A stretch of DNA of 64,000 nucleotides, from the NCBI GenBank assembly GCA_013153635.1, contig JAADDZ010000021.1:1-64000 (forward strand), read 5' to 3'. The translations under genes were made by a program, and so were the position numbers. Below are positions 1-64,000 of this stretch, piece by piece (within the stretch, counting starts at the first letter, position 1; every line of letters begins with the position of its first letter). The notes under the pieces were generated by a model, which saw nothing but the letters and a program-made list of their open reading frames with translations, was not told the DNA's origin and ran no database searches. The stretch is from Aquificota bacterium. GTDB lineage: Bacteria; Aquificota; Aquificia; Aquificales; Hydrogenothermaceae.

Positions 1-2
1 TA

Positions 3-89
3 AATTACAAAGAGGTCTATCTCGTTGGTATAGTCATTGACAAGGAGCAAAAGAGTATCAAAGAGCTAGTTTGGGAAAGGGTGAAGTAA
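3..89 (+). CDS. 3' end of an unidentified protein-coding gene (partial)
   Basis: An open frame enters from the left edge and stops with TAA, giving 28 residues (NYKEVYLVGIVIDKEQKSIK...). The stretch 'YLVGI-hydrophobic-D-...-I-x-x-L-x-W-E' resembles the last beta-strand of the PD-(D/E)XK-like domain found at the C-terminus of some AAA-ATPase (DUF1703-type) proteins. That is a weak similarity from a short fragment and the true product may differ. The start lies outside the window. Confidence 0.45.
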   Translation, partial: NYKEVYLVGIVIDKEQKSIKELVWERVK

Positions 90-143
90 CCTTATCTTAC
101 TAATTAAAAATCTTAAAAAATACCTACCTTAAAATAAATTTTA

Positions 144-171
144 TTGCAAAAAGAAGATTAACCATTAAGAT
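144..171 (+). promoter_or_regulatory. possible sigma-70 promoter for the small-peptide/ATPase unit
   Basis: TTGCAA (144-149) and TAAGAT (166-171) are separated by 16 bases, in the 112-base gap between the upstream stop and the 43-residue ORF. The -35 is good and the -10 is only fair. Nothing else is visible in the gap. Confidence 0.35.
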
Positions 172-201
172 TATTCACAAAGAATAAGGGAGGGGTTTTT
201 A

Positions 202-333
202 ATGTGTCAAGAAGATTTTCTCTTTTGTTTCTTTTACTTTTTAGGATACATATCAATAACTATCTCTATTATCATTGGTTTTTTTATCATCACTAACAAA
301 CACCACCAAACAGATTCTAAGGAGGATATTTAA
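202..333 (+). CDS. 43-residue single-helix membrane peptide upstream of the H+-ATPase
   Basis: ATG at 202 follows a strong ribosome-binding site (GGGAGGGG, about 188-195). The ORF ends in TAATG, so its stop overlaps the ATPase start by one base, which is typical of translational coupling. Residues about 8-31 are strongly hydrophobic (FCFFYFLGYISITISIIIGF...) and make one membrane helix; the tail (NKHHQTDSKEDI) is polar. The ATPase ribosome-binding site (AAGGAGG) lies inside the 3' end of this ORF. I do not recognise a family. By position it could be a small accessory subunit of the pump, as KdpF is for KdpFABC, but that is inference. It could also be a leader ORF that only regulates translation. 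Confidence 0.6.
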   Translation: MCQEDFLFCFFYFLGYISITISIIIGFFIITNKHHQTDSKEDI

Positions 334-2978
334 TGCCTATTATTGATGAGTTCAAAAATAAATCTATAGAAGAAACTCTGATAGAATTAAAAACCGATAA
401 AGAAAGAGGACTTACTTCTAAAGAAGTAGAAGAAAGATTAAAAAAATATGGATTAAACGAAATTCCAGAAAAAGAAGAACCTATATGGCATAGAATCTTT
501 AGAAGATTTTGGGGACCTATACCATTTATGATAGAAATAGCCGCAATTCTTTCTGCTTCAGTTCAAAAATGGGAAGATTTTACTATTATCGTTCTTTTAC
601 TTTTTGTAAATGCAGGTGTAGACTTTTGGCAAGAGCATAAAGCGTTGTCAGCACTAAAAGTACTAAAACAAAAGCTTGCCAAAAAAGCTATCGTTTTAAG
701 AGATGGTAAATGGCAAGAGATAGAAGCAAAATATATAGTTCCCGGAGATATTATAAAACTAAAGATAGGAGATATTATTCCTGCTGATGTAAAACTTATA
801 GAAGGAGAATTTTTACTAGTAGACCAATCTGTTCTTACAGGGGAGTCTATCCCTGTATTAAAAAAACCTTCGGACATTGCCTATGCAAACTCTATTGTTA
901 AACAAGGAGAGATGATAGCAGTAGTGGTAGCAACTGGATTAAATACGTATTTTGGAAAAACAGTAAAACTTGTAGCCAAAGCAGAAAAAGAGCAACGCTC
1001 CCATTTTCAAGAAATGGTAATAAAAATTGGAAATATGCTGATAGTGATAACTTTGGTTTTAATTATCTTGATGATATTAGTTGAAATAAATAGAGGAGCT
1101 AATTGGAAAGAGCTTTTAAGATTTTCCCTTGTACTAACTGTAGCTTCCATTCCTGTAGCTTTACCTGCTGTTTTGACTGTTACTATGGCTATAGGAGCAT
1201 TATACCTTGCTAGAAAGCAAGTAATTGTCAGCAAACTTACTGCAATAGAAGAATTAGCTGGAGTCGATGTTTTATGTTCAGATAAAACAGGAACTTTAAC
1301 CAAAAATGAGATGACCGTATCTAAACCTTTTACTGTTAAAAATTACAAAATAGAAGACTTGATGCTTTTTGCGGCTTTAGCTTCTAAAGAAGAAAACAAA
1401 GACCCCCTAGAAATACCTATATTTAAATGGTTAAGGGAACATAATCTATATGAAAAGTTAAAGGAATGTAAGCAAGAAAAATTTATCCCCTTTGACCCTA
1501 TAAGAAAAAGGACAGAATCGATAGTCCTTTGTAATAATAAAAAATTAGTAATAACAAAAGGAGCGCCACAGATAATAATAGAATTCTGTGATGAAAAAGA
1601 AATAAACAAAGATATTATCAACCAAAAAATAGAAGAATTTGCAAGAAATGGATTTAGGACGATAGCTGTAGCTTACAAAGAACCAAATGAAGAAAAATAC
1701 CATTTTGTAGGTTTGATTCCTTTATTTGACCCTCCAAGAGAAGACTCTAAAAAATCAATCCAAGAAGCCAAAAAGTATGGTGTAGAAGTTAAAATGATAA
1801 CAGGAGATAACATAGCAGTAGCTAGATATATCGCTAAACTATTAGGAATAGGAGACAAAATCTATAGTGCAAAAGAACTAAAAGGAGAAACCTACGAAGA
1901 ATACGTTATTCTTGCACAGATAATAACCAAAGCTCTTTTAGAGGTAGAAAAAGGGTTATCCCCTAAAGAGGCTGAAGAAAAAGCCAAAGAAGTCGCAAAT
2001 TTAGTAAAAAAAGAACTTCAAACAAAAAAATTACCTTTTGGAATTGTTAAAAGGCATGAATCAGAGATAATAAAAATCATTGAAGAAGCAAATGGTTTTG
2101 CAGAAGTATTCCCTGAAGATAAATACTTTATAGTAGACAAACTCCAAAAAGCGAATCACATAGTAGGCATGACTGGAGATGGTGTTAACGATGCTCCTGC
2201 CCTAAGAAAAGCTGATGTTGGTATCGCTGTTTCAAATGCAACTGATGCGGCTAGAGCCGCCGCAGACCTTGTCCTTTTAGCTCCCGGACTAACTGTAATC
2301 GTAAAAGCTATAGAGATTGCACGCCAGATTTTTGGAAGAATGGAAGCATATACTATCTATAGAATAGCAGAAACGATAAGAGTAGTAATTTTTATGGCTT
2401 TATCTATTATGATTTTCCAATTTTATCCAGTTACCGCTTTGATGATAATTATTTTAGCTCTTTTAAACGATATTCCTATCTTATCTATAGCTTACGATAA
2501 TGCAAAAATCTCACCTAAACCTGTAAGATGGGATATACATGAGATAAATATTATGGCATTTTGGCTAGGTATTGCAGGGGTGATTTCCTCATTTACTTTA
2601 TATGTACTTTTAGAAGAATATTGGAAACTTTCTCAAGAGCTTATCCAATCTATCATTTTTACAAAACTCGTAGTTGCTGGTCATGCAACGATATATAACA
2701 CCCGTATCAAGGACTGGTTCTGGAAAAAACCGTATCCTTCCTCTATTTTGTACATTGCTAATTTTGGTACAAGCATCTTGGGTACGATTATTGCTGTGTA
2801 CGGATTTGGTCTTTTAACACCTATCGGTTGGGAATGGGGTTTATTTATATGGGGCTATGCCTTAGTGTGGTTTTTGTTTAATGATACTGTAAAAATGGCT
2901 ATTCTAAAGATGTACTGGAATAAAAGATTCCTTTTTGCTCCAAAGCATATACTATGGATAAATAGGAAGAGAAGTTAG
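333..2978 (+). CDS. plasma-membrane proton-efflux P-type ATPase (type IIIA)
   Basis: This 881-residue P3A-type pump uses ATP to expel protons across the cytoplasmic membrane. Visible in order are an N-terminal cation-ATPase domain, the actuator motif TGES (about residue 169), the phosphorylated aspartate in CSDKTGTLT (about 317), the nucleotide-binding domain with KGAP, the hinge TGDGVNDAPAL (about 613) and C-terminal membrane helices. Length and motifs fit fungal/archaeal PMA-type H+-ATPases. Compared with plant and fungal enzymes there is an extra charged helical stretch of roughly 45 residues (about 520-565) just before GFAEVFPEDK. It is translationally coupled to the preceding small membrane ORF. 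Its last 27 bases overlap the end of argC on the other strand. Confidence 0.92.
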   Translation: MPIIDEFKNKSIEETLIELKTDKERGLTSKEVEERLKKYGLNEIPEKEEPIWHRIFRRFWGPIPFMIEIAAILSASVQKWEDFTIIVLLLFVNAGVDFWQEHKALSALKVLKQKLAKKAIVLRDGKWQEIEAKYIVPGDIIKLKIGDIIPADVKLIEGEFLLVDQSVLTGESIPVLKKPSDIAYANSIVKQGEMIAVVVATGLNTYFGKTVKLVAKAEKEQRSHFQEMVIKIGNMLIVITLVLIILMILVEINRGANWKELLRFSLVLTVASIPVALPAVLTVTMAIGALYLARKQVIVSKLTAIEELAGVDVLCSDKTGTLTKNEMTVSKPFTVKNYKIEDLMLFAALASKEENKDPLEIPIFKWLREHNLYEKLKECKQEKFIPFDPIRKRTESIVLCNNKKLVITKGAPQIIIEFCDEKEINKDIINQKIEEFARNGFRTIAVAYKEPNEEKYHFVGLIPLFDPPREDSKKSIQEAKKYGVEVKMITGDNIAVARYIAKLLGIGDKIYSAKELKGETYEEYVILAQIITKALLEVEKGLSPKEAEEKAKEVANLVKKELQTKKLPFGIVKRHESEIIKIIEEANGFAEVFPEDKYFIVDKLQKANHIVGMTGDGVNDAPALRKADVGIAVSNATDAARAAADLVLLAPGLTVIVKAIEIARQIFGRMEAYTIYRIAETIRVVIFMALSIMIFQFYPVTALMIIILALLNDIPILSIAYDNAKISPKPVRWDIHEINIMAFWLGIAGVISSFTLYVLLEEYWKLSQELIQSIIFTKLVVAGHATIYNTRIKDWFWKKPYPSSILYIANFGTSILGTIIAVYGFGLLTPIGWEWGLFIWGYALVWFLFNDTVKMAILKMYWNKRFLFAPKHILWINRKRS

Positions 2979-3974
2979 TGCTTGGGTCTCTTCTCTTTGT
3001 GTCATCAAGTTAAAGTTTTGTACAGCTTGGAGAGATGCTCCTTTACCTAAATTATCTATTACAGATATTACTGTAGCATAACTGGTTCTTTCGTCTACTG
3101 ATATGAAAATATCACAATAGTTTGTACCATTTACATACTTTATATGAGAGGGGGTCTCTACTATTCTTATAAATGGCTCTTTTTCATATAAATTTTGATA
3201 TATATCTTTTAATTGTTCTTCCTTTACATCTGTTCTAAAGTTTATTGTAGCTATCATTCCTCTTGATACCGGTAAAATATGAGGAGTAAATCTTATCTTT
3301 ATTTTTTGATAAGAAAATATATTTATAGTCTCTTCTATTTCAGGGATATGTCTATGGTTTTTTGGTTTATATGCATAAGCATCGGAAAAAGCTTCTGGGT
3401 AATGAAACTGTTGTTTTAGTTCTCTACCTGCTCCAGATGTTCCAGAATAAGCGGTTACTACTACAGTTTCCCTATCTAAAATATTTTCTTTAACAGCTGG
3501 ATAAATACCTAATATGGTCGCCGTAGGATAACAACCGGGATTGGCAACTACAGAAGCTCCTTTTATATGGTCTCTAAAAAGCTCTGGAAGACCATATACA
3601 GTTTGAGCTAGTACATCTGGATATTTATGCTCAAAACCATAAAATTCTTTGTAAAGAGAACTATCCTTTAATCGGTATGCTCCAGATAAATCTATAATCT
3701 TTTTTTTTGTTTTATATATCTGGTTTACAAGTTCTAGTGAAGTTTCATGGGGAAGGCACAGGAAAAAAAAATCTGATTTTTCTAAATCTATTTCCTCCTC
3801 AAAGGTAAGGTCTGCGTATCTGTTTTTTGAAAAAAAGGGAAAGACATTTTTGAGTTTTTTCCCTTTGTACTGTCTTGAAGTTATCTGGTTTATCTCCAAA
3901 TCTGCAATACTAGATAATAATCTAAGCAGTTCTATCCCTGTGTAACCAGATGCCCCTATTACAGCTATTTTCAT
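2952..3974 (-). CDS. argC: N-acetyl-gamma-glutamyl-phosphate reductase
   Basis: ArgC carries out the third step of arginine synthesis, the NADPH-dependent reduction of N-acetylglutamyl phosphate to the semialdehyde. The 340-residue protein has the N-terminal nucleotide-binding motif GASGYTG (8-14) and the catalytic cysteine C148 in NPGCYPTA, both typical of the family. ATG at 3974 has a TTGGAG site a few bases upstream. It is the last gene of the argJ-pyrF-rpoN-hpf-rplM-rpsI-argC transcription unit, 44 bases after rpsI. argJ, at the other end of the same unit, also serves arginine synthesis. The 3' end overlaps the H+-ATPase gene by 27 bases, tail to tail. Confidence 0.96.
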   Translation of the reverse strand: MKIAVIGASGYTGIELLRLLSSIADLEINQITSRQYKGKKLKNVFPFFSKNRYADLTFEEEIDLEKSDFFFLCLPHETSLELVNQIYKTKKKIIDLSGAYRLKDSSLYKEFYGFEHKYPDVLAQTVYGLPELFRDHIKGASVVANPGCYPTATILGIYPAVKENILDRETVVVTAYSGTSGAGRELKQQFHYPEAFSDAYAYKPKNHRHIPEIEETINIFSYQKIKIRFTPHILPVSRGMIATINFRTDVKEEQLKDIYQNLYEKEPFIRIVETPSHIKYVNGTNYCDIFISVDERTSYATVISVIDNLGKGASLQAVQNFNLMTQREETQALTSLPIYP

Positions 3975-4018
3975 TTAAAAACTCCAAAGAAAAGAAAGAA
4001 AAGGTACTACAATTGGTG

Positions 4019-4456
4019 TTAACGCTTAGACCATCTATATTTAGCTCTCGCTCCCATTTGAGCGTATTTCTTTCTCTCTTTTATTCTAGCATCTCTAGTA
4101 AGGAGTCCTGCTCTTTTCAATGGTGTTCTGAATTCTGGGTTGTACTGGAGTAAGGCTTTTGCTATTCCGTACATGATAGCTTCTGCTTGGGCAGGCTTTC
4201 CACTACCTTCTACAGTTGCATATACATCAAATTTTCCAAGAGTTTCAGTAATTACGAAAGGTCTGTTTATTTTAGCAATGAGTATCTCTCTTTCAAAATA
4301 TATTGGAGCTTCCCATTCTTTACCTGAAGAGCTTCTTACAAAGAGTTTGCCACTTCCGGGTAATATCCAAACTCTAGCTATGGCTTCTTTCCTTTTTCCT
4401 GTTCCATATTTTGCAGTTTTTGGGTCTATTTTAAGTGCTTCGGCTAGTCCACCCAC
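4019..4456 (-). CDS. rpsI: 30S ribosomal protein uS9
   Basis: 145 residues with the uS9 core: GTGKRKEAIARVW near the N-terminus, then the conserved tail GLLTRDARIKERKKYAQ ending in KYRWSKR, whose C-terminal arginine reaches the P-site tRNA. The start is GTG at 4456 behind a strong AGGAGG site. It follows rplM by 17 bases, the usual L13-S9 pairing. Confidence 0.97.
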   Translation of the reverse strand: MGGLAEALKIDPKTAKYGTGKRKEAIARVWILPGSGKLFVRSSSGKEWEAPIYFEREILIAKINRPFVITETLGKFDVYATVEGSGKPAQAEAIMYGIAKALLQYNPEFRTPLKRAGLLTRDARIKERKKYAQMGARAKYRWSKR

Positions 4457-4473
4457 TATTTAAAACCTCCTGA

Positions 4474-4926
4474 TTAAAAGTTTTTCCACATTTTTACAAT
4501 GTCGTCTATTGGCTTTGGATTTTGGGCAGTATGTTTGTGATTTTCATCTTTGTATACTTTTAGTCTTTTCATAAATCTCTTTTGGAGTCTATTTTTAGGG
4601 AGCATTCTTTCTACTGCCAGCTCTATAACTCTTTCTGGTTTGTTTTCCAGCATCCATTTTAAAGTTCTAACCTGCAAACCACCGGGTCTATGGGTATGTC
4701 TTTGGTAGAGCTTATCTGTGAGTTTTTTTCCTGTTACTTTTATTTTGTCAGCATTTATAACGATAACAAAGTCCCCAACATCTACATCTTGGGAAAAGAT
4801 AGGTTTGTGTTTACCTCTTAGTATGCTTGCTACTATAGTAGCTAATCTTCCTAATGTTTTACCAGAAGCATCAACTATATACCACTCTCTTTTTATTTCC
4901 TTTGGGTTTGCTCTGTATGTTTTCAT
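4474..4926 (-). CDS. rplM: 50S ribosomal protein uL13
   Basis: 150 residues, slightly longer than the usual ~142. It carries the uL13 signatures YIVDASGKTLGRLAT near the N-terminus and YQRHTHRPGGL in the middle, and binds 23S rRNA early in large-subunit assembly. ATG at 4926. The 67-base gap to hpf contains a perfect TTGACA hexamer, so an internal promoter may serve rplM-rpsI-argC in addition to read-through from argJ. Confidence 0.97.
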   Translation of the reverse strand: MKTYRANPKEIKREWYIVDASGKTLGRLATIVASILRGKHKPIFSQDVDVGDFVIVINADKIKVTGKKLTDKLYQRHTHRPGGLQVRTLKWMLENKPERVIELAVERMLPKNRLQKRFMKRLKVYKDENHKHTAQNPKPIDDIVKMWKNF

Positions 4927-4959
4927 TTATACCAACTCCCTACATTTTTCTAACAAGCT

Positions 4960-4992
4960 AACATTTTCTCATATCTGTTTTATGTATGTCAA
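4960..4992 (-). promoter_or_regulatory. possible internal promoter for rplM-rpsI-argC
   Basis: On the minus strand a perfect TTGACA (4992-4987) begins just after the hpf stop codon. No clear TATAAT follows at 16-18 bases (the best is an AGAAAA/GAAAAT-like stretch), so this is a weak or partial promoter call. Confidence 0.3.
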
Positions 4993-4993
4993 G

Positions 4994-5560
4994 CTAAACT
5001 CCCGGAGCAATTAGTCCATAGTTTCCAGCTTTTTTTCTGTATATGACGTTTATCTCCCCTGTTTCTGCATTTCTAAAAGGTAAGAAAAAAGCTCCCATTT
5101 CCTCTAAGATTAATCTTGCATCTTCTACACTCATGGGTTTTTCTATAGGTAGTGGCTCTTCTACTATAAGAGGTCTTTCTATTGATGTTTCTTCTGTTAG
5201 AGCTGTTCTTTCCATTGCTTTTAGTTTGGCAAGTCTTCTTCTTTCTTCTAGTCTTCTACTTTTTAATCTTACTAACTGTCTTTCTACTTCATCGATAACA
5301 AAATCTATAGCCGAATATAAATCGTTGCTTTCTTCCCAAGCATGTATAACTCCTCCTCCGGGAGTGTTAAAGTATATATCTATGTCTACTCTGTTTCTAT
5401 GCCTGTGGGGTTCAAAAGTATAGGTTACCCTCGCTAAAACAGAGTCGTCTGCTAGGTCAATATCTTTTATATAAGGTTTTAGTCTCTGTAGTTTGTGTTC
5501 TGTATAGTCTCGAATAAAGTCTGTTACTTCAATATTTTTTCCGACATGTTCAATTTTCAT
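4994..5560 (-). CDS. hpf: ribosome hibernation-promoting factor, long form
   Basis: A 188-residue long-type HPF. The N-terminal domain (about 1-100, MKIEHVGKNIEVTDFIRDY...) binds the 30S A/P-site region. A charged linker follows, and the C-terminal domain (about 140-188, SVEDARLILEEMGAFFLPFRN...) is the dimerisation module that makes 100S ribosome pairs in stationary phase. Its ATG overlaps the rpoN TGA as ATGA, so it is translationally coupled to sigma-54. rpoN-hpf adjacency is common in other bacteria. Confidence 0.95.
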   Translation of the reverse strand: MKIEHVGKNIEVTDFIRDYTEHKLQRLKPYIKDIDLADDSVLARVTYTFEPHRHRNRVDIDIYFNTPGGGVIHAWEESNDLYSAIDFVIDEVERQLVRLKSRRLEERRRLAKLKAMERTALTEETSIERPLIVEEPLPIEKPMSVEDARLILEEMGAFFLPFRNAETGEINVIYRKKAGNYGLIAPGV

Positions 5561-6864
5561 TTTTTCACCCTCCTTTTTCTTGTTCCCGGTATTTTTAATT
5601 CTTGTCTATATTTTGCAATAGTTCTTCTTGCTATGTTGATACCTTTATTTTGCAGTATTTTAGCTATAGCTTCATCTGATAGAGGTTTTGTTTTGTCTTC
5701 ATTTTCTATTATATCTTTTATCATCAGTTTTATTTTTTCTGTGGATATGTCTCCTGTATCTGAAGATAAAGACCTTGAGAAGAATGCTTTTAAGGGTATT
5801 ACTCCTATTGGAGTCTGGGCATATTTCCCTGATATTATTCTACTAACTGTAGATTCATGAAGACCTAATTCTTGTGCAATGTCTTTTAGTTTTAATGGTT
5901 TTAGGTTTGTTTTTCCTTTTCTTAAAAACTCTTTTTGATGTTCTACAAGGGCGTTTACTATGTTTTTTAGATTTTCTCTTCTTTGCTCTATACCTTTTAT
6001 TATTCCTATAGCTTTTTGGAGTTTTTCTTCAAGGAATTTTTTGGTATTTGCTGGGAGGTCTTTTTTGGAGATGAGTTTTCTATACTGATTTGTGAGCTTG
6101 AGTTTTGGTATTCCTGTTTCATTTATCTCTATTTCAAAATCGTCTCCTTTCTCGTATATAAATATGTCTGGTTCTATATAAGGAGAGGCTTCTGTATCAA
6201 AGTTATAGGTAGGATATGGGATTAGACATCTTAATAAGTCTATTATCTTTTCTATCTCTTCTTGGGTTAGATTGTATTTTTGGGATAAAAGTTCTTTATT
6301 GTTGATGTTCTGTATATCTTCATCTATTATTTTTTCTATAAGCTCATCTTCTCCAAAATATTCTTTTATCTGGAGTTTTAAAAATTCTTTTATATCTTTT
6401 GTAGCTATTCCTAATGGTTCAAGTTTTGTGATTTTTTTTCTTATCTCTTCTACTTTTGCAGAAGAAACTTTTAGCTTTTCAGCTATATTTTCAACTGGTG
6501 TCTCTAAAAATCCTTTTTCGTCTATGTTTGCTACTATCTCTTTTGCTATTTCTTTATCTTTCCCATCAAATTCAAGGTCTATTTGGGCTTCTATTATTTC
6601 GTATAAACTTGGTTTATAAGCTAATGTTTTTAATCTATAGTTTTCTTCGTCGTCACTGTATACTGGAGTAGACAGGTCTTTTATTGGTTCTTTTGTTTGG
6701 CTTTCAATATTGAGTATCTCTTCTAGGAATGGATTTTCTTCTAATTCTTGTTTTACTGTTTGCTCTAATTCTAATTTTGGGAGCATGAGTAGAGCAAGTT
6801 GGTGTTTTAGACTTGGTGTAAGCTTTAGTTTTGGTTTTAGTTTTAGCTGTAAAGAGGGCTTCAT
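5557..6864 (-). CDS. rpoN: RNA polymerase sigma-54 factor
   Basis: 435 residues with the three RpoN regions: an N-terminal activator-interacting region (LKHQLALLMLPKLELEQTVKQEL...), a core-binding middle, and a C-terminal DNA-binding part ending in the RpoN box ARRTIAKYRQELKIPGTRKRR. The helix-turn-helix HESTVSRIISGKY lies just before it. The first 20 residues are unusually repetitive (LQLKLKPKLKLT). It overlaps pyrF upstream and hpf downstream by 4 bases each, so three unrelated functions are translationally linked. No sigma-54-dependent activator is encoded in this window. Confidence 0.97.
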   Translation of the reverse strand: MKPSLQLKLKPKLKLTPSLKHQLALLMLPKLELEQTVKQELEENPFLEEILNIESQTKEPIKDLSTPVYSDDEENYRLKTLAYKPSLYEIIEAQIDLEFDGKDKEIAKEIVANIDEKGFLETPVENIAEKLKVSSAKVEEIRKKITKLEPLGIATKDIKEFLKLQIKEYFGEDELIEKIIDEDIQNINNKELLSQKYNLTQEEIEKIIDLLRCLIPYPTYNFDTEASPYIEPDIFIYEKGDDFEIEINETGIPKLKLTNQYRKLISKKDLPANTKKFLEEKLQKAIGIIKGIEQRRENLKNIVNALVEHQKEFLRKGKTNLKPLKLKDIAQELGLHESTVSRIISGKYAQTPIGVIPLKAFFSRSLSSDTGDISTEKIKLMIKDIIENEDKTKPLSDEAIAKILQNKGINIARRTIAKYRQELKIPGTRKRRVKK

Positions 6865-7547
6865 CGTTTTTCTATATCTCCAAGTATCTTCTCTATTGTT
6901 TTATTTTTATTATCGGATTTTAATATAGGTCTTCCAACTACTATTATGTCTGCTCCAGAAGATACTGCTTGTGAGGGGGTCGCCACTCTTTTTTGGTCGT
7001 CATTTGAAGTTCCTTCAGGTCTTATTCCCGGAACTACTGCAATAAAATCTTTTTCTAATCTTGTTTTTAACATCTGTACTTCTTCTGTACTACAGACTAA
7101 ACCATCTATACCAGTATCTAAACCTGTTTTTGCAAGTTTTAATACTAATTCTTCTAAATTTAACGGTATTTTTAAAAAGTTTAGATATTCTTGGGTATGA
7201 GACGTTAGTATAGTTACCCCTAATAGTTTTAAATTGCTGTTTTTTTTTGCCTCTACTGCTTTTTTTAGCATCTGTTCCCCACCTAATATGTGAACGGTTA
7301 AATAATCTACTCCATTTTCAACTGCTGACAATACACCGTTGTACACAGTATTTGGTATGTCATGAAGTTTCAAATCTAAAAATAACTCAAACCCTTTATC
7401 TTTTACAATTTTGATAACATCTACACCATGCTTAATAAAAAGAGCATATCCTATTTTTATTATTATATTTTTATACTTTATCTCTTCTAGTATCTGGACA
7501 GCTTCTTTAAACTCTCTTGTATCAAGGGCAAGTGCAAGCTTTGCTAT
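6861..7547 (-). CDS. pyrF: orotidine 5'-phosphate decarboxylase, apparent ATA start
   Basis: PyrF decarboxylates OMP to UMP, the last step of de novo pyrimidine synthesis. The first in-frame ATG is at 7373, but starting there would remove the first beta-strand and the catalytic D-x-K-x-x-D-I-P site. The same frame stays open upstream and encodes AKLALALDTREFKEA... through FLDLKLHDIPNTV, giving 228 residues, the normal family length. Between the in-frame stop (7560-7562 region) and this conserved N-terminus there is no ATG, GTG or TTG, only ATC (7550-7548) and ATA (7547-7545). An AGGAGG site lies 6 bases before the ATA, the best spacing. argJ ends 12 bases upstream; rpoN overlaps the stop. Confidence 0.88.
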   Translation of the reverse strand: MAKLALALDTREFKEAVQILEEIKYKNIIIKIGYALFIKHGVDVIKIVKDKGFELFLDLKLHDIPNTVYNGVLSAVENGVDYLTVHILGGEQMLKKAVEAKKNSNLKLLGVTILTSHTQEYLNFLKIPLNLEELVLKLAKTGLDTGIDGLVCSTEEVQMLKTRLEKDFIAVVPGIRPEGTSNDDQKRVATPSQAVSSGADIIVVGRPILKSDNKNKTIEKILGDIEKR

Positions 7548-7559
7548 GATACTCCTCCT

Positions 7560-8720
7560 TTATGTAGTATATTCTGCATTTATTTGGATATACTTATATG
7601 TAAGGTCACAAGTATAATAAGTCCAGTCTTCCTCTCCTCTTTGGAGGTAGAGGTCTATAGTTATCTCTCTATTTTCTTTCATGTATTTAACAGCTTCTTC
7701 TCTATTGAACTCTATAGGCTCTCCACTGTACAAAAGGAATTCTCCTAAAAAAAGTTTCACTTTTGAAAAATCTATATCTAGATGGGTCTGTCCTACAGCT
7801 GATAGTATTCTTCCCCAGTTAGGGTCATTTCCAAACATAGCTGTTTTAAATAGGTTTGACAGGGCTATCGTTTCTGCTATCCATTTTGCCTCTTCTTTGT
7901 CTTGTGCTTGATGTACATTTATCTGTATAAGTTTAGTTGCCCCTTCTCCATCTTTTACTATCATTTTTGCTAGGTTCAAAGATACTTCGTACAACTTTTT
8001 AGCAAAATAGAGTTTGTTTGATTCGTCTATCTGTACATTGGATTCTCCAGTGGCTACTACTAAAACACTGTCATTTGTACTTTCACACCCATCAACATCT
8101 ATAGAGTTAAAAGTCCTCTCTACCACTAATTTAGAGGCTTTATCTAAAAGCTCTTTTTCTATCTTTACATCTGTAAAGATAAAGGCAAGCATAGTTGCCA
8201 TATTTGGGTGTATCATTCCTGCCCCTTTTGCTATACCTTTTATAAAAAATTCTTCCTCGTTTATAATCCCTTTCGTTTGGTAGTATTTAGGGAAAGAGTC
8301 TGTAGTCATGATAGCTTTCGATGCTGGCTCTAGCTGTAGTTCTTTTAAATTTTTTATAGCGGTTTTTAAACCCTTTTCTACCTTATCCATTGGAAGTTGA
8401 ACACCGATAACTCCTGTAGAAAACACAAGGACTTCGTCTTTTTCTATATCTAGCTCTTGGGCGACTATCTGTGCCATCTCTTGAGCATTTTGGAAACCTT
8501 TCTCGCCAGTTGCCGCATTCGCATTTCCACTATTTACTACAAAAGCTTTTATCGTTTCGTTTAGTTGGGATACCATTTTATCGTATATCACAGGGGCGGC
8601 AGGTAGACTATTTTGGGTAAGATACAGAGAATAGATAGACTCTGGCAGTTTTACTACCAAAATATCATAATCACCAGAAGGTTTGATACCAGCTTTTGCT
8701 ATACCGTATTTTATACTCAC
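7560..8720 (-). CDS. argJ: glutamate N-acetyltransferase / amino-acid acetyltransferase
   Basis: ArgJ moves the acetyl group from N-acetylornithine to glutamate (and may use acetyl-CoA), closing the cyclic arginine pathway. The precursor cleaves itself before the nucleophilic threonine in GAGMIHPNMATML, present here at about residue 176. The oxyanion-hole region with STGVIG (about 103) is also present. Start choice: a GTG at 8729 has no ribosome-binding site, whereas GTG at 8720 (MSIKYGIAKAG...) has AGGTGG five bases upstream, so 8720 is preferred, giving 386 residues. First gene of the argJ-to-argC operon. Confidence 0.95.
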   Translation of the reverse strand: MSIKYGIAKAGIKPSGDYDILVVKLPESIYSLYLTQNSLPAAPVIYDKMVSQLNETIKAFVVNSGNANAATGEKGFQNAQEMAQIVAQELDIEKDEVLVFSTGVIGVQLPMDKVEKGLKTAIKNLKELQLEPASKAIMTTDSFPKYYQTKGIINEEEFFIKGIAKGAGMIHPNMATMLAFIFTDVKIEKELLDKASKLVVERTFNSIDVDGCESTNDSVLVVATGESNVQIDESNKLYFAKKLYEVSLNLAKMIVKDGEGATKLIQINVHQAQDKEEAKWIAETIALSNLFKTAMFGNDPNWGRILSAVGQTHLDIDFSKVKLFLGEFLLYSGEPIEFNREEAVKYMKENREITIDLYLQRGEEDWTYYTCDLTYKYIQINAEYTT

Positions 8721-8741
8721 TTTTTCCACCTGATTATAGAT

Positions 8742-8769
8742 TTGTAAAAATTATAAATTAGCTTAAAAT
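8742..8769 (+). promoter_or_regulatory. probable promoter of dnaX-ybaB-recR
   Basis: TTGTAA (8742-8747), 16 bases, TAAAAT (8764-8769), in the A+T-rich gap between the divergent argJ and dnaX genes. Several other TATAAT-like hexamers occur on both strands here, so the exact element is uncertain. Confidence 0.45.
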
Positions 8770-8809
8770 TATAACTAAATTTCAAGTTTAGTACTATTTG
8801 GAGAGAATT

Positions 8810-10270
8810 TTGGCTTATATTGCTTTTTCTAGAAAATACAGACCAAAAGATTTTTCTCAAGTAATCGGCCAAGAAGCGATAGTAAAAACATTAAAAAATG
8901 CTATCGAACTTGGTAGAGTATCCCACGCTTACATATTTGCAGGTCCTCGTGGAGTAGGGAAAACCACTATCTCACGAATCCTTGCCAAGTGTCTAAACTG
9001 TAAAGAAGGGATAAGTTCAGCACCTTGTAATAGATGTGAAAACTGTACAGAAATAGATAGAGGCTCTTTTCCTGATATGAAAGAGATTGATGCGGCTTCT
9101 AACAGAGGAATAGACGATATAAGAGCTTTAAAAGAGAATATAAATTATGCCCCAATAAAAGGAAATTACAAAATCTACATTATAGATGAATCTCACATGC
9201 TTACAAAAGAAGCTTTTAATGCTCTATTAAAAACTTTAGAAGAACCACCCCAAAATAACATTTTTATACTAGCTACTACAGAGCTACACAAAATACCAGA
9301 TACAATAAAATCTAGATGTCAGATATTCCTCTTTAAACCTCCTACAGTTTCCCAAATCAAAGAGTACATGAAAAATATACTAGAGAAAGAAAATATTCCC
9401 TATGATGAGAAAGCCCTTGAACTACTAGCCCAAAGTAGCGAAGGAGGCGTTAGAGATTCTGCAAGTTTGCTTGACCAAGCGGTAACGTATGGAAAAGGCT
9501 CTGTTACTACAAAATCTGTAGAACAGATGTTAGGGATAGTTCCTCAAAACTTAGTTGATAGATTCTTACAAAGGATAAAAGAGAACAATATAGAAAAACT
9601 CATATTAGGGCTAGAAAAACTAGACAAAGAAGGTTTTGATTTAAATGTTTTTTGGAAACAGGTTACAGATAAATTACACCGAGAACTGATAAAAGTATCT
9701 ATAGAAGAAAAAGGAGACATTTTCACCAAAGAAGACCAAAAATCACTTATCTATCTTGTTGAGATATTCAACCAAGCTTACAGTCAAGCAAAGAACAACT
9801 TCTCTCCGAAAAACTCATATCAGCTTGCGTTACTAAAAATAAAATTTATCCCTAATTTAAAAAAAATAGAAAAACTCCTAGAAGGAAGTACAGATTTAAA
9901 ACAAATCAAACCAAGTAGCTCTAAATCTAAAGACATTACAGAAGAAACCTATAAAGAAAAAAGAAAACCACAAACAGATATTCCCTATATTTTGGAAAAA
10001 ATAAGAAAAGAGATAGGAGGCATAGTATTTGCCACTTTAGAAAAATCAAAGATAGAAGAAACAGATAAAAACTTTGTTATATATGCAGATGCTTCTATAA
10101 TATCCTTTATAAAGGATAAACAGTCCCAGATAGAAAAATATTTTCCAAAACCTATAGAGATAACCGAGATAAAAAAAGAAAAAAGACAAAAAAATAGAAA
10201 AAGAGACGAAACAGTAGACAAAGCTTTGGAGCTTTTCCAAGGTAAGTTAATAAATTATAAGGAGGAATAA
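8810..10270 (+). CDS. dnaX: DNA polymerase III subunit gamma/tau
   Basis: Clamp-loader ATPase of the replicative polymerase. Visible features are the Walker A GPRGVGKTT (45-53), a four-cysteine zinc module (CLNC...CNRCENC, about 59-77), the DExx box DESHML (about 121), the arginine-finger SRC motif (KSRCQ), domain III, then a charged linker and a short C-terminal domain. TTG at 8810 with GGAGAG four bases before it is preferred over TTG at 8798, which lacks a site. An A8 run (9859-9866) falls at codons 350-353, the end of domain III; slippage there would give a shorter gamma-like product. ybaB follows directly, and its AAGGAGG site lies in the last codons of dnaX. Confidence 0.94.
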   Translation: MAYIAFSRKYRPKDFSQVIGQEAIVKTLKNAIELGRVSHAYIFAGPRGVGKTTISRILAKCLNCKEGISSAPCNRCENCTEIDRGSFPDMKEIDAASNRGIDDIRALKENINYAPIKGNYKIYIIDESHMLTKEAFNALLKTLEEPPQNNIFILATTELHKIPDTIKSRCQIFLFKPPTVSQIKEYMKNILEKENIPYDEKALELLAQSSEGGVRDSASLLDQAVTYGKGSVTTKSVEQMLGIVPQNLVDRFLQRIKENNIEKLILGLEKLDKEGFDLNVFWKQVTDKLHRELIKVSIEEKGDIFTKEDQKSLIYLVEIFNQAYSQAKNNFSPKNSYQLALLKIKFIPNLKKIEKLLEGSTDLKQIKPSSSKSKDITEETYKEKRKPQTDIPYILEKIRKEIGGIVFATLEKSKIEETDKNFVIYADASIISFIKDKQSQIEKYFPKPIEITEIKKEKRQKNRKRDETVDKALELFQGKLINYKEE

Positions 10271-10600
10271 ATGTTTAATTTTGGAGATTTAGGGAACTTA
10301 ATGAAGCAGTTTAAAGAGATTCAAGAAAATGTAACAAAAGCAAAACAAGAGCTAGCAAAAGAAGAAATCATTGTGGAAGTAGGTGGAGGAATGGTTAAGG
10401 TTACAGTAAACGGTTTAGGTGAGGTTTTAGATTTAGACATAGATAAGACTCTCCTTTCAGAAGAAAATTATCAGATGCTCAAAGACTTACTTATAGCCGC
10501 AATGAACGAAGCAAACGAAAGAGCCAAAGAAGTGATGAGTAAAAAACTATCAGAAGCTACAGGACTACCATCAGGCATTGGTAATATGGGACTTCTATAA
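10271..10600 (+). CDS. YbaB/EbfC family nucleoid-associated protein
   Basis: 109 residues, the usual length, with an N-terminal helix (LMKQFKEIQENVTKAKQEL), the central GGGMVKVTVNGLGEVLDLDID beta-sheet and the C-terminal helix ending in GLPSG. The family forms dimers that bind DNA as tweezers, with a modest role in nucleoid structure or gene control. It sits between dnaX and recR with no spacing on either side, the classic order. Confidence 0.94.
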   Translation: MFNFGDLGNLMKQFKEIQENVTKAKQELAKEEIIVEVGGGMVKVTVNGLGEVLDLDIDKTLLSEENYQMLKDLLIAAMNEANERAKEVMSKKLSEATGLPSGIGNMGLL

Positions 10601-11209
10601 ATGGAAAAACAGATATTCCCAGAACTTTTAGACAAAAGTATAAAACTGTTAACAGAGCTACCGGGCTATGGAGAAAAATCAGCCCAAAGATTTTTGGAAA
10701 GTTTATTAAACTTACCTCGGTCAGAAGCCTTAGACATAGTAACTACACTTTTACAGACCCTTGAAAAGTTACACCCATGTAAAGAGTGTGGTCTTTATAC
10801 AGAAGAAACCATATGTACAGTATGCTCTGATGAAGGAAGAGACACCTCTATAATCTGTGTAGTAGAAGAGTCCTTTGATGCTTTTGCGATAGAAAGAACA
10901 GGGAAATATACTGGACTCTATCACATATTAGGAGGTAGACTCTCTCCACTAGAAGGGATAACAGCAGAAGACTTAAATATAGAATCTCTACTAGAGAGAA
11001 TTAAAAAAAGAGATGTAAAAGAGGTCATACTGGCAACCAACCCTACAGTAGAAGGAGAAGCAACAGCTACCTATATATACAACTTTTTAAAGAATCAAAA
11101 TGTAGATATATCAAGGATAGCATACGGCTTACCTTTTGGAGCTGTCCTTGAAAACGCAGATGACTTTACTATAGCTAAAGCTCTAGAACACAAAGTCAAA
11201 CTGATTTAA
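10601..11209 (+). CDS. recR: recombination protein RecR
   Basis: 202 residues. RecR loads RecA at gaps together with RecF/RecO. Seen are the N-terminal helix-hairpin-helix (LLTELPGYGEKSAQRFL), the C4 zinc finger (CKECGLYTEETICTVC, about 58-73), the Toprim domain (ICVVEESFDAFAIE...GLYHILGGRLSPLEG) and the Walker-B-like C-terminal segment. Its ATG directly follows the ybaB stop. The last 4 bases overlap the convergent permease gene. Confidence 0.96.
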   Translation: MEKQIFPELLDKSIKLLTELPGYGEKSAQRFLESLLNLPRSEALDIVTTLLQTLEKLHPCKECGLYTEETICTVCSDEGRDTSIICVVEESFDAFAIERTGKYTGLYHILGGRLSPLEGITAEDLNIESLLERIKKRDVKEVILATNPTVEGEATATYIYNFLKNQNVDISRIAYGLPFGAVLENADDFTIAKALEHKVKLI

Positions 11210-11946
11210 ACTCTTAATCTACCTTTAAAAAAAAGCTTAAACAGGTACATATTGGTAAAAATACCAGTAAACAGAGCAACCGCTACCATCATGTACATAA
11301 TGGCAAGCTGATAGGAAACTGCTTCTAGAGGTTCTGCTCCTGCAAGGAGCATTCCTGTGGTAACTCCGGGAATATGGATTATACCCACTGTTTGTAGAGT
11401 GTTTATAACTGGAATTAAAGAAGCTCGAATAGACGACTTTACAACTGGATAAAGTGCCTGTCTCAAAGATACCCCTAGAGCTATCTTATTTTCTATTGTT
11501 TCTATAGAATTTTTAATATCATTTTTTAACCTTTCCACAAAAAGAGTGTAAACATTCAAAGAATTGCCTATTATCATTCCTCCCACAGGGATTATCTCAT
11601 TTGGTTTTAAAGATATAACACCAAAAGATAAAAGAGAAAAAATAACTGTAAAAGATGCAGAAAAAACTGATAAAAAAGCTATGAGATACCCTCTGTTTTC
11701 TCTTAACTTGACCCTACTCTCTGCAGTATATGCGGCAAAGACTATCATAAACAAAAGAACTAAAAAAAGCTCCCATACCTTGTCAAGTTTAAAAATAAAA
11801 GTAAGGAGATAACCAAGAATCAAAAGTTGAAAAAAAGCCCTTAATGAACTTAATAAAAGAGTTTTTTCTAGACCGAGTTTTTCTTTGTAAGAATAAAAAA
11901 GAGCTACTAAAACAAGTATATAAGATGCTAAAAATTTAAATTCCAT
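11206..11946 (-). CDS. FetB-type (UPF0014) ABC transporter permease, orphan
   Basis: 246 residues, almost entirely hydrophobic with about seven membrane helices. The UPF0014 signature region VGGMIIGNSLNVYTLFVERLKNDI (about 121) and the PGVTTGMLLAGAEPLEAV segment (about 195) match FetB/YbbM, the permease of the FetAB iron-export transporter. The usual ATPase partner (FetA) is not adjacent. The gene lies 6 bases after the BCAM0308-type gene in the same operon and overlaps recR by 4 bases tail to tail. Confidence 0.85.
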   Translation of the reverse strand: MEFKFLASYILVLVALFYSYKEKLGLEKTLLLSSLRAFFQLLILGYLLTFIFKLDKVWELFLVLLFMIVFAAYTAESRVKLRENRGYLIAFLSVFSASFTVIFSLLSFGVISLKPNEIIPVGGMIIGNSLNVYTLFVERLKNDIKNSIETIENKIALGVSLRQALYPVVKSSIRASLIPVINTLQTVGIIHIPGVTTGMLLAGAEPLEAVSYQLAIMYMMVAVALFTGIFTNMYLFKLFFKGRLRV

Positions 11947-11952
11947 TCAAAA

Positions 11953-12435
11953 TTAATCTCTTTTCCACCACACTCTTACATATTTGGTACTTTCTGGATA
12001 TTGTAGTTTCATATCCCCTTTGTAAGCTCTGTGAACCGCTTCACCAATCCTCCTAGCAAGATGCTCATAAGTAGTTTTTATTATTAATTCATTTCCTTTA
12101 TCCTCTATAGACAAAATTCTCTCCAAAGGTCTATATTTCATCTCTTCTTCTTCTACATTTTTGATAAGATTCAAAATCTCATCTTTATGTTTTTGCAAAA
12201 ACTCTCCTTCTAGATGAACTATACCCCCTTCATATCTATCCATTATCCTTCTACAAGCTGGGCAGGTCATCTTAGAAGCATTTTTCGGTGGAGGCTCTAT
12301 CCATTCAAAAATACCATTGTGGAACACCACCCCACATCTTGTACAGATAGATGGGTCTGGATATTTTTCTTTTGTAAAATAAGGGTCATGGATATACTCT
12401 TTAATAAGTCTATCTTTCCTTGGTGAATTTGGCAT
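11953..12435 (-). CDS. BCAM0308/NMD3-like zinc protein
   Basis: 160 residues with two CxxC pairs (ICTRCGVVF, about 31; MTCPACRRIMDRY, about 58) that can hold one zinc. The second half contains HLARRIGEAVHRAYKGD. The pattern matches the bacterial BCAM0308 family, which resembles the zinc N-terminus of the eukaryotic ribosome-export factor Nmd3. Its function is not established. It is first in a two-gene unit with the FetB-like permease and is divergent from cysS. Confidence 0.75.
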   Translation of the reverse strand: MPNSPRKDRLIKEYIHDPYFTKEKYPDPSICTRCGVVFHNGIFEWIEPPPKNASKMTCPACRRIMDRYEGGIVHLEGEFLQKHKDEILNLIKNVEEEEMKYRPLERILSIEDKGNELIIKTTYEHLARRIGEAVHRAYKGDMKLQYPESTKYVRVWWKRD

Positions 12436-12477
12436 AAAAATACCCTCCTTAACTTTTTTTTATAAATTTTTTAGAGT

Positions 12478-12483
12478 TATAAT
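12478..12483 (+). promoter_or_regulatory. likely -10 element of cysS
   Basis: A TATAAT at 12478-12483, 45 bases before the cysS ATG. Its surroundings (TTATAATTATATCAA) are repeated exactly upstream of the gene starting at 51608. No good -35 is present at 16-18 bases, only a T-run. Confidence 0.4.
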
Positions 12484-12527
12484 TATATCAACGAAATCCG
12501 ATTATTTGTTAAACTTAGGAAGGAATT

Positions 12528-13991
12528 ATGAGCTTAAAAATCTTTAATACGCTTACTAGTAAAAAAGAAGAGTTTGTTCCTATAAAACCCGGAGAAGTCA
12601 AAATATACACCTGCGGTGTTACTGTTTATGATGTAAACCATGTAGGACATGGAAGAAGCCTTATCGTTTTTGATGTGATTAGAAGATACCTAAGATACCT
12701 TGGTTATCACGTTACATTTGTTAGGAATTTTACTGATGTCGACGACAAAATAATAAATAGAGCGCAAAAAGAGTGTCTCCCGTTCACTGTTATCGCTGAC
12801 CGGTACATAAAATCCTATTTTGAAGATGCAGAAAACTTTCGGATAGAACCTGCTGATATAGAGCCTAGAGTAACAACTCATATCCCAGACATTATAGACC
12901 TTATCCAAAAACTTATAGACAAGGGATACGCATATGTAGTAGATGGAGATGTTTACTTTTCTGTGAGAAAGTTTAAAGATTACGGTAAACTCTCAAAAAG
13001 AAGTATCGACGAACTTATAGCTGGAGCAAGAGTAGAACCTGGAGAAAAAAAGAAAGACCCCTTAGATTTTGTTCTGTGGAAAACTGCAAAAGCAGGAGAA
13101 CCTGCATGGGATTCCCCTTGGGGGAAAGGTAGACCCGGGTGGCATACTGAATGTACAGCTATGATATTCAAACATCTAGGAGAAACTATAGATATTCATG
13201 GAGGTGGATTAGACCTCACTTTTCCCCATCATGAAAACGAATTAGCCCAAGCTGAAGCTCTATCTGAAAAACCGTTTGCAAGATACTGGATACACAACGG
13301 CTTAGTCACTGTAAATGGTCAAAAAATGTCCAAATCTCTAGGAAACTATATAACCCTCAAAGAGATATACTCACGATACGACCCTGATGTATTAAGACTT
13401 CTCGTTCTGTCCGTACATTACAGAAGTCCTCTAGATTTTTCTTGGGACAAGATGGAGGAGTCTAAAAAAGCTTATGAACGATTGAAAAATGCGATAGACG
13501 AATACCAAATCCTTGAAAAACTCCCAGAGAACAAAAAGTTTGACCAACATCTGTACGATAACATAGCTAAAGCTGAAAAAGAGTTCTATGCGGCGATGAG
13601 CGATGACTTTAACACTCCTGAAGCACTTGCGGCTCTCTTTGGGCTTGTTCGAGCTATGAACATACTGAAAGACAAAGCGGTGAAAGAAGAAGGTATATCT
13701 AAAAAAGCCTTAGAATCATACAAAGAGGCAGGAGAGGTTTTACACAACTTAGGTAGGGATATTTTTGGTTTATTTGATAGTTTAGAGCCTTGTATAGAGA
13801 TAGAAGATTTCTCTTTGCATAGAGAAGAAAGTGTTATAAATGAAGAGATAGTTAATTTACTGATAGACTTGAGAGAAAAGGCTAGAAAAGAGAAAAACTT
13901 TGAAATTGCCGATTACATTAGAGATAAATTAAAAGAAATTGGTATCATTTTAGAAGACACACCTGTAGGAACAAAATGGAAAAGAGTATAA
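12528..13991 (+). CDS. cysS: cysteinyl-tRNA synthetase
   Basis: Class I synthetase charging tRNA-Cys. 487 residues with the HIGH-type motif HVGHGRS (about 38), the zinc ligands that select cysteine (C28 in YTCGVTVYD; GWHTECTAM; the GGGLDLTFPHHENELAQ region), the KMSKSLGN loop (about 266) and a C-terminal helical anticodon-binding domain. ATG at 12528 follows AGGAAGG. It leads a three-gene unit with ompA and mtnD. Confidence 0.97.
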   Translation: MSLKIFNTLTSKKEEFVPIKPGEVKIYTCGVTVYDVNHVGHGRSLIVFDVIRRYLRYLGYHVTFVRNFTDVDDKIINRAQKECLPFTVIADRYIKSYFEDAENFRIEPADIEPRVTTHIPDIIDLIQKLIDKGYAYVVDGDVYFSVRKFKDYGKLSKRSIDELIAGARVEPGEKKKDPLDFVLWKTAKAGEPAWDSPWGKGRPGWHTECTAMIFKHLGETIDIHGGGLDLTFPHHENELAQAEALSEKPFARYWIHNGLVTVNGQKMSKSLGNYITLKEIYSRYDPDVLRLLVLSVHYRSPLDFSWDKMEESKKAYERLKNAIDEYQILEKLPENKKFDQHLYDNIAKAEKEFYAAMSDDFNTPEALAALFGLVRAMNILKDKAVKEEGISKKALESYKEAGEVLHNLGRDIFGLFDSLEPCIEIEDFSLHREESVINEEIVNLLIDLREKARKEKNFEIADYIRDKLKEIGIILEDTPVGTKWKRV

Positions 13992-14007
13992 AAAGTAGGA
14001 GGACGAG

Positions 14008-15369
14008 ATGAAAAAATTTTCTATACTTTTAGGGTTTATGTTTTTTGCTCTATTTGTTAGCGTAAAGGCAGAAGAGGAAAATGTTTTAAGAGACCGATTT
14101 GTTATAACTCCCTACCTTGGTTACTTTATGTTTGCTGATGATAGGTTAGTAGATGGAAAATATAAAAAATTTGACAATAGTTTCTATTTTGGTATCGGCC
14201 TAGAGAAATTCTTTGGGAACTATCTAAGTATAGAAGGGAATATAGGTATCGTACCAACCGAAAAAACTATAAAAAAGAACAAAACCACAAGTACAAAAGT
14301 TTTTGTATATGGTCTACAAGCCGCTTATCACTTTAAAGCTACAAAAAGATTCTATCCATATATATTTATAGGTATCGGTGGAGTAGAAAAACTGTATCCG
14401 GGTCTAGACTATGGTTTTGGACTTAGGACTATCTTGACTAAAAATTGGGGTATTAAAACAGAATTTAAACAGTTTTGGCTGTCTAATGGAGTCTTTGATA
14501 ACTTAATCTCATTAGGAATAAGTTATTTTTGGGGTAAACCGGTTGTTCTCAAAAAAGAAAGACCAAAGTTCATTGACAACGATAATGATGGAGTTCTTGA
14601 TGATTTTGATGAATGTCCTAACACCCCACAAGGAATAGCTGTAGATGAAAGAGGTTGTCCTTTGGATAGTGATGGAGATGGTGTTCCTGATTATCTAGAT
14701 AAATGTCCATTTACTCCAGAAGGAATAGCTGTAGATAAAGAAGGCTGTCCTTTGGATAGTGATGGAGATGGTGTTCCTGATTATCTAGATAAATGCCCTA
14801 ACACTCCAAAAGGTACTCCTGTATATTCAGATGGCTGTCCATTAGACACTGATGAAGATGGTGTTCCAGACTATTTAGATAAATGTCCTGATACTCCTGT
14901 AGGAATAGCTGTAAATGATGAAGGTTGTCCTTATGATGCAGACAAAGACGGGGTTCCAGATAACATAGACCAATGTCCTCATACACCAGAAGGAGCTGAA
15001 GTTGATGAAACTGGTTGTATGAAAAAAATAACACTAACTATCCAGTTTGACCCAAATAGTACAGTAGTCAAAAGAGAATACTACCCAGAACTGAAAAAGA
15101 TAGCTGAATATCTAAAAGCAAATCCAGATGTAAAAATAGAGATTCAAGGACATACAGATAGAACACCTAAAAGCAGTTATTCGTACAATATGAAACTGTC
15201 TCAAAAGAGAGCAGAAGCGGTTAAAAGAGTACTCGTAGAAGAATTTGGAATAGACCCAGACAGAATAATAGCTAAAGGTTACGGTTACACAAGACCGATA
15301 GCTTCAAATGATACAGAGGAAGGTAGAGCTAAAAACAGAAGGGTAGAAATCATCGTTATAGAAGAGTAG
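14008..15369 (+). CDS. OmpA-family outer-membrane protein with five TSP3-type repeats
   Basis: 453 residues: signal peptide (MKKFSILLGFMFFALFVSVKA), an N-terminal 8-strand barrel-like domain (about 25-180), five 30-residue calcium-type repeats (DxDxDGxxDxxDxCPxTPxG...GCP, residues 190-339) and a C-terminal OmpA domain. The OmpA domain carries peptidoglycan-binding residues in GHTD and NMKLSQKRAEAVKRVL...NRRVEI. By family knowledge it spans the outer membrane and holds the cell wall; the repeats form a rigid Ca2+-binding stalk. Each repeat has two cysteines. It lies 16 bases after cysS with a GTAGGAGG site. Confidence 0.93.
   Translation: MKKFSILLGFMFFALFVSVKAEEENVLRDRFVITPYLGYFMFADDRLVDGKYKKFDNSFYFGIGLEKFFGNYLSIEGNIGIVPTEKTIKKNKTTSTKVFVYGLQAAYHFKATKRFYPYIFIGIGGVEKLYPGLDYGFGLRTILTKNWGIKTEFKQFWLSNGVFDNLISLGISYFWGKPVVLKKERPKFIDNDNDGVLDDFDECPNTPQGIAVDERGCPLDSDGDGVPDYLDKCPFTPEGIAVDKEGCPLDSDGDGVPDYLDKCPNTPKGTPVYSDGCPLDTDEDGVPDYLDKCPDTPVGIAVNDEGCPYDADKDGVPDNIDQCPHTPEGAEVDETGCMKKITLTIQFDPNSTVVKREYYPELKKIAEYLKANPDVKIEIQGHTDRTPKSSYSYNMKLSQKRAEAVKRVLVEEFGIDPDRIIAKGYGYTRPIASNDTEEGRAKNRRVEIIVIEE
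14575..15024 (+). repeat. five tandem 90-base units encoding TSP3-type repeats
   Basis: Units begin at 14575, 14665, 14755, 14845 and 14935. Units 2 and 3 are identical over their first ~42 bases (from the GATAGTGATGGAGATGG stretch), and the identity extends a few bases upstream. The repeat number could change by slippage or recombination. Confidence 0.95.
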
Positions 15370-15409
15370 GGTTTATCCCTGCTCTCTTTAAAAAGTAGGA
15401 GGTACAATC

Positions 15410-15952
15410 ATGGCTAAATTAGTTTTTAGGAGTTCTGGCAAAGTTATACAAGACGAAAAACAGATAAAAGAGTTTTTGGAAAAACAGGGAGTTTTATACG
15501 AGAAATGGGGAGTAGAAAGACTTCCAGAACATCTAAAGACAAACTACCAGCTCTCCCCTGAAGAACAAAAAGAGATAATAGACGCTTATAAAGAAGAATT
15601 AGAAACCTTAAAAAAGGAAAAAGGCTATGTAGCTGAAGATATTGTTGTTCTATCTGAACAAACCCCAAATTTAGAAAATCTTCTACAGATGTTTAAAAAA
15701 GAGCATCACCATGTAGATGACGAAGTTAGATTCGTTGTTGATGGTAGTGGAATTTTCCCGATAAAGATAGGAGATGAAGTTGTTGACGTCTATGTAGAAG
15801 CTGGAGATTTGATAGTAGTTCCTGCTGGAGCTAGACATTGGTTTGAGCTTGATGAAAATAGGAAAATAAAATGTATCAGGGTTTTTAAATCTCCTGCAGG
15901 TTGGGAAGCTATCTATGATGAAAATGAGACAGCTTCTATGCCTTTAGACTAA
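15410..15952 (+). CDS. mtnD: acireductone dioxygenase (ARD/ARD' family)
   Basis: This 180-residue cupin acts in the methionine salvage pathway, splitting acireductone with O2. The metal ligands fit HxHx3E...H: H99, H101, E105 (HHHVDDEVRF) and H143 (GARHWFEL). Fe2+ would give the keto-acid for methionine, and Ni2+ the off-pathway product with CO; the metal cannot be read from sequence. No other salvage genes are adjacent. The unit is cysS-ompA-mtnD, and the last 4 bases overlap the convergent helicase gene. Confidence 0.93.
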   Translation: MAKLVFRSSGKVIQDEKQIKEFLEKQGVLYEKWGVERLPEHLKTNYQLSPEEQKEIIDAYKEELETLKKEKGYVAEDIVVLSEQTPNLENLLQMFKKEHHHVDDEVRFVVDGSGIFPIKIGDEVVDVYVEAGDLIVVPAGARHWFELDENRKIKCIRVFKSPAGWEAIYDENETASMPLD

Positions 15953-17916
15953 CTACCTATCTGCTCAAAATCTACTATCTGTCCCTCTTTTTTAATATAT
16001 TCTATAAGTTTTTTGTATATAGAATGTTTTATCAGTGTGTTCATATCACCGATAATGATTAATTTTCTTTTTGCTCTTGTTATAGCTACATTCAACCTTC
16101 GAGTATCATCTAAAAACCCTATCTCTTCTTGGGGGTTTGAGCGAACGAGAGATATTATTATTACCTCTTTTTCTCTACCTTGAAATCCATCTACCGTGTG
16201 AATCTCTACATCTTTTATCAGATTTTTTAGATATTCTTCGTGGTCTTTGTATGGAGTTATTACTCCTATATCTTCTGGTTTTATACCTGCTTTTAGCAGT
16301 TTTTCTACTACCTGTTTTACGAGTTTTGCTTCTTTTGGGTTATACTTTGATTTACTTCCTTTTTTTGTTTTTTCTGGAAATTCACCTTTTGTATCCACAA
16401 AAACAATAGGAACATCGTTGATTATAGGGTCTGTGTATTTTTTTCCTGTGAGGTCAGAAAGTTTTATATCTTTTACTGTTTCTGCTGAAATCAAAAGGTT
16501 GTTATAAAACTCTCTAGAAGGAAACTCTTTTATTTTGTCATTCATTCTGTACTGTACCCTTAGCATGTATGAAGCTTCTGGGTAAAGTTTTATAAATCTT
16601 TCAAAAAGGGTAAATGTCAAGTCTTTTGCTTTTGGATTAAGTACAGTTGGAGGTAGTTGTTTATGGTCTCCTGCTAGTACCGCTTTTTTTGCTTTTACCA
16701 TAGGAATTAGACAGCTTGGCTCTGTAGCTTGAGAAGCTTCATCAATAAAAACTACATCAAATTTTTTATCTTTAAGAAATTCTCCGCCGGTTGATGAGTT
16801 TGTAGCACATATGACTTGAGCGTCGTTTAGCAGTTCTCTTATTATGTTTTTTTCTATTTTGTCTCGTTCTTTGAATAGTTTTTTTAGCTGTTTTTGAATC
16901 TCTATCCATTTAGCCATATCTTTTAGTTTTTTTATCTTTATCCCTCTTATTTTTAGTCCTGCCTGTGCGAACTGGACGATTTCTTCATAGGATAGACCTC
17001 TTCTCCTTTTTGGTATTGGTTTTAGATATTCTTCTTGTTTTTGTTTTAACTGGTTTATTTTTTTTATTATCTGCTGAAGTTTTGTGTAATCTTTATGTTC
17101 TTGAACTTTATAGTCTAAAGATATGTTTAATAACTCTTTTCTAAGTCTTGCAGGGTGTCCTATCCGAACGATGTTTATATCGTACTTTAGTAAACCTTCG
17201 ATAATGTTATCTACCGCTGTATTACTGTCCGCTGTGGCTAACACTTTTTCTCCTTTTTTTACACTTTGAATTATAGCTTCTACTAAAGTAGTTGTTTTTC
17301 CTGTACCGGGAGGTCCATGTATAAGAAAGATAGGATAGCTACATACGGCTTTTTTAACAGCCTCTTTTTGGTACTGATTTAGATTTTTATTTTCAATATG
17401 TTCTAGTTTTTCTTCACAGATGTAAGGATTACCTTCTCCTAACAAAAATTCTACAGGAAAGAGTGATTTACCTATAGATATTTGATATAGGGCTTCTACC
17501 ATTCTTTTGAATGTTACATCGTTAACAAAGAGGTCTACTCTCCAGTATCCTTTCTCTATGTTTTTTATCTCTTGCTTTAATGTTACAGATATAAAGTTTT
17601 TACCTTTGTCTAAGACAGTCCCTTCTATACCACTTTTTAGAGGATTTTTCTTGCTTATTAGTACTACATCTCCCACTTTTATCTGGTGTTCTGGCATGTC
17701 TTCTCTATAGAATCTATAGATTTTAAATCCTCCAAGCATCTCTCCTACATATTTTCCTTTTAGTTTTAGGATAGCTCTTCCTTTCTTTTCTCTTTCTTTT
17801 CCTGTTAGATTTTTTATCTCGTTGAGATGAAACTCTTTTTCTGCTTCTCTCTCTAGTTGGATTAGCTCTAAAAAATGATTTATGTATTCGTCTGTATTTT
17901 TGAATTTAAGCTTCAT
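15949..17916 (-). CDS. SF1 helicase of the IGHMBP2/UPF1-like family
   Basis: 655 residues. Visible motifs are Walker [11 protein letters not shown] (about 203), DEAD-type IDEASQA (about 391), motif [13 protein letters not shown], motif [25 protein letters not shown] (about 594) and motif [18 protein letters not shown]. The N-terminal ~150 residues form a beta-barrel-like domain seen in IGHMBP2/Dna2-like enzymes. It probably unwinds RNA or DNA 5'-3'; the cellular role in bacteria is not known. It lies 13 bases after the GGDEF/EAL gene in the ruvA-led minus-strand unit. Confidence 0.88.
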
Positions 17917-17929
17917 ATGGATTTCCTTT

Positions 17930-20446
17930 TTATTTTTGAAGTGTATGTTCTTTATAGAATTTTTCTAGCTCTTCAGGGGTTAATGGTTTACTTATGTAAA
18001 AACCTTGTCCTACGTCACAACCTATCTTTTTCAAAAATTCATACTGTTCTTTGTTTTCTATCCCTTCTGCGGTAACCTTCATATTTAGTATCTTACCTAT
18101 ATCTACGATGATTTTTATTATCTCTACAACATTCTTATCTTCTGGTATCTTTTGTACAAAAGATATATCTATTTTTATCTCGTCTGCTGGTATTTGAGCT
18201 AAGTAGGATAAAGATGAATACCCTATACCAAAGTCGTCTATAGATATACCAAATCCTTCTTTTTTTAGTTTTTCTAAGATTTTTAGGCTGTGCTGTGGGC
18301 TTCTCATAATTTCTGTTTCTGTGATTTCTATCACTATATTTCTTGCATGGATTTTATGTTTTTCTATAAGGGACAAGAATTCTTCATAAAACTCTTGCTT
18401 TTCTATCTCTGAAAATGGTAGATTTAATGAAACTCTTATATCTAACCCTCTATCTAACCAATTCCTTATCTGCTGGAATATCTGGTTAAATATTATTTTG
18501 TGCGTTATTGAGAGCATCTTTTCTTCGGTTAAAACAGGAATGAATTTGTCAGGGGGTAGTTTCCATCTTATTAGTGCTTCACACCCATCAAATCTATGGT
18601 CTTTCAAAAATACTTTTGGTTGATACAGAATTTTAAATTCTTTTTGTTCTACAGCTTTTTTTAGTTTTGTAATAAGGTCAAATCTAGTTTCTACCATATT
18701 TTTAGTTTCTTCAGAAAAGAATTCTATCTCTTTTTTCCCTTTTAATTTGGAGAGTTTCAAGGCAAATTCTGCGTTGGAACACAGCTTGTCTGCTTCTTCT
18801 CCATCTTGAGGATATACAGATATTCCCAAGTTAACAGTAACAGGAATAGTTGAACCATTTATAACAAATGGCTCTTCAAACTGTTTTAAAAGCTTTTGAA
18901 ATATAAATTGATTCAAATCTTTTGAGTCTTTTATCGTTTTTATAACGACAAACCTATCCATTCCTATTTTGCCTAATATGATGTTAGATAGGTTAGTCTG
19001 AAGACGATTGACTATCTCTTTTATCAGTTTTTTGGCTTTTTCTTTTCCATATATCTTTTGAATCTCTACAAACCCGTTTATATCTATTACTACTATGGCA
19101 AAAGGTGTTTTTCTCTTTATGAGAAAGTCTGCTTCTTGGATTAGAATTTTTCTATTAGGAAGTCCTGTATCTAGGTCTAGATTCTCTAATGTAAAAATCT
19201 TTTCTTCTAGTTTTTTCTGTTCAGTTATATCTATAATAACTGCCATACCTTTTAAGTCTGAATTTTGTTTTAAAGTATGAGCTGTAAGATAAAACCATTT
19301 GATAACTCCGTCTTTTGTTTTTATAGGAATAATGTAATTAACATCGAGAGATTCTCCTTTTAATCTTAGCTCTAAGGCATTTTTTAGCTGTTTTTTTATC
19401 TCTGCATACTCATCTGGAATAAAATCTAGAACATATTTCCCTATCACTTCTTGGGGTCTATAGCCTATCGTATCCAAAAACTTTTTGTTTATGTACTCTA
19501 TCGTTTGTTTGTATATCACTATCCCTATTGGGGATTTTTCTGCTATGTTTTGAAAAAACTGCTTTGCTTTGTCTATCTCCTCTCTAAGCTTTATCTCTTC
19601 TGATATATCTGTAAGGGTTATGATTCTTATCTGTTTTTTGTCAAAGTCCAAATCAGCTTTTGATATTAAAAACTTTTTTAGTTTTCCTTGATGTTTTAGC
19701 TCTACTTCATCAGGAATATAATCTTGAGTTAGTATCTTTTCTAGAGTTTTTTTCTCTTTTAGCTTCAAAGGAAACATATATCTGTTTAGGTATATAAGTT
19801 TTCTGTCTTCGATTACGGCTATACCGATTGGAGCATTTTCTGCTAAAGCTCTAAATTTTTGTTCATTTTCTAGAACCTTTTTGTGTTTTTCTTTTAATTT
19901 ACCCTGTAAAGCATACACATACTTAGCGTACATATAAAGACCAACTATGGTTATCAGGTACACAAAAGCAAAAATAATAAGCATGTGTACACTTGTCTTT
20001 TTAAAAAGAACCTCTGCAATAATGAGAGTCGTTATAAAAATCACAAAAAATAAAAGATTTCTAGGAAAAGCCCAATCAGGATTTTTTAAAGTGTATATAA
20101 CAATAACCACAGGGAATATCCAGAAAAATATAGCTGGAAAATCTTCTTGGGGAATTTCGATGATGTACATCAAAAGCCCAAGATAAGCAATCAAAAATGT
20201 AAAATAAACCCCAATCGACGCTAGCGTTTCATCAGAGACTTTTTTGCTTTTATACAGGTAGTACAGAACTATCGCCCCAATTACAATAAAGCTGTCAGGG
20301 ATTAGGTTGTAGTAATAACCGTTTATATAATTTTCTACAAAAGAAAAAACCCCAATAGCAAAGAAGATTTTTATCAGAAAACCTATAAGCCAGTGTCTTA
20401 AATCATAGTAATTTTCTACATCTATGTTTTTTAAGCTTTTAAACAC
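17930..20446 (-). CDS. membrane PAS-GGDEF-EAL protein (probable c-di-GMP phosphodiesterase)
   Basis: 838 residues. About six N-terminal membrane helices (residues ~15-185) are followed by a short coiled coil, two PAS domains (about 190-285 and 292-412), a GGDEF domain (about 415-575) and an EAL domain (about 585-835). The GGDEF signature is degenerate (GMDRF), so cyclase activity is unlikely. The EAL residues are intact: EALIRW, SLNLPF, EITETE, IDDFGIGYSS, IKIDISF, AEGIE and the later Q. So it probably breaks down c-di-GMP, with the PAS and membrane parts sensing an unknown signal. It lies between cysteine synthase and the helicase, 16 bases after the former. Confidence 0.9.
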   Translation of the reverse strand: MFKSLKNIDVENYYDLRHWLIGFLIKIFFAIGVFSFVENYINGYYYNLIPDSFIVIGAIVLYYLYKSKKVSDETLASIGVYFTFLIAYLGLLMYIIEIPQEDFPAIFFWIFPVVIVIYTLKNPDWAFPRNLLFFVIFITTLIIAEVLFKKTSVHMLIIFAFVYLITIVGLYMYAKYVYALQGKLKEKHKKVLENEQKFRALAENAPIGIAVIEDRKLIYLNRYMFPLKLKEKKTLEKILTQDYIPDEVELKHQGKLKKFLISKADLDFDKKQIRIITLTDISEEIKLREEIDKAKQFFQNIAEKSPIGIVIYKQTIEYINKKFLDTIGYRPQEVIGKYVLDFIPDEYAEIKKQLKNALELRLKGESLDVNYIIPIKTKDGVIKWFYLTAHTLKQNSDLKGMAVIIDITEQKKLEEKIFTLENLDLDTGLPNRKILIQEADFLIKRKTPFAIVVIDINGFVEIQKIYGKEKAKKLIKEIVNRLQTNLSNIILGKIGMDRFVVIKTIKDSKDLNQFIFQKLLKQFEEPFVINGSTIPVTVNLGISVYPQDGEEADKLCSNAEFALKLSKLKGKKEIEFFSEETKNMVETRFDLITKLKKAVEQKEFKILYQPKVFLKDHRFDGCEALIRWKLPPDKFIPVLTEEKMLSITHKIIFNQIFQQIRNWLDRGLDIRVSLNLPFSEIEKQEFYEEFLSLIEKHKIHARNIVIEITETEIMRSPQHSLKILEKLKKEGFGISIDDFGIGYSSLSYLAQIPADEIKIDISFVQKIPEDKNVVEIIKIIVDIGKILNMKVTAEGIENKEQYEFLKKIGCDVGQGFYISKPLTPEELEKFYKEHTLQK

Positions 20447-20462
20447 ATATAAAGCCCCTTAT

Positions 20463-21410
20463 CTATATTTCCCATAATGCAGTGGTGAGGTATTTCTCTC
20501 CTCCGTCAGGACATACAAAGACTATTACCCCTTCTTGTATCTCTCTAGCTAACTCTATAGCCGCCTCAAATGCGGCTCCAGAAGACTGACCTACAAAGAT
20601 ACCTTCTTTTTTTGCTAATTCTCTAGCTCTTTCATAAGCTAAATCTGTTCCTATAAACATAGTCCTGTCAAGTCTATTTTCGTCAAAAATCCCCGGTTTA
20701 ATAGATGTTTCTATATATTTTAGACCTTCTATTCCGTGAAATGGGCTGTCTGGCTGAACGCCTATGACTTGAAGGTCAGGATTAAATATTTTTAGCCTTC
20801 TCCCTGTTCCCATTATCGTTCCACCTGTACCTATACCTGCTATAAAGTGTGTTATCTTCCCTTGGGTCTGGTGCCATATCTCAACAGCGGTAGAATAGTA
20901 GTGAGAACGCCAGTTCGCATCGTTATTGTACTGGTCAATATAGTAGTACTTGTCTGGATATTTTTCTACAAGTTTTCTCACATACAAGATAGCTCCATCA
21001 GTACTCTCTAAAGGATTGGTATAATGGATTTTTGCCCCAAAAGCTTGTATGATTTTTTTTCTTTCCTCACTTACATTGGCAGGCATTGCCAATTCTACTT
21101 TGTATCCAAGGGCTGTTCCTACCATTGCTAAGGCTATACCTGTGTTTCCAGATGTAGCATCTAATATAACTTTATCTTTTGTCAGCTTCCCAGAAGATAC
21201 AGCCTCCACCACCATTCTGGTAGCTGGTCTATCCTTTACAGAGCCTCCGGGATTGTAGTTTTCTAGTTTGGCGTATATCTGCACAGGTTTTTCTTTTATG
21301 TCATCTGGTAAAGCTTTTTCTAACTTTACTAAAGGTGTATTTCCCACAAGCTCTAATACAGAATCTCTCGTTTTTCTTACTGGCTCATCGTGTTCTCCTA
21401 AAATCCACAT
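20463..21410 (-). CDS. cysteine synthase (O-acetylserine sulfhydrylase family)
   Basis: PLP enzyme making cysteine from O-acetylserine (or O-phosphoserine) and sulfide. The PLP lysine is K59 in NPGGSVKDRPA; the substrate loop SGNTGIALA (about 87), the phosphate-binding GTGGTIMGTGR (about 193) and the serine near the ring nitrogen in VGQSSGAA are present. ATG at 21410 has GAGGAG four bases upstream and is preferred to an ATG nine codons earlier that lacks a site, giving 315 residues. It lies 34 bases after ruvA. The exact subtype (CysK or CysM) is not clear from sequence alone. Confidence 0.92.
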   Translation of the reverse strand: MWILGEHDEPVRKTRDSVLELVGNTPLVKLEKALPDDIKEKPVQIYAKLENYNPGGSVKDRPATRMVVEAVSSGKLTKDKVILDATSGNTGIALAMVGTALGYKVELAMPANVSEERKKIIQAFGAKIHYTNPLESTDGAILYVRKLVEKYPDKYYYIDQYNNDANWRSHYYSTAVEIWHQTQGKITHFIAGIGTGGTIMGTGRRLKIFNPDLQVIGVQPDSPFHGIEGLKYIETSIKPGIFDENRLDRTMFIGTDLAYERARELAKKEGIFVGQSSGAAFEAAIELAREIQEGVIVFVCPDGGEKYLTTALWEI

Positions 21411-21444
21411 ATTTCTCCTCTTTGAGTTGTAAAACATTCGTATT

Positions 21445-21990
21445 TTATCTTTTTTCGTAAAGTTTTTGAAGGGCTAGCTTTATAGCTTCTTCAATATTTT
21501 TCGTTGTTTTGGTAACTTCTACAGCTGTTTTTAGCGATTCTTTTTTGTCAAAGCCAAGGTTCACTAAAGCTTGAACTACATCTTCTATCAACTCATCTGT
21601 GTAAAAATCTAACTTCCCTTTTAATTCAAAAATAATCCTTTTTGCTGTTTTTGTACCTATACCTGACACAGAAGACAAAACAGATATGTCAGAGTTTTCT
21701 ATAGCTTGTATTATTTCATCAGAAGAAAATTTTGACAGCAAAGCTATTGCATGCTTTATACCTATTCCAGACACAGATATAAGTTTTAGAAAAAAATCCC
21801 TATCCTCTCTAGTACCAAATCCATAGAGCTTTGGTTCTTCATCTTTTATCACAAGGTATGTGTATAATCGTACCTTGCCCTCCAAATGTAGATTATCAGG
21901 GGTTATAACTTCTATACCAAACCCTCCCTGTTCTATAACCACTCTACCTTTAGAGCGATTTATCACTTTTCCTTGGATAAAATCTATCAA
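21445..21990 (-). CDS. ruvA: Holliday junction branch-migration protein RuvA
   Basis: RuvA binds four-way junctions and loads RuvB. The frame is open much further upstream, but the family N-terminus begins at MIDFIQGKV, matching a TTG at 21990 with GGAGA seven bases before it, giving 181 residues (family ~190-200). Domain I is an OB fold. The two helix-hairpin-helix motifs (LISVSGIGIKHAIALLS; LSSVSGIGTKTAKRIIFELK) and the C-terminal RuvB-binding UBA-like domain (ALVNLGFDKKESLKTAV) are visible. The upstream extension overlaps the divergent PHP gene and is not coding. ruvB is not in the window. Confidence 0.95.
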   Translation of the reverse strand: MIDFIQGKVINRSKGRVVIEQGGFGIEVITPDNLHLEGKVRLYTYLVIKDEEPKLYGFGTREDRDFFLKLISVSGIGIKHAIALLSKFSSDEIIQAIENSDISVLSSVSGIGTKTAKRIIFELKGKLDFYTDELIEDVVQALVNLGFDKKESLKTAVEVTKTTKNIEEAIKLALQKLYEKR

Positions 21991-22057
21991 TATTTTTCTC
22001 CAATGAGTCTTTATTAAGATAAAATATATTTTACTTACATAAAAAAAAGGGGCTAAA

Positions 22058-23146
22058 GTGTTTATTATATATATTTTTTTTATAGTTTTTATCTTTATTT
22101 TAATCTTGGAATTTAGACCAGTAAAGAGAATAAATCTAAAAGAAAAAAATATCCTTACAGAAGAGTTTCCTACCATAGAACCAAACTTTAACATCTACAG
22201 AGTGATAACCCACATTCACACCCAGTTTTCTTTTGACTCTTTAGGAAAGCCTTCAGACATAAAAAAAGCCATGGAAATAAACAAGATAGATTTTGTATTT
22301 GTTACAGACCACAATAATACAGATTACAAATGTTTTGAAGACGATAAGATATTTGCAGGTATTGAAAAGAATACAGATGACGGAAGACTACTTCTTTTAG
22401 GAGGAGTCCTTCCTGTAATCTCTCACCCTCACAATTTTGAATTTGAACATTACAAATGGAAAGGAGATTTTAAAAAAGAGTACCTATATGAAATCATCGT
22501 ACCAAAAGATGCTTTTGTATGGAATAAAAAATTAGCAGTAGCGGTATTTTTGAAAAATTTACTTATATATCCTTTCACAAGAAGGATAGTTCATAAATGG
22601 AACAGCTTTATACCCTTAGAAGAATGGACTAAACTCTATTTTTCAAGAGCCAGAGGTGAAAACTTAATTGGAGGATTAGACCTTCATATAAAACTGGTAT
22701 ATCAAGAGCATACTCATGGTCCAATGTTTCCCTCTTATAAAGACGGATTTCGATGGTTACAAAATGTAGTCCTATCCAAAAAAGATATAAAATCAAAGAA
22801 GGATATACTAAATGCCCTTTCTCATGGGAATCTGTACATATCTATAAATGAAAACTACGGTGAGTTTTTTGCTATAGACGAATCTCAAAATATTTACACC
22901 CTTGGAGATAGTATCCCTTTATCGTCTGTTTTATACTGTAAAATAAAGGACAAAAAAAGAGTTATCTTTTTAAAAAGAGAAAATGAACCAGTTATTATCA
23001 CCGACAAAAAAGAGTTCCATTTCAAAACAAAAGAAAAAGGTTTTTACCATTTTGAAATTTATGAATATGATTTTAAAATAGGAAATCTATACTTTGGTTT
23101 TCGACCTGTGATTATTACAAACTTCTTCAAAGTGGAGGAAATATGA
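22058..23146 (+). CDS. membrane-anchored PHP-domain phosphoesterase
   Basis: 362 residues starting at GTG (AAGGGG six bases before). One N-terminal membrane helix (residues 1-18) is followed by a PHP metal-dependent phosphoesterase domain with a full ligand set: HIHTQFSFDS (about 51), TDHNN, GIEKN, SHPH and GLDLH. The last ~90 residues are beta-rich and of unknown type. The active site probably faces the outside, judging by the single N-terminal helix, but orientation is inferred. The substrate is unknown. It overlaps the PAP2 gene by 4 bases (ATGA), suggesting the two act on the same envelope substrate. Confidence 0.8.
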   Translation: MFIIYIFFIVFIFILILEFRPVKRINLKEKNILTEEFPTIEPNFNIYRVITHIHTQFSFDSLGKPSDIKKAMEINKIDFVFVTDHNNTDYKCFEDDKIFAGIEKNTDDGRLLLLGGVLPVISHPHNFEFEHYKWKGDFKKEYLYEIIVPKDAFVWNKKLAVAVFLKNLLIYPFTRRIVHKWNSFIPLEEWTKLYFSRARGENLIGGLDLHIKLVYQEHTHGPMFPSYKDGFRWLQNVVLSKKDIKSKKDILNALSHGNLYISINENYGEFFAIDESQNIYTLGDSIPLSSVLYCKIKDKKRVIFLKRENEPVIITDKKEFHFKTKEKGFYHFEIYEYDFKIGNLYFGFRPVIITNFFKVEEI

Positions 23147-23673
23147 AAAAAGATTGGCAAGCTTCTTTGAAATGGAATGTTGACTTATTTTACAAAATTA
23201 ACTCAAAAAGAAGTAAATTTTTAGACAAATTCTACATGATATACTTTAGAATGGGTAAAAGTTATTCTTTACCAATTTATCTTCCATTTTTTCTATACTA
23301 TGGTGGGAAAAAAGGCACTATACATCTAATCATATCTATATTGATTACAGGTATAGTTATGCCTGCAATAAAGTATACCTTTAGACACAAAAGACCATCT
23401 GTGCTACTAGAAAAAGTACATATTTTAGAGCCAGTCAAACTAAAAAGCTTTCCGTCTGCAGATTCCGCCTATGTATTTACTCTATTAGGTGTTATTATAT
23501 TCTATGCACCGTGGTATATAAGCCTACTCTTTTTTATAAATGCGGTAATAATAGCATACGGAAGGATTTATATGGGAGCCCACTTTCCGTTAGATGTTAT
23601 CGTAGGCTCTATTATTGGTTTAGCCTCTGGAGTAGGCGGATACTACATCACACAAAATTTGATACAAAACTAA
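23143..23673 (+). CDS. PAP2-family membrane phosphatase
   Basis: 176 residues with about five membrane helices. PAP2 motif 1 is intact (KYTFRHKRP, about 85), motif 3 is intact (GRIYMGAHFPLD, about 143), but motif 2 reads FPSADSA instead of PSGH, so the usual general-acid histidine is replaced by aspartate. The family removes phosphate from lipid pyrophosphates or lipid A. With UppP also encoded 1.8 kb away, the substrate may be a different lipid phosphate. It overlaps the PHP gene start-to-stop and is followed after 4 bases by the L,D-transpeptidase. Confidence 0.85.
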   Translation: MKKDWQASLKWNVDLFYKINSKRSKFLDKFYMIYFRMGKSYSLPIYLPFFLYYGGKKGTIHLIISILITGIVMPAIKYTFRHKRPSVLLEKVHILEPVKLKSFPSADSAYVFTLLGVIIFYAPWYISLLFFINAVIIAYGRIYMGAHFPLDVIVGSIIGLASGVGGYYITQNLIQN

Positions 23674-23677
23674 CCAA

Positions 23678-24931
23678 ATGAAAATATTAGCTAGGATTTT
23701 GATTATCACTTTGGTATATGGTTTTATTAATATATCTTTATCTGGAGATGTTCTTAAAGAATTACAGAAGCTAGAAGAAAAAAAGTTCCAACTAGCCAAC
23801 CAATCTATCGGTATGTTTTACGACAGAATATACGAGATGAGTATCAGTTATGGAGAACAATACCTAAAAATAGCAGATAAAGATGACGAACATTATCAAA
23901 AAGTGATAGACATTCTTTATCTATCCTACTACTACCTAGAAAAAACAGAAAAACTATTTAACCTAATTAAAAACGACCTTATAAAAGATAAAGACCTTGT
24001 GCTAAAAGGTCTCGTCCTACTGTCCAAGAAGGGAAAAGAAAAAGAAGTTCGGTACTTAATAAAAAAGTACAAACTAAAAGACGCAAAGAACAAAAAATAC
24101 AAAAAATTAAAAGGTTTTGAACTAGGGAAAAACATATTCAAGATAGACTCAACTAATGTTTTTGGAAAAAATGAGATATACATATGTGAGAAAAATCAAA
24201 CCTTACTAGAGATAGCAAAAAAAACAGATATGGGGTTTTTTGAGCTTTATCTTGCAAATGATATTTTAAACCCTTTTGACATAAAAAAAGGTCAAGTTAT
24301 TATCCTACCTAGAAGAAGAATTATCCCTAAATTCTACTTTGAATTTGGGATTATCTACATAAACTTACAAGAAAAGAGGCTCTACTATCCTCTCATAATA
24401 AAAAAGAAACAGTATGTTATCACTTTCCCTGTAGGAGTAGGAACAGATAATATCCACGACCCGATAGGAGAATTTGAAATCACACAGAAAAGAAAAAATC
24501 CGATATGGTATCCAACCAAACGACTAAGAGAAGAAAATCCTTCTCTACCAAAAGCTGTAGCTCCCGGAAAAAACAACCCATTAGGAACAAGAGCGATGAG
24601 ACTAGGAGAAACTGCCTATCTGATACACGGAACCAACAAACCATACGGTATTGGAATGAAAGTTAGCCACGGTTGTATAAGAATGTACAACAAAGATGTA
24701 GAAAAGCTATTTAACATAGTAGAAGAGGGAACTATAGTAAAAATATTCAAAAAATCAATAAAAGTCGGAAAAAAAGATGGAAAAGATTTTTTAGAGATAG
24801 ATACAGATGAAAGGATAGATTTACAGAGCATAAAAAAAGAAATCCAAAAGTACTCCTTCAAAGAGTATTCTGATTTTTATCTAAGGGTAAAATCAAGTAT
24901 AAGGGGAACAGCTGTTCCCCTTGAGGAATAA
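23678..24931 (+). CDS. L,D-transpeptidase (YkuD) with LysM domain
   Basis: 417 residues: signal peptide (MKILARILIITLVYGFINISLSG), a helical region, a LysM-like peptidoglycan-binding domain (about 168-210, IYICEKNQTLLEIAKKT...GQVIILPRR), and a YkuD catalytic domain (about 215-355). The active-site histidine lies in IHGTNKPYGIG and the cysteine in VSHGCIRM (about residue 336). The family makes 3-3 cross-links or joins proteins to peptidoglycan meso-DAP. The neighbouring convergent gene encodes a coiled-coil lipoprotein ending in lysine, which could be its substrate. A perfect 22-base palindrome overlaps its last codons. Confidence 0.92.
   Translation: MKILARILIITLVYGFINISLSGDVLKELQKLEEKKFQLANQSIGMFYDRIYEMSISYGEQYLKIADKDDEHYQKVIDILYLSYYYLEKTEKLFNLIKNDLIKDKDLVLKGLVLLSKKGKEKEVRYLIKKYKLKDAKNKKYKKLKGFELGKNIFKIDSTNVFGKNEIYICEKNQTLLEIAKKTDMGFFELYLANDILNPFDIKKGQVIILPRRRIIPKFYFEFGIIYINLQEKRLYYPLIIKKKQYVITFPVGVGTDNIHDPIGEFEITQKRKNPIWYPTKRLREENPSLPKAVAPGKNNPLGTRAMRLGETAYLIHGTNKPYGIGMKVSHGCIRMYNKDVEKLFNIVEEGTIVKIFKKSIKVGKKDGKDFLEIDTDERIDLQSIKKEIQKYSFKEYSDFYLRVKSSIRGTAVPLEE
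24901..24922. terminator. 22-base perfect palindrome at the LDT/lipoprotein gene junction
   Basis: The two arms (AAGGGGAACAG and its complement) form an 11-bp stem with no loop, inside the last codons of the L,D-transpeptidase gene and just past the convergent lipoprotein stop. On the plus strand an A/T-rich stretch with TTATTTTT follows about 10 bases later. It looks like a shared bidirectional terminator, though lacking an immediate T-run. Confidence 0.45.
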
Positions 24932-25369
24932 TTATTTTTGAACCGCTTCTTCTATAACTTTTTTCACATTTTGAGACTGTCTTTTCATGCTAGCCTTTAG
25001 CTCTCTAACCTGCTGTTTCAAATCTTGAATTTCACTTTCTAAAGTAGAAAGTCTACTTTCCACATTATCACATCTGTTTTTACATTCAGATAAGCTACTT
25101 CTGATAGCTGAATGTTCAGCTTGTAGTGCCTCAAGCTTACTTTCTAAGCTCTCTATTTTGGAGCTGTTAGCTGTAGTGGTAGCTTCTAAACTATTTATTT
25201 TTTCTTCAAGTGTCTTAACATCAGAAGATAAATTAGAAACCTTTTTATCAAGTTCAGAAACCGTAGTGCCTACAGGAGAAACTTTTTTCTCTACATAGTC
25301 TTTTGTAGCACACCCTGAAAGAAGAGATGCTCCAATAATTACAGCCATTCCAAGTTTAACAATCTTCAT
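24932..25369 (-). CDS. Lpp-like coiled-coil outer-membrane lipoprotein with C-terminal lysine
   Basis: 145 residues. The signal peptide ends in the lipobox LLSG-C20, and residue +2 is alanine (outer-membrane sorting in enterobacterial rules). The mature 126 residues are almost all heptad-type coiled coil (SELDKKVSNLSSDV...RLSTLESEIQDL...), with two cysteines (SECKNRC) in the middle, ending in EEAVQK. The terminal lysine is the feature by which Braun's lipoprotein is joined to peptidoglycan, but this protein is about twice as long as E. coli Lpp (58 residues). ATG at 25369 has GGAGGG four bases upstream; an ATG four codons earlier has no site. Confidence 0.8.
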   Translation of the reverse strand: MKIVKLGMAVIIGASLLSGCATKDYVEKKVSPVGTTVSELDKKVSNLSSDVKTLEEKINSLEATTTANSSKIESLESKLEALQAEHSAIRSSLSECKNRCDNVESRLSTLESEIQDLKQQVRELKASMKRQSQNVKKVIEEAVQK

Positions 25370-25456
25370 AATTCCCTCCATTCACTAGAATTTGTTAAAA
25401 CTATTGTACCAAATAATCTTCGAATTTTCTTGCCAAAAATCAAGTTTTCCCAAACT

Positions 25457-26224
25457 CTACCGTAAAACCACCCAATAAAATAAAATACCTACGGCTATCC
25501 TATATATACCAAAAGGAATAAAACTATGAGTAGAGATAAATCTAAGCAAAAACTTAATAGAGATAATCGCAAAAATAAAAGCAGTAATAAACCCTACCAA
25601 AAGATTCACCCAGTTGTCCAGATTAAACTCTTCGTGATGCTTAAAAACATCGTATCCCGTTGCGATAAACATAGTAGGAACAGCAAGCAAAAAGGAAAAC
25701 TCTGCCGCAGTTCTTCTATCAAGTCCCATAAGTAGTCCCCCTATAATAGAAGCTCCAGACCGAGAAGTACCGGGTATCATAGCAAAAGATTGAAAAAATC
25801 CGATAGCAAAAGCGGTATAGTACGGAATGCTTTCAACATTTTTGAAGTGGTGAGGCTCTTTTTTGTAGAAAAGCTCTACCAAAATAAAAAACACTCCCCC
25901 AATAACTAACATAAAAACTACAATAAAAGGGTCAAACAGAGACTTTATTATCTTATAAAGTAAAAAACCTAACGTTCCTGTAGGGATAAAAGCTATTATC
26001 AACCTCTTCCAAAGCTCCAAACTTGAAAATAACTTCTCCCTATACAAAAAGACAACCGCCAAAATAGAACCTAGCTGTATAGCAACTTCAAATGTTTTAT
26101 GAGCTTCTGTCTGCTTTATACCCAACAAAGTTGAAACAAGTATAAGATGTCCAGTAGACGAAACTGGTAAAAACTCTGTAAGTCCTTCAATAATCCCCAA
26201 AATTATAGACTCAATAATCCCCAA
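25457..26224 (-). CDS. uppP: undecaprenyl-diphosphatase UppP (BacA)
   Basis: 255-residue polytopic membrane protein that recycles the lipid carrier for peptidoglycan and other polymers. The two signature regions are intact: IEGLTEFLPVSSTGHLIL (residues ~12-29) and MIPGTSRSGASI (about 166). ATG at 26224; the coding region ends 87 bases from the Lpp-like gene. It acts in the cytoplasmic membrane with its site facing the periplasm. Confidence 0.96.
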   Translation of the reverse strand: MGIIESIILGIIEGLTEFLPVSSTGHLILVSTLLGIKQTEAHKTFEVAIQLGSILAVVFLYREKLFSSLELWKRLIIAFIPTGTLGFLLYKIIKSLFDPFIVVFMLVIGGVFFILVELFYKKEPHHFKNVESIPYYTAFAIGFFQSFAMIPGTSRSGASIIGGLLMGLDRRTAAEFSFLLAVPTMFIATGYDVFKHHEEFNLDNWVNLLVGFITAFIFAIISIKFLLRFISTHSFIPFGIYRIAVGILFYWVVLR

Positions 26225-26271
26225 AATACTCTCCTAAACCAAAATTCCACCACACTCTATTATAGAATGCT

Positions 26272-27477
26272 TTACGTATGACCTTCCTTTTCAAAAAGCC
26301 ACTTTAAAACAAAAGGAGGAACCAGCGTAGTTATAATGATAACAAAAACCAAAGATGCATAAACCTCGTTAGAAAAAACATTTACAGTCCTTCCAAGTTC
26401 AGCAAAGATAAGACCCACTTCTCCTCGAGGAATCATAGAAGTACCAATGATAAGCTTTTTCAAAAAAGATAGATTTTTCAGAAAAAAAGCACCTCCTATC
26501 TTTCCAACCACCGCAATAACTAAAAGAGCTACAGTAAATATCCAAAACTGAACAGAGCTAAAATCTATAACTTTTAGATTCATAGAAAGACCAACAGTTA
26601 CAAAGAAAATAGGAGTAAAAAGATATATCAGAGGTTTCATCTGGTTTTCTACCTTTTCTGTAAAATGAGGGTCAGCTTTTAGAGCGATACCAAAAGGTAG
26701 AAAAAATCTCCTTGACAACGCTATCCCTGCGGCAAATGCACCAATTATCTCTGGCGCACCAAAAAGATGAGATATATACGCAAAAAACAAAATCAAAGAA
26801 ACGATAATCGTGGGTAAGAATCCGGGCAGTCTTCGAAACTCTCTGTCATACATATGAATTATCTTAGACATAAGCATCGCCAAAACAGGAGCGGCAGTAA
26901 AGAAAAAAGCTATCAAAAATATGATTCTAGAGATTCTCTCAATATTAACCTGTCCAGTAACAGCTATATCAAACAAAATAATAAGTAGAATCACCCCTAT
27001 AATGTCATCTAAAACAGCCGCTCCTATAACGATTTGGGCTACAGAAGTTCTCTCTTTCTTCAAGTCCTTTAAAACCCTGATAGTTATCCCAATACTCGTA
27101 GCGGTAAGAGTACCCCCAATAAAAAGAGAAACGATAGAAGAAAGACCAAATACATAATGGCTTACCCAGTATCCAACAGCAAAAGGAAACACCGCCCCAA
27201 AGACAGCAACAATAACTGACTTCATACCCTCTTTCTGCAATTTTCTCATGTCTGTTTCAAGACCAACCTCAAACAAAAGCAAAATAATACCTATTTCTGC
27301 AAGAATCTTTATAATCTCATTTACCTCTACAAAATCCAAAAAACTAGGTCCCAGTACTATCCCTGCAAAAACCTCTCCAAGAACAGGAGGCATCTTTAGA
27401 TAGGCAAAAATTTCAGCAAAAATCCGAGCAAAAACCAAAATCATAAAAAGGTCTAACAGAAATTCATGAGTTTCCAT
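26272..27477 (-). CDS. CPA2-family cation:proton antiporter
   Basis: 401 residues with about 12 membrane helices, matching the Na+/H+ or K+/H+ exchanger domain (KefB/NapA-like). Visible are PPVLGEVFAGIVLGPS (residue ~30), the helix with GAAVLDDIIGVILL (about 153), whose D-D pair forms the ion site, and a conserved RGEVGLIFAELG near the C-terminus (about 350). No TrkA-N regulatory domain follows. Cation specificity cannot be read. It is divergent from recG and may share a symmetric promoter with it. Confidence 0.88.
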   Translation of the reverse strand: METHEFLLDLFMILVFARIFAEIFAYLKMPPVLGEVFAGIVLGPSFLDFVEVNEIIKILAEIGIILLLFEVGLETDMRKLQKEGMKSVIVAVFGAVFPFAVGYWVSHYVFGLSSIVSLFIGGTLTATSIGITIRVLKDLKKERTSVAQIVIGAAVLDDIIGVILLIILFDIAVTGQVNIERISRIIFLIAFFFTAAPVLAMLMSKIIHMYDREFRRLPGFLPTIIVSLILFFAYISHLFGAPEIIGAFAAGIALSRRFFLPFGIALKADPHFTEKVENQMKPLIYLFTPIFFVTVGLSMNLKVIDFSSVQFWIFTVALLVIAVVGKIGGAFFLKNLSFLKKLIIGTSMIPRGEVGLIFAELGRTVNVFSNEVYASLVFVIIITTLVPPFVLKWLFEKEGHT

Positions 27478-27490
27478 ATTTACATTTCTC

Positions 27491-27518
27491 TTGTGAAATT
27501 ATTTCATCTTATTATAAT
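27491..27518 (+). promoter_or_regulatory. promoter of recG with palindromic -10
   Basis: TTGTGA (27491-27496), 16 bases, TATAAT (27513-27518). The -10 is the centre of a perfect 14-base palindrome, CTTATTATAATAAG (27508-27521), so the minus strand also reads TATTATAATAA towards the divergent antiporter gene. Confidence 0.6.
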
Positions 27519-27560
27519 AAGCTGTGGAAATTTTATTTACAGACATATATATTTGTAATC

Positions 27561-29984
27561 ATGGAAAACATAAAAAAAGCAAAAGATATACTAGTAAACA
27601 TAAGTAAATTTGACGACAAAGCTCTAAAAAACCTCAAAGATATAGACAAAACATTAAGTATACTTGTTAAAAACAGTCTACCTAAAGCTGTTTTTGAAGA
27701 TATTCAAGGATTTGATGGATATTCTCTCCCAAAGAAAAGAGCATTGATAGAGCATCTTATAAAAATCCTCGAAGAGCTAGAAAACAAACAGACCCCCCCT
27801 TTAAAAACTTCTACCGAAAAAAAAGAGAAACTCCCAAACAAAAAACTAGACATAAAATTTTTCAAAACAAAAAGTATAACAGACCTAAAAATAAAACCTG
27901 TAGAAAAAAAAGCTCTAAAAAAGATAGGTATATCAAACATAGAACAAGCCTTGTACTACTTTCCAAAAAGATACGAAGACAAAAGGTTCAAAAAACTAGC
28001 CCAGATAAAAGATGGTGAAACAGGAGCATTTTTAGTAGAAGTAGTAGAAGTCAAAAAGATAGATAAAAAAAGATTAAAAACAGAAGTAAAATTAAAACAA
28101 GGAGAAAAGTTTTTATATGCATATTTTGTCCATGACAAACCTTTTTTATTTACCTTCTTCAGAAAAGGAAAAAAAGTTATCGTTGCTGGAAAGGTTAATA
28201 TCTTTCAAGGTAAAAAATCTATCATTCAACCCCAAATCTACAAAACTGAAAATGAAGATATTATCCTAAATCGGATACTACCTGTTTACTCTCTTAGAGG
28301 AGATACCTCTATCAAGATAAACTCCCAAACCCAAAACCACCTAAGGAGAGTCCAATACAAACTAGTAAACAAATTTGCTCCTTATTTCCCAGAGATACTT
28401 CCAAAAGAGATACTAAAAAAATATAAACTACCTGACATATCAACAGCATTAAAAAATATCCACTTTCCCTCTTACCTAGAGAACATAGACCTTATAAACG
28501 ATTTTGAGGCAGATTATCAAAAAAGATTTATCTTCGAAGAGCTTTTCTTACTTCAGCTTGCGCAAGCCTACAGAAAAAAACTTCTCGAAAAAGAGCAGTC
28601 TCCAGTAATAAAAACAGACGAAGAATTCTTAGAAAAGTTCGAAAAAAATCTACCCTTTGAGATGACAAACGCCCAGAAAAAAGCGATTAAAGAGATTTTA
28701 ATAGATATGTCAAAACCAATCCCGATGAACAGAATGCTCCAAGGAGATGTAGGAAGTGGAAAAACAGTAGTAGCGGTAGCCGCCTCTTTAGCAGTAGCAC
28801 TCAACGGCTACCAAGTTGCTGTAATGGCTCCTACAGAAATTCTCGCCCAACAACACTACAAAAACTTTAAACAGTTCTTAGAAAAAACAGATATAAAAAT
28901 AGAGCTTCTTACTGGAAGCTTATCAACCAAAGAAAAAAAAGAGATATACAAAAAGATAAAAGAAGGTACAGCACAGATTATAGTAGGTACCCATGCCCTT
29001 ATCCAAGAAAAATTAGAATTTAAAAATCTAGCACTTGTAATAGTTGACGAACAACACAGGTTTGGAGTAATACAGAGAAAAGCCTTAGCAGAAAAATCAA
29101 AAAAAACACCTCATATCCTTGTTATGACTGCAACTCCAATCCCAAGAACCCTATCCATGTTAGAATTTGGAGACCTTGAACACTCTATACTAGATGAGCT
29201 ACCAAAGGGAAGAAAACCTGTAGAAACAATCATACTATATGATGACGAGAGAAAATCCCTCTATGAAAGGATAAAAAGAGAATTAGACAAAAAAAGACAG
29301 ATTTTTGTAGTCTATCCACTAATAGAAGGCTCTGAAAAGACAGACCTTAAATCTGCAGAAGAAGGATTCAAACACTGGAAAGAAGCCTTCCCAGACAAAA
29401 AAATACTGCTTCTACACGGAAAAATGAAGCAAGAAGAAAAAGACAAAATAATGGAAGAGTTTAAAGAGGGTAAAGCAGATATTCTCGTCTCAACTACCGT
29501 TATAGAAGTAGGAGTAGATGTTCCAAATGCATCTGTGATGGTGATAGAAGATGCCCATAGGTTTGGACTATCCCAAATACACCAGCTAAGAGGAAGGATA
29601 GGGAGAGGTCAACATGAAGGATACTGTTTTCTAATAGCTCCTTCTTATCTTCGAAGACCTTCAGAAAACATAGAAGAATCCCAAAGGCTCAAAACATTAG
29701 AAAGATTAAAAATACTCGTAAGTACAAGGAATGGATTTAAGATTGCAGAAGAAGACCTTAGAATAAGAGGTTCTGGAGACATAGTAGGGACAGCACAGGC
29801 AGGAAGATACAACTTCCAGATAGCTGACTTGGACAGACCTCTTGACAATATAATACTAAAAGAGGCAAGAGAGGAGGCTTTTTCCTTAGTAGAAAAAGAC
29901 CCATCTTTAAAAAACTATCCTCTGTTAAAAGAAGTACTATTTGAAAAGTACAAAAATCGCTTTGATTTGGCAAATATCGCATAA
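27561..29984 (+). CDS. recG: ATP-dependent DNA helicase RecG
   Basis: 807 residues. Fork-reversal helicase with an N-terminal helical extension (about 1-110), a wedge/OB domain (about 160-250), helicase domain 1 with Walker A GDVGSGKT (about 395), VDEQHRFGV (about 497), motif III TATPIPRT, and helicase domain 2 with STTVIEVGVDVPNA and QLRGRIGRG. The N-terminal extension of more than 100 residues is longer than in E. coli RecG (693 residues) and like that of Thermotoga RecG. ATG at 27561 has no clear ribosome-binding site. Confidence 0.95.
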   Translation: MENIKKAKDILVNISKFDDKALKNLKDIDKTLSILVKNSLPKAVFEDIQGFDGYSLPKKRALIEHLIKILEELENKQTPPLKTSTEKKEKLPNKKLDIKFFKTKSITDLKIKPVEKKALKKIGISNIEQALYYFPKRYEDKRFKKLAQIKDGETGAFLVEVVEVKKIDKKRLKTEVKLKQGEKFLYAYFVHDKPFLFTFFRKGKKVIVAGKVNIFQGKKSIIQPQIYKTENEDIILNRILPVYSLRGDTSIKINSQTQNHLRRVQYKLVNKFAPYFPEILPKEILKKYKLPDISTALKNIHFPSYLENIDLINDFEADYQKRFIFEELFLLQLAQAYRKKLLEKEQSPVIKTDEEFLEKFEKNLPFEMTNAQKKAIKEILIDMSKPIPMNRMLQGDVGSGKTVVAVAASLAVALNGYQVAVMAPTEILAQQHYKNFKQFLEKTDIKIELLTGSLSTKEKKEIYKKIKEGTAQIIVGTHALIQEKLEFKNLALVIVDEQHRFGVIQRKALAEKSKKTPHILVMTATPIPRTLSMLEFGDLEHSILDELPKGRKPVETIILYDDERKSLYERIKRELDKKRQIFVVYPLIEGSEKTDLKSAEEGFKHWKEAFPDKKILLLHGKMKQEEKDKIMEEFKEGKADILVSTTVIEVGVDVPNASVMVIEDAHRFGLSQIHQLRGRIGRGQHEGYCFLIAPSYLRRPSENIEESQRLKTLERLKILVSTRNGFKIAEEDLRIRGSGDIVGTAQAGRYNFQIADLDRPLDNIILKEAREEAFSLVEKDPSLKNYPLLKEVLFEKYKNRFDLANIA

Positions 29985-30022
29985 TATACTTATATAACTG
30001 TAAATACTATGGAGGGGTTTTT

Positions 30023-30550
30023 ATGAAAGAGCTAAAACCGTTAACAAAAGAAACAGAAAAGCTTAGGAAAAGGATAGAGAGTATAGAAAAACATATCAAC
30101 GAAATAGCAAAACTACTAGAAGAAACAGAAAAAGAGCTTATAAAAGTAAGAGAAAAACTCACTAAAAAAGAAGAGCAAGTCCTAGAAATCGCTAGAGAAT
30201 TAAGAAAACTAGAGCATAAATTAATAGAAACAAAACAAAAGATAAAACACCACAGAAAATACCTCCAAAAGGCAGACTCTCCAAGAGAGTACGAGAGATT
30301 ACTGCAACAAAGACAAAAGCTTATAGATAAAGCACTTGAGCTAAGCGACAAAATAGACCAACTAAGAAAAAAGTATCAAGAACTTATAGACGAAGAAGAC
30401 AAACTCCTACAAAAAGAAGAAGAGCTAGAGAGAAAAAGAGATAAACTAAGAAAAGAATACAATTATTTACTTCAGGAATTACAAAGTCTCACAGAGTACT
30501 TAAACAGAAAAATTAGACAGATACAAGAAAAATACAACTTACAAAGTTAA
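30023..30550 (+). CDS. cytoplasmic coiled-coil protein of unknown function
   Basis: 175 residues made almost only of charged heptads (EETEKELIKVREKLTKKEEQ...), predicted as a helical hairpin with a break at about KADSPREYERLLQ. That layout resembles the coiled-coil half of the C4-type zinc-ribbon (YacB/DUF164-like) proteins, including the conserved SPREYERL-like turn, but no cysteines or zinc ribbon follow. No signal peptide or membrane helix. A GGAGGGG site precedes the ATG. It lies 38 bases after recG. Confidence 0.75.
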   Translation: MKELKPLTKETEKLRKRIESIEKHINEIAKLLEETEKELIKVREKLTKKEEQVLEIARELRKLEHKLIETKQKIKHHRKYLQKADSPREYERLLQQRQKLIDKALELSDKIDQLRKKYQELIDEEDKLLQKEEELERKRDKLRKEYNYLLQELQSLTEYLNRKIRQIQEKYNLQS

Positions 30551-30617
30551 TATGAGATAAAACATAAAAAAGGGTGTAACCTATCTATAACCTTAAGTAA
30601 AAACAGGAGGGTGTGCG

Positions 30618-31109
30618 ATGAAAAAGTTTATATATCTGGTTACAGCCTTAATTATGAGCATAACATATACAAAGAGTTTTGCTCACTGTGAGATACCTTG
30701 CGGAATATATGACGATGAGATGAGAGTACACATGCTCCAAGAGCATATTCTTACTATAGAAAAATCTATGAAAAAGATAAATGAGCTTTCAACTAAAGCA
30801 AAAGACCCACAGACCTACAATCAGTTAGTAAGATGGATTATGAACAAAGAGAAACATGCAAAAAAATTCCAACATATAGTATGGAGATATTTTTTGACCC
30901 AAAGAGTCAAGCCTGTATCCCCAGAAAACCACAAAGAGTATGAAATATACCTAAAAAAATTAGAACTTCTTCACAAACTATCTTTCTATGCTATGAAAGC
31001 AAAACAGACTGTAGACCTAAAATATATAGATATTTTAAGAAAAACTCTCCTAGAGTTTGAAGAGGTATATTTTGGTAAAAAACATATAGAAGAACATCAC
31101 AAACATTAA
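30618..31109 (+). CDS. sodN: nickel superoxide dismutase with Sec signal peptide
   Basis: 163 residues. After a clear signal peptide (MKKFIYLVTALIMSITYTKSFA) the mature protein would begin exactly at HCEIPCGIY, which matches the NiSOD nickel hook His1-Cys2-x-x-Pro5-Cys6-Gly7-x-Tyr9. The rest is a four-helix bundle of the right length (about 140 residues). In known NiSODs a short propeptide is removed by the SodX peptidase to free His1; here signal peptidase I would do so and export the enzyme. No sodX-like gene is adjacent. Followed by a good terminator. Confidence 0.85.
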   Translation: MKKFIYLVTALIMSITYTKSFAHCEIPCGIYDDEMRVHMLQEHILTIEKSMKKINELSTKAKDPQTYNQLVRWIMNKEKHAKKFQHIVWRYFLTQRVKPVSPENHKEYEIYLKKLELLHKLSFYAMKAKQTVDLKYIDILRKTLLEFEEVYFGKKHIEEHHKH

Positions 31110-31136
31110 GCTTCCTATCTAGGAAGCTCTTTTTTT
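31109..31136 (+). terminator. intrinsic terminator of sodN
   Basis: Stem AGCTTCC (31109-31115) pairs with GGAAGCT (31122-31128), six-base loop, followed by CTTTTTTTT. It overlaps the 3' end of the convergent helicase gene, so its bases also code for the helicase C-terminus. Confidence 0.85.
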
Positions 31137-33565
31137 AGTTTGTGTGCCAGTAGTATAGATGCTGTTTTATCTAAGTAATCATTAGAATTTCCACACTTTG
31201 GAGAATAGATACACGACGGACAACCTGCCATACAAGAACATTTGGATATATTCTTGTACACGCTGTTTATCATCTCTGGGAGTCTTTTAAATCCTACCTT
31301 TGAATAACCAACCCCTCCTTCATAACCATCGTATATAAAGATAGTAGGCTTTCCTAATTCAGAGAAAAAGTTTGTAGAAAGCCCTCCTATGTCCCATCTG
31401 TCATTCATCGCAAACAGAGGGTATATGCCTATTAGGGCATGTTCTACTCCATGTATCGCCCCTAGGAAAGATTTTGGAGAATCTAATATCCTGTTTTTTA
31501 ATTCTTTTATCTCTTCTCTTTCCCTTTGAGAAAATTTAGAAATCACAGAATCTAAAGAAGAGAAAATAAATGAGAGGAACTGTTTGTCTTTTGTCTTTGT
31601 ATATTTGAGTATATTCTCCCACACTATATCAGCATATATATTTCCTCCAGTATACAGATATTCTTTTTTCTTTAAGAATTGGTAGAAAATCCTTAGATTA
31701 TGTCTTAAATTTCGTGATATTATCTCATCTTCCCAATCTAAAGGAATAGTAAACCAAAAAGCCTCTGTCTCAAACTCTCTTGATAACGTTTCTTGAGAAG
31801 AGAAAAGAAAATCTTGGAGTTTCTCACCATTATCAAAATCTCTAACAGAGTAACCAATGACAAAAGTCTGTACCTTTACCTTTCCATAGAAAAGCTCTAA
31901 TTTTCCTAAAGTTTGGCGCTCTTCTATAGATTTAATCTCTATGTTAGATTCTTTTAAAGGTTCTGTTATAAATGTATTGCTGGTTTTCGCTACATAGACT
32001 ATCTTTGAGTCTTCATCGATACTTTCAACAAGAAACCTCTCTCCGTTGTGGAGATATATAGCTCCCGGGTGTGTCTCATATATAACTAATTCGTCAGGTA
32101 TCGTTCCTATATTTTTCTTCTTAAAAATATCTACAATAGTGTACGTATCCCCTGCTGACCTAATACTGAAAGGAGGTTGCCTTTTAGCATACAGTTTTTG
32201 ATTTTTAAACTCTAAAACTTTTTCTTTGTATAAAATTCTAGCTACTTCCTTTTCTTTTTCTGAAAGTTCTGATATTTTTATTGGGAGTTCCTTTGCCATA
32301 AATGGAATATGTTTTTTTAGTATATACTCGTTTTCTGGATTTATAACAGGCTCTTCCATCTGTCTTTTAAAAAGCTCTTGGGGATTTTTAACAAAATATT
32401 GGTCTAACGCATTTCTCTTTGGGAATAAGATATTATAAGCTTTTTTATCTCTTCTTCCAGCTCTACCAAATCTCTGCCATACTTGGGCTAACGTTCCGGG
32501 ATACCCTACTAGCACACAACAATCTAGCTCCCCAATATCTATACCTAACTCTAAAGCACTAGTAGACACCACAGCTAGGACATTTCTAGTCATTATTTTG
32601 AACTCTATCTCTCTTCTTTCTTGGGGTGTGTATCCAGAACGATAAGGGGTTACCTTTTCTACTAGGTCTTCTCTACCGATTTTTTGGAGAGCCTCTTTTA
32701 TCCTCAATGTTAAAAGTTCTGTCTCTTTTCTACTGTCTACAAATGCGATTGTAGATATATCTTGCTGAACAAGGTCTGCAATAAATTGGGAAATTTCTGA
32801 TGTTTTGATTTTTCTAAAGATTTTAACTTCTCTTTCAGGAGTACCTGCACCATTGTTAGATATTTCATAAACTTCATCTGTGATGAGCTTAGACGCAAAT
32901 TTTGCAGGGTTATGTATCGTCGCTGAATTCATTATAAAAACAGGCTTTTTGCTTTTGTAGTAGTTTACTACTCGCTTTAATCTTTTTATTATGTTTGCAA
33001 CATGAGAGCCTAATATACCTCTATATGTATGCACTTCGTCTAAAACTACAAAATCTAAGTTTTCATAGAACCAACTCCAGCTATTATGATATGGAAGAAT
33101 ACTAACGTTTAACATATCAGGAGTTGTAATAAGAAAATTTGGAGGGTTTCTCTTTATCTGCTGTCTTTCTTCTTTTGGAGTGTCTCCATCATAGACATTT
33201 ACAGAAACAGGTATACCCAATTCAGTAATAAGCTCTTTTATCTTCATGTATTGGTCTCTAGCCAAAGCTTTGAGAGGAAAAATGACTAATGCTTTTGCAT
33301 CTGGAGATGTGTGTAACCTTTCTAAAACAGAAAAAATGTATATAAAAGATTTGCCTGAAGCGGTGGGAGTAGTAACTACTATATTTTTACCTTCTTTTAC
33401 CGCTTTTAGCCCTTTTACTTGATGGGAATAGAGCTTAATCTTTTTCTGATTTAAAAACCTTTCTAGGGTTTTATTTTCGAAATGGAACTTTTCAAATTTC
33501 GGTTCTACCGGTGCTAAGATTTTTTCAAATGCTATTTTATTTCTGTACTGTTTTATCCATTGCAT
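31115..33565 (-). CDS. DEAD/DEAH helicase with DUF1998 zinc module (MrfA/Hrq1-like)
   Basis: 816 residues: RecA-like domain 1 with Walker A TPTASGKS (about 64) and DEVHTYRG (about 175); domain 2 with STSALELGIDIGELDC (about 340) and QRFGRAGR; a middle winged-helix-like part; and a C-terminal DUF1998 domain with four clustered cysteines (CSCMAGCPSCIYSPKCGN, about 777). B. subtilis MrfA, of the same build, works with the exonuclease MrfB in mitomycin-crosslink repair. No MrfB-like gene is next to it. The start ATG at 33565 has no strong site. Confidence 0.9.
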   Translation of the reverse strand: MQWIKQYRNKIAFEKILAPVEPKFEKFHFENKTLERFLNQKKIKLYSHQVKGLKAVKEGKNIVVTTPTASGKSFIYIFSVLERLHTSPDAKALVIFPLKALARDQYMKIKELITELGIPVSVNVYDGDTPKEERQQIKRNPPNFLITTPDMLNVSILPYHNSWSWFYENLDFVVLDEVHTYRGILGSHVANIIKRLKRVVNYYKSKKPVFIMNSATIHNPAKFASKLITDEVYEISNNGAGTPEREVKIFRKIKTSEISQFIADLVQQDISTIAFVDSRKETELLTLRIKEALQKIGREDLVEKVTPYRSGYTPQERREIEFKIMTRNVLAVVSTSALELGIDIGELDCCVLVGYPGTLAQVWQRFGRAGRRDKKAYNILFPKRNALDQYFVKNPQELFKRQMEEPVINPENEYILKKHIPFMAKELPIKISELSEKEKEVARILYKEKVLEFKNQKLYAKRQPPFSIRSAGDTYTIVDIFKKKNIGTIPDELVIYETHPGAIYLHNGERFLVESIDEDSKIVYVAKTSNTFITEPLKESNIEIKSIEERQTLGKLELFYGKVKVQTFVIGYSVRDFDNGEKLQDFLFSSQETLSREFETEAFWFTIPLDWEDEIISRNLRHNLRIFYQFLKKKEYLYTGGNIYADIVWENILKYTKTKDKQFLSFIFSSLDSVISKFSQREREEIKELKNRILDSPKSFLGAIHGVEHALIGIYPLFAMNDRWDIGGLSTNFFSELGKPTIFIYDGYEGGVGYSKVGFKRLPEMINSVYKNISKCSCMAGCPSCIYSPKCGNSNDYLDKTASILLAHKLKKELPR

Positions 33566-33598
33566 AAATAGAAAATATATAACCTAAAAAAAGAAAAA

Positions 33599-33796
33599 CT
33601 ACTGTTTGTACATAATCATCGCATATTTTATATCGTCACAAACAGTAAACTTTACGTCTAAGATTTGAGCTGGTGGGTCTTCTTTTGTTTGTTTGTGATG
33701 TAAAAAGGCTCTTACCTCATCTTCCAACTTTACAAGTTTTTCATCTTTAAAGAAGGCTACATGAACTATCGGTCTTTTTTCTTCCATTGTTCTCAC
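33599..33796 (-). CDS. small Cse60-like protein, function unknown
   Basis: 65 residues: a beta-strand (IVHVAFFKDEKLVKLEDEVRAFL), a helix, then VKFTVCDDIKYAMIMY. The pattern (acidic helix 'LExEVxxFL' followed by 'ILDVKF') resembles the short Cse60 family described in sporulating Firmicutes. In this non-sporing setting any role would differ. The nearest in-frame ATG at 33796 is weakly supported; a second Met (residue 4) is possible. It stands alone between the NfnB-like gene and the helicase. Confidence 0.6.
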   Translation of the reverse strand: MRTMEEKRPIVHVAFFKDEKLVKLEDEVRAFLHHKQTKEDPPAQILDVKFTVCDDIKYAMIMYKQ

Positions 33797-33831
33797 CTCA
33801 AGGGATAATAGATATATGAATATTTTAACAG

Positions 33832-33853
33832 AAAGGGGCTGTTTTGCCCCTTT
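33832..33853 (-). terminator. hairpin after the NfnAB-like operon
   Basis: AAAGGGGC (33832-33839) pairs with GCCCCTTT (33846-33853), six-base loop, touching the stop codon of the NfnB-like gene. On the plus strand a T-rich tail follows; on the minus strand the tail is CTGTTAAAA. It therefore ends minus-strand transcription only weakly. Confidence 0.5.
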
Positions 33854-35280
33854 TATTCTTCTTCATACTCCCATTTACCAGTTTTGAGGTATTCGTCTAT
33901 AGCTTCTGCCGCATCTCTTCCATGTCTTATGGCTCTAACTACTGTATCTCCTCCATTTACCACATCTCCTCCTGCAAAAACACCTTCTACATTCGTTCTA
34001 TATCTGGAGTCTACAGTAGATAGATTCTGCCATTTGTCTATTTTTAGGTTTGGAATATCTTGATACGCTAGAGGGTTAGGACCCTGACCTACTGCTTGTA
34101 CCACTATATCACACTCTATTATATGCTCTGAATTTGGTACAGGTTTAGGTCTAGGTCTTCCTCCTTTCTCGTCTGGGACTAGTTCCATTTTTATACACTT
34201 AATCCCTACTACCTCTCCTTTTTCGTTACCTATTATCTCTACAGGCTGGGTTAACCAGTGTAAGATAGCTCCTTCTTCTGCTACATGATCCCATTCTTCG
34301 TCTCTCGCTGAAGAAGTTTCTCTAGTCCTTCTGTAGACTAGATGAGTTTCATTATCTAGTCTTAAAGATGTGATTAGACAGTCAACCGCTGTAAAACCAC
34401 CACCAACAACTACAACTTTTTTTCCTCTAGGTATAGGGGTATCAGCTTCTTCTGGAAATTTGAAAGCTTCGTACAGGTTTATTCTTGTTAAGAATTCTAT
34501 AGCTGTATAAACTCCTATTAAACCCTCTCCGGGGACACCTATCGTTTTTCCTCTCCCAGAACCTACACCTATGAATATCGCATCGTATTCATCTTTTAGG
34601 TCTCCATAAGTGATAGTCTGACCTACTACGTGGTCTGTTTTTATCTCTACTCCTAACTTCTCTATCAGTTCTATTTCAAAGTCTAACGCTTTCCTATCTA
34701 ATCTTGCTGGAGGAATTCCATATCTCATTACTCCTCCTGATTCTGCTAAGGCTTCATATATTACAACTTTATGTCCTCTTTTTGCTAAGAAATACGCCGC
34801 AGACAGTCCTGCTGGTCCTGCTCCTAATACTGCCACTTTTTTTCCTGTTTCTGGAGCTTTTTCTTCTTCAAATGGGAGTCCAGATATTCTTACTGTATCT
34901 GCGGCAAATCTTTCTAAAGCTCCAATTGCAACAGACAATCCATTATCTTTGAACATCAAAACACAGTTACTTTCACACTGTCTCTCTTGGGGGCATACTC
35001 TTCCACATACAGCCCCAAAAGGGGATTTATCTCTTATTATTCTGTATGCTTCTACCATATTCTCTTTTTGTATCTGTTCTATCCACTTAGGTATATCTAA
35101 TTCTGCTGGGCATACAGGTATACATGGAGCTTTTTTACATAAGATACATCTGTACGCTTCGTCTATAGCTACATTCACAGGGAATCCTAATGCATATTCG
35201 TCAAACGTTTTTTTTCTTTTTTCGGGAGGCATTAGAGGCATCTCATTTCTATCATGCCTTCTATAAACGATTTTTGCCAT
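33853..35280 (-). CDS. NfnB/SudA-like NADPH oxidoreductase (GltD family)
   Basis: 475 residues of the glutamate-synthase small-subunit family, which also includes the large subunits of sulfide dehydrogenase (SudA) and Nfn. Eight N-terminal cysteines for two [4Fe-4S] clusters are intact (CILCKKAPCIPVC, about 44; CGRVCPQERQCESNC, about 91), as are the FAD motif GAGPAGLSAA (about 152) and the NAD(P) motif VVGGGFTAVDC (about 291). GltD proteins need a large GltB partner, but the partner here is the NfnA/SudB-like gene 15 bases upstream. This points to electron transfer between NAD(P)H and ferredoxin or sulfur compounds. Confidence 0.88.
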   Translation of the reverse strand: MAKIVYRRHDRNEMPLMPPEKRKKTFDEYALGFPVNVAIDEAYRCILCKKAPCIPVCPAELDIPKWIEQIQKENMVEAYRIIRDKSPFGAVCGRVCPQERQCESNCVLMFKDNGLSVAIGALERFAADTVRISGLPFEEEKAPETGKKVAVLGAGPAGLSAAYFLAKRGHKVVIYEALAESGGVMRYGIPPARLDRKALDFEIELIEKLGVEIKTDHVVGQTITYGDLKDEYDAIFIGVGSGRGKTIGVPGEGLIGVYTAIEFLTRINLYEAFKFPEEADTPIPRGKKVVVVGGGFTAVDCLITSLRLDNETHLVYRRTRETSSARDEEWDHVAEEGAILHWLTQPVEIIGNEKGEVVGIKCIKMELVPDEKGGRPRPKPVPNSEHIIECDIVVQAVGQGPNPLAYQDIPNLKIDKWQNLSTVDSRYRTNVEGVFAGGDVVNGGDTVVRAIRHGRDAAEAIDEYLKTGKWEYEEE

Positions 35281-35295
35281 TTTCTTCCTCCTATA

Positions 35296-36153
35296 TTAAA
35301 TACGTTTTTTTCTTGCAGATTTTTTTCTCTCTTTTTCTAACTCTTCTTCAAATCTTCTCAAAGCTTCTTTCTCGTACTCTACAAAGATGTTATTCCTCTG
35401 GATTAAAGCGTCATAATCTAGTTTGTGTCCATCAAACCAAGGACCATCTAAAGAAGCATATTTGACATCTCCATCTAAAAATACCTTATCACTCCCAGAT
35501 AAGCCTATTGGGTCTATCATGATTGCTGATGCATGAGTTAGGTGGTCTACCTCAAATACATCTGCCACTTCTTCTATCTCCTTTTCAAATTCTGGTATAC
35601 CTGCAGAAACTATTAGAGCGGTATCCTTGTTTATATCTACAAAGTCTCTCACCTCTTCTTTTACCTTTTTTATCCCTCCAAAGGCAACTTTTATATCCAC
35701 AGCTATGTCAGCAAACAGTCCTCCAGAGAGAGAAGAACCAGAATCCTCAAACCCTGCAATAAAATGAATCTCATTTCCCAATTCTTTTAGACCTCTGCCT
35801 AGATTGTAAACACAAGCATTCCCATAGTTGTAACCAACGAGAAGGACTTTTCCTACATTTTTTAGGTTTGGGCTTATACCTACTGGTCCCACTACATCTT
35901 TTAACTCATCTCCTTCTCCAAATCTCACTAAAAGCTCCTTTGTAGATTTTCCTCTAACTTCTACAAGGAGTGTGACGCTACCTTTGGTTTTGTCATAGTT
36001 AAAAACTGTAAGAGGTATTATCTCCCCTCCTTTTTTGGAGAGAATCATAACGAACTGACCATGTTTAAATTTTTTTAGCACATGGGGAGCGTGAACTTCC
36101 AAGAGATAAAATCTGTCATTTAACACTTCTTTTTTTAGTATTGGAAATCCCAC
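35296..36153 (-). CDS. NfnA/SudB-like subunit lacking its [2Fe-2S] ligands
   Basis: 285 residues. The FAD-binding barrel is recognisable (GEIIPLTVFNYD, residues 43-54; VGPVG, about 88). Normal family members have four cysteines for a [2Fe-2S] cluster near the C-terminus (C-[LI]-M-V-D-x-T-G-M-C-G-x-C ... F-A-C-V-D-G-P); here the aligned residues are A210, S219, D222 and S234. The NAD(P) motif GGGxGxAP is also changed (VGYNYGNAC, 106-114). The tail DGPWFDGHKLDYDALI is kept, so the fold is maintained. It precedes the large subunit in an argF-led operon. Likely a non-redox or altered-cofactor partner; inference. Confidence 0.8.
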   Translation of the reverse strand: MGFPILKKEVLNDRFYLLEVHAPHVLKKFKHGQFVMILSKKGGEIIPLTVFNYDKTKGSVTLLVEVRGKSTKELLVRFGEGDELKDVVGPVGISPNLKNVGKVLLVGYNYGNACVYNLGRGLKELGNEIHFIAGFEDSGSSLSGGLFADIAVDIKVAFGGIKKVKEEVRDFVDINKDTALIVSAGIPEFEKEIEEVADVFEVDHLTHASAIMIDPIGLSGSDKVFLDGDVKYASLDGPWFDGHKLDYDALIQRNNIFVEYEKEALRRFEEELEKERKKSARKKRI

Positions 36154-36169
36154 GGCAAAACCTCCGTTT

Positions 36170-37093
36170 TTATTTATAAAGAAAACTCATCAGTGCTTTT
36201 TGAGCGTGCAACCTGTTTTCTGCTTGGGTGAATATTATGTCTGAAAATTTTTCAAAAATATCTTCTGTTATCTCTTCACCTTTATGGGCTGGTAAACAAT
36301 GCATAACTATAGTATCTTTCTTTCCTGTTTTTGAAAGTAAGTTAGAATCAATCTGAAAGCCTTCAAAATCTTTTATTTTATCTTTTTCTCCTTCTTGTCC
36401 CATGCTTACCCAAACATCTGTATAGATTATGTCAGCGTCTTTTACCGCTTCTTCAGGATTATTAGTTATTTCAAGATGGGTGTTATACCTGTCAGCTAAT
36501 TTTAAGCCTTCAGCTACAGCTTTTCCATTTGGTTCATAACCTTGCGGGGTCGCTACGCTAAGGTTTAATTCAGACAGAGGCGCTCCTAAAAGCCACGAGT
36601 TTGCCATATTGTTTCCGTCTCCAATGTAGGCAAGCTTTAATCCCTCTAGTTTTCCAAAATACTCTTTTATAGTCATTATGTCTGACAAGATTTGACATGG
36701 GTGGTGAAGGTCTGTTAATGCATTTATTACAGGAATATCACTATAGTGAGCCATATCCTCTATCTCTTTGTGAGAGAATGTTCTTATAACTAAGCCATCT
36801 AAATATCTAGACAGTACTCTTGCAGTATCTTTTATGTCCTCTCCTCTGCTTATCTGGGTAGAAGAACCTTGTATATAAATAGGTTGACCTCCCATTTGAT
36901 ATATACCTACTTCAAAAGAGATTCTCGTCCTTGTCGACGGTTTCATAAAAATCATACCTATAGATTTCTTGTCTAGAGTCCTATCAGAAAACTTATGCTC
37001 CTTTAGGTGCAAACCGTACTGAACTATCTCAAAAATTTCCTCTCTTTTCAAATCAGAAATTGACAGAAAATCTTTTTTCACAACAACCTCCAC
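36170..37093 (-). CDS. argF: ornithine carbamoyltransferase
   Basis: Sixth step of arginine synthesis: ornithine plus carbamoyl phosphate gives citrulline. 307 residues with the carbamoyl-phosphate motif KPSTRTRISFE (about 51), the HPCQILSD motif (about 131) and the ornithine-binding HCLPAHKGEEI (about 265), which separates it from PyrB. The start may be ATG at 37093 or the GTG two codons on (MEVVVKKDFLS or MVVKKD...). It heads the operon with the NfnAB-like pair, which lies 16 bases downstream. Confidence 0.96.
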   Translation of the reverse strand: MEVVVKKDFLSISDLKREEIFEIVQYGLHLKEHKFSDRTLDKKSIGMIFMKPSTRTRISFEVGIYQMGGQPIYIQGSSTQISRGEDIKDTARVLSRYLDGLVIRTFSHKEIEDMAHYSDIPVINALTDLHHPCQILSDIMTIKEYFGKLEGLKLAYIGDGNNMANSWLLGAPLSELNLSVATPQGYEPNGKAVAEGLKLADRYNTHLEITNNPEEAVKDADIIYTDVWVSMGQEGEKDKIKDFEGFQIDSNLLSKTGKKDTIVMHCLPAHKGEEITEDIFEKFSDIIFTQAENRLHAQKALMSFLYK

Positions 37094-37109
37094 TTTTTAG
37101 AGACATAAA

Positions 37110-37138
37110 AATATAACATTGTTTTATTTTTTGTTCAA
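37110..37138 (-). promoter_or_regulatory. promoter of the argF operon
   Basis: Minus strand: TTGAAC (37138-37133), 17 bases, TATATT (37115-37110), 17 bases before the argF start. The rest of the 116-base divergent gap holds an ACTGTAAAACAGT inverted repeat (37155-37167). Confidence 0.65.
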
Positions 37139-37209
37139 TCATTTCTCTAAAGAACTGTAAAACAGTACCGAAATAAAAATGAAACCTCATTCGCTAGAGG
37201 AATTTTCTC

Positions 37210-37500
37210 ATGAAAATTAAGTACTTAGCATATATATCTTTATCTTTGATGTTTATGTACACTGTGGCTACTATACATCACCTTGTATTTTTTAGGAAGA
37301 TAGAGATTGAATTTTTTATATTTCCATTACTAAGTGCTGTTATATTCAGTACCGTTATCATTTTACTGTTAAAACAGTACGAACAGCTAAAAGAAAGAGA
37401 ACTAAGGATAAAAAAACTAAACGAGAATCTAAAAAGGGAGATTCATCAAAAAAAATATAGAGCTAGAAAACATAGAGATAATAACAACAGAAATCTTTAA
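37210..37500 (+). pseudogene. N-terminal membrane part of a frameshifted GGDEF-EAL gene
   Basis: 96 codons encoding two membrane helices (residues ~5-30 and ~35-55) and the start of a coiled coil (LKQYEQLKERELRIKKLNENL). The ATG at 37210 follows GAGGAA. After an A8 run (37448-37455) the frame runs into basic non-family residues and stops at 37498-37500. With seven A's instead of eight, the frame would continue as QKNIELENIEIITTEIF... straight into the PAS-GGDEF-EAL ORF. So the two ORFs are one gene split by a one-base shift, unless transcriptional slippage on the A-run restores it. Confidence 0.75.
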
Positions 37501-37513
37501 TAACCAGCCTACT

Positions 37514-39136
37514 TTGACGATAGTTACCAATGGAAGTGAGATAAAGATGGTAAACAAAACATTTTTTAAGTACTTTAGCCAGTACTCTTCTTTGGAAGAA
37601 TTTAAGAGGTTTCACAAAAGTATAGCCGAATTTTTCCAAGAGAAAAAAGGCTATCTAAAACCAACAAAAGAAGACAAAATCTGGATAGAACAGGTATGCA
37701 AAGATAGTGGAAAAACTCACAAAGTATTCTTAAATATAAACGGACACAGATATATAATGTCTGTAAAAGCTTCTTCCTTTTATCTAAACAAGGAAAAACT
37801 CTTTGTAGTTGTATTTTCAGATATAACAGAGCTAGAAAAGATAAACAAAAAACTCGAATTTATGCTCTACCATGATGAGCTTACAATGCTCCCAAACCGA
37901 AGAGCCCTCATTAGGGATATAAAAAACGGCAAAAACAAAGAAGGGTTATGCTTGATAAACATAGATAATTTCAAATCTATAAACGATGTTTATGGAGTAA
38001 GGATAGGAGACCAGATACTAAAAGAAGTATCTAAAAGGTTAATCTTATGCCTAGAAAGGCAGAACAAAAAGGATAGTAAAGTTTACAAACTACACGCAGA
38101 TGAATTTGCAATCCTATATTTCCACAACAACAAATCTATAAAAGAGTATCAGACAATTATATCCCTAATCATATACGAACTTACAGAAAAACCCTATGTT
38201 TTTGGAGATTACGAAATATTTATAAGTGTTTCTGTAGGTGTTTCTCTATCTGAATGGATAGAAAATATCGATGAACTCCTTCCAACAGCTGATGTAGCAT
38301 TAAAAACCGCCAAAAAAGAAAAAAAACATTTCGTCTTTTACAAAGATGTAGAAAAAGAGAAAAAAGATTATGCAGAAAACATATATTGGACAAAAAAATT
38401 GGTAAAAGCTCTAAAACATGACCAGATAAAAGTGTTTTATCAACCTATATATTCTATAAAAGAAAACAAGATAACGAAATTCGAATGTCTAGTTAGAATG
38501 ATAGACGAACACAAAAATGTAATTACCCCGTATAAATTTCTTGAAATAGCAAAAATATCAAAAATCTATCCAGAATTAACAAAAAGAGTTATAAGAGAAA
38601 GTTTTTCTTACTGTAGAAATTGTGAACATGAGTTTTCGATAAATATCGACATTCAAGATATACTAAATGAAGATGTAGTTGAGTTTATTGTGGAATATAT
38701 CAAAAAGTACAACGTAGGAGAGAAACTAGTATTCGAATTCTTAGAAACAGAAAGTATAGGAAACTACGAAATAATAAAAGATTTTATCAATGATATGAAA
38801 AAATTTGGGTGTAAATTTGCAATTGACGATTTTGGTTCTGGTTACTCAAACTTTGAAAGACTGATGGAGCTAAATATAAGTTATATAAAAATAGATTCAT
38901 CATTTATCAAAAAACTTCCATACGACCGAGACAGCCACAAAATAGTAAAGCTTATCAATGAGTTTGCCCACACAATTGGAGCAGAAACAGTAGCAGAATT
39001 TGTATCTTCAAAAGATATTTTTGACAAAGTAGTAGAGCTAGGTATAGACCACGCCCAAGGATTCTATATTGGAGAGCCAAAACCAAAAATAGACAAAACA
39101 ATGCTGTTAGATGTTTTTGATAGATTTATAACCTAA
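37514..39136 (+). CDS. PAS-GGDEF-EAL protein, C-terminal part of a split gene
   Basis: About 540 residues: a PAS domain beginning TIVTNGSEIKMVNKTFFKYF, a GGDEF-type domain (about 120-270) with signature HADEF instead of GGDEF, and an EAL domain (about 295-535). EAL residues are largely intact (ECLVRM for EALVRW, NIDIQ, FEFLETE, IDDFGSGYSN, IKIDSSF, AEF), so c-di-GMP breakdown is plausible and synthesis unlikely. The nearest start is TTG at 37514 with no ribosome-binding site, and it would cut into the PAS domain, so expression probably depends on frame correction at the A8 run at 37448. The 3' end overlaps the exchanger gene by 11 bases. Confidence 0.82.
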   Translation: MTIVTNGSEIKMVNKTFFKYFSQYSSLEEFKRFHKSIAEFFQEKKGYLKPTKEDKIWIEQVCKDSGKTHKVFLNINGHRYIMSVKASSFYLNKEKLFVVVFSDITELEKINKKLEFMLYHDELTMLPNRRALIRDIKNGKNKEGLCLINIDNFKSINDVYGVRIGDQILKEVSKRLILCLERQNKKDSKVYKLHADEFAILYFHNNKSIKEYQTIISLIIYELTEKPYVFGDYEIFISVSVGVSLSEWIENIDELLPTADVALKTAKKEKKHFVFYKDVEKEKKDYAENIYWTKKLVKALKHDQIKVFYQPIYSIKENKITKFECLVRMIDEHKNVITPYKFLEIAKISKIYPELTKRVIRESFSYCRNCEHEFSINIDIQDILNEDVVEFIVEYIKKYNVGEKLVFEFLETESIGNYEIIKDFINDMKKFGCKFAIDDFGSGYSNFERLMELNISYIKIDSSFIKKLPYDRDSHKIVKLINEFAHTIGAETVAEFVSSKDIFDKVVELGIDHAQGFYIGEPKPKIDKTMLLDVFDRFIT

Positions 39137-40127
39137 GGTGATAGGTAAGATATATACCTAACACATACAAAATTGCAAGGAGTATAGACTCATTACCAAT
39201 AAAGAAATATTTGCGTTCTACTTTGTATATAAGACCAATGATAACCACACATGTCATAATAACAGCGAACAAAGCAGGAATCACAGAAGACAGACTCATA
39301 TAACTATAAACAGACCCTTTCAAAAAGAAAAAATCAGAAACAGCCATAATAAAAACATTAAAAATATTACTCCCCAAAAGATTCGCTACAGCTATTTGGA
39401 CTAAACCTAACTTTATAGAGGCTATAGATACTGCAAGTTCAGGCAAAGAGGTAGTAACAGCGATAAAAAAACTACCAAAAAACGTTTCAGATAAACCAAA
39501 CGCCTGTATGATTTTTTCTCCTCTTTCAGGAAGTAAGGTTGCCGCAAAAATTATAAAAACAGAGTTAAGAGCATACTTAAAAACCACATCTTTTAACGGA
39601 ATCTGTTCATATTTCAATTTTTGAGCTATCTCATGGGTAGCCTTTTTCAGCAATCTCCTCTCATAAGAAGTAGATACTTTAAGAGCAAAAATGTATATAA
39701 CGATTATTATCAGCGAACTAAGACTAACCCACTTGATAGAAAAGATATACTTACTCATAAGTATAGACAAAACAGCAACAACAATAAGAACAATCCCAAA
39801 AGAAGCTGTAAGAGTAAAACCGTGATGAACCTTTGTGGTAAGTGGTTGCTGTTTTATAAAAGCATCAAGAATAACCAGCATAAAAAGATTTGCCATACAG
39901 CTTCCAAATATATCTCCAGCTAATAAATCAGCAGACTCTACAATAGCTACAGAACTTATACCTGTTATAAGCTCCGGAAGAGAAGTTATAGAAGCAATAA
40001 AAATCAGACCGATAATAGTTTTCCCTAGATTTAACTTTTCAGCTAAAATATCCCCATACTTTACAAGGTTCTTTCCAGAAAAAAGTACAATAAGCATCAA
40101 AACAAAAAATTCAACCCATAAAATCAT
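39126..40127 (-). CDS. calcium/sodium:cation antiporter (CaCA family)
   Basis: 333 residues, about ten membrane helices in two inverted halves. Each half carries the alpha-repeat ion-binding motif: ASITSLPELITGISSV...AGDIFGSCMANL (about 44-85) and AVTTSLPELAVSIASI...VANLLGSNIFNV (about 222-260). This is the YrbG-like bacterial branch. It exports Ca2+ (or another cation) in exchange for Na+ or H+. Convergent with the split GGDEF-EAL gene. Confidence 0.92.
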   Translation of the reverse strand: MILWVEFFVLMLIVLFSGKNLVKYGDILAEKLNLGKTIIGLIFIASITSLPELITGISSVAIVESADLLAGDIFGSCMANLFMLVILDAFIKQQPLTTKVHHGFTLTASFGIVLIVVAVLSILMSKYIFSIKWVSLSSLIIIVIYIFALKVSTSYERRLLKKATHEIAQKLKYEQIPLKDVVFKYALNSVFIIFAATLLPERGEKIIQAFGLSETFFGSFFIAVTTSLPELAVSIASIKLGLVQIAVANLLGSNIFNVFIMAVSDFFFLKGSVYSYMSLSSVIPALFAVIMTCVVIIGLIYKVERKYFFIGNESILLAILYVLGIYLTYHLRL

Positions 40128-40151
40128 TCTATTGCGCCTACAAAAATAAAC

Positions 40152-40180
40152 TTGTTAAGATTAATTTTAATCTGTTAATA
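40152..40180 (+). promoter_or_regulatory. possible pyrB promoter with embedded inverted repeat
   Basis: TTGTTA (40152-40157) is followed at 16-17 bases by a weak GTTAAT/TTAATA -10. The spacer is itself an inverted repeat, AGATTAA-TT-TTAATCT (40158-40173), which would suit a dimeric regulator. Only the symmetry is seen; no regulator is identified. Confidence 0.35.
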
Positions 40181-40214
40181 TTTTTTTTACCTGAAAATTT
40201 TTCGAGGACTTAGA

Positions 40215-41132
40215 TTGAAAGATTTACTAAGCATCAACCAACTTTCAGAAGAAGATATAACACATATATACGAAATAGCCAAAGACTACAAAAAAAAGTA
40301 CAAAAACAATCAAAAAAAATTTACAGACCTAAAAGGATACTCTGTACTACTTCCATTCTTTGAAAACTCAACCAGAACAAGAACATCTTTTGAGCTTGCA
40401 GGAAAGATACTTTCAGCAGACACGATAAACATAAACTCCTCCCAAAGCTCTGTCAAAAAAGGAGAGAATCTATACGACACTATTAAAACCTTAGAAGCTA
40501 TGAACAGTGATTTTATCGTGATAAGGCATTACATGTCAGGAGCTCCTCACATTGTAGCAAAAGAAATAAAATCAAGGATAATAAATGCAGGAGACGGAAT
40601 GAACGAACACCCTTCCCAAGCGCTAATCGACGGGTTCACCATTCTAGAAGAAAAAGGAGAAATAAAAAACCTAAAAATAGTGATAATAGGAGATATACTA
40701 CACAGTAGAGTAGCTCGTTCAGACATAAAACTCTTCAAAAAGCTAGGAGCAGAAGTAACTCTATGCGCACCTATAACGATGATACCTAGATACGCCCAAA
40801 CACTAGGAGCAGACTACATAACAACAAATATTGAAGATGCCCTAAAAGATAAAGATGTAGCTATATTCTTAAGAATCCAGCTAGAAAGACAATCAAAAGT
40901 ATATTTCACCTCATTAAACGAATACTCTATAAAATACGGTTTAAATCAGGAAAGATTAAACCTCCTAAAAGAAGATGCAGTTATAATGCACCCGGGACCA
41001 GTAAACAGAGGAATAGAAATCCAAAGTGAGTTAGTATATGGAAACAGAAGCTTAATCTTAGAACAAGTGGAAAATGGTCTTTTTATAAGAAAGGCTATTT
41101 ACAAATTTTTACTTGAAAAAACAGGAGGATAG
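40215..41132 (+). CDS. pyrB: aspartate carbamoyltransferase catalytic subunit
   Basis: First committed step of pyrimidine synthesis. 305 residues from a TTG start (GAGGAC five bases upstream). Signatures: FENSTRTRTSFELAGKIL (about 51), the HPSQALIDG region (about 131), and HPGPVNRGIEI (about 258), which marks PyrB rather than ArgF. No regulatory PyrI gene is adjacent. htrA follows after 2 bases. Confidence 0.96.
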   Translation: MKDLLSINQLSEEDITHIYEIAKDYKKKYKNNQKKFTDLKGYSVLLPFFENSTRTRTSFELAGKILSADTININSSQSSVKKGENLYDTIKTLEAMNSDFIVIRHYMSGAPHIVAKEIKSRIINAGDGMNEHPSQALIDGFTILEEKGEIKNLKIVIIGDILHSRVARSDIKLFKKLGAEVTLCAPITMIPRYAQTLGADYITTNIEDALKDKDVAIFLRIQLERQSKVYFTSLNEYSIKYGLNQERLNLLKEDAVIMHPGPVNRGIEIQSELVYGNRSLILEQVENGLFIRKAIYKFLLEKTGG

Positions 41133-41134
41133 AT

Positions 41135-42532
41135 ATGAACAGAAAATTTTTATCCATATTTTTCGTTCTTCTCACCATAGGATATTCATATGCAGGTCTC
41201 ATGCTTAAACAGTTCGATAGAGAAATCGTAGACATCGTAGAAGATGTATCTCCAGCAGTGGTTACTATCTTTACTATAAGAGAAGTAAAAGTTCCTAACC
41301 CTTTTAGAGACCTACCATTTGGAGAATTCTTTGGATTCCCACCAGATAGAGATTTTACCCAAAGAGTAGAAGGTCTTGGTTCAGGATTTATCGTCAAAGT
41401 AGACGAAAAGAAAAAGTTAGTCTATATCATAACCAACAACCATGTCATAGAAAACGCAACAAACATACAAGTAAAATTCAAAAACAAAAAAGTCCTAGAC
41501 GCAAAAGTGATAGGAAAAGACAAATTAAGCGACATCGCTATAATAGCAGTACCTTTCAAAAAAGGAATAGAAAACTACGCAAAAAAACATATCCTAAAAT
41601 TTGGAAATTCTGACAAACTAAAACAAGGAAATCTCGTTATAGCGATTGGAAACCCGTTAGGACTAGACGGAACTGTTACTATGGGGATAATCTCCGCTTT
41701 AGACAGGTCTATCGAAGGACACCCGGGAGAAGGGTTTATCCAGACAGACGCCGCAATAAATCCGGGAAACTCTGGAGGTCCCTTAGTAAACATAGATGGA
41801 GAAGTAGTAGGTATCAATACAGCTATAATAGCAGGCGCCCAAGGGTTAGGATTTGCAGTACCAGCAAACCAAGCAAAATGGGTAATGGAACATATACTAA
41901 AATACGGAAAAGTAAAAAGAGGAAAAATAGGAGTAATAATCCAACCCCTAACCCCAGACCTTGCAGAACATTTTAACGTAGAACACGGAGTAGTAGTATC
42001 AAAGGTAATAAAAGGAGGACCTGCAGACAAAGCAGGTATAAAACCCGGAGATGTCATAGTTGCAGTAAACGGTAACCCTGTAGAAGACCCTAACGATGTA
42101 CAAAAATACGTAATGAGAACAGAACCGGGTAAATATGTAACTCTTACCATAATAAGAGATGGAAAAAAACTAAACATAAAAGTCAAAACAGTACCATGGG
42201 AAGAAGAAATAGATGTTAGTAATCTAAGAGACTTAGAAATAAAATATGGAATAATCGTTAGAGATATAACACCAGAGATAAGACAAAGGTACGGTCTACC
42301 AAAGATACCTCATGGAGTTCTAGTTATAGATGTAAAACCCGGTTCACCTGCAGACGAAGCAGGATTAAGAACAGGAGACATAATAATCTCGGTAAACAAA
42401 AAACCTATAAAAACAGCAGAAGAGTTTTGGAAAGAAATACAAAAAGCCAAAGCACAAGGCAAAAAAAGTGTGCTTTTATATGTACAAAGAGGATACACAA
42501 GCATATGGACAACTCTACCAATCATAAAATAA
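41135..42532 (+). CDS. periplasmic serine protease HtrA/DegP (Do family)
   Basis: 465 residues: signal peptide (MNRKFLSIFFVLLTIGYSYA), trypsin-like domain with catalytic H103 (TNNHVIE), D133 (SDIAII) and S213 (NPGNSGGPL), then two PDZ domains (about 255-345 and 365-460). It degrades or refolds damaged exported proteins. Normal Do length. It follows pyrB by 2 bases, and a GC-rich hairpin separates it from nadD. Confidence 0.95.
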   Translation: MNRKFLSIFFVLLTIGYSYAGLMLKQFDREIVDIVEDVSPAVVTIFTIREVKVPNPFRDLPFGEFFGFPPDRDFTQRVEGLGSGFIVKVDEKKKLVYIITNNHVIENATNIQVKFKNKKVLDAKVIGKDKLSDIAIIAVPFKKGIENYAKKHILKFGNSDKLKQGNLVIAIGNPLGLDGTVTMGIISALDRSIEGHPGEGFIQTDAAINPGNSGGPLVNIDGEVVGINTAIIAGAQGLGFAVPANQAKWVMEHILKYGKVKRGKIGVIIQPLTPDLAEHFNVEHGVVVSKVIKGGPADKAGIKPGDVIVAVNGNPVEDPNDVQKYVMRTEPGKYVTLTIIRDGKKLNIKVKTVPWEEEIDVSNLRDLEIKYGIIVRDITPEIRQRYGLPKIPHGVLVIDVKPGSPADEAGLRTGDIIISVNKKPIKTAEEFWKEIQKAKAQGKKSVLLYVQRGYTSIWTTLPIIK

Positions 42533-42538
42533 AAGAAG

Positions 42539-42556
42539 GGGGCTTTTTTAAGCCCC
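42539..42556 (+). terminator. hairpin between htrA and nadD
   Basis: GGGGCTT (42539-42545) pairs with AAGCCCC (42550-42556) around a TTTT loop. The following bases are TATATAAG rather than a T-run, and nadD starts 10 bases later without a visible ribosome-binding site, so it may be a processing or attenuation hairpin rather than a full terminator. Confidence 0.55.
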
Positions 42557-42566
42557 TATATAAGTC

Positions 42567-43196
42567 ATGATTGGACTATTTGGCGGTAGTTTTGACCCAG
42601 TTCATATAGGACATCTTAGAATAGGAGAAGATATAAGAGAATATTTCTCCTTAGAAGAGATAATATTCATACCAGCCTACCAATCCCCATTGAAACCAGA
42701 GACTAGAGCTTCAGCAGAAGATAGACTGTACATGTTAAAAGAGTCCATAAAATACAACCCAAAATTTAAAGTAAGCGATTTTGAGCTAAGAAGAAAAGAA
42801 AAATCATATACGATATACACCGCCAAGTATTTCGTAAAAAAACTCGGATACTTTCCAGCGTTTATTGTAGGCACAGATGCCTTTTTAACACTACATAAAT
42901 GGAAAGAAGCAGAAAAAATTGTAAAACTTCTAAACTTTATTGTGGTTGGAAGAAACGATTTTAATATTGAAATTTTAAAAAAGTATCTACAAACACACTT
43001 TCCTAATATAGAACTACTCATAGACAAAACATCTATAGATAAAAACAAAACAGCTGTCTACTTCTTCGGCAAAAGAAGGATAGATGTCTCCTCCTCCGAA
43101 ATCAGACAGCGAATAAAAGAGAACAAAACTATAACCTACCTTGTATTACCAGAAGTTGAGTATTATATTATTAAGAAAAAATTGTACAGAGGATAA
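42567..43196 (+). CDS. nadD: nicotinate-nucleotide adenylyltransferase
   Basis: Makes deamido-NAD from NaMN and ATP. 209 residues with the nucleotidyltransferase motifs GGSFDPVHIGHL (about 5-16) and the C-terminal VSSSEIRQRIK (about 172), a typical NadD length. ATG at 42567; only a hairpin precedes it. clpS follows 2 bases after the stop. Confidence 0.95.
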   Translation: MIGLFGGSFDPVHIGHLRIGEDIREYFSLEEIIFIPAYQSPLKPETRASAEDRLYMLKESIKYNPKFKVSDFELRRKEKSYTIYTAKYFVKKLGYFPAFIVGTDAFLTLHKWKEAEKIVKLLNFIVVGRNDFNIEILKKYLQTHFPNIELLIDKTSIDKNKTAVYFFGKRRIDVSSSEIRQRIKENKTITYLVLPEVEYYIIKKKLYRG

Positions 43197-43198
43197 AC

Positions 43199-43477
43199 AT
43201 GTCAATAGGATTTGAAAGAGAAGAAAAATCCTCTGTTGATACATTAACAAGTATCCCTGCAAAAGTCGTACTGTATAACGACGATTGGCATACTTTTGAA
43301 GAAGTTATATATCAGATTATAAAAGCTATAAAATGTGACTTAAAAACTGCAGAACAGCTTACATGGGAAGTCCATAGTAAAGGCAAAGCGGTAGTGTTTG
43401 AAGGAGATTTAGAAGAAGCAATAAAAGTAGCGAACATACTAGAAGAGATAGATTTATCCGTAGAAATATACCTTTAA
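43199..43477 (+). CDS. clpS: ClpS adaptor for ClpAP protease
   Basis: 92 residues: flexible N-terminus, then KVVLYNDDWHTFEEVIYQIIKAI, where the NDD and hydrophobic pocket bind N-degrons, followed by WEVHSKGKAVVFEGDLEEA. It delivers proteins with destabilising N-terminal residues to a ClpA/ClpC ATPase. No clpA/clpC lies in the window. The last 4 bases overlap the convergent DUF3108 gene. Confidence 0.92.
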   Translation: MSIGFEREEKSSVDTLTSIPAKVVLYNDDWHTFEEVIYQIIKAIKCDLKTAEQLTWEVHSKGKAVVFEGDLEEAIKVANILEEIDLSVEIYL

Positions 43478-44175
43478 ATTTTGTTTAAAACAATAACCCC
43501 TTTATCAAAAACAGCCCTTATCTTAACGGGAAAACCAGTTCTCTCATCGACCCAAATTTTCCACTTCCCCTTTGTTTTTATCAAACCTTCACCTTGTAAT
43601 CTCGGCTCTAAAACCAAAACGTAACATCTATAAGACTTGGAACCAACTCTTATCTCTTCTCTCTTAGAAAATTTGTAAGGAATCTTATACTTTTCCCCAT
43701 CAAAGAAGATACTCAAAAAACCTTCTTTCTCATATCTAAAGGTCTTAAAAAGCAAAACAGTAGCAGTAAAAGGGTCTAGATAACCTTCCTCGTTAGGAAC
43801 AACTTTAGAAAATCTCCTTATCACACTTCCCCTTTTTATACTCTTCTTGGTTAGTATTAGCGCATCTTTAAACTCATACCAGTACTCCACAGAAAAATCC
43901 TTTTCCCTTTGAACAAAAAAGAACTTTTTACTTTTGTCATTTATCGAAAGGGCAAAACCTCTGTATTTTATATCTTTAAAGGCTTTTAATATACCGATAG
44001 TTTCTACAGTAGCAGTGAACCTACCTTCTCCTTCTTTCTCTACGTAAGAAATACAGTTTTTAATAACAGGGATAAAAAAATAGTAACCCTTATAACACGA
44101 AGAAAAAGTAATATCTTTACCAAAAGCACCTATATAAAATAAAAATAAACTCAACAAAACATAATTCATAAACAT
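43474..44175 (-). CDS. exported DUF3108-family protein
   Basis: About 233 residues starting at ATG 44175 (MFMNYVLLSLFLFYIGAFGKD..., a signal peptide) or at ATG two codons later. The longer open frame upstream runs into the groES promoter region and is not coding. The mature part is beta-rich and ends in IWVDERTGFPVKIRAVFDKG, the typical end of DUF3108 periplasmic proteins, which have a lipoprotein-carrier-like half-barrel. Its role is unknown. Convergent with clpS, divergent from groES. Confidence 0.72.
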   Translation of the reverse strand: MFMNYVLLSLFLFYIGAFGKDITFSSCYKGYYFFIPVIKNCISYVEKEGEGRFTATVETIGILKAFKDIKYRGFALSINDKSKKFFFVQREKDFSVEYWYEFKDALILTKKSIKRGSVIRRFSKVVPNEEGYLDPFTATVLLFKTFRYEKEGFLSIFFDGEKYKIPYKFSKREEIRVGSKSYRCYVLVLEPRLQGEGLIKTKGKWKIWVDERTGFPVKIRAVFDKGVIVLNKI

Positions 44176-44275
44176 AAAATTATATCCAAGGAAACATTTA
44201 TCTAGTATAATAATATTATTAAAGCTTAATAAGATTTTCTTAGTTATATTAAATAAGATTTTATAAACAAAGGTC

Positions 44276-44304
44276 TTGCAAAAATTAAAATTCATCTCTA
44301 TAAT
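44276..44304 (+). promoter_or_regulatory. promoter of groES-groEL
   Basis: TTGCAA (44276-44281), 17 bases, TATAAT (44299-44304), 75 bases before the groES ATG. No CIRCE inverted repeat (TTAGCACTC-N9-GAGTGCTAA) is seen. The rest of the 204-base gap is A+T-rich without other clear features. Confidence 0.7.
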
Positions 44305-44379
44305 ATTTAATAATTAAATCCTCTACCAAAGATACAAAGGAGGGTAAAAAATTGGTAAAAAACATAGGAGGTAGGAAAG

Positions 44380-44676
44380 ATGGCTAACATTAAACCTCTC
44401 TACGATAGAGTAGTTATAAAACCTATTGAAGAGGGAGAAGAAAAAACTCCGTCAGGAATTATCATTCCAGACACAGCTAAAGAAAAACCAACCGAAGGTG
44501 AAGTAGTAGCGGTAGGAGAAGGTAGACTCACAGAAAAAGGAGAAATCGTACCGTTAAAAGTCAAAGTCGGTGACAAAGTAATCTACAGCAGATACGCCGG
44601 AAATGAAATCGTCTTGAATGGGGAAGACCTTATCATTCTTAGAGAAGATGACATTTTAGCTATTTTAGAAAAATAA
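44380..44676 (+). CDS. groES: co-chaperonin GroES
   Basis: 98 residues forming the heptameric lid of GroEL. Begins [36 protein letters not shown], with the mobile loop at about 17-33. It has [14 protein letters not shown] in the body and ends [18 protein letters not shown] precedes the ATG at 44380. groEL follows after 21 bases. Confidence 0.98.
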
Positions 44677-44682
44677 AAATAA

Positions 44683-46338
<1,656 letters not shown>

Positions 46339-46365
46339 ATTAAACATTTACCAAACCCTGTTTTT

Positions 46366-46394
46366 AAGCCCCCTTTTAAAAGGGGGCTTTTTTA
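46366..46394 (+). terminator. intrinsic terminator of groES-groEL
   Basis: AAGCCCCCTTTT (46366-46377) pairs perfectly with AAAAGGGGGCTT (46378-46389), followed by a T-run. Confidence 0.92.
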
Positions 46395-46395
46395 T

Positions 46396-46424
46396 TTGCT
46401 AAAATAAAGCGTTTCCCTTATAAT
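46396..46424 (+). promoter_or_regulatory. promoter of rpsU-yqeY
   Basis: TTGCTA (46396-46401), 17 bases, TATAAT (46419-46424), directly after the groEL terminator and 33 bases before the rpsU start. Confidence 0.7.
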
Positions 46425-46456
46425 GTTTTAGATTAACACAAAAGGAGGTCATCGTA

Positions 46457-46657
46457 TTGGCAGTAGTATATGTAAAAGAAGACGAGCCTTTTGAGAAGGC
46501 TTTGAAAAGGTTCAAAAAGATAATAGAAAAAGAAGGTGTTCTAACAGAATATAAGAGAAGAGAGTATTACGAAAAACCATCTGTAAAGAGAAAAAGAAAA
46601 CAAAGAGCCGCAAGAAAAAGACTTATAAAAGCATTAAAGAAAAAAGGTCTTTTGTAA
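46457..46657 (+). CDS. rpsU: 30S ribosomal protein bS21
   Basis: 66 residues, highly basic, with [26 protein letters not shown] then a positively charged helix ending [14 protein letters not shown]. The start is TTG at 46457 behind AAGGAGG. Its TAA overlaps the next ATG (TAATG), so yqeY is translationally coupled, the usual rpsU-yqeY arrangement. Confidence 0.95.
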
Positions 46658-47097
46658 TGCTTCTTGAAAAACTTCAAGAAGAAATGAAGAAAGCCTTAAA
46701 ATCTGCAGATAAAGATAGATTATCTGTGATTCGTATGCTTATATCAGAGATAAAGAAAGCTCAAATAGACCAAAAAAAAGAGCTTTCTGATGAAGAAATG
46801 ATACAGATTCTTCAAAGATACGCCAAACAAAGAAAAGAATCGATACATCAGTACAAACAAGCGAATAGAGAAGACCTAGCAGAGAAAGAAGAAAAAGAGT
46901 TAAAAATCGTTAGTGAGTTTTTACCAGAACCTATGTCAAGAGAAGAGATAGAAAAAATCGTAGAAGATGTAATAAAAGAAGTGAATGCTACATCTATGAA
47001 AGACATGGGAAAAGTTATGAAATTAGTTATGGAAAAAGTAAAGGGTAAAGCAGAAGGTTCTACTGTAAGTGAAATAGTAAAACAAAAACTTTCGTAA
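46657..47097 (+). CDS. GatB/YqeY-domain protein
   Basis: 146 residues, all helical, with LLEKLQEEMKKALKSADKDRLSVIRMLISEIKKAQID at the N-terminus and KDMGKVMKLVMEKVKGKAEGSTVSEIVKQKL at the C-terminus, matching YqeY. The domain resembles the tRNA-binding tail of GatB. Its function in bacteria is not settled. Coupled to rpsU. Confidence 0.93.
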   Translation: MLLEKLQEEMKKALKSADKDRLSVIRMLISEIKKAQIDQKKELSDEEMIQILQRYAKQRKESIHQYKQANREDLAEKEEKELKIVSEFLPEPMSREEIEKIVEDVIKEVNATSMKDMGKVMKLVMEKVKGKAEGSTVSEIVKQKLS

Positions 47098-47132
47098 AGT
47101 TAGCTGTTAATAAAATTTATTGAGTATATATT

Positions 47133-47636
47133 ATGCTAGATATAATATTTGCCCTTATTTTTTTATATCTAATAATAATTGGGTTATACAAAGGTTTTGT
47201 AGACCTGTTTTTTAAATTTCTTGGTATAGGGCTTGGATTCTTTATAGCTATTTTGTGGCATAAAGAACTATCAAATTATCTATCTAAATATTTCAAAGGA
47301 AATGAAGTTCTTATCGATTTTCTATCTTTTGCTTTTTTGTTTTTGTTAATATTTAGTTTTTTTATGGTTCTAAATACAGTTTTATCTAGATATGTTAACC
47401 GAATAACATTTTTCGCATTTTTGGATAGGATTTTAGGTGTGTTTCTAGGAATTCTCGTGTTCTTTTTGATAATGTATTCTATCTATGTACTTTCTCTTTC
47501 TAACGAAGCGGTTTATGAGCTGATGCAGAGTTCTAAACTATACAAGCATTTTGAAAAGTTTATCCAAAATTATAACCTTGCCAGTGTGTATATCTTCGCA
47601 CAAAATTCTAAATCAGAGCAGAGCTTTAAAGCATAA
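47133..47636 (+). CDS. CvpA-family membrane protein
   Basis: 167 residues with four membrane helices (about 1-20, 25-45, 62-85, 100-125): LDIIFALIFLYLIIIGLYKGFVDLFFKFLGI at the start and FLDRILGVFLGILVFFLIMYS in the last helix. The family is linked to colicin V production and envelope or biofilm traits elsewhere. Its last 67 bases overlap the convergent aldolase gene, a large overlap for this genome. Confidence 0.85.
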   Translation: MLDIIFALIFLYLIIIGLYKGFVDLFFKFLGIGLGFFIAILWHKELSNYLSKYFKGNEVLIDFLSFAFLFLLIFSFFMVLNTVLSRYVNRITFFAFLDRILGVFLGILVFFLIMYSIYVLSLSNEAVYELMQSSKLYKHFEKFIQNYNLASVYIFAQNSKSEQSFKA

Positions 47637-48163
47637 TTTAAACTATCAGCTTTAACGAAAACTCCGTGGGTTTTAACTAAACAAAGGTTATACTCCTTCA
47701 GTACAGAGGATACCTCCTGTGCAAGCTCTAAAGAAGCGGTAGCTTTTTCAACATCTACTATAGGAACTGTACCTATGAAAAGTTTCCCTTCATTGTCTAT
47801 AGGCTCAAAATATCTTTCCATCTTAAAGGTAAGAGAGGTGGCATAGATTGGGTGAGCATGGATTATTGCTTTTGCATCAGTTTTTTTATAGATTTCTCTA
47901 TGAACTATCAGCTCGCTTGATGCTTCTTTGTCCTTTTCTTGAGGTTTATCTATACTCACAGTAATTAGGTCTTCTTTTTTTAAAAACCCTAACATTCGTC
48001 CTGTTTTTGTGATGATGATACTGTCTTTGTGTTTTACGCTTATATTCCCAGCATGGCTTGTAACTAATCCTTCTTTATACAAGACTTTTCCTGTAAAAAT
48101 TATATCTTTTGATATAAAATCTAACTCATCTTTGTAACACTTTATATAGGATTTGTAACTCAT
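47570..48163 (-). CDS. class II aldolase/adducin-family protein
   Basis: 197 residues. Zinc ligands appear in IIHAHPIYATS (about 98) and LVKTHGVFVKA (about 160), with the phosphate-binding SHAGNISVKH near residue 36, matching L-fuculose-1-phosphate aldolase-type enzymes. The substrate is unknown. MtnB of methionine salvage belongs to the same superfamily and mtnD is in this window, but the HxH context here is closer to aldolases. Last gene of the proA-panB-tsaC-methyltransferase operon; it overlaps the methyltransferase by 4 bases and cvpA by 67. Confidence 0.85.
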   Translation of the reverse strand: MSYKSYIKCYKDELDFISKDIIFTGKVLYKEGLVTSHAGNISVKHKDSIIITKTGRMLGFLKKEDLITVSIDKPQEKDKEASSELIVHREIYKKTDAKAIIHAHPIYATSLTFKMERYFEPIDNEGKLFIGTVPIVDVEKATASLELAQEVSSVLKEYNLCLVKTHGVFVKADSLNYALKLCSDLEFCAKIYTLARL

Positions 48164-48795
48164 TTTTTCTTTGCCCTTATCACTACAAAAGAGCCTTTTC
48201 CATAACCTTCTTTTATAGGTTCTATCTGTTCTATGTTTTCTAAATCTTTAAATATAGTTTGAACTATATCGAACTGTTTAAAACCTACTTCACTTAAAAC
48301 AGAGATTAGCTCTTTTGGAGTTACGAAATTTGCTTCTTTATAGAATGGATTTTCTTCTTTTATGCTTTGATAATATCTTCCTAGTTTTGAGTTTTTATCT
48401 ATAAATCCTATTACTATGTACCCTTCCTCTGTCAAAACTCTATAGGCTTCTTCTAAAGATTTTTTAACGTCATCTACAAAGCAGATTGTAGTTACTATCA
48501 AAATACAGTCAAAGGTTTTGTCTCCAAAAGGTAGGTCTTCAGCTACTCCTTTGTAAACAGTTAACCCTCTTTTTTTTGCTAATTTTGTCATTTTGGGAGA
48601 AGGTTCTAGACCGTATTTTATACCTAAAGGTTTAGCGAATCTTCCTGTACCAACTCCTATCTCTATACATTTTTCTCTATCTTTAGGTAGAAGTCTATCT
48701 ACCGCTTTTAGTTGGGATAGATACGCATATTTATGTTTTTTAAACCAGATGTCATACCTATTTGTAAATCTTTCAAAGGGTTCTATCTTTGGCAT
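48160..48795 (-). CDS. class I SAM-dependent methyltransferase
   Basis: 211 residues. Motif I is EIGVGTGRFAKPLG (about 41); FDCILIVTTICFVDDVKKSLEEAYRVL is motif III/post-III of the Methyltransf_11 (UbiE-like) family. The acceptor is unknown. The gene overlaps tsaC by 1 base upstream and the aldolase by 4 bases. Confidence 0.85.
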   Translation of the reverse strand: MPKIEPFERFTNRYDIWFKKHKYAYLSQLKAVDRLLPKDREKCIEIGVGTGRFAKPLGIKYGLEPSPKMTKLAKKRGLTVYKGVAEDLPFGDKTFDCILIVTTICFVDDVKKSLEEAYRVLTEEGYIVIGFIDKNSKLGRYYQSIKEENPFYKEANFVTPKELISVLSEVGFKQFDIVQTIFKDLENIEQIEPIKEGYGKGSFVVIRAKKK

Positions 48796-49358
48796 TATTT
48801 TCTTATATAGATTATTTCGTTATTTTTTATCTTTACTATAGGTGAGGGTTTTTTTTCTGCTTTTCCTTCATCTACATAAATATCGATAAGATTCCCAAAA
48901 TAATCTACAGCTTCTTGTACCGTCTTTGCTGGTTCTTTTCCTTCAGGGTTAGCACTAGGAGCTATTAAGGGAGTTTCTAATCTTTGGATAAAATCTTTTA
49001 GATTTTGCTTTGCTGGAATTCTAAACGCAAGAGTATTAGTCCCTCTGTGGAGATACTCTAACTGTTTTGGGGTGTTTAGATTAAGTATCACTGTTATTCC
49101 CTCTTTTTGTAATATCTCCTTTTCTTTTTGGGAAATTTGAACATCAAAATGTTTTTTTATAAATTCTACCGAAGGAACAAGCATCAAAAAGGGTTTTGAC
49201 GGTGTTCTTCCCTTTATTTCATAAACCCTTTCTACCGCTTTTTTATCAAGAGCATTAGCAACTACGCCGTAAAGAGTGTCTGTTTTTATCACTGCTGTTT
49301 TTCCATTTTTTAAAACGTCAAAAGCTTTGCCTAAATCTTTTGTTATTGTTGGCATCAT
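48795..49358 (-). CDS. L-threonylcarbamoyladenylate synthase (TsaC/Sua5/YrdC)
   Basis: 187 residues. It makes threonylcarbamoyl-AMP for the t6A37 tRNA modification. Seen are GKTAVIKTDTLYGVVANALDKKAVERVYEIKGRTPSKPF (about 17-56) and TPLIAPSANPEGKEPAKTV (about 126), both YrdC signatures. It is the short TsaC form with no Sua5 domain. Overlaps panB by 4 bases. Confidence 0.92.
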   Translation of the reverse strand: MMPTITKDLGKAFDVLKNGKTAVIKTDTLYGVVANALDKKAVERVYEIKGRTPSKPFLMLVPSVEFIKKHFDVQISQKEKEILQKEGITVILNLNTPKQLEYLHRGTNTLAFRIPAKQNLKDFIQRLETPLIAPSANPEGKEPAKTVQEAVDYFGNLIDIYVDEGKAEKKPSPIVKIKNNEIIYIRK

Positions 49359-50146
49359 TCGTATGTGTAATTTTCATCTGGAAATATACCTTCTTGTACT
49401 TCTTCTTTAAATTTTTCAAGGGATTCTACTATCATTTTCCCTGCTTCCATGTATCTTTTTACGAATTTAGGGGTTTTTTCGAATATTCCTATTAGGTCAT
49501 GTAATACTAAGACTTGACCATCTGTTTTGTTCCCTGCTCCAATCCCAATAGTAGGAATTTCTAAAAAATCTGTTATCTCTTGGGCTAATTTAGAAGGAAC
49601 AGCTTCTAAAACTATAGAAAAAACTCCTGCCTGCTCTAGAATTTTTGCGTCTTTTATTATTTTTTTCTGCTGTTCTAGGGTTCTTCCTTGTACTTTATAG
49701 CCTCCTAAGGCGTGAACAGATTGAGGTGTAAGTCCTAAATGTCCCATAACAGGTATCCCTATTGATACTAATTTTTCTACTGTTTTGGCTATCTCTTCTC
49801 CACCTTCTAGTTTTACTGCGTTGGCTCCGGTCTCTTTTAGTATCCTTCCTGCATTTTTGGTAGCTTCATCTTTGTTTACCTGATAGCTTAAAAACGGCAT
49901 ATCTACCACTATAAATGTGTTAGGCGCTCCTCTTCTTACAGCTTTTGCGTGATATATCATCTCTTCGAGAGTAACTGGTAAAGTAGTATTTCTTCCTTGG
50001 ATAACCATTCCAAGAGAATCCCCAACTAAAATCGTATCTATGCCTGCCTTTTCACATAGCATCGCAGACCAATAGTCGTATGTAGAAATCATTGTGATTT
50101 TTCTTTTTTCTTTTTTTGCTTTTAAAAAATCTATTATTGTTTTCAT
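49355..50146 (-). CDS. panB: 3-methyl-2-oxobutanoate hydroxymethyltransferase
   Basis: First step of pantothenate synthesis: adds a hydroxymethyl group from methylene-THF to alpha-ketoisovalerate. 263 residues with MISTYDYWSAMLCEKAGIDTILVGDSLGMV (about 19-48), the VMGHLGLTPQSVHALGGYKVQGR motif (about 131) and IGIGAGNKTDGQVLVLHDLIGI (about 196). Metal-binding D43/D82-type residues are present. It starts 2 bases after proA. Confidence 0.96.
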   Translation of the reverse strand: MKTIIDFLKAKKEKRKITMISTYDYWSAMLCEKAGIDTILVGDSLGMVIQGRNTTLPVTLEEMIYHAKAVRRGAPNTFIVVDMPFLSYQVNKDEATKNAGRILKETGANAVKLEGGEEIAKTVEKLVSIGIPVMGHLGLTPQSVHALGGYKVQGRTLEQQKKIIKDAKILEQAGVFSIVLEAVPSKLAQEITDFLEIPTIGIGAGNKTDGQVLVLHDLIGIFEKTPKFVKRYMEAGKMIVESLEKFKEEVQEGIFPDENYTYE

Positions 50147-50148
50147 CT

Positions 50149-51495
50149 TTATCCTTGGTTACATGCTGTTTCATCTATCTCGGGTGTTTGCTCTTTTTCT
50201 TTTGGTATACCAAAGTTATCTCTTATCTGACCGTTACCAAAAATGATATATTTTGGTATGGTTAGGTCTTTTAATCCCATTGGTCCTCTTACATGTATCT
50301 TATCTGTGGATATACCCATCTCTGCACCTAGACCAAACTCATTACCATCTGTAAACCTTGTAGAGGCGTTTATATAAACTGCGGCACTGTCTATCTCGTT
50401 TATAAATCTCATGCCTTTTGTATAGTTTTCTGTAACGATAGAGTCAGAATGTCCTGAACCATATTTATTAATAAAATCTATAGCCTCATCAAAGGTATCT
50501 ACCACTTTTACTGCAATTATAAGGTCTAGGAATTCTTCATAATAATCTTCTTCTGTAGCTGGCACAATCTCTACATCTTGGGCTTCTGGAGCATCTTGTA
50601 AGATTTTTAGGCTTTTTTCGTCACATCTCATCTCTACTCCCGCTTTTCCGTAGTAGTAAGCTATTTTTGGTAAAAATTCTTCTGCTATATCTGCATGTAC
50701 TACAAGGTTCTCTATAGCGTTACACACAGAGGGTCTTTGAACTTTTGCATTGTACGCTATGTTTAACGCTTTTTCCATATCTGCTTCACTGTCTACATAC
50801 AGGTTACAAACTCCTTTGTAATGTTTTATAACTGGCATTTTTGCTTTTTCTACTACTGTTTTTATAAGTCCCTCTCCTCCTCTTGGAATAGCTACATCTA
50901 TATAGTTATCCATTTTTAATAACAGGTTTACAGCCTCCCTATCTGTTGTGTCTACGAACTCAACCGCTGTTTCTGGAAATCCTGTTTCTTTTGATGCTTG
51001 CTTTATAATGTCTACTAAGATTCTGTTCGAATTTATAGTCTCACTGCCTCCTTTCAATATAACAGCGTTAGACGACTTTATACAAAGAGCCGCCGCTTCA
51101 ATAGTAACATTTGGTCTTGATTCGTATATGATTAAAATAGTACCAAGTGGAACTCGCATCTGTCCTACTCTTAAACCATTGGGTCTTGTCCACATATGGA
51201 TAACTTCTCCTACTGGGTCTGGAAGAGATGCTACATCTTGAAGTACTTTTACCATTCCTTCTATTCTTTTTTCATTCAAGGTAAGCCTATCCAAAAGAGC
51301 TTTGGAGTATCCTTTTCTTCTTGCTTTTTCTAAATCTTTCTTGTTTTCTTCTATAATTTCATTTTTTCTCTCTATCAAGAGCTGTGCAGTCTTCAATAGA
51401 GTATCATCTTTAGTTTTTGTATTTAATTTAAGAAGTTTCTTTTGAGATTTTTTAGCATTTTGAGCTATGTACTCTATATATTTTTTTAACTCCAT
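50149..51495 (-). CDS. proA: gamma-glutamyl phosphate reductase
   Basis: Second step of proline synthesis, an aldehyde-dehydrogenase-fold enzyme. 448 residues from ATG 51495, which has GAGGTGAG three bases upstream; an open extension of 19 codons has no site. Seen are VGQMRVPLGTILIIYESRPNVT (about 105), the catalytic cysteine in QRPSVCNAIENLVVH (about 255) and ASTRFTDGNEFGLGAEMGIST (about 375). The C-terminal tail (KEKEQTPEIDETACNQG) extends past the usual end. It leads a five-gene minus-strand operon. Confidence 0.95.
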   Translation of the reverse strand: MELKKYIEYIAQNAKKSQKKLLKLNTKTKDDTLLKTAQLLIERKNEIIEENKKDLEKARRKGYSKALLDRLTLNEKRIEGMVKVLQDVASLPDPVGEVIHMWTRPNGLRVGQMRVPLGTILIIYESRPNVTIEAAALCIKSSNAVILKGGSETINSNRILVDIIKQASKETGFPETAVEFVDTTDREAVNLLLKMDNYIDVAIPRGGEGLIKTVVEKAKMPVIKHYKGVCNLYVDSEADMEKALNIAYNAKVQRPSVCNAIENLVVHADIAEEFLPKIAYYYGKAGVEMRCDEKSLKILQDAPEAQDVEIVPATEEDYYEEFLDLIIAVKVVDTFDEAIDFINKYGSGHSDSIVTENYTKGMRFINEIDSAAVYINASTRFTDGNEFGLGAEMGISTDKIHVRGPMGLKDLTIPKYIIFGNGQIRDNFGIPKEKEQTPEIDETACNQG

Positions 51496-51563
51496 AAGCT
51501 CACCTCGATTTTTGTATATTCTACTTACTATAAAAATGTCTATTAGATACAAATTTTCAAACT

Positions 51564-51582
51564 TTGATTATAATTATATCAA
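51564..51582. promoter_or_regulatory. near-symmetric -10 region shared by proA and a CopD-like gene
   Basis: TTGATTATAATTATATCAA: arms TTGAT/ATCAA flank a central TATAATTAT, so a TATAAT-like hexamer can be read on both strands in the gap between divergent genes. The plus-strand TATAAT is 51569-51574. No clear -35 is seen. Confidence 0.45.
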
Positions 51583-51607
51583 AGGCTTTTTATAAAAAGG
51601 TAATAAT

Positions 51608-52057
51608 ATGAAAGAATTTATACTCACAATCCATATCTTGATAGCCTCTTTTTGGATAGGTGGTATGCTGTTCATGGTTTTGGTTTTATCTCCTTACATA
51701 AAAAATCTTCCAAACAGTACAAAACTCTACAAAGCGGTAGGAAAAAGATACAGTATTATTGGAACAGTTTTTGGTCTACCTGCTTTATTTGTAACAGGCA
51801 TTCTAAATATGAAAAATATAGGATTTCCTATCAGTGAGCTTATCAATCCTGCAAATATTTATACAGTAGTTCTCCAGCATAAATTTTTCTTGTTTTTGGT
51901 CACTTCTTTATTAGCTGTAGTTCATGATTTTTATCTTGGAGAGAGAGCCAATAAAAGCGAAAAATTAAGAAAAACTACAAGATTCGTGGGAATCGCAAAT
52001 CTGTTAATAGGTATAGCTATCATTTACTTAGCTACCAAGTTAAGATTTGGTGGATAG
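51608..52057 (+). CDS. CopD-like four-helix membrane protein
   Basis: 149 residues with four membrane helices. Histidines fall in or near helices (H9 in TIHILIASFWIGGMLF; HKFF and HDFYLGE near residue 91-107), a layout seen in CopD-family and related heme-b or copper membrane proteins. The identification rests on this pattern. Its last 18 bases overlap obgE, tail to tail. Confidence 0.6.
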   Translation: MKEFILTIHILIASFWIGGMLFMVLVLSPYIKNLPNSTKLYKAVGKRYSIIGTVFGLPALFVTGILNMKNIGFPISELINPANIYTVVLQHKFFLFLVTSLLAVVHDFYLGERANKSEKLRKTTRFVGIANLLIGIAIIYLATKLRFGG

Positions 52058-53068
52058 CTCTTTTTCTTTCATTTTTTCGTAGGTGTCTTTAATAGTATTG
52101 ATTAAAGTGTCTATTCCTTCTTTTGTTACCAAAGAAATAGGGATAAAAGGATAATTTTTTTCTTTAAAGTACTTTTTCAATTTTTCTATTCGAGATTTAT
52201 CTGATAACATATCTATCTTATTCCCTACTACTATCTGGGGTTTTTCTAAAAGTTTTGGAGAGTAGTTTTTTAGCTCTGTGTTTATGAGTTCAAATGCTTC
52301 TATAGGGTCTTTTTGGCTAAAGTCTGAAATGTCTAACATATGTATCAAAAATTTGGTTCTTTCTATATGTTTTAAAAATTCATGTCCTAGACCTGCTCCT
52401 TGGGAAGCTCCTTCTATAAGTCCCGGAATATCCGCAAGCACTATTGATTTTCCCCTATCTAACTGCAAAACTCCTAACACAGGACTCAAAGTTGTAAAAG
52501 GATAATCTGCGATTTTTGGTTTGGCATGAGATAAGGTAGAAATCAATGTAGATTTTCCAACATTAGGAAGACCTATAATCCCTGCATCTGCAAGTAATTT
52601 TAATTCTAGTTCTATCCAACGTTCTTGACCTTTTTCTCCTTCTTCTGAATAATCTGGAGTTTGGTTTGTAGGAGATTTAAAAGATGCGTTTCCTCTTCCT
52701 CCTTTTCCACCTTTTGCCACTATTACAGATTGACCATCTTTCGTCAAATCTGCTAAAACTTCACCTGTTTGAGCATCTTTTACTACCGTTCCTACTGGAA
52801 CTCTCAATACAAGGTCTTCCGCTGATTTTCCATGTTTATTAGAACCAGAACCAGCTTGACCACTTTTTGCTTTGTAATGTCTTTTGTATTTGTAATCCAT
52901 AAGAGTTCGCAGTCTTTTGTCTGCTTTTATAACTACATCTCCACCTTTACCACCACTTCCACCAGAAGGTCCTCCAAATGGGACAAATTTTTCTCTACGA
53001 AATGCAACGCAACCTCTTCCTCCACTTCCACCTTTTACAAAAATTTTTGCCTTATCTATAAATTTCAT
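52040..53068 (-). CDS. obgE: Obg-family GTPase
   Basis: 342 residues: glycine-rich Obg fold (1-158, FVKGGSGGRGCVAFRREKFVPFGGPSGGSGG...), then a GTPase domain with G1 GLPNVGKSTL (about 167), G3 DIPGL (about 212) and G4 NKID (about 283). It acts in 50S assembly and the stress response. There is no C-terminal OCT domain, as in many non-enteric bacteria. The ATG is at 53068. Confidence 0.96.
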   Translation of the reverse strand: MKFIDKAKIFVKGGSGGRGCVAFRREKFVPFGGPSGGSGGKGGDVVIKADKRLRTLMDYKYKRHYKAKSGQAGSGSNKHGKSAEDLVLRVPVGTVVKDAQTGEVLADLTKDGQSVIVAKGGKGGRGNASFKSPTNQTPDYSEEGEKGQERWIELELKLLADAGIIGLPNVGKSTLISTLSHAKPKIADYPFTTLSPVLGVLQLDRGKSIVLADIPGLIEGASQGAGLGHEFLKHIERTKFLIHMLDISDFSQKDPIEAFELINTELKNYSPKLLEKPQIVVGNKIDMLSDKSRIEKLKKYFKEKNYPFIPISLVTKEGIDTLINTIKDTYEKMKEKELSTKS

Positions 53069-53179
53069 CTTTTCCTTCTGTCTGGTGGTTTAGCCCCAAT
53101 AATTTATATCACAGTTAATAGATTTCAATCTAAAGTTTATGTATATTTAAAATTAAGTACAGCAAAATAAGGATAAAAA

Positions 53180-53521
53180 ATGAAAGAAAAAAAAGAAGCT
53201 TTACTTCTTAGGGTATTCATTGGAGAAAAAGATAGAGACAAAAAAACAAAAAAACTCCTCTATAAAAGAATTGTTGAAATCTTAAAAGAAAACAATATAG
53301 CAGGCGCTACCGTTTTACGGGGCATTTTAGGGTATGGAGCTTCTTCAAAGATTCACGAATTTTCGATTCTCTCTATATCTGAAGACCTCCCTGTTGTGAT
53401 AGAAGCGGTTGATGAAGAAGATAAAATCAAAAAGGTCATTCCAAAAATAGAAGAGATTCTCTCTAGCGGGCTTATAACTACCGAAAAAGTTAATGTGGTG
53501 GTTTATGTTAGTGAAAATTAA
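53180..53521 (+). CDS. DUF190 protein (PII-like fold)
   Basis: 113 residues: ALLLRVFIGEKDRDKKTKKLLYKRIVEIL, then AGATVLRGILGYGASSKIHEFSILSISEDLPVVIEAVDEEDKI, which defines DUF190. The fold is like PII signalling proteins. In many genomes the gene sits next to crcB (fluoride exporter) but not here. It ends one base before the convergent tRNA-Asn gene. Confidence 0.9.
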   Translation: MKEKKEALLLRVFIGEKDRDKKTKKLLYKRIVEILKENNIAGATVLRGILGYGASSKIHEFSILSISEDLPVVIEAVDEEDKIKKVIPKIEEILSSGLITTEKVNVVVYVSEN

Positions 53522-53522
53522 A

Positions 53523-53598
53523 TGGCTCCGGAGGAGGGATTCGAACCCCCGACCCGGCGGTTAACAGCCGCCTGCTCTGCCAGCTGAGCTACTCCGGA
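53523..53598 (-). tRNA. tRNA-Asn (anticodon GTT)
   Basis: Minus strand. The acceptor stem TCCGGAG/CTCCGGA, D-arm GCTCAGCTGGCAGAGC, anticodon stem-loop GGCGG-CTGTTAA-CCGCC, T-arm with GGTTCGAAT, discriminator G and an encoded CCA (53525-53523) all fold well. 76 bases with CCA. Confidence 0.97.
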
Positions 53599-53645
53599 GC
53601 AGTTAGATAAATAATATATCAAACGATATGAATTTTTTCAAGTGC

Positions 53646-54722
53646 TTATGTGGTAGAGCCTTCTTCGTCTAAGTACAGTTCTCTAAATACTTCGTCTTTT
53701 ATCTGTACATTCTCTCCTTTGAATCCCGGTAGTGCTTCTATTCTGTACCATGCTGACCTATACCATATATCTGTAGGGGACTTTTTAACAGGTGATATTT
53801 GTGCGGCTTTCGTTTGGTCGTGATATTCCCAATTCATGTATGCATTAAAGTCTTGGATAATGTCTGTTATGACCATTCCATAGTCATTTATTAAGGCTCT
53901 TTGGAATTGTTGCCATCTGTTTATTGATGAATCTCTAAGTGTTAATCCAAAATACCCAGCAGAACCTTCGCCTTTTAAGGCTGATATTCCTCTGGCTATA
54001 AAGGCTTTGAATGCTTTAACTGTCTCTGGAGGGTCTGTGATAAATACGTCAAATGCTCCTATCCATTCTTCTGGAAATGGGTTTCTAAGGTCAAATACTC
54101 TTGCTTCAGCGTTGTTGATACCTAGTTCTTTGAATATCTTGTTATCAAACTCTATCGCTCTTTCGTCTATGTCAAGTATCAATACTTTTTTTGCTAATCC
54201 TGTAAGAGCTACTGCTAGTCCTGTTAGGTCGTCTTCTGCTCCCATTACTAGTATTTCTCTATCTCTAAGGTCTTCTCGTGAGTCTAAAAATAGTACTCTA
54301 GAGACTGTTGTTTCTGGAGTTACGCTTCCTTGGTCGTATTCTTGAACAGCTTTGGGTCTATCTTTTGTCAGCTGAACGAATGCTCTGTACCAGTCTATAT
54401 TTGCGTAAAATGGAATTCCTCTTCCTTCACACGCTTGACATGTATAGTCTACGTATGGAGGAATTCCTAGTTCTTTTACTAATTCTAGTCCTTTTTCTGT
54501 AAGATATAGTTCTTCATTCTCTACAGTTACGTAACCTTCTTTTATTAGAAGTTTTATTATCTCTGACGCGGCGGGTACTGGTTGGTCTGCATAATCAACG
54601 ATTTTCCAAAAATCTGAAGTTACCTGTAGTGCAGATAGTATCCTTTCTACACTTCTTCTGTAGAGTTTTATGTTTGTTTTTTCAGAAGCTTCTTTGGCGA
54701 TTTTTTCAAGGATTTCTATCAT
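53646..54722 (-). CDS. bpsA: branched-chain polyamine synthase BpsA
   Basis: 358 residues. BpsA adds aminopropyl groups from decarboxylated SAM to spermidine, making N4-bis(aminopropyl)spermidine, a branched polyamine of thermophiles that stabilises nucleic acids. The family motif GAEDDLTGLA (about 161), a PPE-type site in FITDPPETVKAF (about 233) and the C-x2-C near TCQACEGRG (about 94) are present, with a winged-helix-like N-terminus. It lies 3 bases after speE, whose product would supply its substrate. Confidence 0.9.
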   Translation of the reverse strand: MIEILEKIAKEASEKTNIKLYRRSVERILSALQVTSDFWKIVDYADQPVPAASEIIKLLIKEGYVTVENEELYLTEKGLELVKELGIPPYVDYTCQACEGRGIPFYANIDWYRAFVQLTKDRPKAVQEYDQGSVTPETTVSRVLFLDSREDLRDREILVMGAEDDLTGLAVALTGLAKKVLILDIDERAIEFDNKIFKELGINNAEARVFDLRNPFPEEWIGAFDVFITDPPETVKAFKAFIARGISALKGEGSAGYFGLTLRDSSINRWQQFQRALINDYGMVITDIIQDFNAYMNWEYHDQTKAAQISPVKKSPTDIWYRSAWYRIEALPGFKGENVQIKDEVFRELYLDEEGSTT

Positions 54723-54725
54723 TTA

Positions 54726-55565
54726 TCACACCTCGCTGATTAGTTTTTTGATAAATTCAGGAATGTTGAATAAACAGCTATAAAGTTTATCAGAAAAATA
54801 TTTGGTGTTCAAATCTTCGAATCTGTCTGGTGGAGGGTTTATTTTGGTAAAGTCTATGTGGTCTGATGCTATTGTATAGCTCCAAGTTCCTGAAGGATAA
54901 GATGGTACACTTCCTATATAGACTTGGGTATGGTTGAACACTTTTTTTATGTTTTTAACTGCATTTTTAAAGTATTCTTCTTGGAGTATTGGAGATTCTG
55001 TTTGGGCTACTAGTATTCCATTTTCTTTTAGGGCGTTTTTTGCTTTTTGGTAGAACTGCTCTTGGAAGAGTACTTTTGACTCACTTATTGGGTCTGAAGA
55101 GTCTATAATTATTACGTCATAGTGGTTTTGGCTTTCTCTTTCTTCTAAGAATTTGTTTCCGTCCTCTATGAAGATTTTTACTCTTGGGTCTTTTAGCTTT
55201 GATGAGATTTGGGGAAAGTATTTTTCTGCGGTGATTATCACTTCTTCATCTATTTCACATAGGTGAACTTCTTGTATATGTTTATGTTTTAGGGCTTCTT
55301 TTACGCTTCCTCCATCTCCTCCACCTATGATTAGGATTTTTTGGGGGTTTGGGTGTGAAACTAGAGCTGGGTGTACTAATAGCTCGTGATACATGAATTC
55401 GTCTTTTTCTGTGGTTTGGATAAGACCGTCTAATACTAGTACTTTTCCAAATTCATAAGTATCTAAAACTAGAATTTCTTGATATTTTGATTTTATTCGT
55501 TTTATCTCTTTTGCTCTAATTGTGAGTCCTATGTTTTCTGTCCAGTATTCTGTAAACCAAACCAA
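54726..55565 (-). CDS. speE: spermidine synthase-type aminopropyltransferase
   Basis: 279 residues. The dcSAM site is GGGDGGSVKEALKH (about 79-92) and the polyamine site contains DSSDPISE (about 152) and YPSGTWSYTIAS (about 222), with the N-terminal beta-domain VLDGLIQTTEKDEFMYHELL. In thermophiles the acceptor may be putrescine or agmatine; the sequence cannot say. It starts 2 bases after trpE and is followed by bpsA. Confidence 0.95.
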   Translation of the reverse strand: MVWFTEYWTENIGLTIRAKEIKRIKSKYQEILVLDTYEFGKVLVLDGLIQTTEKDEFMYHELLVHPALVSHPNPQKILIIGGGDGGSVKEALKHKHIQEVHLCEIDEEVIITAEKYFPQISSKLKDPRVKIFIEDGNKFLEERESQNHYDVIIIDSSDPISESKVLFQEQFYQKAKNALKENGILVAQTESPILQEEYFKNAVKNIKKVFNHTQVYIGSVPSYPSGTWSYTIASDHIDFTKINPPPDRFEDLNTKYFSDKLYSCLFNIPEFIKKLISEV

Positions 55566-55567
55566 TA

Positions 55568-57070
55568 TTATTCCTCCAATTTTTTTGTTGATTTTTCTGC
55601 TATTTCTACCGCTTTTATCAAAGCTTTTGCTTTGTTTAGGGTTTCTTCGTATTCTTTTTGGGGTTTTGAGTCTGCCACTATACCGGCTCCTGCTTGTACG
55701 TATATCTCGTCATCTTTTATTACTGCTGTTCTTATTGCTATTGCTGTGTCAAGGTTTCCATTGAAGGATATGTATCCTACTGCTCCTGCGTATATGCCTC
55801 TTTTTTCTGGTTCTAGTTCTTCTATTATTTGCATTGCTCTAACTTTTGGAGCTCCGCTAACTGTACCTACTGGAAAGACTGATTTTAAGACATCTATCGG
55901 GTGAAGGTTTTTCTTTATCTCTCCTGATACGTCTGAAACTATATGTATAACATGTGAATATTTTTCTATGTACATAAATTTGTCAACTTTTACTTTTCCT
56001 GTTTTGGATACTTTTCCTACATCGTTTCTTGCAAGGTCTACTAACATAAGATGCTCTGCTTTTTCTTTTTCATCTTTTAGAAGTTCTTTTTGCAGAAGTT
56101 CGTCTTCTTCGGGGGTTTTGCCTCGTGGTCTTGTTCCTGCTATAGGTTTTGTTAGTATTTTTTTATCTTTTACTGTTACTAGTATTTCTGGTGATGAACC
56201 GATGAGTTTAATTTCTCCAAAGTCAAGGTAGAATAGATATGGAGATGGATTTATAACTCTTATGGCTCTGTATACATTGATAGGCTCTGTGTTTAATTTT
56301 TTTGAGAATCTTTGGGATAAGACTACCTGTATTATGTCTCCTTCTTTTATGTAATTTTTTGCTTTTTTTACTGCGTTTATAAATTCTTCTTTTTTAAAGT
56401 TTGATTTCCATTTGGAGAGGTTTATCTGGGTTATGTTTTCTAGAGACATTCTAGGGAGTTCTTTTTTTGTGTACAGTTTTTTTTCTATGGTGTTTATTCT
56501 GTCTAAAACTCTTGTGTATTCTTGTTCTAAGTTGTTATCTTTGATTATTGCAGATATTATTATCTTTATTTTGTTGTTTACATTGTCAAAAGCTATAACT
56601 TCATCACTTAAAAAGAAGTATACCTCTGGTAGCTGTAGTATATCAGGTTTTTCATCTGGAATTGGCTCATAAAAATGGACAATGTCGTAACCTACATACC
56701 CTACGAAACCTCCCCAAAAGGGTGGAAGGTCTGGAAGCTGTGCTGGCTTGAAGTTTTTTAGGAGTTTTTTTAGTTCTCCTAGAGGGTCTTTTGTGGATTT
56801 TATTTTTATTTTTCCTTTGTCGTAGATTTCGGCATATTTTCCTTTTGTTCTTATGTATACTGGTTGAGACGAACCTATAAAAGAGTATCTTCCTATGTTT
56901 TCTCCCTTTTCTACACTTTCTAGTAGATAGTTAAATCTATTTTGGGAAGATATTTTTGAGAATACTGACAAAGGGGTATCTATATCTGCAAGTATCTCTT
57001 TGTATATGGGAATTACATTAAATTTTTTTGCGAGTTTTTTAAACTGCTCTAGTGATAAGTTAACTTCCAT
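55568..57070 (-). CDS. trpE: anthranilate synthase component I
   Basis: 500 residues. It makes anthranilate from chorismate with ammonia from a TrpG partner, which is not in the window. The LLES motif (FNYLLESVEKG, about 48) for tryptophan feedback, DLARNDVGKVSK (about 351), FPVGTVSGAPKVRAM and the C-terminal AGAGIVADSKPQKEYEET are intact. Bases 56334-56393 are 58/60 identical to a stretch in pabB. It heads a trpE-speE-bpsA operon, an unusual link between tryptophan and polyamine synthesis. Confidence 0.94.
   Translation of the reverse strand: MEVNLSLEQFKKLAKKFNVIPIYKEILADIDTPLSVFSKISSQNRFNYLLESVEKGENIGRYSFIGSSQPVYIRTKGKYAEIYDKGKIKIKSTKDPLGELKKLLKNFKPAQLPDLPPFWGGFVGYVGYDIVHFYEPIPDEKPDILQLPEVYFFLSDEVIAFDNVNNKIKIIISAIIKDNNLEQEYTRVLDRINTIEKKLYTKKELPRMSLENITQINLSKWKSNFKKEEFINAVKKAKNYIKEGDIIQVVLSQRFSKKLNTEPINVYRAIRVINPSPYLFYLDFGEIKLIGSSPEILVTVKDKKILTKPIAGTRPRGKTPEEDELLQKELLKDEKEKAEHLMLVDLARNDVGKVSKTGKVKVDKFMYIEKYSHVIHIVSDVSGEIKKNLHPIDVLKSVFPVGTVSGAPKVRAMQIIEELEPEKRGIYAGAVGYISFNGNLDTAIAIRTAVIKDDEIYVQAGAGIVADSKPQKEYEETLNKAKALIKAVEIAEKSTKKLEE
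56334..56393 (-). repeat. 60-base near-identical direct repeat, copy in trpE
   Basis: Matches 62049-62108 in pabB at 58 of 60 positions, same orientation; encodes EEFINAVKKAKNYIKEGDI. The surrounding paralogous regions are clearly less similar. Confidence 0.9.
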
Positions 57071-57112
57071 CTAAAACCTATGATGTTTTTGAACAATATT
57101 TTATCACAATGA

Positions 57113-57140
57113 TAAAAAAAACCCGCCGTTATTAGGCGGG
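57113..57140 (-). terminator. intrinsic terminator of the Hsp20 gene
   Basis: On the minus strand CCCGCC and GGCGGG (57140-57135 with 57127-57122) form a stem around a 7-base loop, followed by eight T's. It lies 22 bases after the hsp20 stop and before trpE. Confidence 0.88.
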
Positions 57141-57162
57141 CTTGGGGAGGACTGCCAATGGA

Positions 57163-57612
57163 TTATTTTACTTCAATTTTGACTTCGTGTTCTTGGTTTG
57201 CTTTTGGTAAAATCAATTTTAGGATACCGTCTTTGAATTCTGCTTTTGCTTCTTCTGCTTTTACTTCTGTAGGTAAGGGGATTATTCTTTCGAAAGTTCC
57301 ATAAAATCTTTCTTTTTTGTAGTAATTCCCCTCTTTTTTTTCTTCTTCTTTTTTCACTTCTCCTCTTATGATTACTGCGTTGTCTTTTATTTTTACTTCT
57401 ATGTCTTCTTTTTTGGCTCCGGGTATCTCTGCTTCTATTATTATGTTGTTGTCTTGTTCGTAAACATCTACTCTAGGAGACCAAGCTACCAATTGTGTAT
57501 CTTCTTTTGTGGGTATAAATTCAGAAAAAAGTTTGTTTAACTCGCTTTCTATTCTTGCTAGTTCTTTTAGTGGATTCCACCCTATTCTAGAAGGTACATC
57601 TCTTCTCTCCAT
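57163..57612 (-). CDS. small heat-shock protein (Hsp20/alpha-crystallin)
   Basis: 149 residues: variable N-terminus, alpha-crystallin domain from about 48 (VDVYEQDNNIIIEAEIPGAKKEDIEVKI) to 140 with the signature FKDGILKLILPK, and a short tail. It holds unfolding proteins without ATP. AGGAGGGG precedes the ATG at 57612. It has its own terminator. Confidence 0.95.
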   Translation of the reverse strand: MERRDVPSRIGWNPLKELARIESELNKLFSEFIPTKEDTQLVAWSPRVDVYEQDNNIIIEAEIPGAKKEDIEVKIKDNAVIIRGEVKKEEEKKEGNYYKKERFYGTFERIIPLPTEVKAEEAKAEFKDGILKLILPKANQEHEVKIEVK

Positions 57613-57640
57613 TGTAAAACCCCTCCTTTAGTAAAATTTT

Positions 57641-57669
57641 TATATAAAATATAATATTATTATACTCAA
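57641..57669 (-). promoter_or_regulatory. probable promoter of the Hsp20 gene
   Basis: Minus strand: TTGAGT (57669-57664), 17 bases, TATATA (57646-57641), 28 bases before the start. Other TATAAT-like hexamers overlap, so the exact element is uncertain. Confidence 0.45.
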
Positions 57670-57682
57670 ATTTTGCAAGGGT

Positions 57683-58933
57683 TTATTTGGTAGTTTTCTT
57701 TAAAATTAGTAGATATTCGTAATTTATACCGTTTGGGTTTTTATTGTTTCTTTTTGTAGCTAGTTTTTTGGCGATTATTGGGTCTACATAAAGTTGTTCT
57801 AGGGTGTAACCTTTTTCTAAGAAAAAGTCTGTTATAATTTCCCACAGGTTGATATGGTATCCTTTGAATGTGGGAGTCCCAACAAATATACATAACTTAC
57901 CATCTTTTTTTAGATAATGTGTGTATTTTAATAGGGTTTGTAATGTGTAGAAAAAGTATGAATCAAAAATGGTCTGATATTTTTTATCAAATGAATCGAA
58001 GTTTATTTTCTTTTTAATGTCTGTTAGGAGCTTAGAATGTAGTTCGTAATTTTTAGGAAGATTCCTATAGGGAATCTCCAGTTTAGATATGTTTCTTATA
58101 TCTGTATCATTATAACCTAACCAATATAGGTCTAGTTTTGTAGACCTAATGTATTCTTGAGCTTGTAGGTAGGGAGGCGATGTCAATATACAATCGATTT
58201 CTAAAGATTTATTTTCTAGCTGATAGTTAAAGCTATCATTTATAATAGTTATAGGTCTTGGTAACTGTCTTGATTTTGTTATTTTTCTCAACTCTTCAAT
58301 AGCTTCGGTTATGGTAAACACTCGTTGAATGAATTTTTCTTTTATGAGATTTTCTATTTGCTGACTAGCTACAAGATTATCTATCTTTTTTATTTTGTTT
58401 TTTGATTTATATAGTTTTGGAATGTTATTATCTGTGTACGAAAAATATCTACTTATATAAAGTAAAGCAAATTTTATTATCAAAGGATAAGCAAGCTCTT
58501 TTTGGTAGAAATTCCCCCAGAGTTTTGCTATCTTTTCTAAGATTTCATCGTGATACCAATGATTGATATTATCCCATCTTGGAATGAAGAGGTATGGATT
58601 TTTCTCTAGTATATAGTTTATATCTTTTTCTAGTTTTTGTTTTTGTATTGATTCATTAAAAGTTTTAATAGCAACTATATCTTTTAGTAAAGGATTTATG
58701 TCTATCAATATAGACCTTCTATTGGAAATAAAACTCTCTATCCCTACTGTCCCTCCACCTGCGAACATATCTAAAACAGTATCTAAGGGTTTGGTATAAG
58801 TGTCTAAAATAAATCTTACTACTTGGGGAATAAAAGCCGCAGGGTAATAATAGATTTTATGGGTGGCATATTTTGTAGTTATATGAGGATACTCTTCTCT
58901 AAAAGATTTATAAAACGGTGTCAGTGTTTGCAT
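57683..58933 (-). CDS. site-specific DNA methyltransferase, probably N4-cytosine
   Basis: 416 residues. The SAM motif DMFAGGGTVGIES (55-67) comes first and the catalytic TSPPY (251-255) follows after about 185 residues. SPPY is the usual catalytic form of N4-cytosine enzymes (N6-adenine enzymes mostly carry DPPY/NPPY), but classical beta-class N4 enzymes have the reverse motif order, so the base is not certain. The gene starts 1 base after the nuclease gene, forming a restriction-modification pair in which the nuclease comes first. Confidence 0.82.
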   Translation of the reverse strand: MQTLTPFYKSFREEYPHITTKYATHKIYYYPAAFIPQVVRFILDTYTKPLDTVLDMFAGGGTVGIESFISNRRSILIDINPLLKDIVAIKTFNESIQKQKLEKDINYILEKNPYLFIPRWDNINHWYHDEILEKIAKLWGNFYQKELAYPLIIKFALLYISRYFSYTDNNIPKLYKSKNKIKKIDNLVASQQIENLIKEKFIQRVFTITEAIEELRKITKSRQLPRPITIINDSFNYQLENKSLEIDCILTSPPYLQAQEYIRSTKLDLYWLGYNDTDIRNISKLEIPYRNLPKNYELHSKLLTDIKKKINFDSFDKKYQTIFDSYFFYTLQTLLKYTHYLKKDGKLCIFVGTPTFKGYHINLWEIITDFFLEKGYTLEQLYVDPIIAKKLATKRNNKNPNGINYEYLLILKKTTK

Positions 58934-58934
58934 T

Positions 58935-60053
58935 TTAGATTTTTCTCTTGTAATAGATAAATATTATAAGTATCAAATCTCTTATATAGATATAACTATC
59001 TTTACCATTTCTAAAGGGTAAATCTATATCTTTTTTTAGAACTTCAGAAGTCAACTTATCTGCGAGTAATATGTATTCATCTAACGATGAAATTTTTTTA
59101 ATCGTATTTCTTAGGTCTTTTGTTATTCCAAGTTCTTTTATTAAATAATGAATATAGGAAAATTTATGTAATTTGAGTCTTTCATACTCTAGACCTATAT
59201 ATTGATAAGCCATCCAAAAGTCGTCCCAATCAGATATTAGTTGTAGAAGTTTTATTAAATTCTTTTTTAAATTTTCGGACAAGATTAATTTCTCTGACAG
59301 TAAATCTACAAAATCATCTTGACCATAGACTAAATATAAATTTAATTTATTTTTTCCAAACTCAAAATCTACACCTTCTTTATTTACGCTTACCAATCTA
59401 CGGAAAAATTCTTCTTTATTTAAAGAGGTTTTACCTTTTAAATAATCATAAAATTTTTCTTTTGTTGTTCCTTGCTGTTGTTCCCCTAAACCTTCCCACA
59501 CAAAAGCTATATACTCTATATTATTTATACTTCCCTTATAGAATTCCTCTATGTACTTAATACCTTCTACCAAAGAAGTTTTTGCTGTTGTTCCCCCAGT
59601 ATCATCTCTTGACCTTATCTGTATAATAACTAATCTATCATTAGATTTTAGAAATATATCATAATCTGGTAAATTTTTCTTACTAGTATCAAATTCCTTT
59701 TTTTGTTCAATTTTATTTAAAATGGCAAAATCTTTCTCTTTCATTAATATACTCTTGATAATTTCTTCTAAAACTTTTCCCTGCCTAGCTCTAAAAGAGC
59801 TATGAACATACTGATGAAATGCAAAGTAATAAGGATACATACTAGCTATTACATAATTTTTGCCTCTTTTAGTAGCACTATCTATCCCAGCCACAAATCC
59901 CTTAATCTTATCTAAATTTTCTCTTAACATATCTAAATTGTTTTCTATAAAATCTGATATAAGTCTAAAAGATAAATCTAAAGGGGATTTCAAAATTTCT
60001 TTAATTTCAGCTATTTCTGTATCATTTATCAATAAAAGCAACCTTCTATCCAT
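58935..60053 (-). CDS. putative type II restriction endonuclease (PD-(D/E)XK-like)
   Basis: 372 residues, not recognised as a named enzyme. A helix with RARQGKVLEEIIKSIL (88-103) leads into PDYDIF (129-134) and VIIQIRSRDDTGGTTAK (142-158), which fits a PD-(D/E)XK core with the E-x-K replaced by Q145-x-R147, as in some restriction enzymes. Position beside the methyltransferase supports the role. The N-terminus at 60053 has only a weak AAGGGAA site. The last third is helical and of unknown fold. Confidence 0.72.
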   Translation of the reverse strand: MDRRLLLLINDTEIAEIKEILKSPLDLSFRLISDFIENNLDMLRENLDKIKGFVAGIDSATKRGKNYVIASMYPYYFAFHQYVHSSFRARQGKVLEEIIKSILMKEKDFAILNKIEQKKEFDTSKKNLPDYDIFLKSNDRLVIIQIRSRDDTGGTTAKTSLVEGIKYIEEFYKGSINNIEYIAFVWEGLGEQQQGTTKEKFYDYLKGKTSLNKEEFFRRLVSVNKEGVDFEFGKNKLNLYLVYGQDDFVDLLSEKLILSENLKKNLIKLLQLISDWDDFWMAYQYIGLEYERLKLHKFSYIHYLIKELGITKDLRNTIKKISSLDEYILLADKLTSEVLKKDIDLPFRNGKDSYIYIRDLILIIFIYYKRKI

Positions 60054-60181
60054 TTTAATTATGTTTTCCCTTTGATATATCTTTATTTAAATTTTTATTA
60101 TCATACCATTAATAGTTGATTAATAGAAAAATCAACACAATTTGTAAAATAATTAAGATTATTATTTCAAAGGATAATTCT

Positions 60182-61318
60182 ATGGATAAATTTCTGGATT
60201 TCTTAAAGATAGAATCTAAAGAAATTCTTGAAAAGAGTCTTTTAAATAAAATGTTTTATGGTGATGTGTTTGAAAAATACAAACAGGATAACGATAACGA
60301 CTCTATTATTATTGATTGGATAGGTGCAGAAGCAGATGTTTTTGAAAAGATTGACCTGTATGAGAATATTTCTGAAACGCTAAAGAGAATAAAAAGACTC
60401 CAGTCTAAGGGAAAATATGAGTACATACACGACAGCTACTTTCATCTGATTAAGTCTCTTTATAATTTTGGAGATAAAAAAGCGTTTGAACATTCTATAT
60501 CTGAATTTTTACTGTTTATTGATAATATCAAATATGTATCCCAAAGTTCTTACTTTGAAAAGAGAATTTCTGAACTTTTTGTCTCTCTTTATCTAAACTT
60601 CCTCGATAATAGTGCCAAAAAAGAAAATCTTCTAGAGATGTTTTATAGATTTGTACTTCAGTCTAGTTACTTGGACATAAATTCTATATATACTATGCTC
60701 TCAATGGAGTACCAAAATGAATCAAAAGCACAGCAGTATTATAAAATACTAGAGGTTGTATCTGACAGAATCCAAAATCAAAAGATTGAGATTTTAGACA
60801 AGATTCAGCTTGAAAACATAATGATAATGGCTACTGAAGAGAATCTTATTGATGAGGCTTTTAAGATTGCTGATAAACTAAACCAAGAGTATGGTTACAG
60901 TCCAAATATTGAATTTGTAAGGGTGAGAAAGATTCTAAATGAGTATATGGATAGTAAAATCACTAAAGATGAGGCGGAAAAAAAGGTTAATGAGATTTTA
61001 GACTTTATAAAGAGTTATTCCTCTAATCTTTCTGATGAGGAAAATAGGTATATATATTTTCTCGCTAAGTTAGAGCTTATTAAAACGTTTGGAGAAGATG
61101 AAAAAATATCTAACCTTATAGAAGAGATAGAATCTTTTTTAGAGAAAGATAACGTAGAATGTGAACTGTGTATGATTATCTTACTTGAGTGCTATGTTCT
61201 TACTAATGATGTAGATAAGTTTAAAAAAGTGTACCAAAAGGTAAAAAATTCTGAAAAATTATCTCAACATAAGGATATTATGGATTTTATAGACTTTTTA
61301 AATGATGAAATATCATAG
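60182..61318 (+). CDS. helical repeat protein of unknown function
   Basis: 378 residues from ATG 60182 (AAAGGA site); an earlier open extension is not supported. All-helical, acidic and lacking membrane helices or a signal peptide. Pairs of helices of about 35 residues (EKISNLIEEIESFLEKDNVECELCMIILLECYVLTNDVDKFKKVYQKV) look like TPR/SEL1-like superhelical repeats. No catalytic motif was found. It is divergent from the restriction gene and convergent with pabB (overlap 6 bases). It may belong with the restriction-modification genes or be independent. Confidence 0.7.
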   Translation: MDKFLDFLKIESKEILEKSLLNKMFYGDVFEKYKQDNDNDSIIIDWIGAEADVFEKIDLYENISETLKRIKRLQSKGKYEYIHDSYFHLIKSLYNFGDKKAFEHSISEFLLFIDNIKYVSQSSYFEKRISELFVSLYLNFLDNSAKKENLLEMFYRFVLQSSYLDINSIYTMLSMEYQNESKAQQYYKILEVVSDRIQNQKIEILDKIQLENIMIMATEENLIDEAFKIADKLNQEYGYSPNIEFVRVRKILNEYMDSKITKDEAEKKVNEILDFIKSYSSNLSDEENRYIYFLAKLELIKTFGEDEKISNLIEEIESFLEKDNVECELCMIILLECYVLTNDVDKFKKVYQKVKNSEKLSQHKDIMDFIDFLNDEIS

Positions 61319-62461
61319 GTGTAAAGCTTGCAAGTTCGCTTTGGCTTTTAGGAGAGTTTCTTCGTATTCTTTTTGAGGAACGGAATCTGTAACTATTCCA
61401 CTTCCTACATATATAACCGCTTTTCCTTTTTGGAATATGATTTGTCTTATGGCTACACTCATAACAAAATCTAGATTTGGTTTTATTAGGATATTAGCCC
61501 CACAGTAAACAGAACGCTTATACTTTTCTAGCTGGGCTATTATTTCCATAGCTCTTTTTTTGGGAGTCCCTGTAACTGAACCCGGAGGAAAGGTAGCTTT
61601 TATGATTTCTTTTAACGATATTTTATCTTTTAGATTTCCTACAACTGTAGAACTCATCTGGAATAGGGAAGAGTAAGTTTCTACTTCAAACAGGTTTTCA
61701 ACTTTTATAGAACATATCTTTGAGATTTTTCCTAAATCATTCCTCATAAGGTCTGTTATCATCAGATTTTCTGCTCTCTCTTTTTCGCTGGTAAGTAGCT
61801 CTTTTTTTAGAAGTTCATCTTCTTTTGGGTTTTTGCCTCTTGGTCTTGTTCCTTTTATCGGTTTTGTGGTTATTTTGTTTTTTTCTTTTTTTAAAAAAAG
61901 CTCCATAGAGCCAGAGATAAGACAAAAATCTTTTTCTTCTATGAGCATCAAAAAAGGGGTAGGCTGAATTTTGATAAGATTCCCAAATATAGTTCTTTTG
62001 TTAAAAAACCCTTCTACAATAACCGGTAAGGACAGGTTTATCTGATAGATGTCTCCTTCTTCTATGTAGTTTTTTGCTTTTTTTACTGCGTTTATAAATT
62101 CTTCTTTTGATACAGGGTGGATAATCTGTTTCACCGTTGATTTGGAATGTTTTTGAACAGAAGAAGGTTCAAATCTTCTAAAGAATGTTACATATATGTG
62201 GGGTAAGTTTACCAAATTTTTGTTTTTGTTTTCTATTCCTAAGAGTTTTTCTCCATATTCATAAGATATAAAACCACACGCGTACAGTCTGTATTTTTTT
62301 ACTAATGTTTCAATAAACAAGAGGGGATTTTGTGTGTAGAAAATTTTGTTATTTATTTTTAATATTTTATTTTTATAGATTAATTTTAGTACAGGTCTTG
62401 AAGATTTGAACATTCCTTCTTTTTCTAGAAAACCTTCTTGTGTAGAAAAGATATGTATCAT
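61313..62461 (-). CDS. pabB: aminodeoxychorismate synthase component I
   Basis: 382 residues. Makes 4-amino-4-deoxychorismate for folate from chorismate with PabA glutaminase ammonia. The chorismate-binding core has KPIKGTRPRGKNPKEDELLKKEL (about 203), ITDLMRNDLGKISKICSI (about 243) and FPPGSVTGTPKKRAMEI (about 290). It lacks the LLES tryptophan-feedback motif seen in TrpE and is shorter. It is last in the ndk-DUF4149-pabB operon, overlapping the gene before by 4 bases. The assignment to PabB over a second TrpE rests on length and the missing Trp site. Confidence 0.9.
   Translation of the reverse strand: MIHIFSTQEGFLEKEGMFKSSRPVLKLIYKNKILKINNKIFYTQNPLLFIETLVKKYRLYACGFISYEYGEKLLGIENKNKNLVNLPHIYVTFFRRFEPSSVQKHSKSTVKQIIHPVSKEEFINAVKKAKNYIEEGDIYQINLSLPVIVEGFFNKRTIFGNLIKIQPTPFLMLIEEKDFCLISGSMELFLKKEKNKITTKPIKGTRPRGKNPKEDELLKKELLTSEKERAENLMITDLMRNDLGKISKICSIKVENLFEVETYSSLFQMSSTVVGNLKDKISLKEIIKATFPPGSVTGTPKKRAMEIIAQLEKYKRSVYCGANILIKPNLDFVMSVAIRQIIFQKGKAVIYVGSGIVTDSVPQKEYEETLLKAKANLQALHL
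62049..62108 (-). repeat. 60-base near-identical direct repeat, copy in pabB
   Basis: Copy of the trpE stretch at 56334-56393 (58/60 identical, same orientation), about 5.7 kb away; encodes EEFINAVKKAKNYIEEGDI. Confidence 0.9.
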
Positions 62462-62970
62462 ACAGAGTCTTTTTCTTCTTTTCGAGTGTATATGTAATTA
62501 AAAAAACTGTAAAACAGAAATATCTCAATCATAATGTTGCCTAGATTTAAACTACTAGAAATTATGTGGACTTTTGAGAATTTTTCTTTTATTTTTTGGG
62601 CTTCTTTTGGTTTTTTCTTGTCTATTAGGGCGTAGTACTGGTTATTTAGTGTTTGTCCTATTGGAAGTACAGCTTTGTGAAGAGCCATAAATGATATTAT
62701 AAGAACAGAGACCAGTATGATAAACCATTTTAACCTTTTTACTATGAATTTATCTTTTATAGACAAGACAGCTACTAATGTGTATATAACTAGTCCTATT
62801 ATCCAACCTGACGCAAAATATATTGGAAATATTGTGTTTGTTATCTCTGCCGCTAGACGTGTATCAAAATGAGAAAATATAGAGGGAGCAACTATAAATG
62901 TGAAAAATACGCTTGCCCCCAACAAATATCCTGTCAAAAGTAAAATAGAAAATTGGATATATTTATTCAA
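62458..62970 (-). CDS. DUF4149/TMEM205-like membrane protein
   Basis: 170 residues, four membrane helices (about 5-28, 45-68, 80-97, 145-163). The stretch FTFIVAPSIFSHFDTRLAAEITNTIFPIYF (about 24) followed by LHKAVLPIGQTLNNQYYAL (about 97) is the DUF4149 pattern. Function unknown. It overlaps ndk upstream by 8 bases and pabB downstream by 4. Confidence 0.8.
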   Translation of the reverse strand: MNKYIQFSILLLTGYLLGASVFFTFIVAPSIFSHFDTRLAAEITNTIFPIYFASGWIIGLVIYTLVAVLSIKDKFIVKRLKWFIILVSVLIISFMALHKAVLPIGQTLNNQYYALIDKKKPKEAQKIKEKFSKVHIISSSLNLGNIMIEIFLFYSFFNYIYTRKEEKDSV

Positions 62971-63385
62971 CTAATTCTAACCTGCTAAAGAAAAATGGTA
63001 TCTCATAGCTCGCTGATTGTGGTGAATCAGAACCGTGTACCGCATTTTCTCCAATGTTTGTACCGTATAGGTTTCTTATAGTTCCTTGTGATGCTTCCTC
63101 TGGGTTTGTAGCTCCCATTATATCTCTTATTCTTGATATAGCGTTTTCTCCTTCCCAAACGATAGCTACTATAGCTCCAGAAGACATAAATTCAGCAAGT
63201 TCATCATAAAAAGGTCTATCTTTATGAACTATATAGAACTGTTTTGCTTGCTCTTTTGAAAGTTTTAACTTTTTTAAACCTATAAGCTTAAATCCTTGTT
63301 TTTGTACTAATGCGATGATTTCACCTTCTACATTTTTCTTTACTGCATCAGGTTTTATCAACATTAACGTTCTCTCTACAGCCAT
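62963..63385 (-). CDS. ndk: nucleoside diphosphate kinase
   Basis: 140 residues. It balances NTP pools by phosphate transfer through a histidine. The active-site histidine is in NAVHGSDSPQSA (about 117), with the ATP-binding MLIKPDAVKKN (about 8) and the GATNPEEASQGTIR loop. ATG at 63385 follows AAGGAGG. It shares the gap with mfd. Confidence 0.97.
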   Translation of the reverse strand: MAVERTLMLIKPDAVKKNVEGEIIALVQKQGFKLIGLKKLKLSKEQAKQFYIVHKDRPFYDELAEFMSSGAIVAIVWEGENAISRIRDIMGATNPEEASQGTIRNLYGTNIGENAVHGSDSPQSASYEIPFFFSRLELVE

Positions 63386-63395
63386 AAAAGCCTCC

Positions 63396-63424
63396 TTGCA
63401 ATATTTTTAGAATATTATTATACT
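63396..63424 (+). promoter_or_regulatory. promoter of mfd, overlapping an ndk -10
   Basis: TTGCAA (63396-63401), 17 bases, TATACT (63419-63424). On the other strand TATAAT (63422-63417) is placed for ndk, with a weak GTGAAA -35 at 18 bases, so the two -10 elements overlap. Confidence 0.55.
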
Positions 63425-63468
63425 TGAAAACTATTAGATTTTTCACACTGTAGGCATAAATTTTTCTG

Positions 63469-64000
63469 ATGAAAAATTTAGAAATTATTGGTTCTTACCC
63501 AGAATACTGGACTATAAAAAACTTTAAAGAAAGTCTATGTTTTATAACAGATTCAGAAAAAAGAGCTAAAGAAGCTGTAAATGATTTAAACTCTTACAAA
63601 GATTACTTTCAAAAAGATATTAAAATATTCTATTTTCCATCTTCTCAAAATGTCCTAGATTTAGAACCCCAGATTAAGAGAAATCTTGCCATATTTAATC
63701 TTTTAAAGGGAGAAAAATCTATCATTGTTCTTTCTAAAGATGCTCTAAATATAAAAGTAAGAAAAAATTTCTTGAAAAATGTAATAAACCTAAAAGAAGG
63801 TATCCAAATCCCTAGAGATTTATTAATCAAACAACTTCTACAGGCAGGCTACATAAGAGAAGAGCTTATAGAGAATGAGGGGGAGTTTAGCGTAAAAGGA
63901 AATTATCTCTCTGTATATGTACCTTTTGTAGGGATAATAGATATTGATTTTTTTGGAGATACTATTGAAAATCTCTTCCTTAGGTCAAAACTTGACACAA
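63469..64000 (+). CDS. mfd: transcription-repair coupling factor Mfd, N-terminal part (partial)
   Basis: 177 residues to the window edge. The frame encodes a UvrB-like damage-coupling domain: the diagnostic LLQAGYIREELIENEGEFSVKGNYLSVYVP...IDIDFFGDTIENLF (about 124-170) is the UvrA-binding region of Mfd. The start ATG at 63469 lacks a strong ribosome-binding site; the helicase part lies beyond the window. Confidence 0.88.
   Translation, partial: MKNLEIIGSYPEYWTIKNFKESLCFITDSEKRAKEAVNDLNSYKDYFQKDIKIFYFPSSQNVLDLEPQIKRNLAIFNLLKGEKSIIVLSKDALNIKVRKNFLKNVINLKEGIQIPRDLLIKQLLQAGYIREELIENEGEFSVKGNYLSVYVPFVGIIDIDFFGDTIENLFLRSKLDT

Follow-up and report, generated by a model that had tools for sequence, protein, structure and literature searches.

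The gene at positions 30618-31109 of the 64,000-nucleotide stretch of DNA analysed here (the window) likely encodes a nickel superoxide dismutase (NiSOD) that is exported by the Sec system, cut at its first mature residue, His1, independently of SodX, loaded with nickel outside the cytoplasm and used for the removal of periplasmic superoxide. NiSODs are usually described as cytoplasmic enzymes with a dedicated maturation protease. Judged by sequence comparison, the host's protein is one member of a separate and widespread exported NiSOD subfamily, apparently with no need of SodX, and not a quirk of thermophiles.

Identification of the gene

The open reading frame starts with ATG, is intact, lies on the + strand like all features given below unless otherwise indicated, and codes for a precursor of 163 aa. 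An AGGAGG ribosome-binding site (30605-30610) can be read directly from the sequence, 7 nt 5' of the start codon, and a terminator-like hairpin with a T tract (31109-31136) is found at the other end of the gene, where it is shared with a converging, helicase-like frame on the minus strand (31115-33565). The upstream neighbour, at 30023-30550, is a coiled-coil frame; the labels of both neighbours were assigned by eye. The scan that located this hairpin gave five terminator-like sites where 0.7 would be expected by chance.

The product matches the Pfam profile Sod_Ni (PF09055) over nearly its whole length, with an E-value of 3.4e-32 and a score of 112.1 bits, where the cut-off is 25, and is the sole Sod_Ni match detected by a profile search of the whole host genome. 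A preliminary description of this DNA, which had proposed a NiSOD with a Sec signal peptide at this place, is thus confirmed by the profile match and by the arrangement of signal and nickel hook reported below. The NCBIfam equivalog model for sodN (TIGR02753) assigns 42.6 bits to the same product and its cut-off of 90 is not reached; two other exported NiSODs score 35.4 and 40.2 bits, and two non-exported ones 163.1 and 190.4 bits. The low TIGR02753 score, together with the occurrence of Sod_Ni in just 19 of 136 Aquificota genomes (18 of the 19 belonging to Hydrogenothermaceae), might be taken to indicate a degenerate or unexpressed homologue. This is very hard to reconcile with an intact frame provided with a ribosome-binding site and a terminator-like hairpin, and with the 21 positions found to be invariant over 62 relatives, and is considered extremely improbable.

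Signal peptide and predicted N-terminus

The first 22 residues, MKKFIYLVTALIMSITYTKSFA (30618-30683), read as a Sec-type signal peptide, with a positive start, a hydrophobic core and an S-x-A motif (S-F-A) ahead of the predicted cut, A22|H23. The nickel hook, HCEIPCGIY, starts immediately after S-F-A, its His codon beginning at 30684, and would form residues 1-9 (30684-30710) of a predicted mature chain of 141 aa (30684-31106). The signal peptide was judged by comparison among relatives. Within 62 distinct relatives, the host's protein included, the residue preceding His1 is A in 48 cases, S in 12 and T in two. At -3, six of them carry L or I, and the other 56 one of A, S, V, T and G. A hydrophobic stretch is located ahead of His1 in all 62, so that the placement of the hook directly behind the signal, noticed earlier for this one protein, goes beyond chance.

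The comparison was extended to 109 distinct NiSODs, drawn from 122 loci, which were split into exported and non-exported types at a best 10-residue hydropathy mean of 2.0, a threshold chosen by the authors, with 91 sequences above it and 18 below. The best 10-residue means of the 91 exported types range between 2.25 and 3.83, and all of them feature A, S or T at -1, while the values of the 16 NiSODs with a SodX-like neighbour are at most 1.61. An A-x-A motif precedes His1 also in 17 of the 18 non-exported NiSODs and, for this reason, is not in itself proof of cleavage by signal peptidase. The same observation favours a reading in which the signal of the host's NiSOD is retained as an uncleaved membrane anchor, or serves as a propeptide that a different protease removes in the cytoplasm; such a reading appears improbable, given that the hydrophobic stretch is present in 91/91 exported types and absent from the 16 with a SodX-like neighbour, and that the His1 amine would be buried in an uncut chain.

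In the favoured route, export followed by cleavage at His1, the precursor would leave the cytoplasm unfolded via Sec, and signal peptidase I would cleave behind S-F-A, so that the chain begins with a free His. The N-terminus formed in this way would then bind its metal, presumably nickel, outside the cytoplasm, possibly aided by a histidine-rich tail, and the enzyme would clear superoxide in the periplasm.

Distribution of SodX

A SodX-like gene was detected within the fetched flanks of none of the 91 exported types, a count free of circularity, and of 16 of the 18 others, a count which is partly circular, as the profile used to search all frames of the loci was built from seven small proteins located beside non-exported NiSODs (Fisher p 2.6e-17, shared ancestry being ignored). 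The flanks of the 91 exported types include at least 600 nt downstream of the gene in 88 cases and on both sides in 82. One of the two exceptions among the 18, L099, lies on a contig ending 56 nt past the NiSOD gene; the other, L146, has a signal scoring 1.9 against the limit of 2.0 and is grouped by the tree with the exported types, so that the tree counts include it among these, and the 91/18 split places it below threshold. A partial match, L072, was left out. The sample was taken outside Actinomycetota and Cyanobacteria; 50 of its loci derive from a search seeded with the host's protein, which biases it toward the exported type, and of the 50 places that matched in Planctomycetota, 30 were read, mostly those with the best scores. 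The partition agrees with the earlier proposal that cleavage of the signal would bare His1 and make SodX unnecessary.

A survey of Aquificota for sodN and sodX, also proposed in the preliminary description, was run on 136 genomes; it returned Sod_Ni in the 19 mentioned above and a match at or over the cut-off of TIGR02754 (sodX) in none. The host genome contains no sodX match over this cut-off, none was found in the flanks of 30618-31109, and none was recognised by eye among the 63 window ORFs of at least 120 aa, as had been reported for the surroundings of the gene. Rescue by a remote SodX elsewhere in the host genome was set aside, since the single sub-threshold match to the sodX model (E 2.7e-4) is probably a signal peptidase I, a protein that produces matches of this type.

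Outside Aquificota, TIGR02754 scores over cut-off in one of 42 genomes holding an exported type (G139), where SodX adjoins a second, non-exported NiSOD. Within the host's own family, genome G076 contains one NiSOD of each type, and a SodX-like gene overlaps the end of the non-exported one. With 43.9 bits this gene stays below the TIGR02754 cut-off of 63.25, and it resembles signal peptidase I too, so that it was graded as SodX-like, and not as a certified SodX.

Phylogeny and spread of the exported type

A tree was built with IQ-TREE from an alignment restricted to the mature chains, with 109 rows and 140 columns. The 92 exported and 17 non-exported sequences fall on opposite sides of one branch with support 100/99, the stems being long on both sides, and the host's NiSOD falls in the exported clade. 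By record titles, the exported side comprises Aquificota, WOR-3, Omnitrophota, Planctomycetota, Poribacteria, sulfate-reducing Desulfobacterota, Nitrospirota, Acidobacteriota, Kiritimatiellota and Elusimicrobiota, a list to be read with the proviso that many of these records are metagenome bins, single taxon assignments may be wrong and sampling is uneven.

The closest loci in named genomes are those of Hydrogenothermaceae, a thermophilic family, at 76-77% identity. These neighbours fit, as context only, the periplasmic NiSOD envisaged at the outset for an organism of hot vents or springs; the exported form is not specific to heat, since sulfate reducers, Planctomycetota, Omnitrophota and further groups have it as well. 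Thermophily as the key to it was likewise rejected, in view of its presence in phyla with many mesophiles.

Two WOR-3 sequences and one Desulfobacteraceae sequence (L029, L030, L043), all from bins, nest among the Aquificota NiSODs, a placement that suggests gene transfer, the alternative being a binning error.

Predicted fold and nickel site

The predicted mature chain was modelled with AlphaFold2 on an alignment of 62 rows. In the model (mean pLDDT 91.8) it folds as the four-helix bundle of NiSOD, with a flexible hook which is disordered, residues 1-3 scoring under 50. Foldseek places NiSOD chains, 14 in all, at ranks 1-14, although with E-values above 0.001, and the top seven rows of VIA-align are NiSODs, at Z 13.5-13.7 over 109-113 residues with rmsd 2.0-2.5. 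Unrelated helical bundles reach Z 12.2, the best NiSOD (Z 13.7) being just 1.5 higher; for this reason the fold match carries weight through the sequence family and not alone. FliS and designed bundles, also returned by the fold searches, were set aside as common helical arrangements. Comparison with the solved NiSODs by phmmer gave E-values of 0.32-0.46 only.

In the joint alignment, H1, C2, P5, C6 and G7 are invariant in 92/92 exported and 17/17 non-exported sequences, and position 9 of the hook is Y in 89 of the 92 exported ones and F in three. We take the nickel ligands to be those of the known NiSOD structures, i.e. the N-terminal amine, the amide and thiolate of Cys2, the thiolate of Cys6 and the His1 side chain. 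The sequences with Phe9 all come from Planctomycetota (L120, L122, L128) and represent a natural counterpart of the Y9F mutant.

Other residues near the site differ from those of Streptomyces NiSOD, where Asp3, Glu17 and Arg47 presumably have roles. Position 3 in the exported type is Glu (68) or Gln (24) in place of Asp3, Glu17 is not retained in the exported alignment, and Arg47 is replaced by His in 91/92 exported sequences and by Gln (14) or His (3) in non-exported ones. Helices 2 and 3 are each shorter by four residues, the two gaps lying at the same depth, and a longer loop follows helix 2. These second-shell and helix differences are a point against the NiSOD reading.

The chain ends with a histidine-rich tail, FGKKHIEEHHKH (31071-31106), identified by the His count in the last 12 residues. 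At least three His are found there in 14/19 Aquificota, 16/73 other exported and 0/17 non-exported sequences, the rows being related to one another. The tail is possibly a collector of metal, with nickel as the candidate.

The second-shell residues and the His-rich tail would also suit a protein exported and cut at His1 in the same way, in which the site holds copper or another metal, or which mainly stores or delivers metal, and is not a NiSOD. Copper proteins, too, have an N-terminal His behind a signal peptide and, according to the available passages of PMC12537917, unrelated exported N-terminal-His domains bind Cu as well as Ni. Even so, this alternative is judged unlikely: both Cys, Pro5 and Gly7 in 92/92 sequences, with Tyr9 in 89/92 and Phe in the rest, make up the full NiSOD hook, well beyond a His brace, and a superoxide-reductase-like gene lies nearby in 4/50 loci. 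If the exported protein is a NiSOD, as we favour, copper could compete for such a periplasmic site.

Relation to described systems

The exported type shares with Streptomyces NiSOD and other SodX-matured relatives (SodN; PDB 1q0d, 1t6u; TIGR02753) the HCxxPCGxY hook, the four-helix bundle, the A-x-A motif and the Sod_Ni match. It differs in having a signal peptide instead of a short non-hydrophobic propeptide with an adjacent SodX, Glu or Gln at position 3, helices 2 and 3 one turn shorter, an extended loop behind helix 2 and, in many cases, a His-rich tail; it also scores below the sodN cut-off.

In the literature searched, mostly without subscription papers, no paper on exported NiSOD as a group was recognised. 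The SOD_Ni of Roseiconus lacunae (WP_230780104.1; PMC12537917) resembles the host's protein in that its signal is followed directly by His and in its assignment to Pfam 09055. As far as the accessible passages of that paper go, its signal peptide was used as a probe, printed as ending in ...ASIASAH, and many NiSODs were recovered, so that signal-bearing NiSODs are already known; the signal serves there only for finding other metalloproteins, and the NiSOD group, the absence of SodX and the spread are not the subject of these passages. The SodX-free export route of NiSOD looks little described, although a signal-bearing NiSOD is thus in print. Algal ubiquitin-NiSOD fusions (PMC6332867), too, have a non-classic element ahead of NiSOD, but they are eukaryotic, with ubiquitin in front, and an export signal is not mentioned in the passages available.

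A survey of sodN over 15,899 genomes (PMC8346466) names no Aquificota in the passages at hand, which call cyanobacterial NiSOD cytoplasmic and doubt that strains lacking sodX use it, with possible loss of function. The existence of an exported SodX-free subfamily would imply that a missing sodX need not mean an inactive enzyme, and surveys of superoxide dismutases that rely on sodN models may underestimate how often anaerobes and vent bacteria use nickel. It would also mean that nickel can be loaded outside the cytoplasm without the known helper and, in expression work, that a signal peptide could replace co-expression of SodX.

Other superoxide-detoxifying enzymes, nickel handling and neighbouring genes

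The host genome also encodes a Fe/Mn-SOD (C25), whose start is without a signal, and a superoxide reductase, and therefore NiSOD appears as an added, probably periplasmic enzyme; CuZn-SOD (SodC) was not found by a profile search of the host genome. In the simplest picture, superoxide reductase and Fe/Mn-SOD would defend the cytoplasm and the exported NiSOD the periplasm. Of 18 Hydrogenothermaceae with NiSOD, 12 are without any Fe/Mn-SOD; the enzyme is present in the remaining six, compared to 15/23 other members of the family (Fisher p 0.06), a weak and kinship-confounded difference.

The periplasmic CuZn-SOD, although of an unrelated family, would share both job and compartment with an exported NiSOD. 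SodC is absent from Hydrogenothermaceae and present in 17/136 Aquificota genomes, all without NiSOD; the two thus occur together in 0/136 genomes (chance 0.065), again a weak and kinship-confounded result.

A wider proposal, to which belief and doubt attach in equal measure, is that NiSODs form two sister subfamilies of ancient origin, distinguished by compartment and maturation. One would be cytoplasmic and matured with SodX. The other would be exported and occur in some ten phyla or more, with signal peptidase baring the hook and nickel taken up externally with the help of the His-rich tail; it would fill the role of SodC where SodC is absent, and would have been missed through its sub-cut-off scores with the sodN model.

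A NiFe hydrogenase is encoded in the host genome, from which it follows that the cell uses nickel. Two families of nickel importers were searched for in the whole host genome, NicO and CbiM, and neither gave a match, a point against the NiSOD reading; inspection by eye of the same 63 window ORFs recognised no nickel-uptake gene, in keeping with what had been said of the neighbourhood. ORFs from 50 loci and from a 10-kb part of the window were clustered; among the clusters found in at least four loci, neither SodX nor a recognisable nickel transporter was present. Clusters of 25 and 8 loci were dismissed as, by inspection, they look like shadow frames of NiSOD in GC-rich genomes.

The superoxide-reductase-like neighbours of exported NiSODs are desulfoferrodoxin-like genes, recognised by eye in L036, L042, L046 and L055. 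A frame for UvrA-like or other ABC ATPases lies near NiSOD in 7/50 loci (L022, L026, L044, L046, L054, L066, L069), in a cluster which may mix families and may be due to chance. A second Fe/Mn-SOD with a twin-arginine-like start was observed in relatives, at L087:1336-2073 (G072; VTRRDLLK) and at L088:2484-3980 (G075; MDRREFLK), the latter frame being interrupted by two transposase-like frames.
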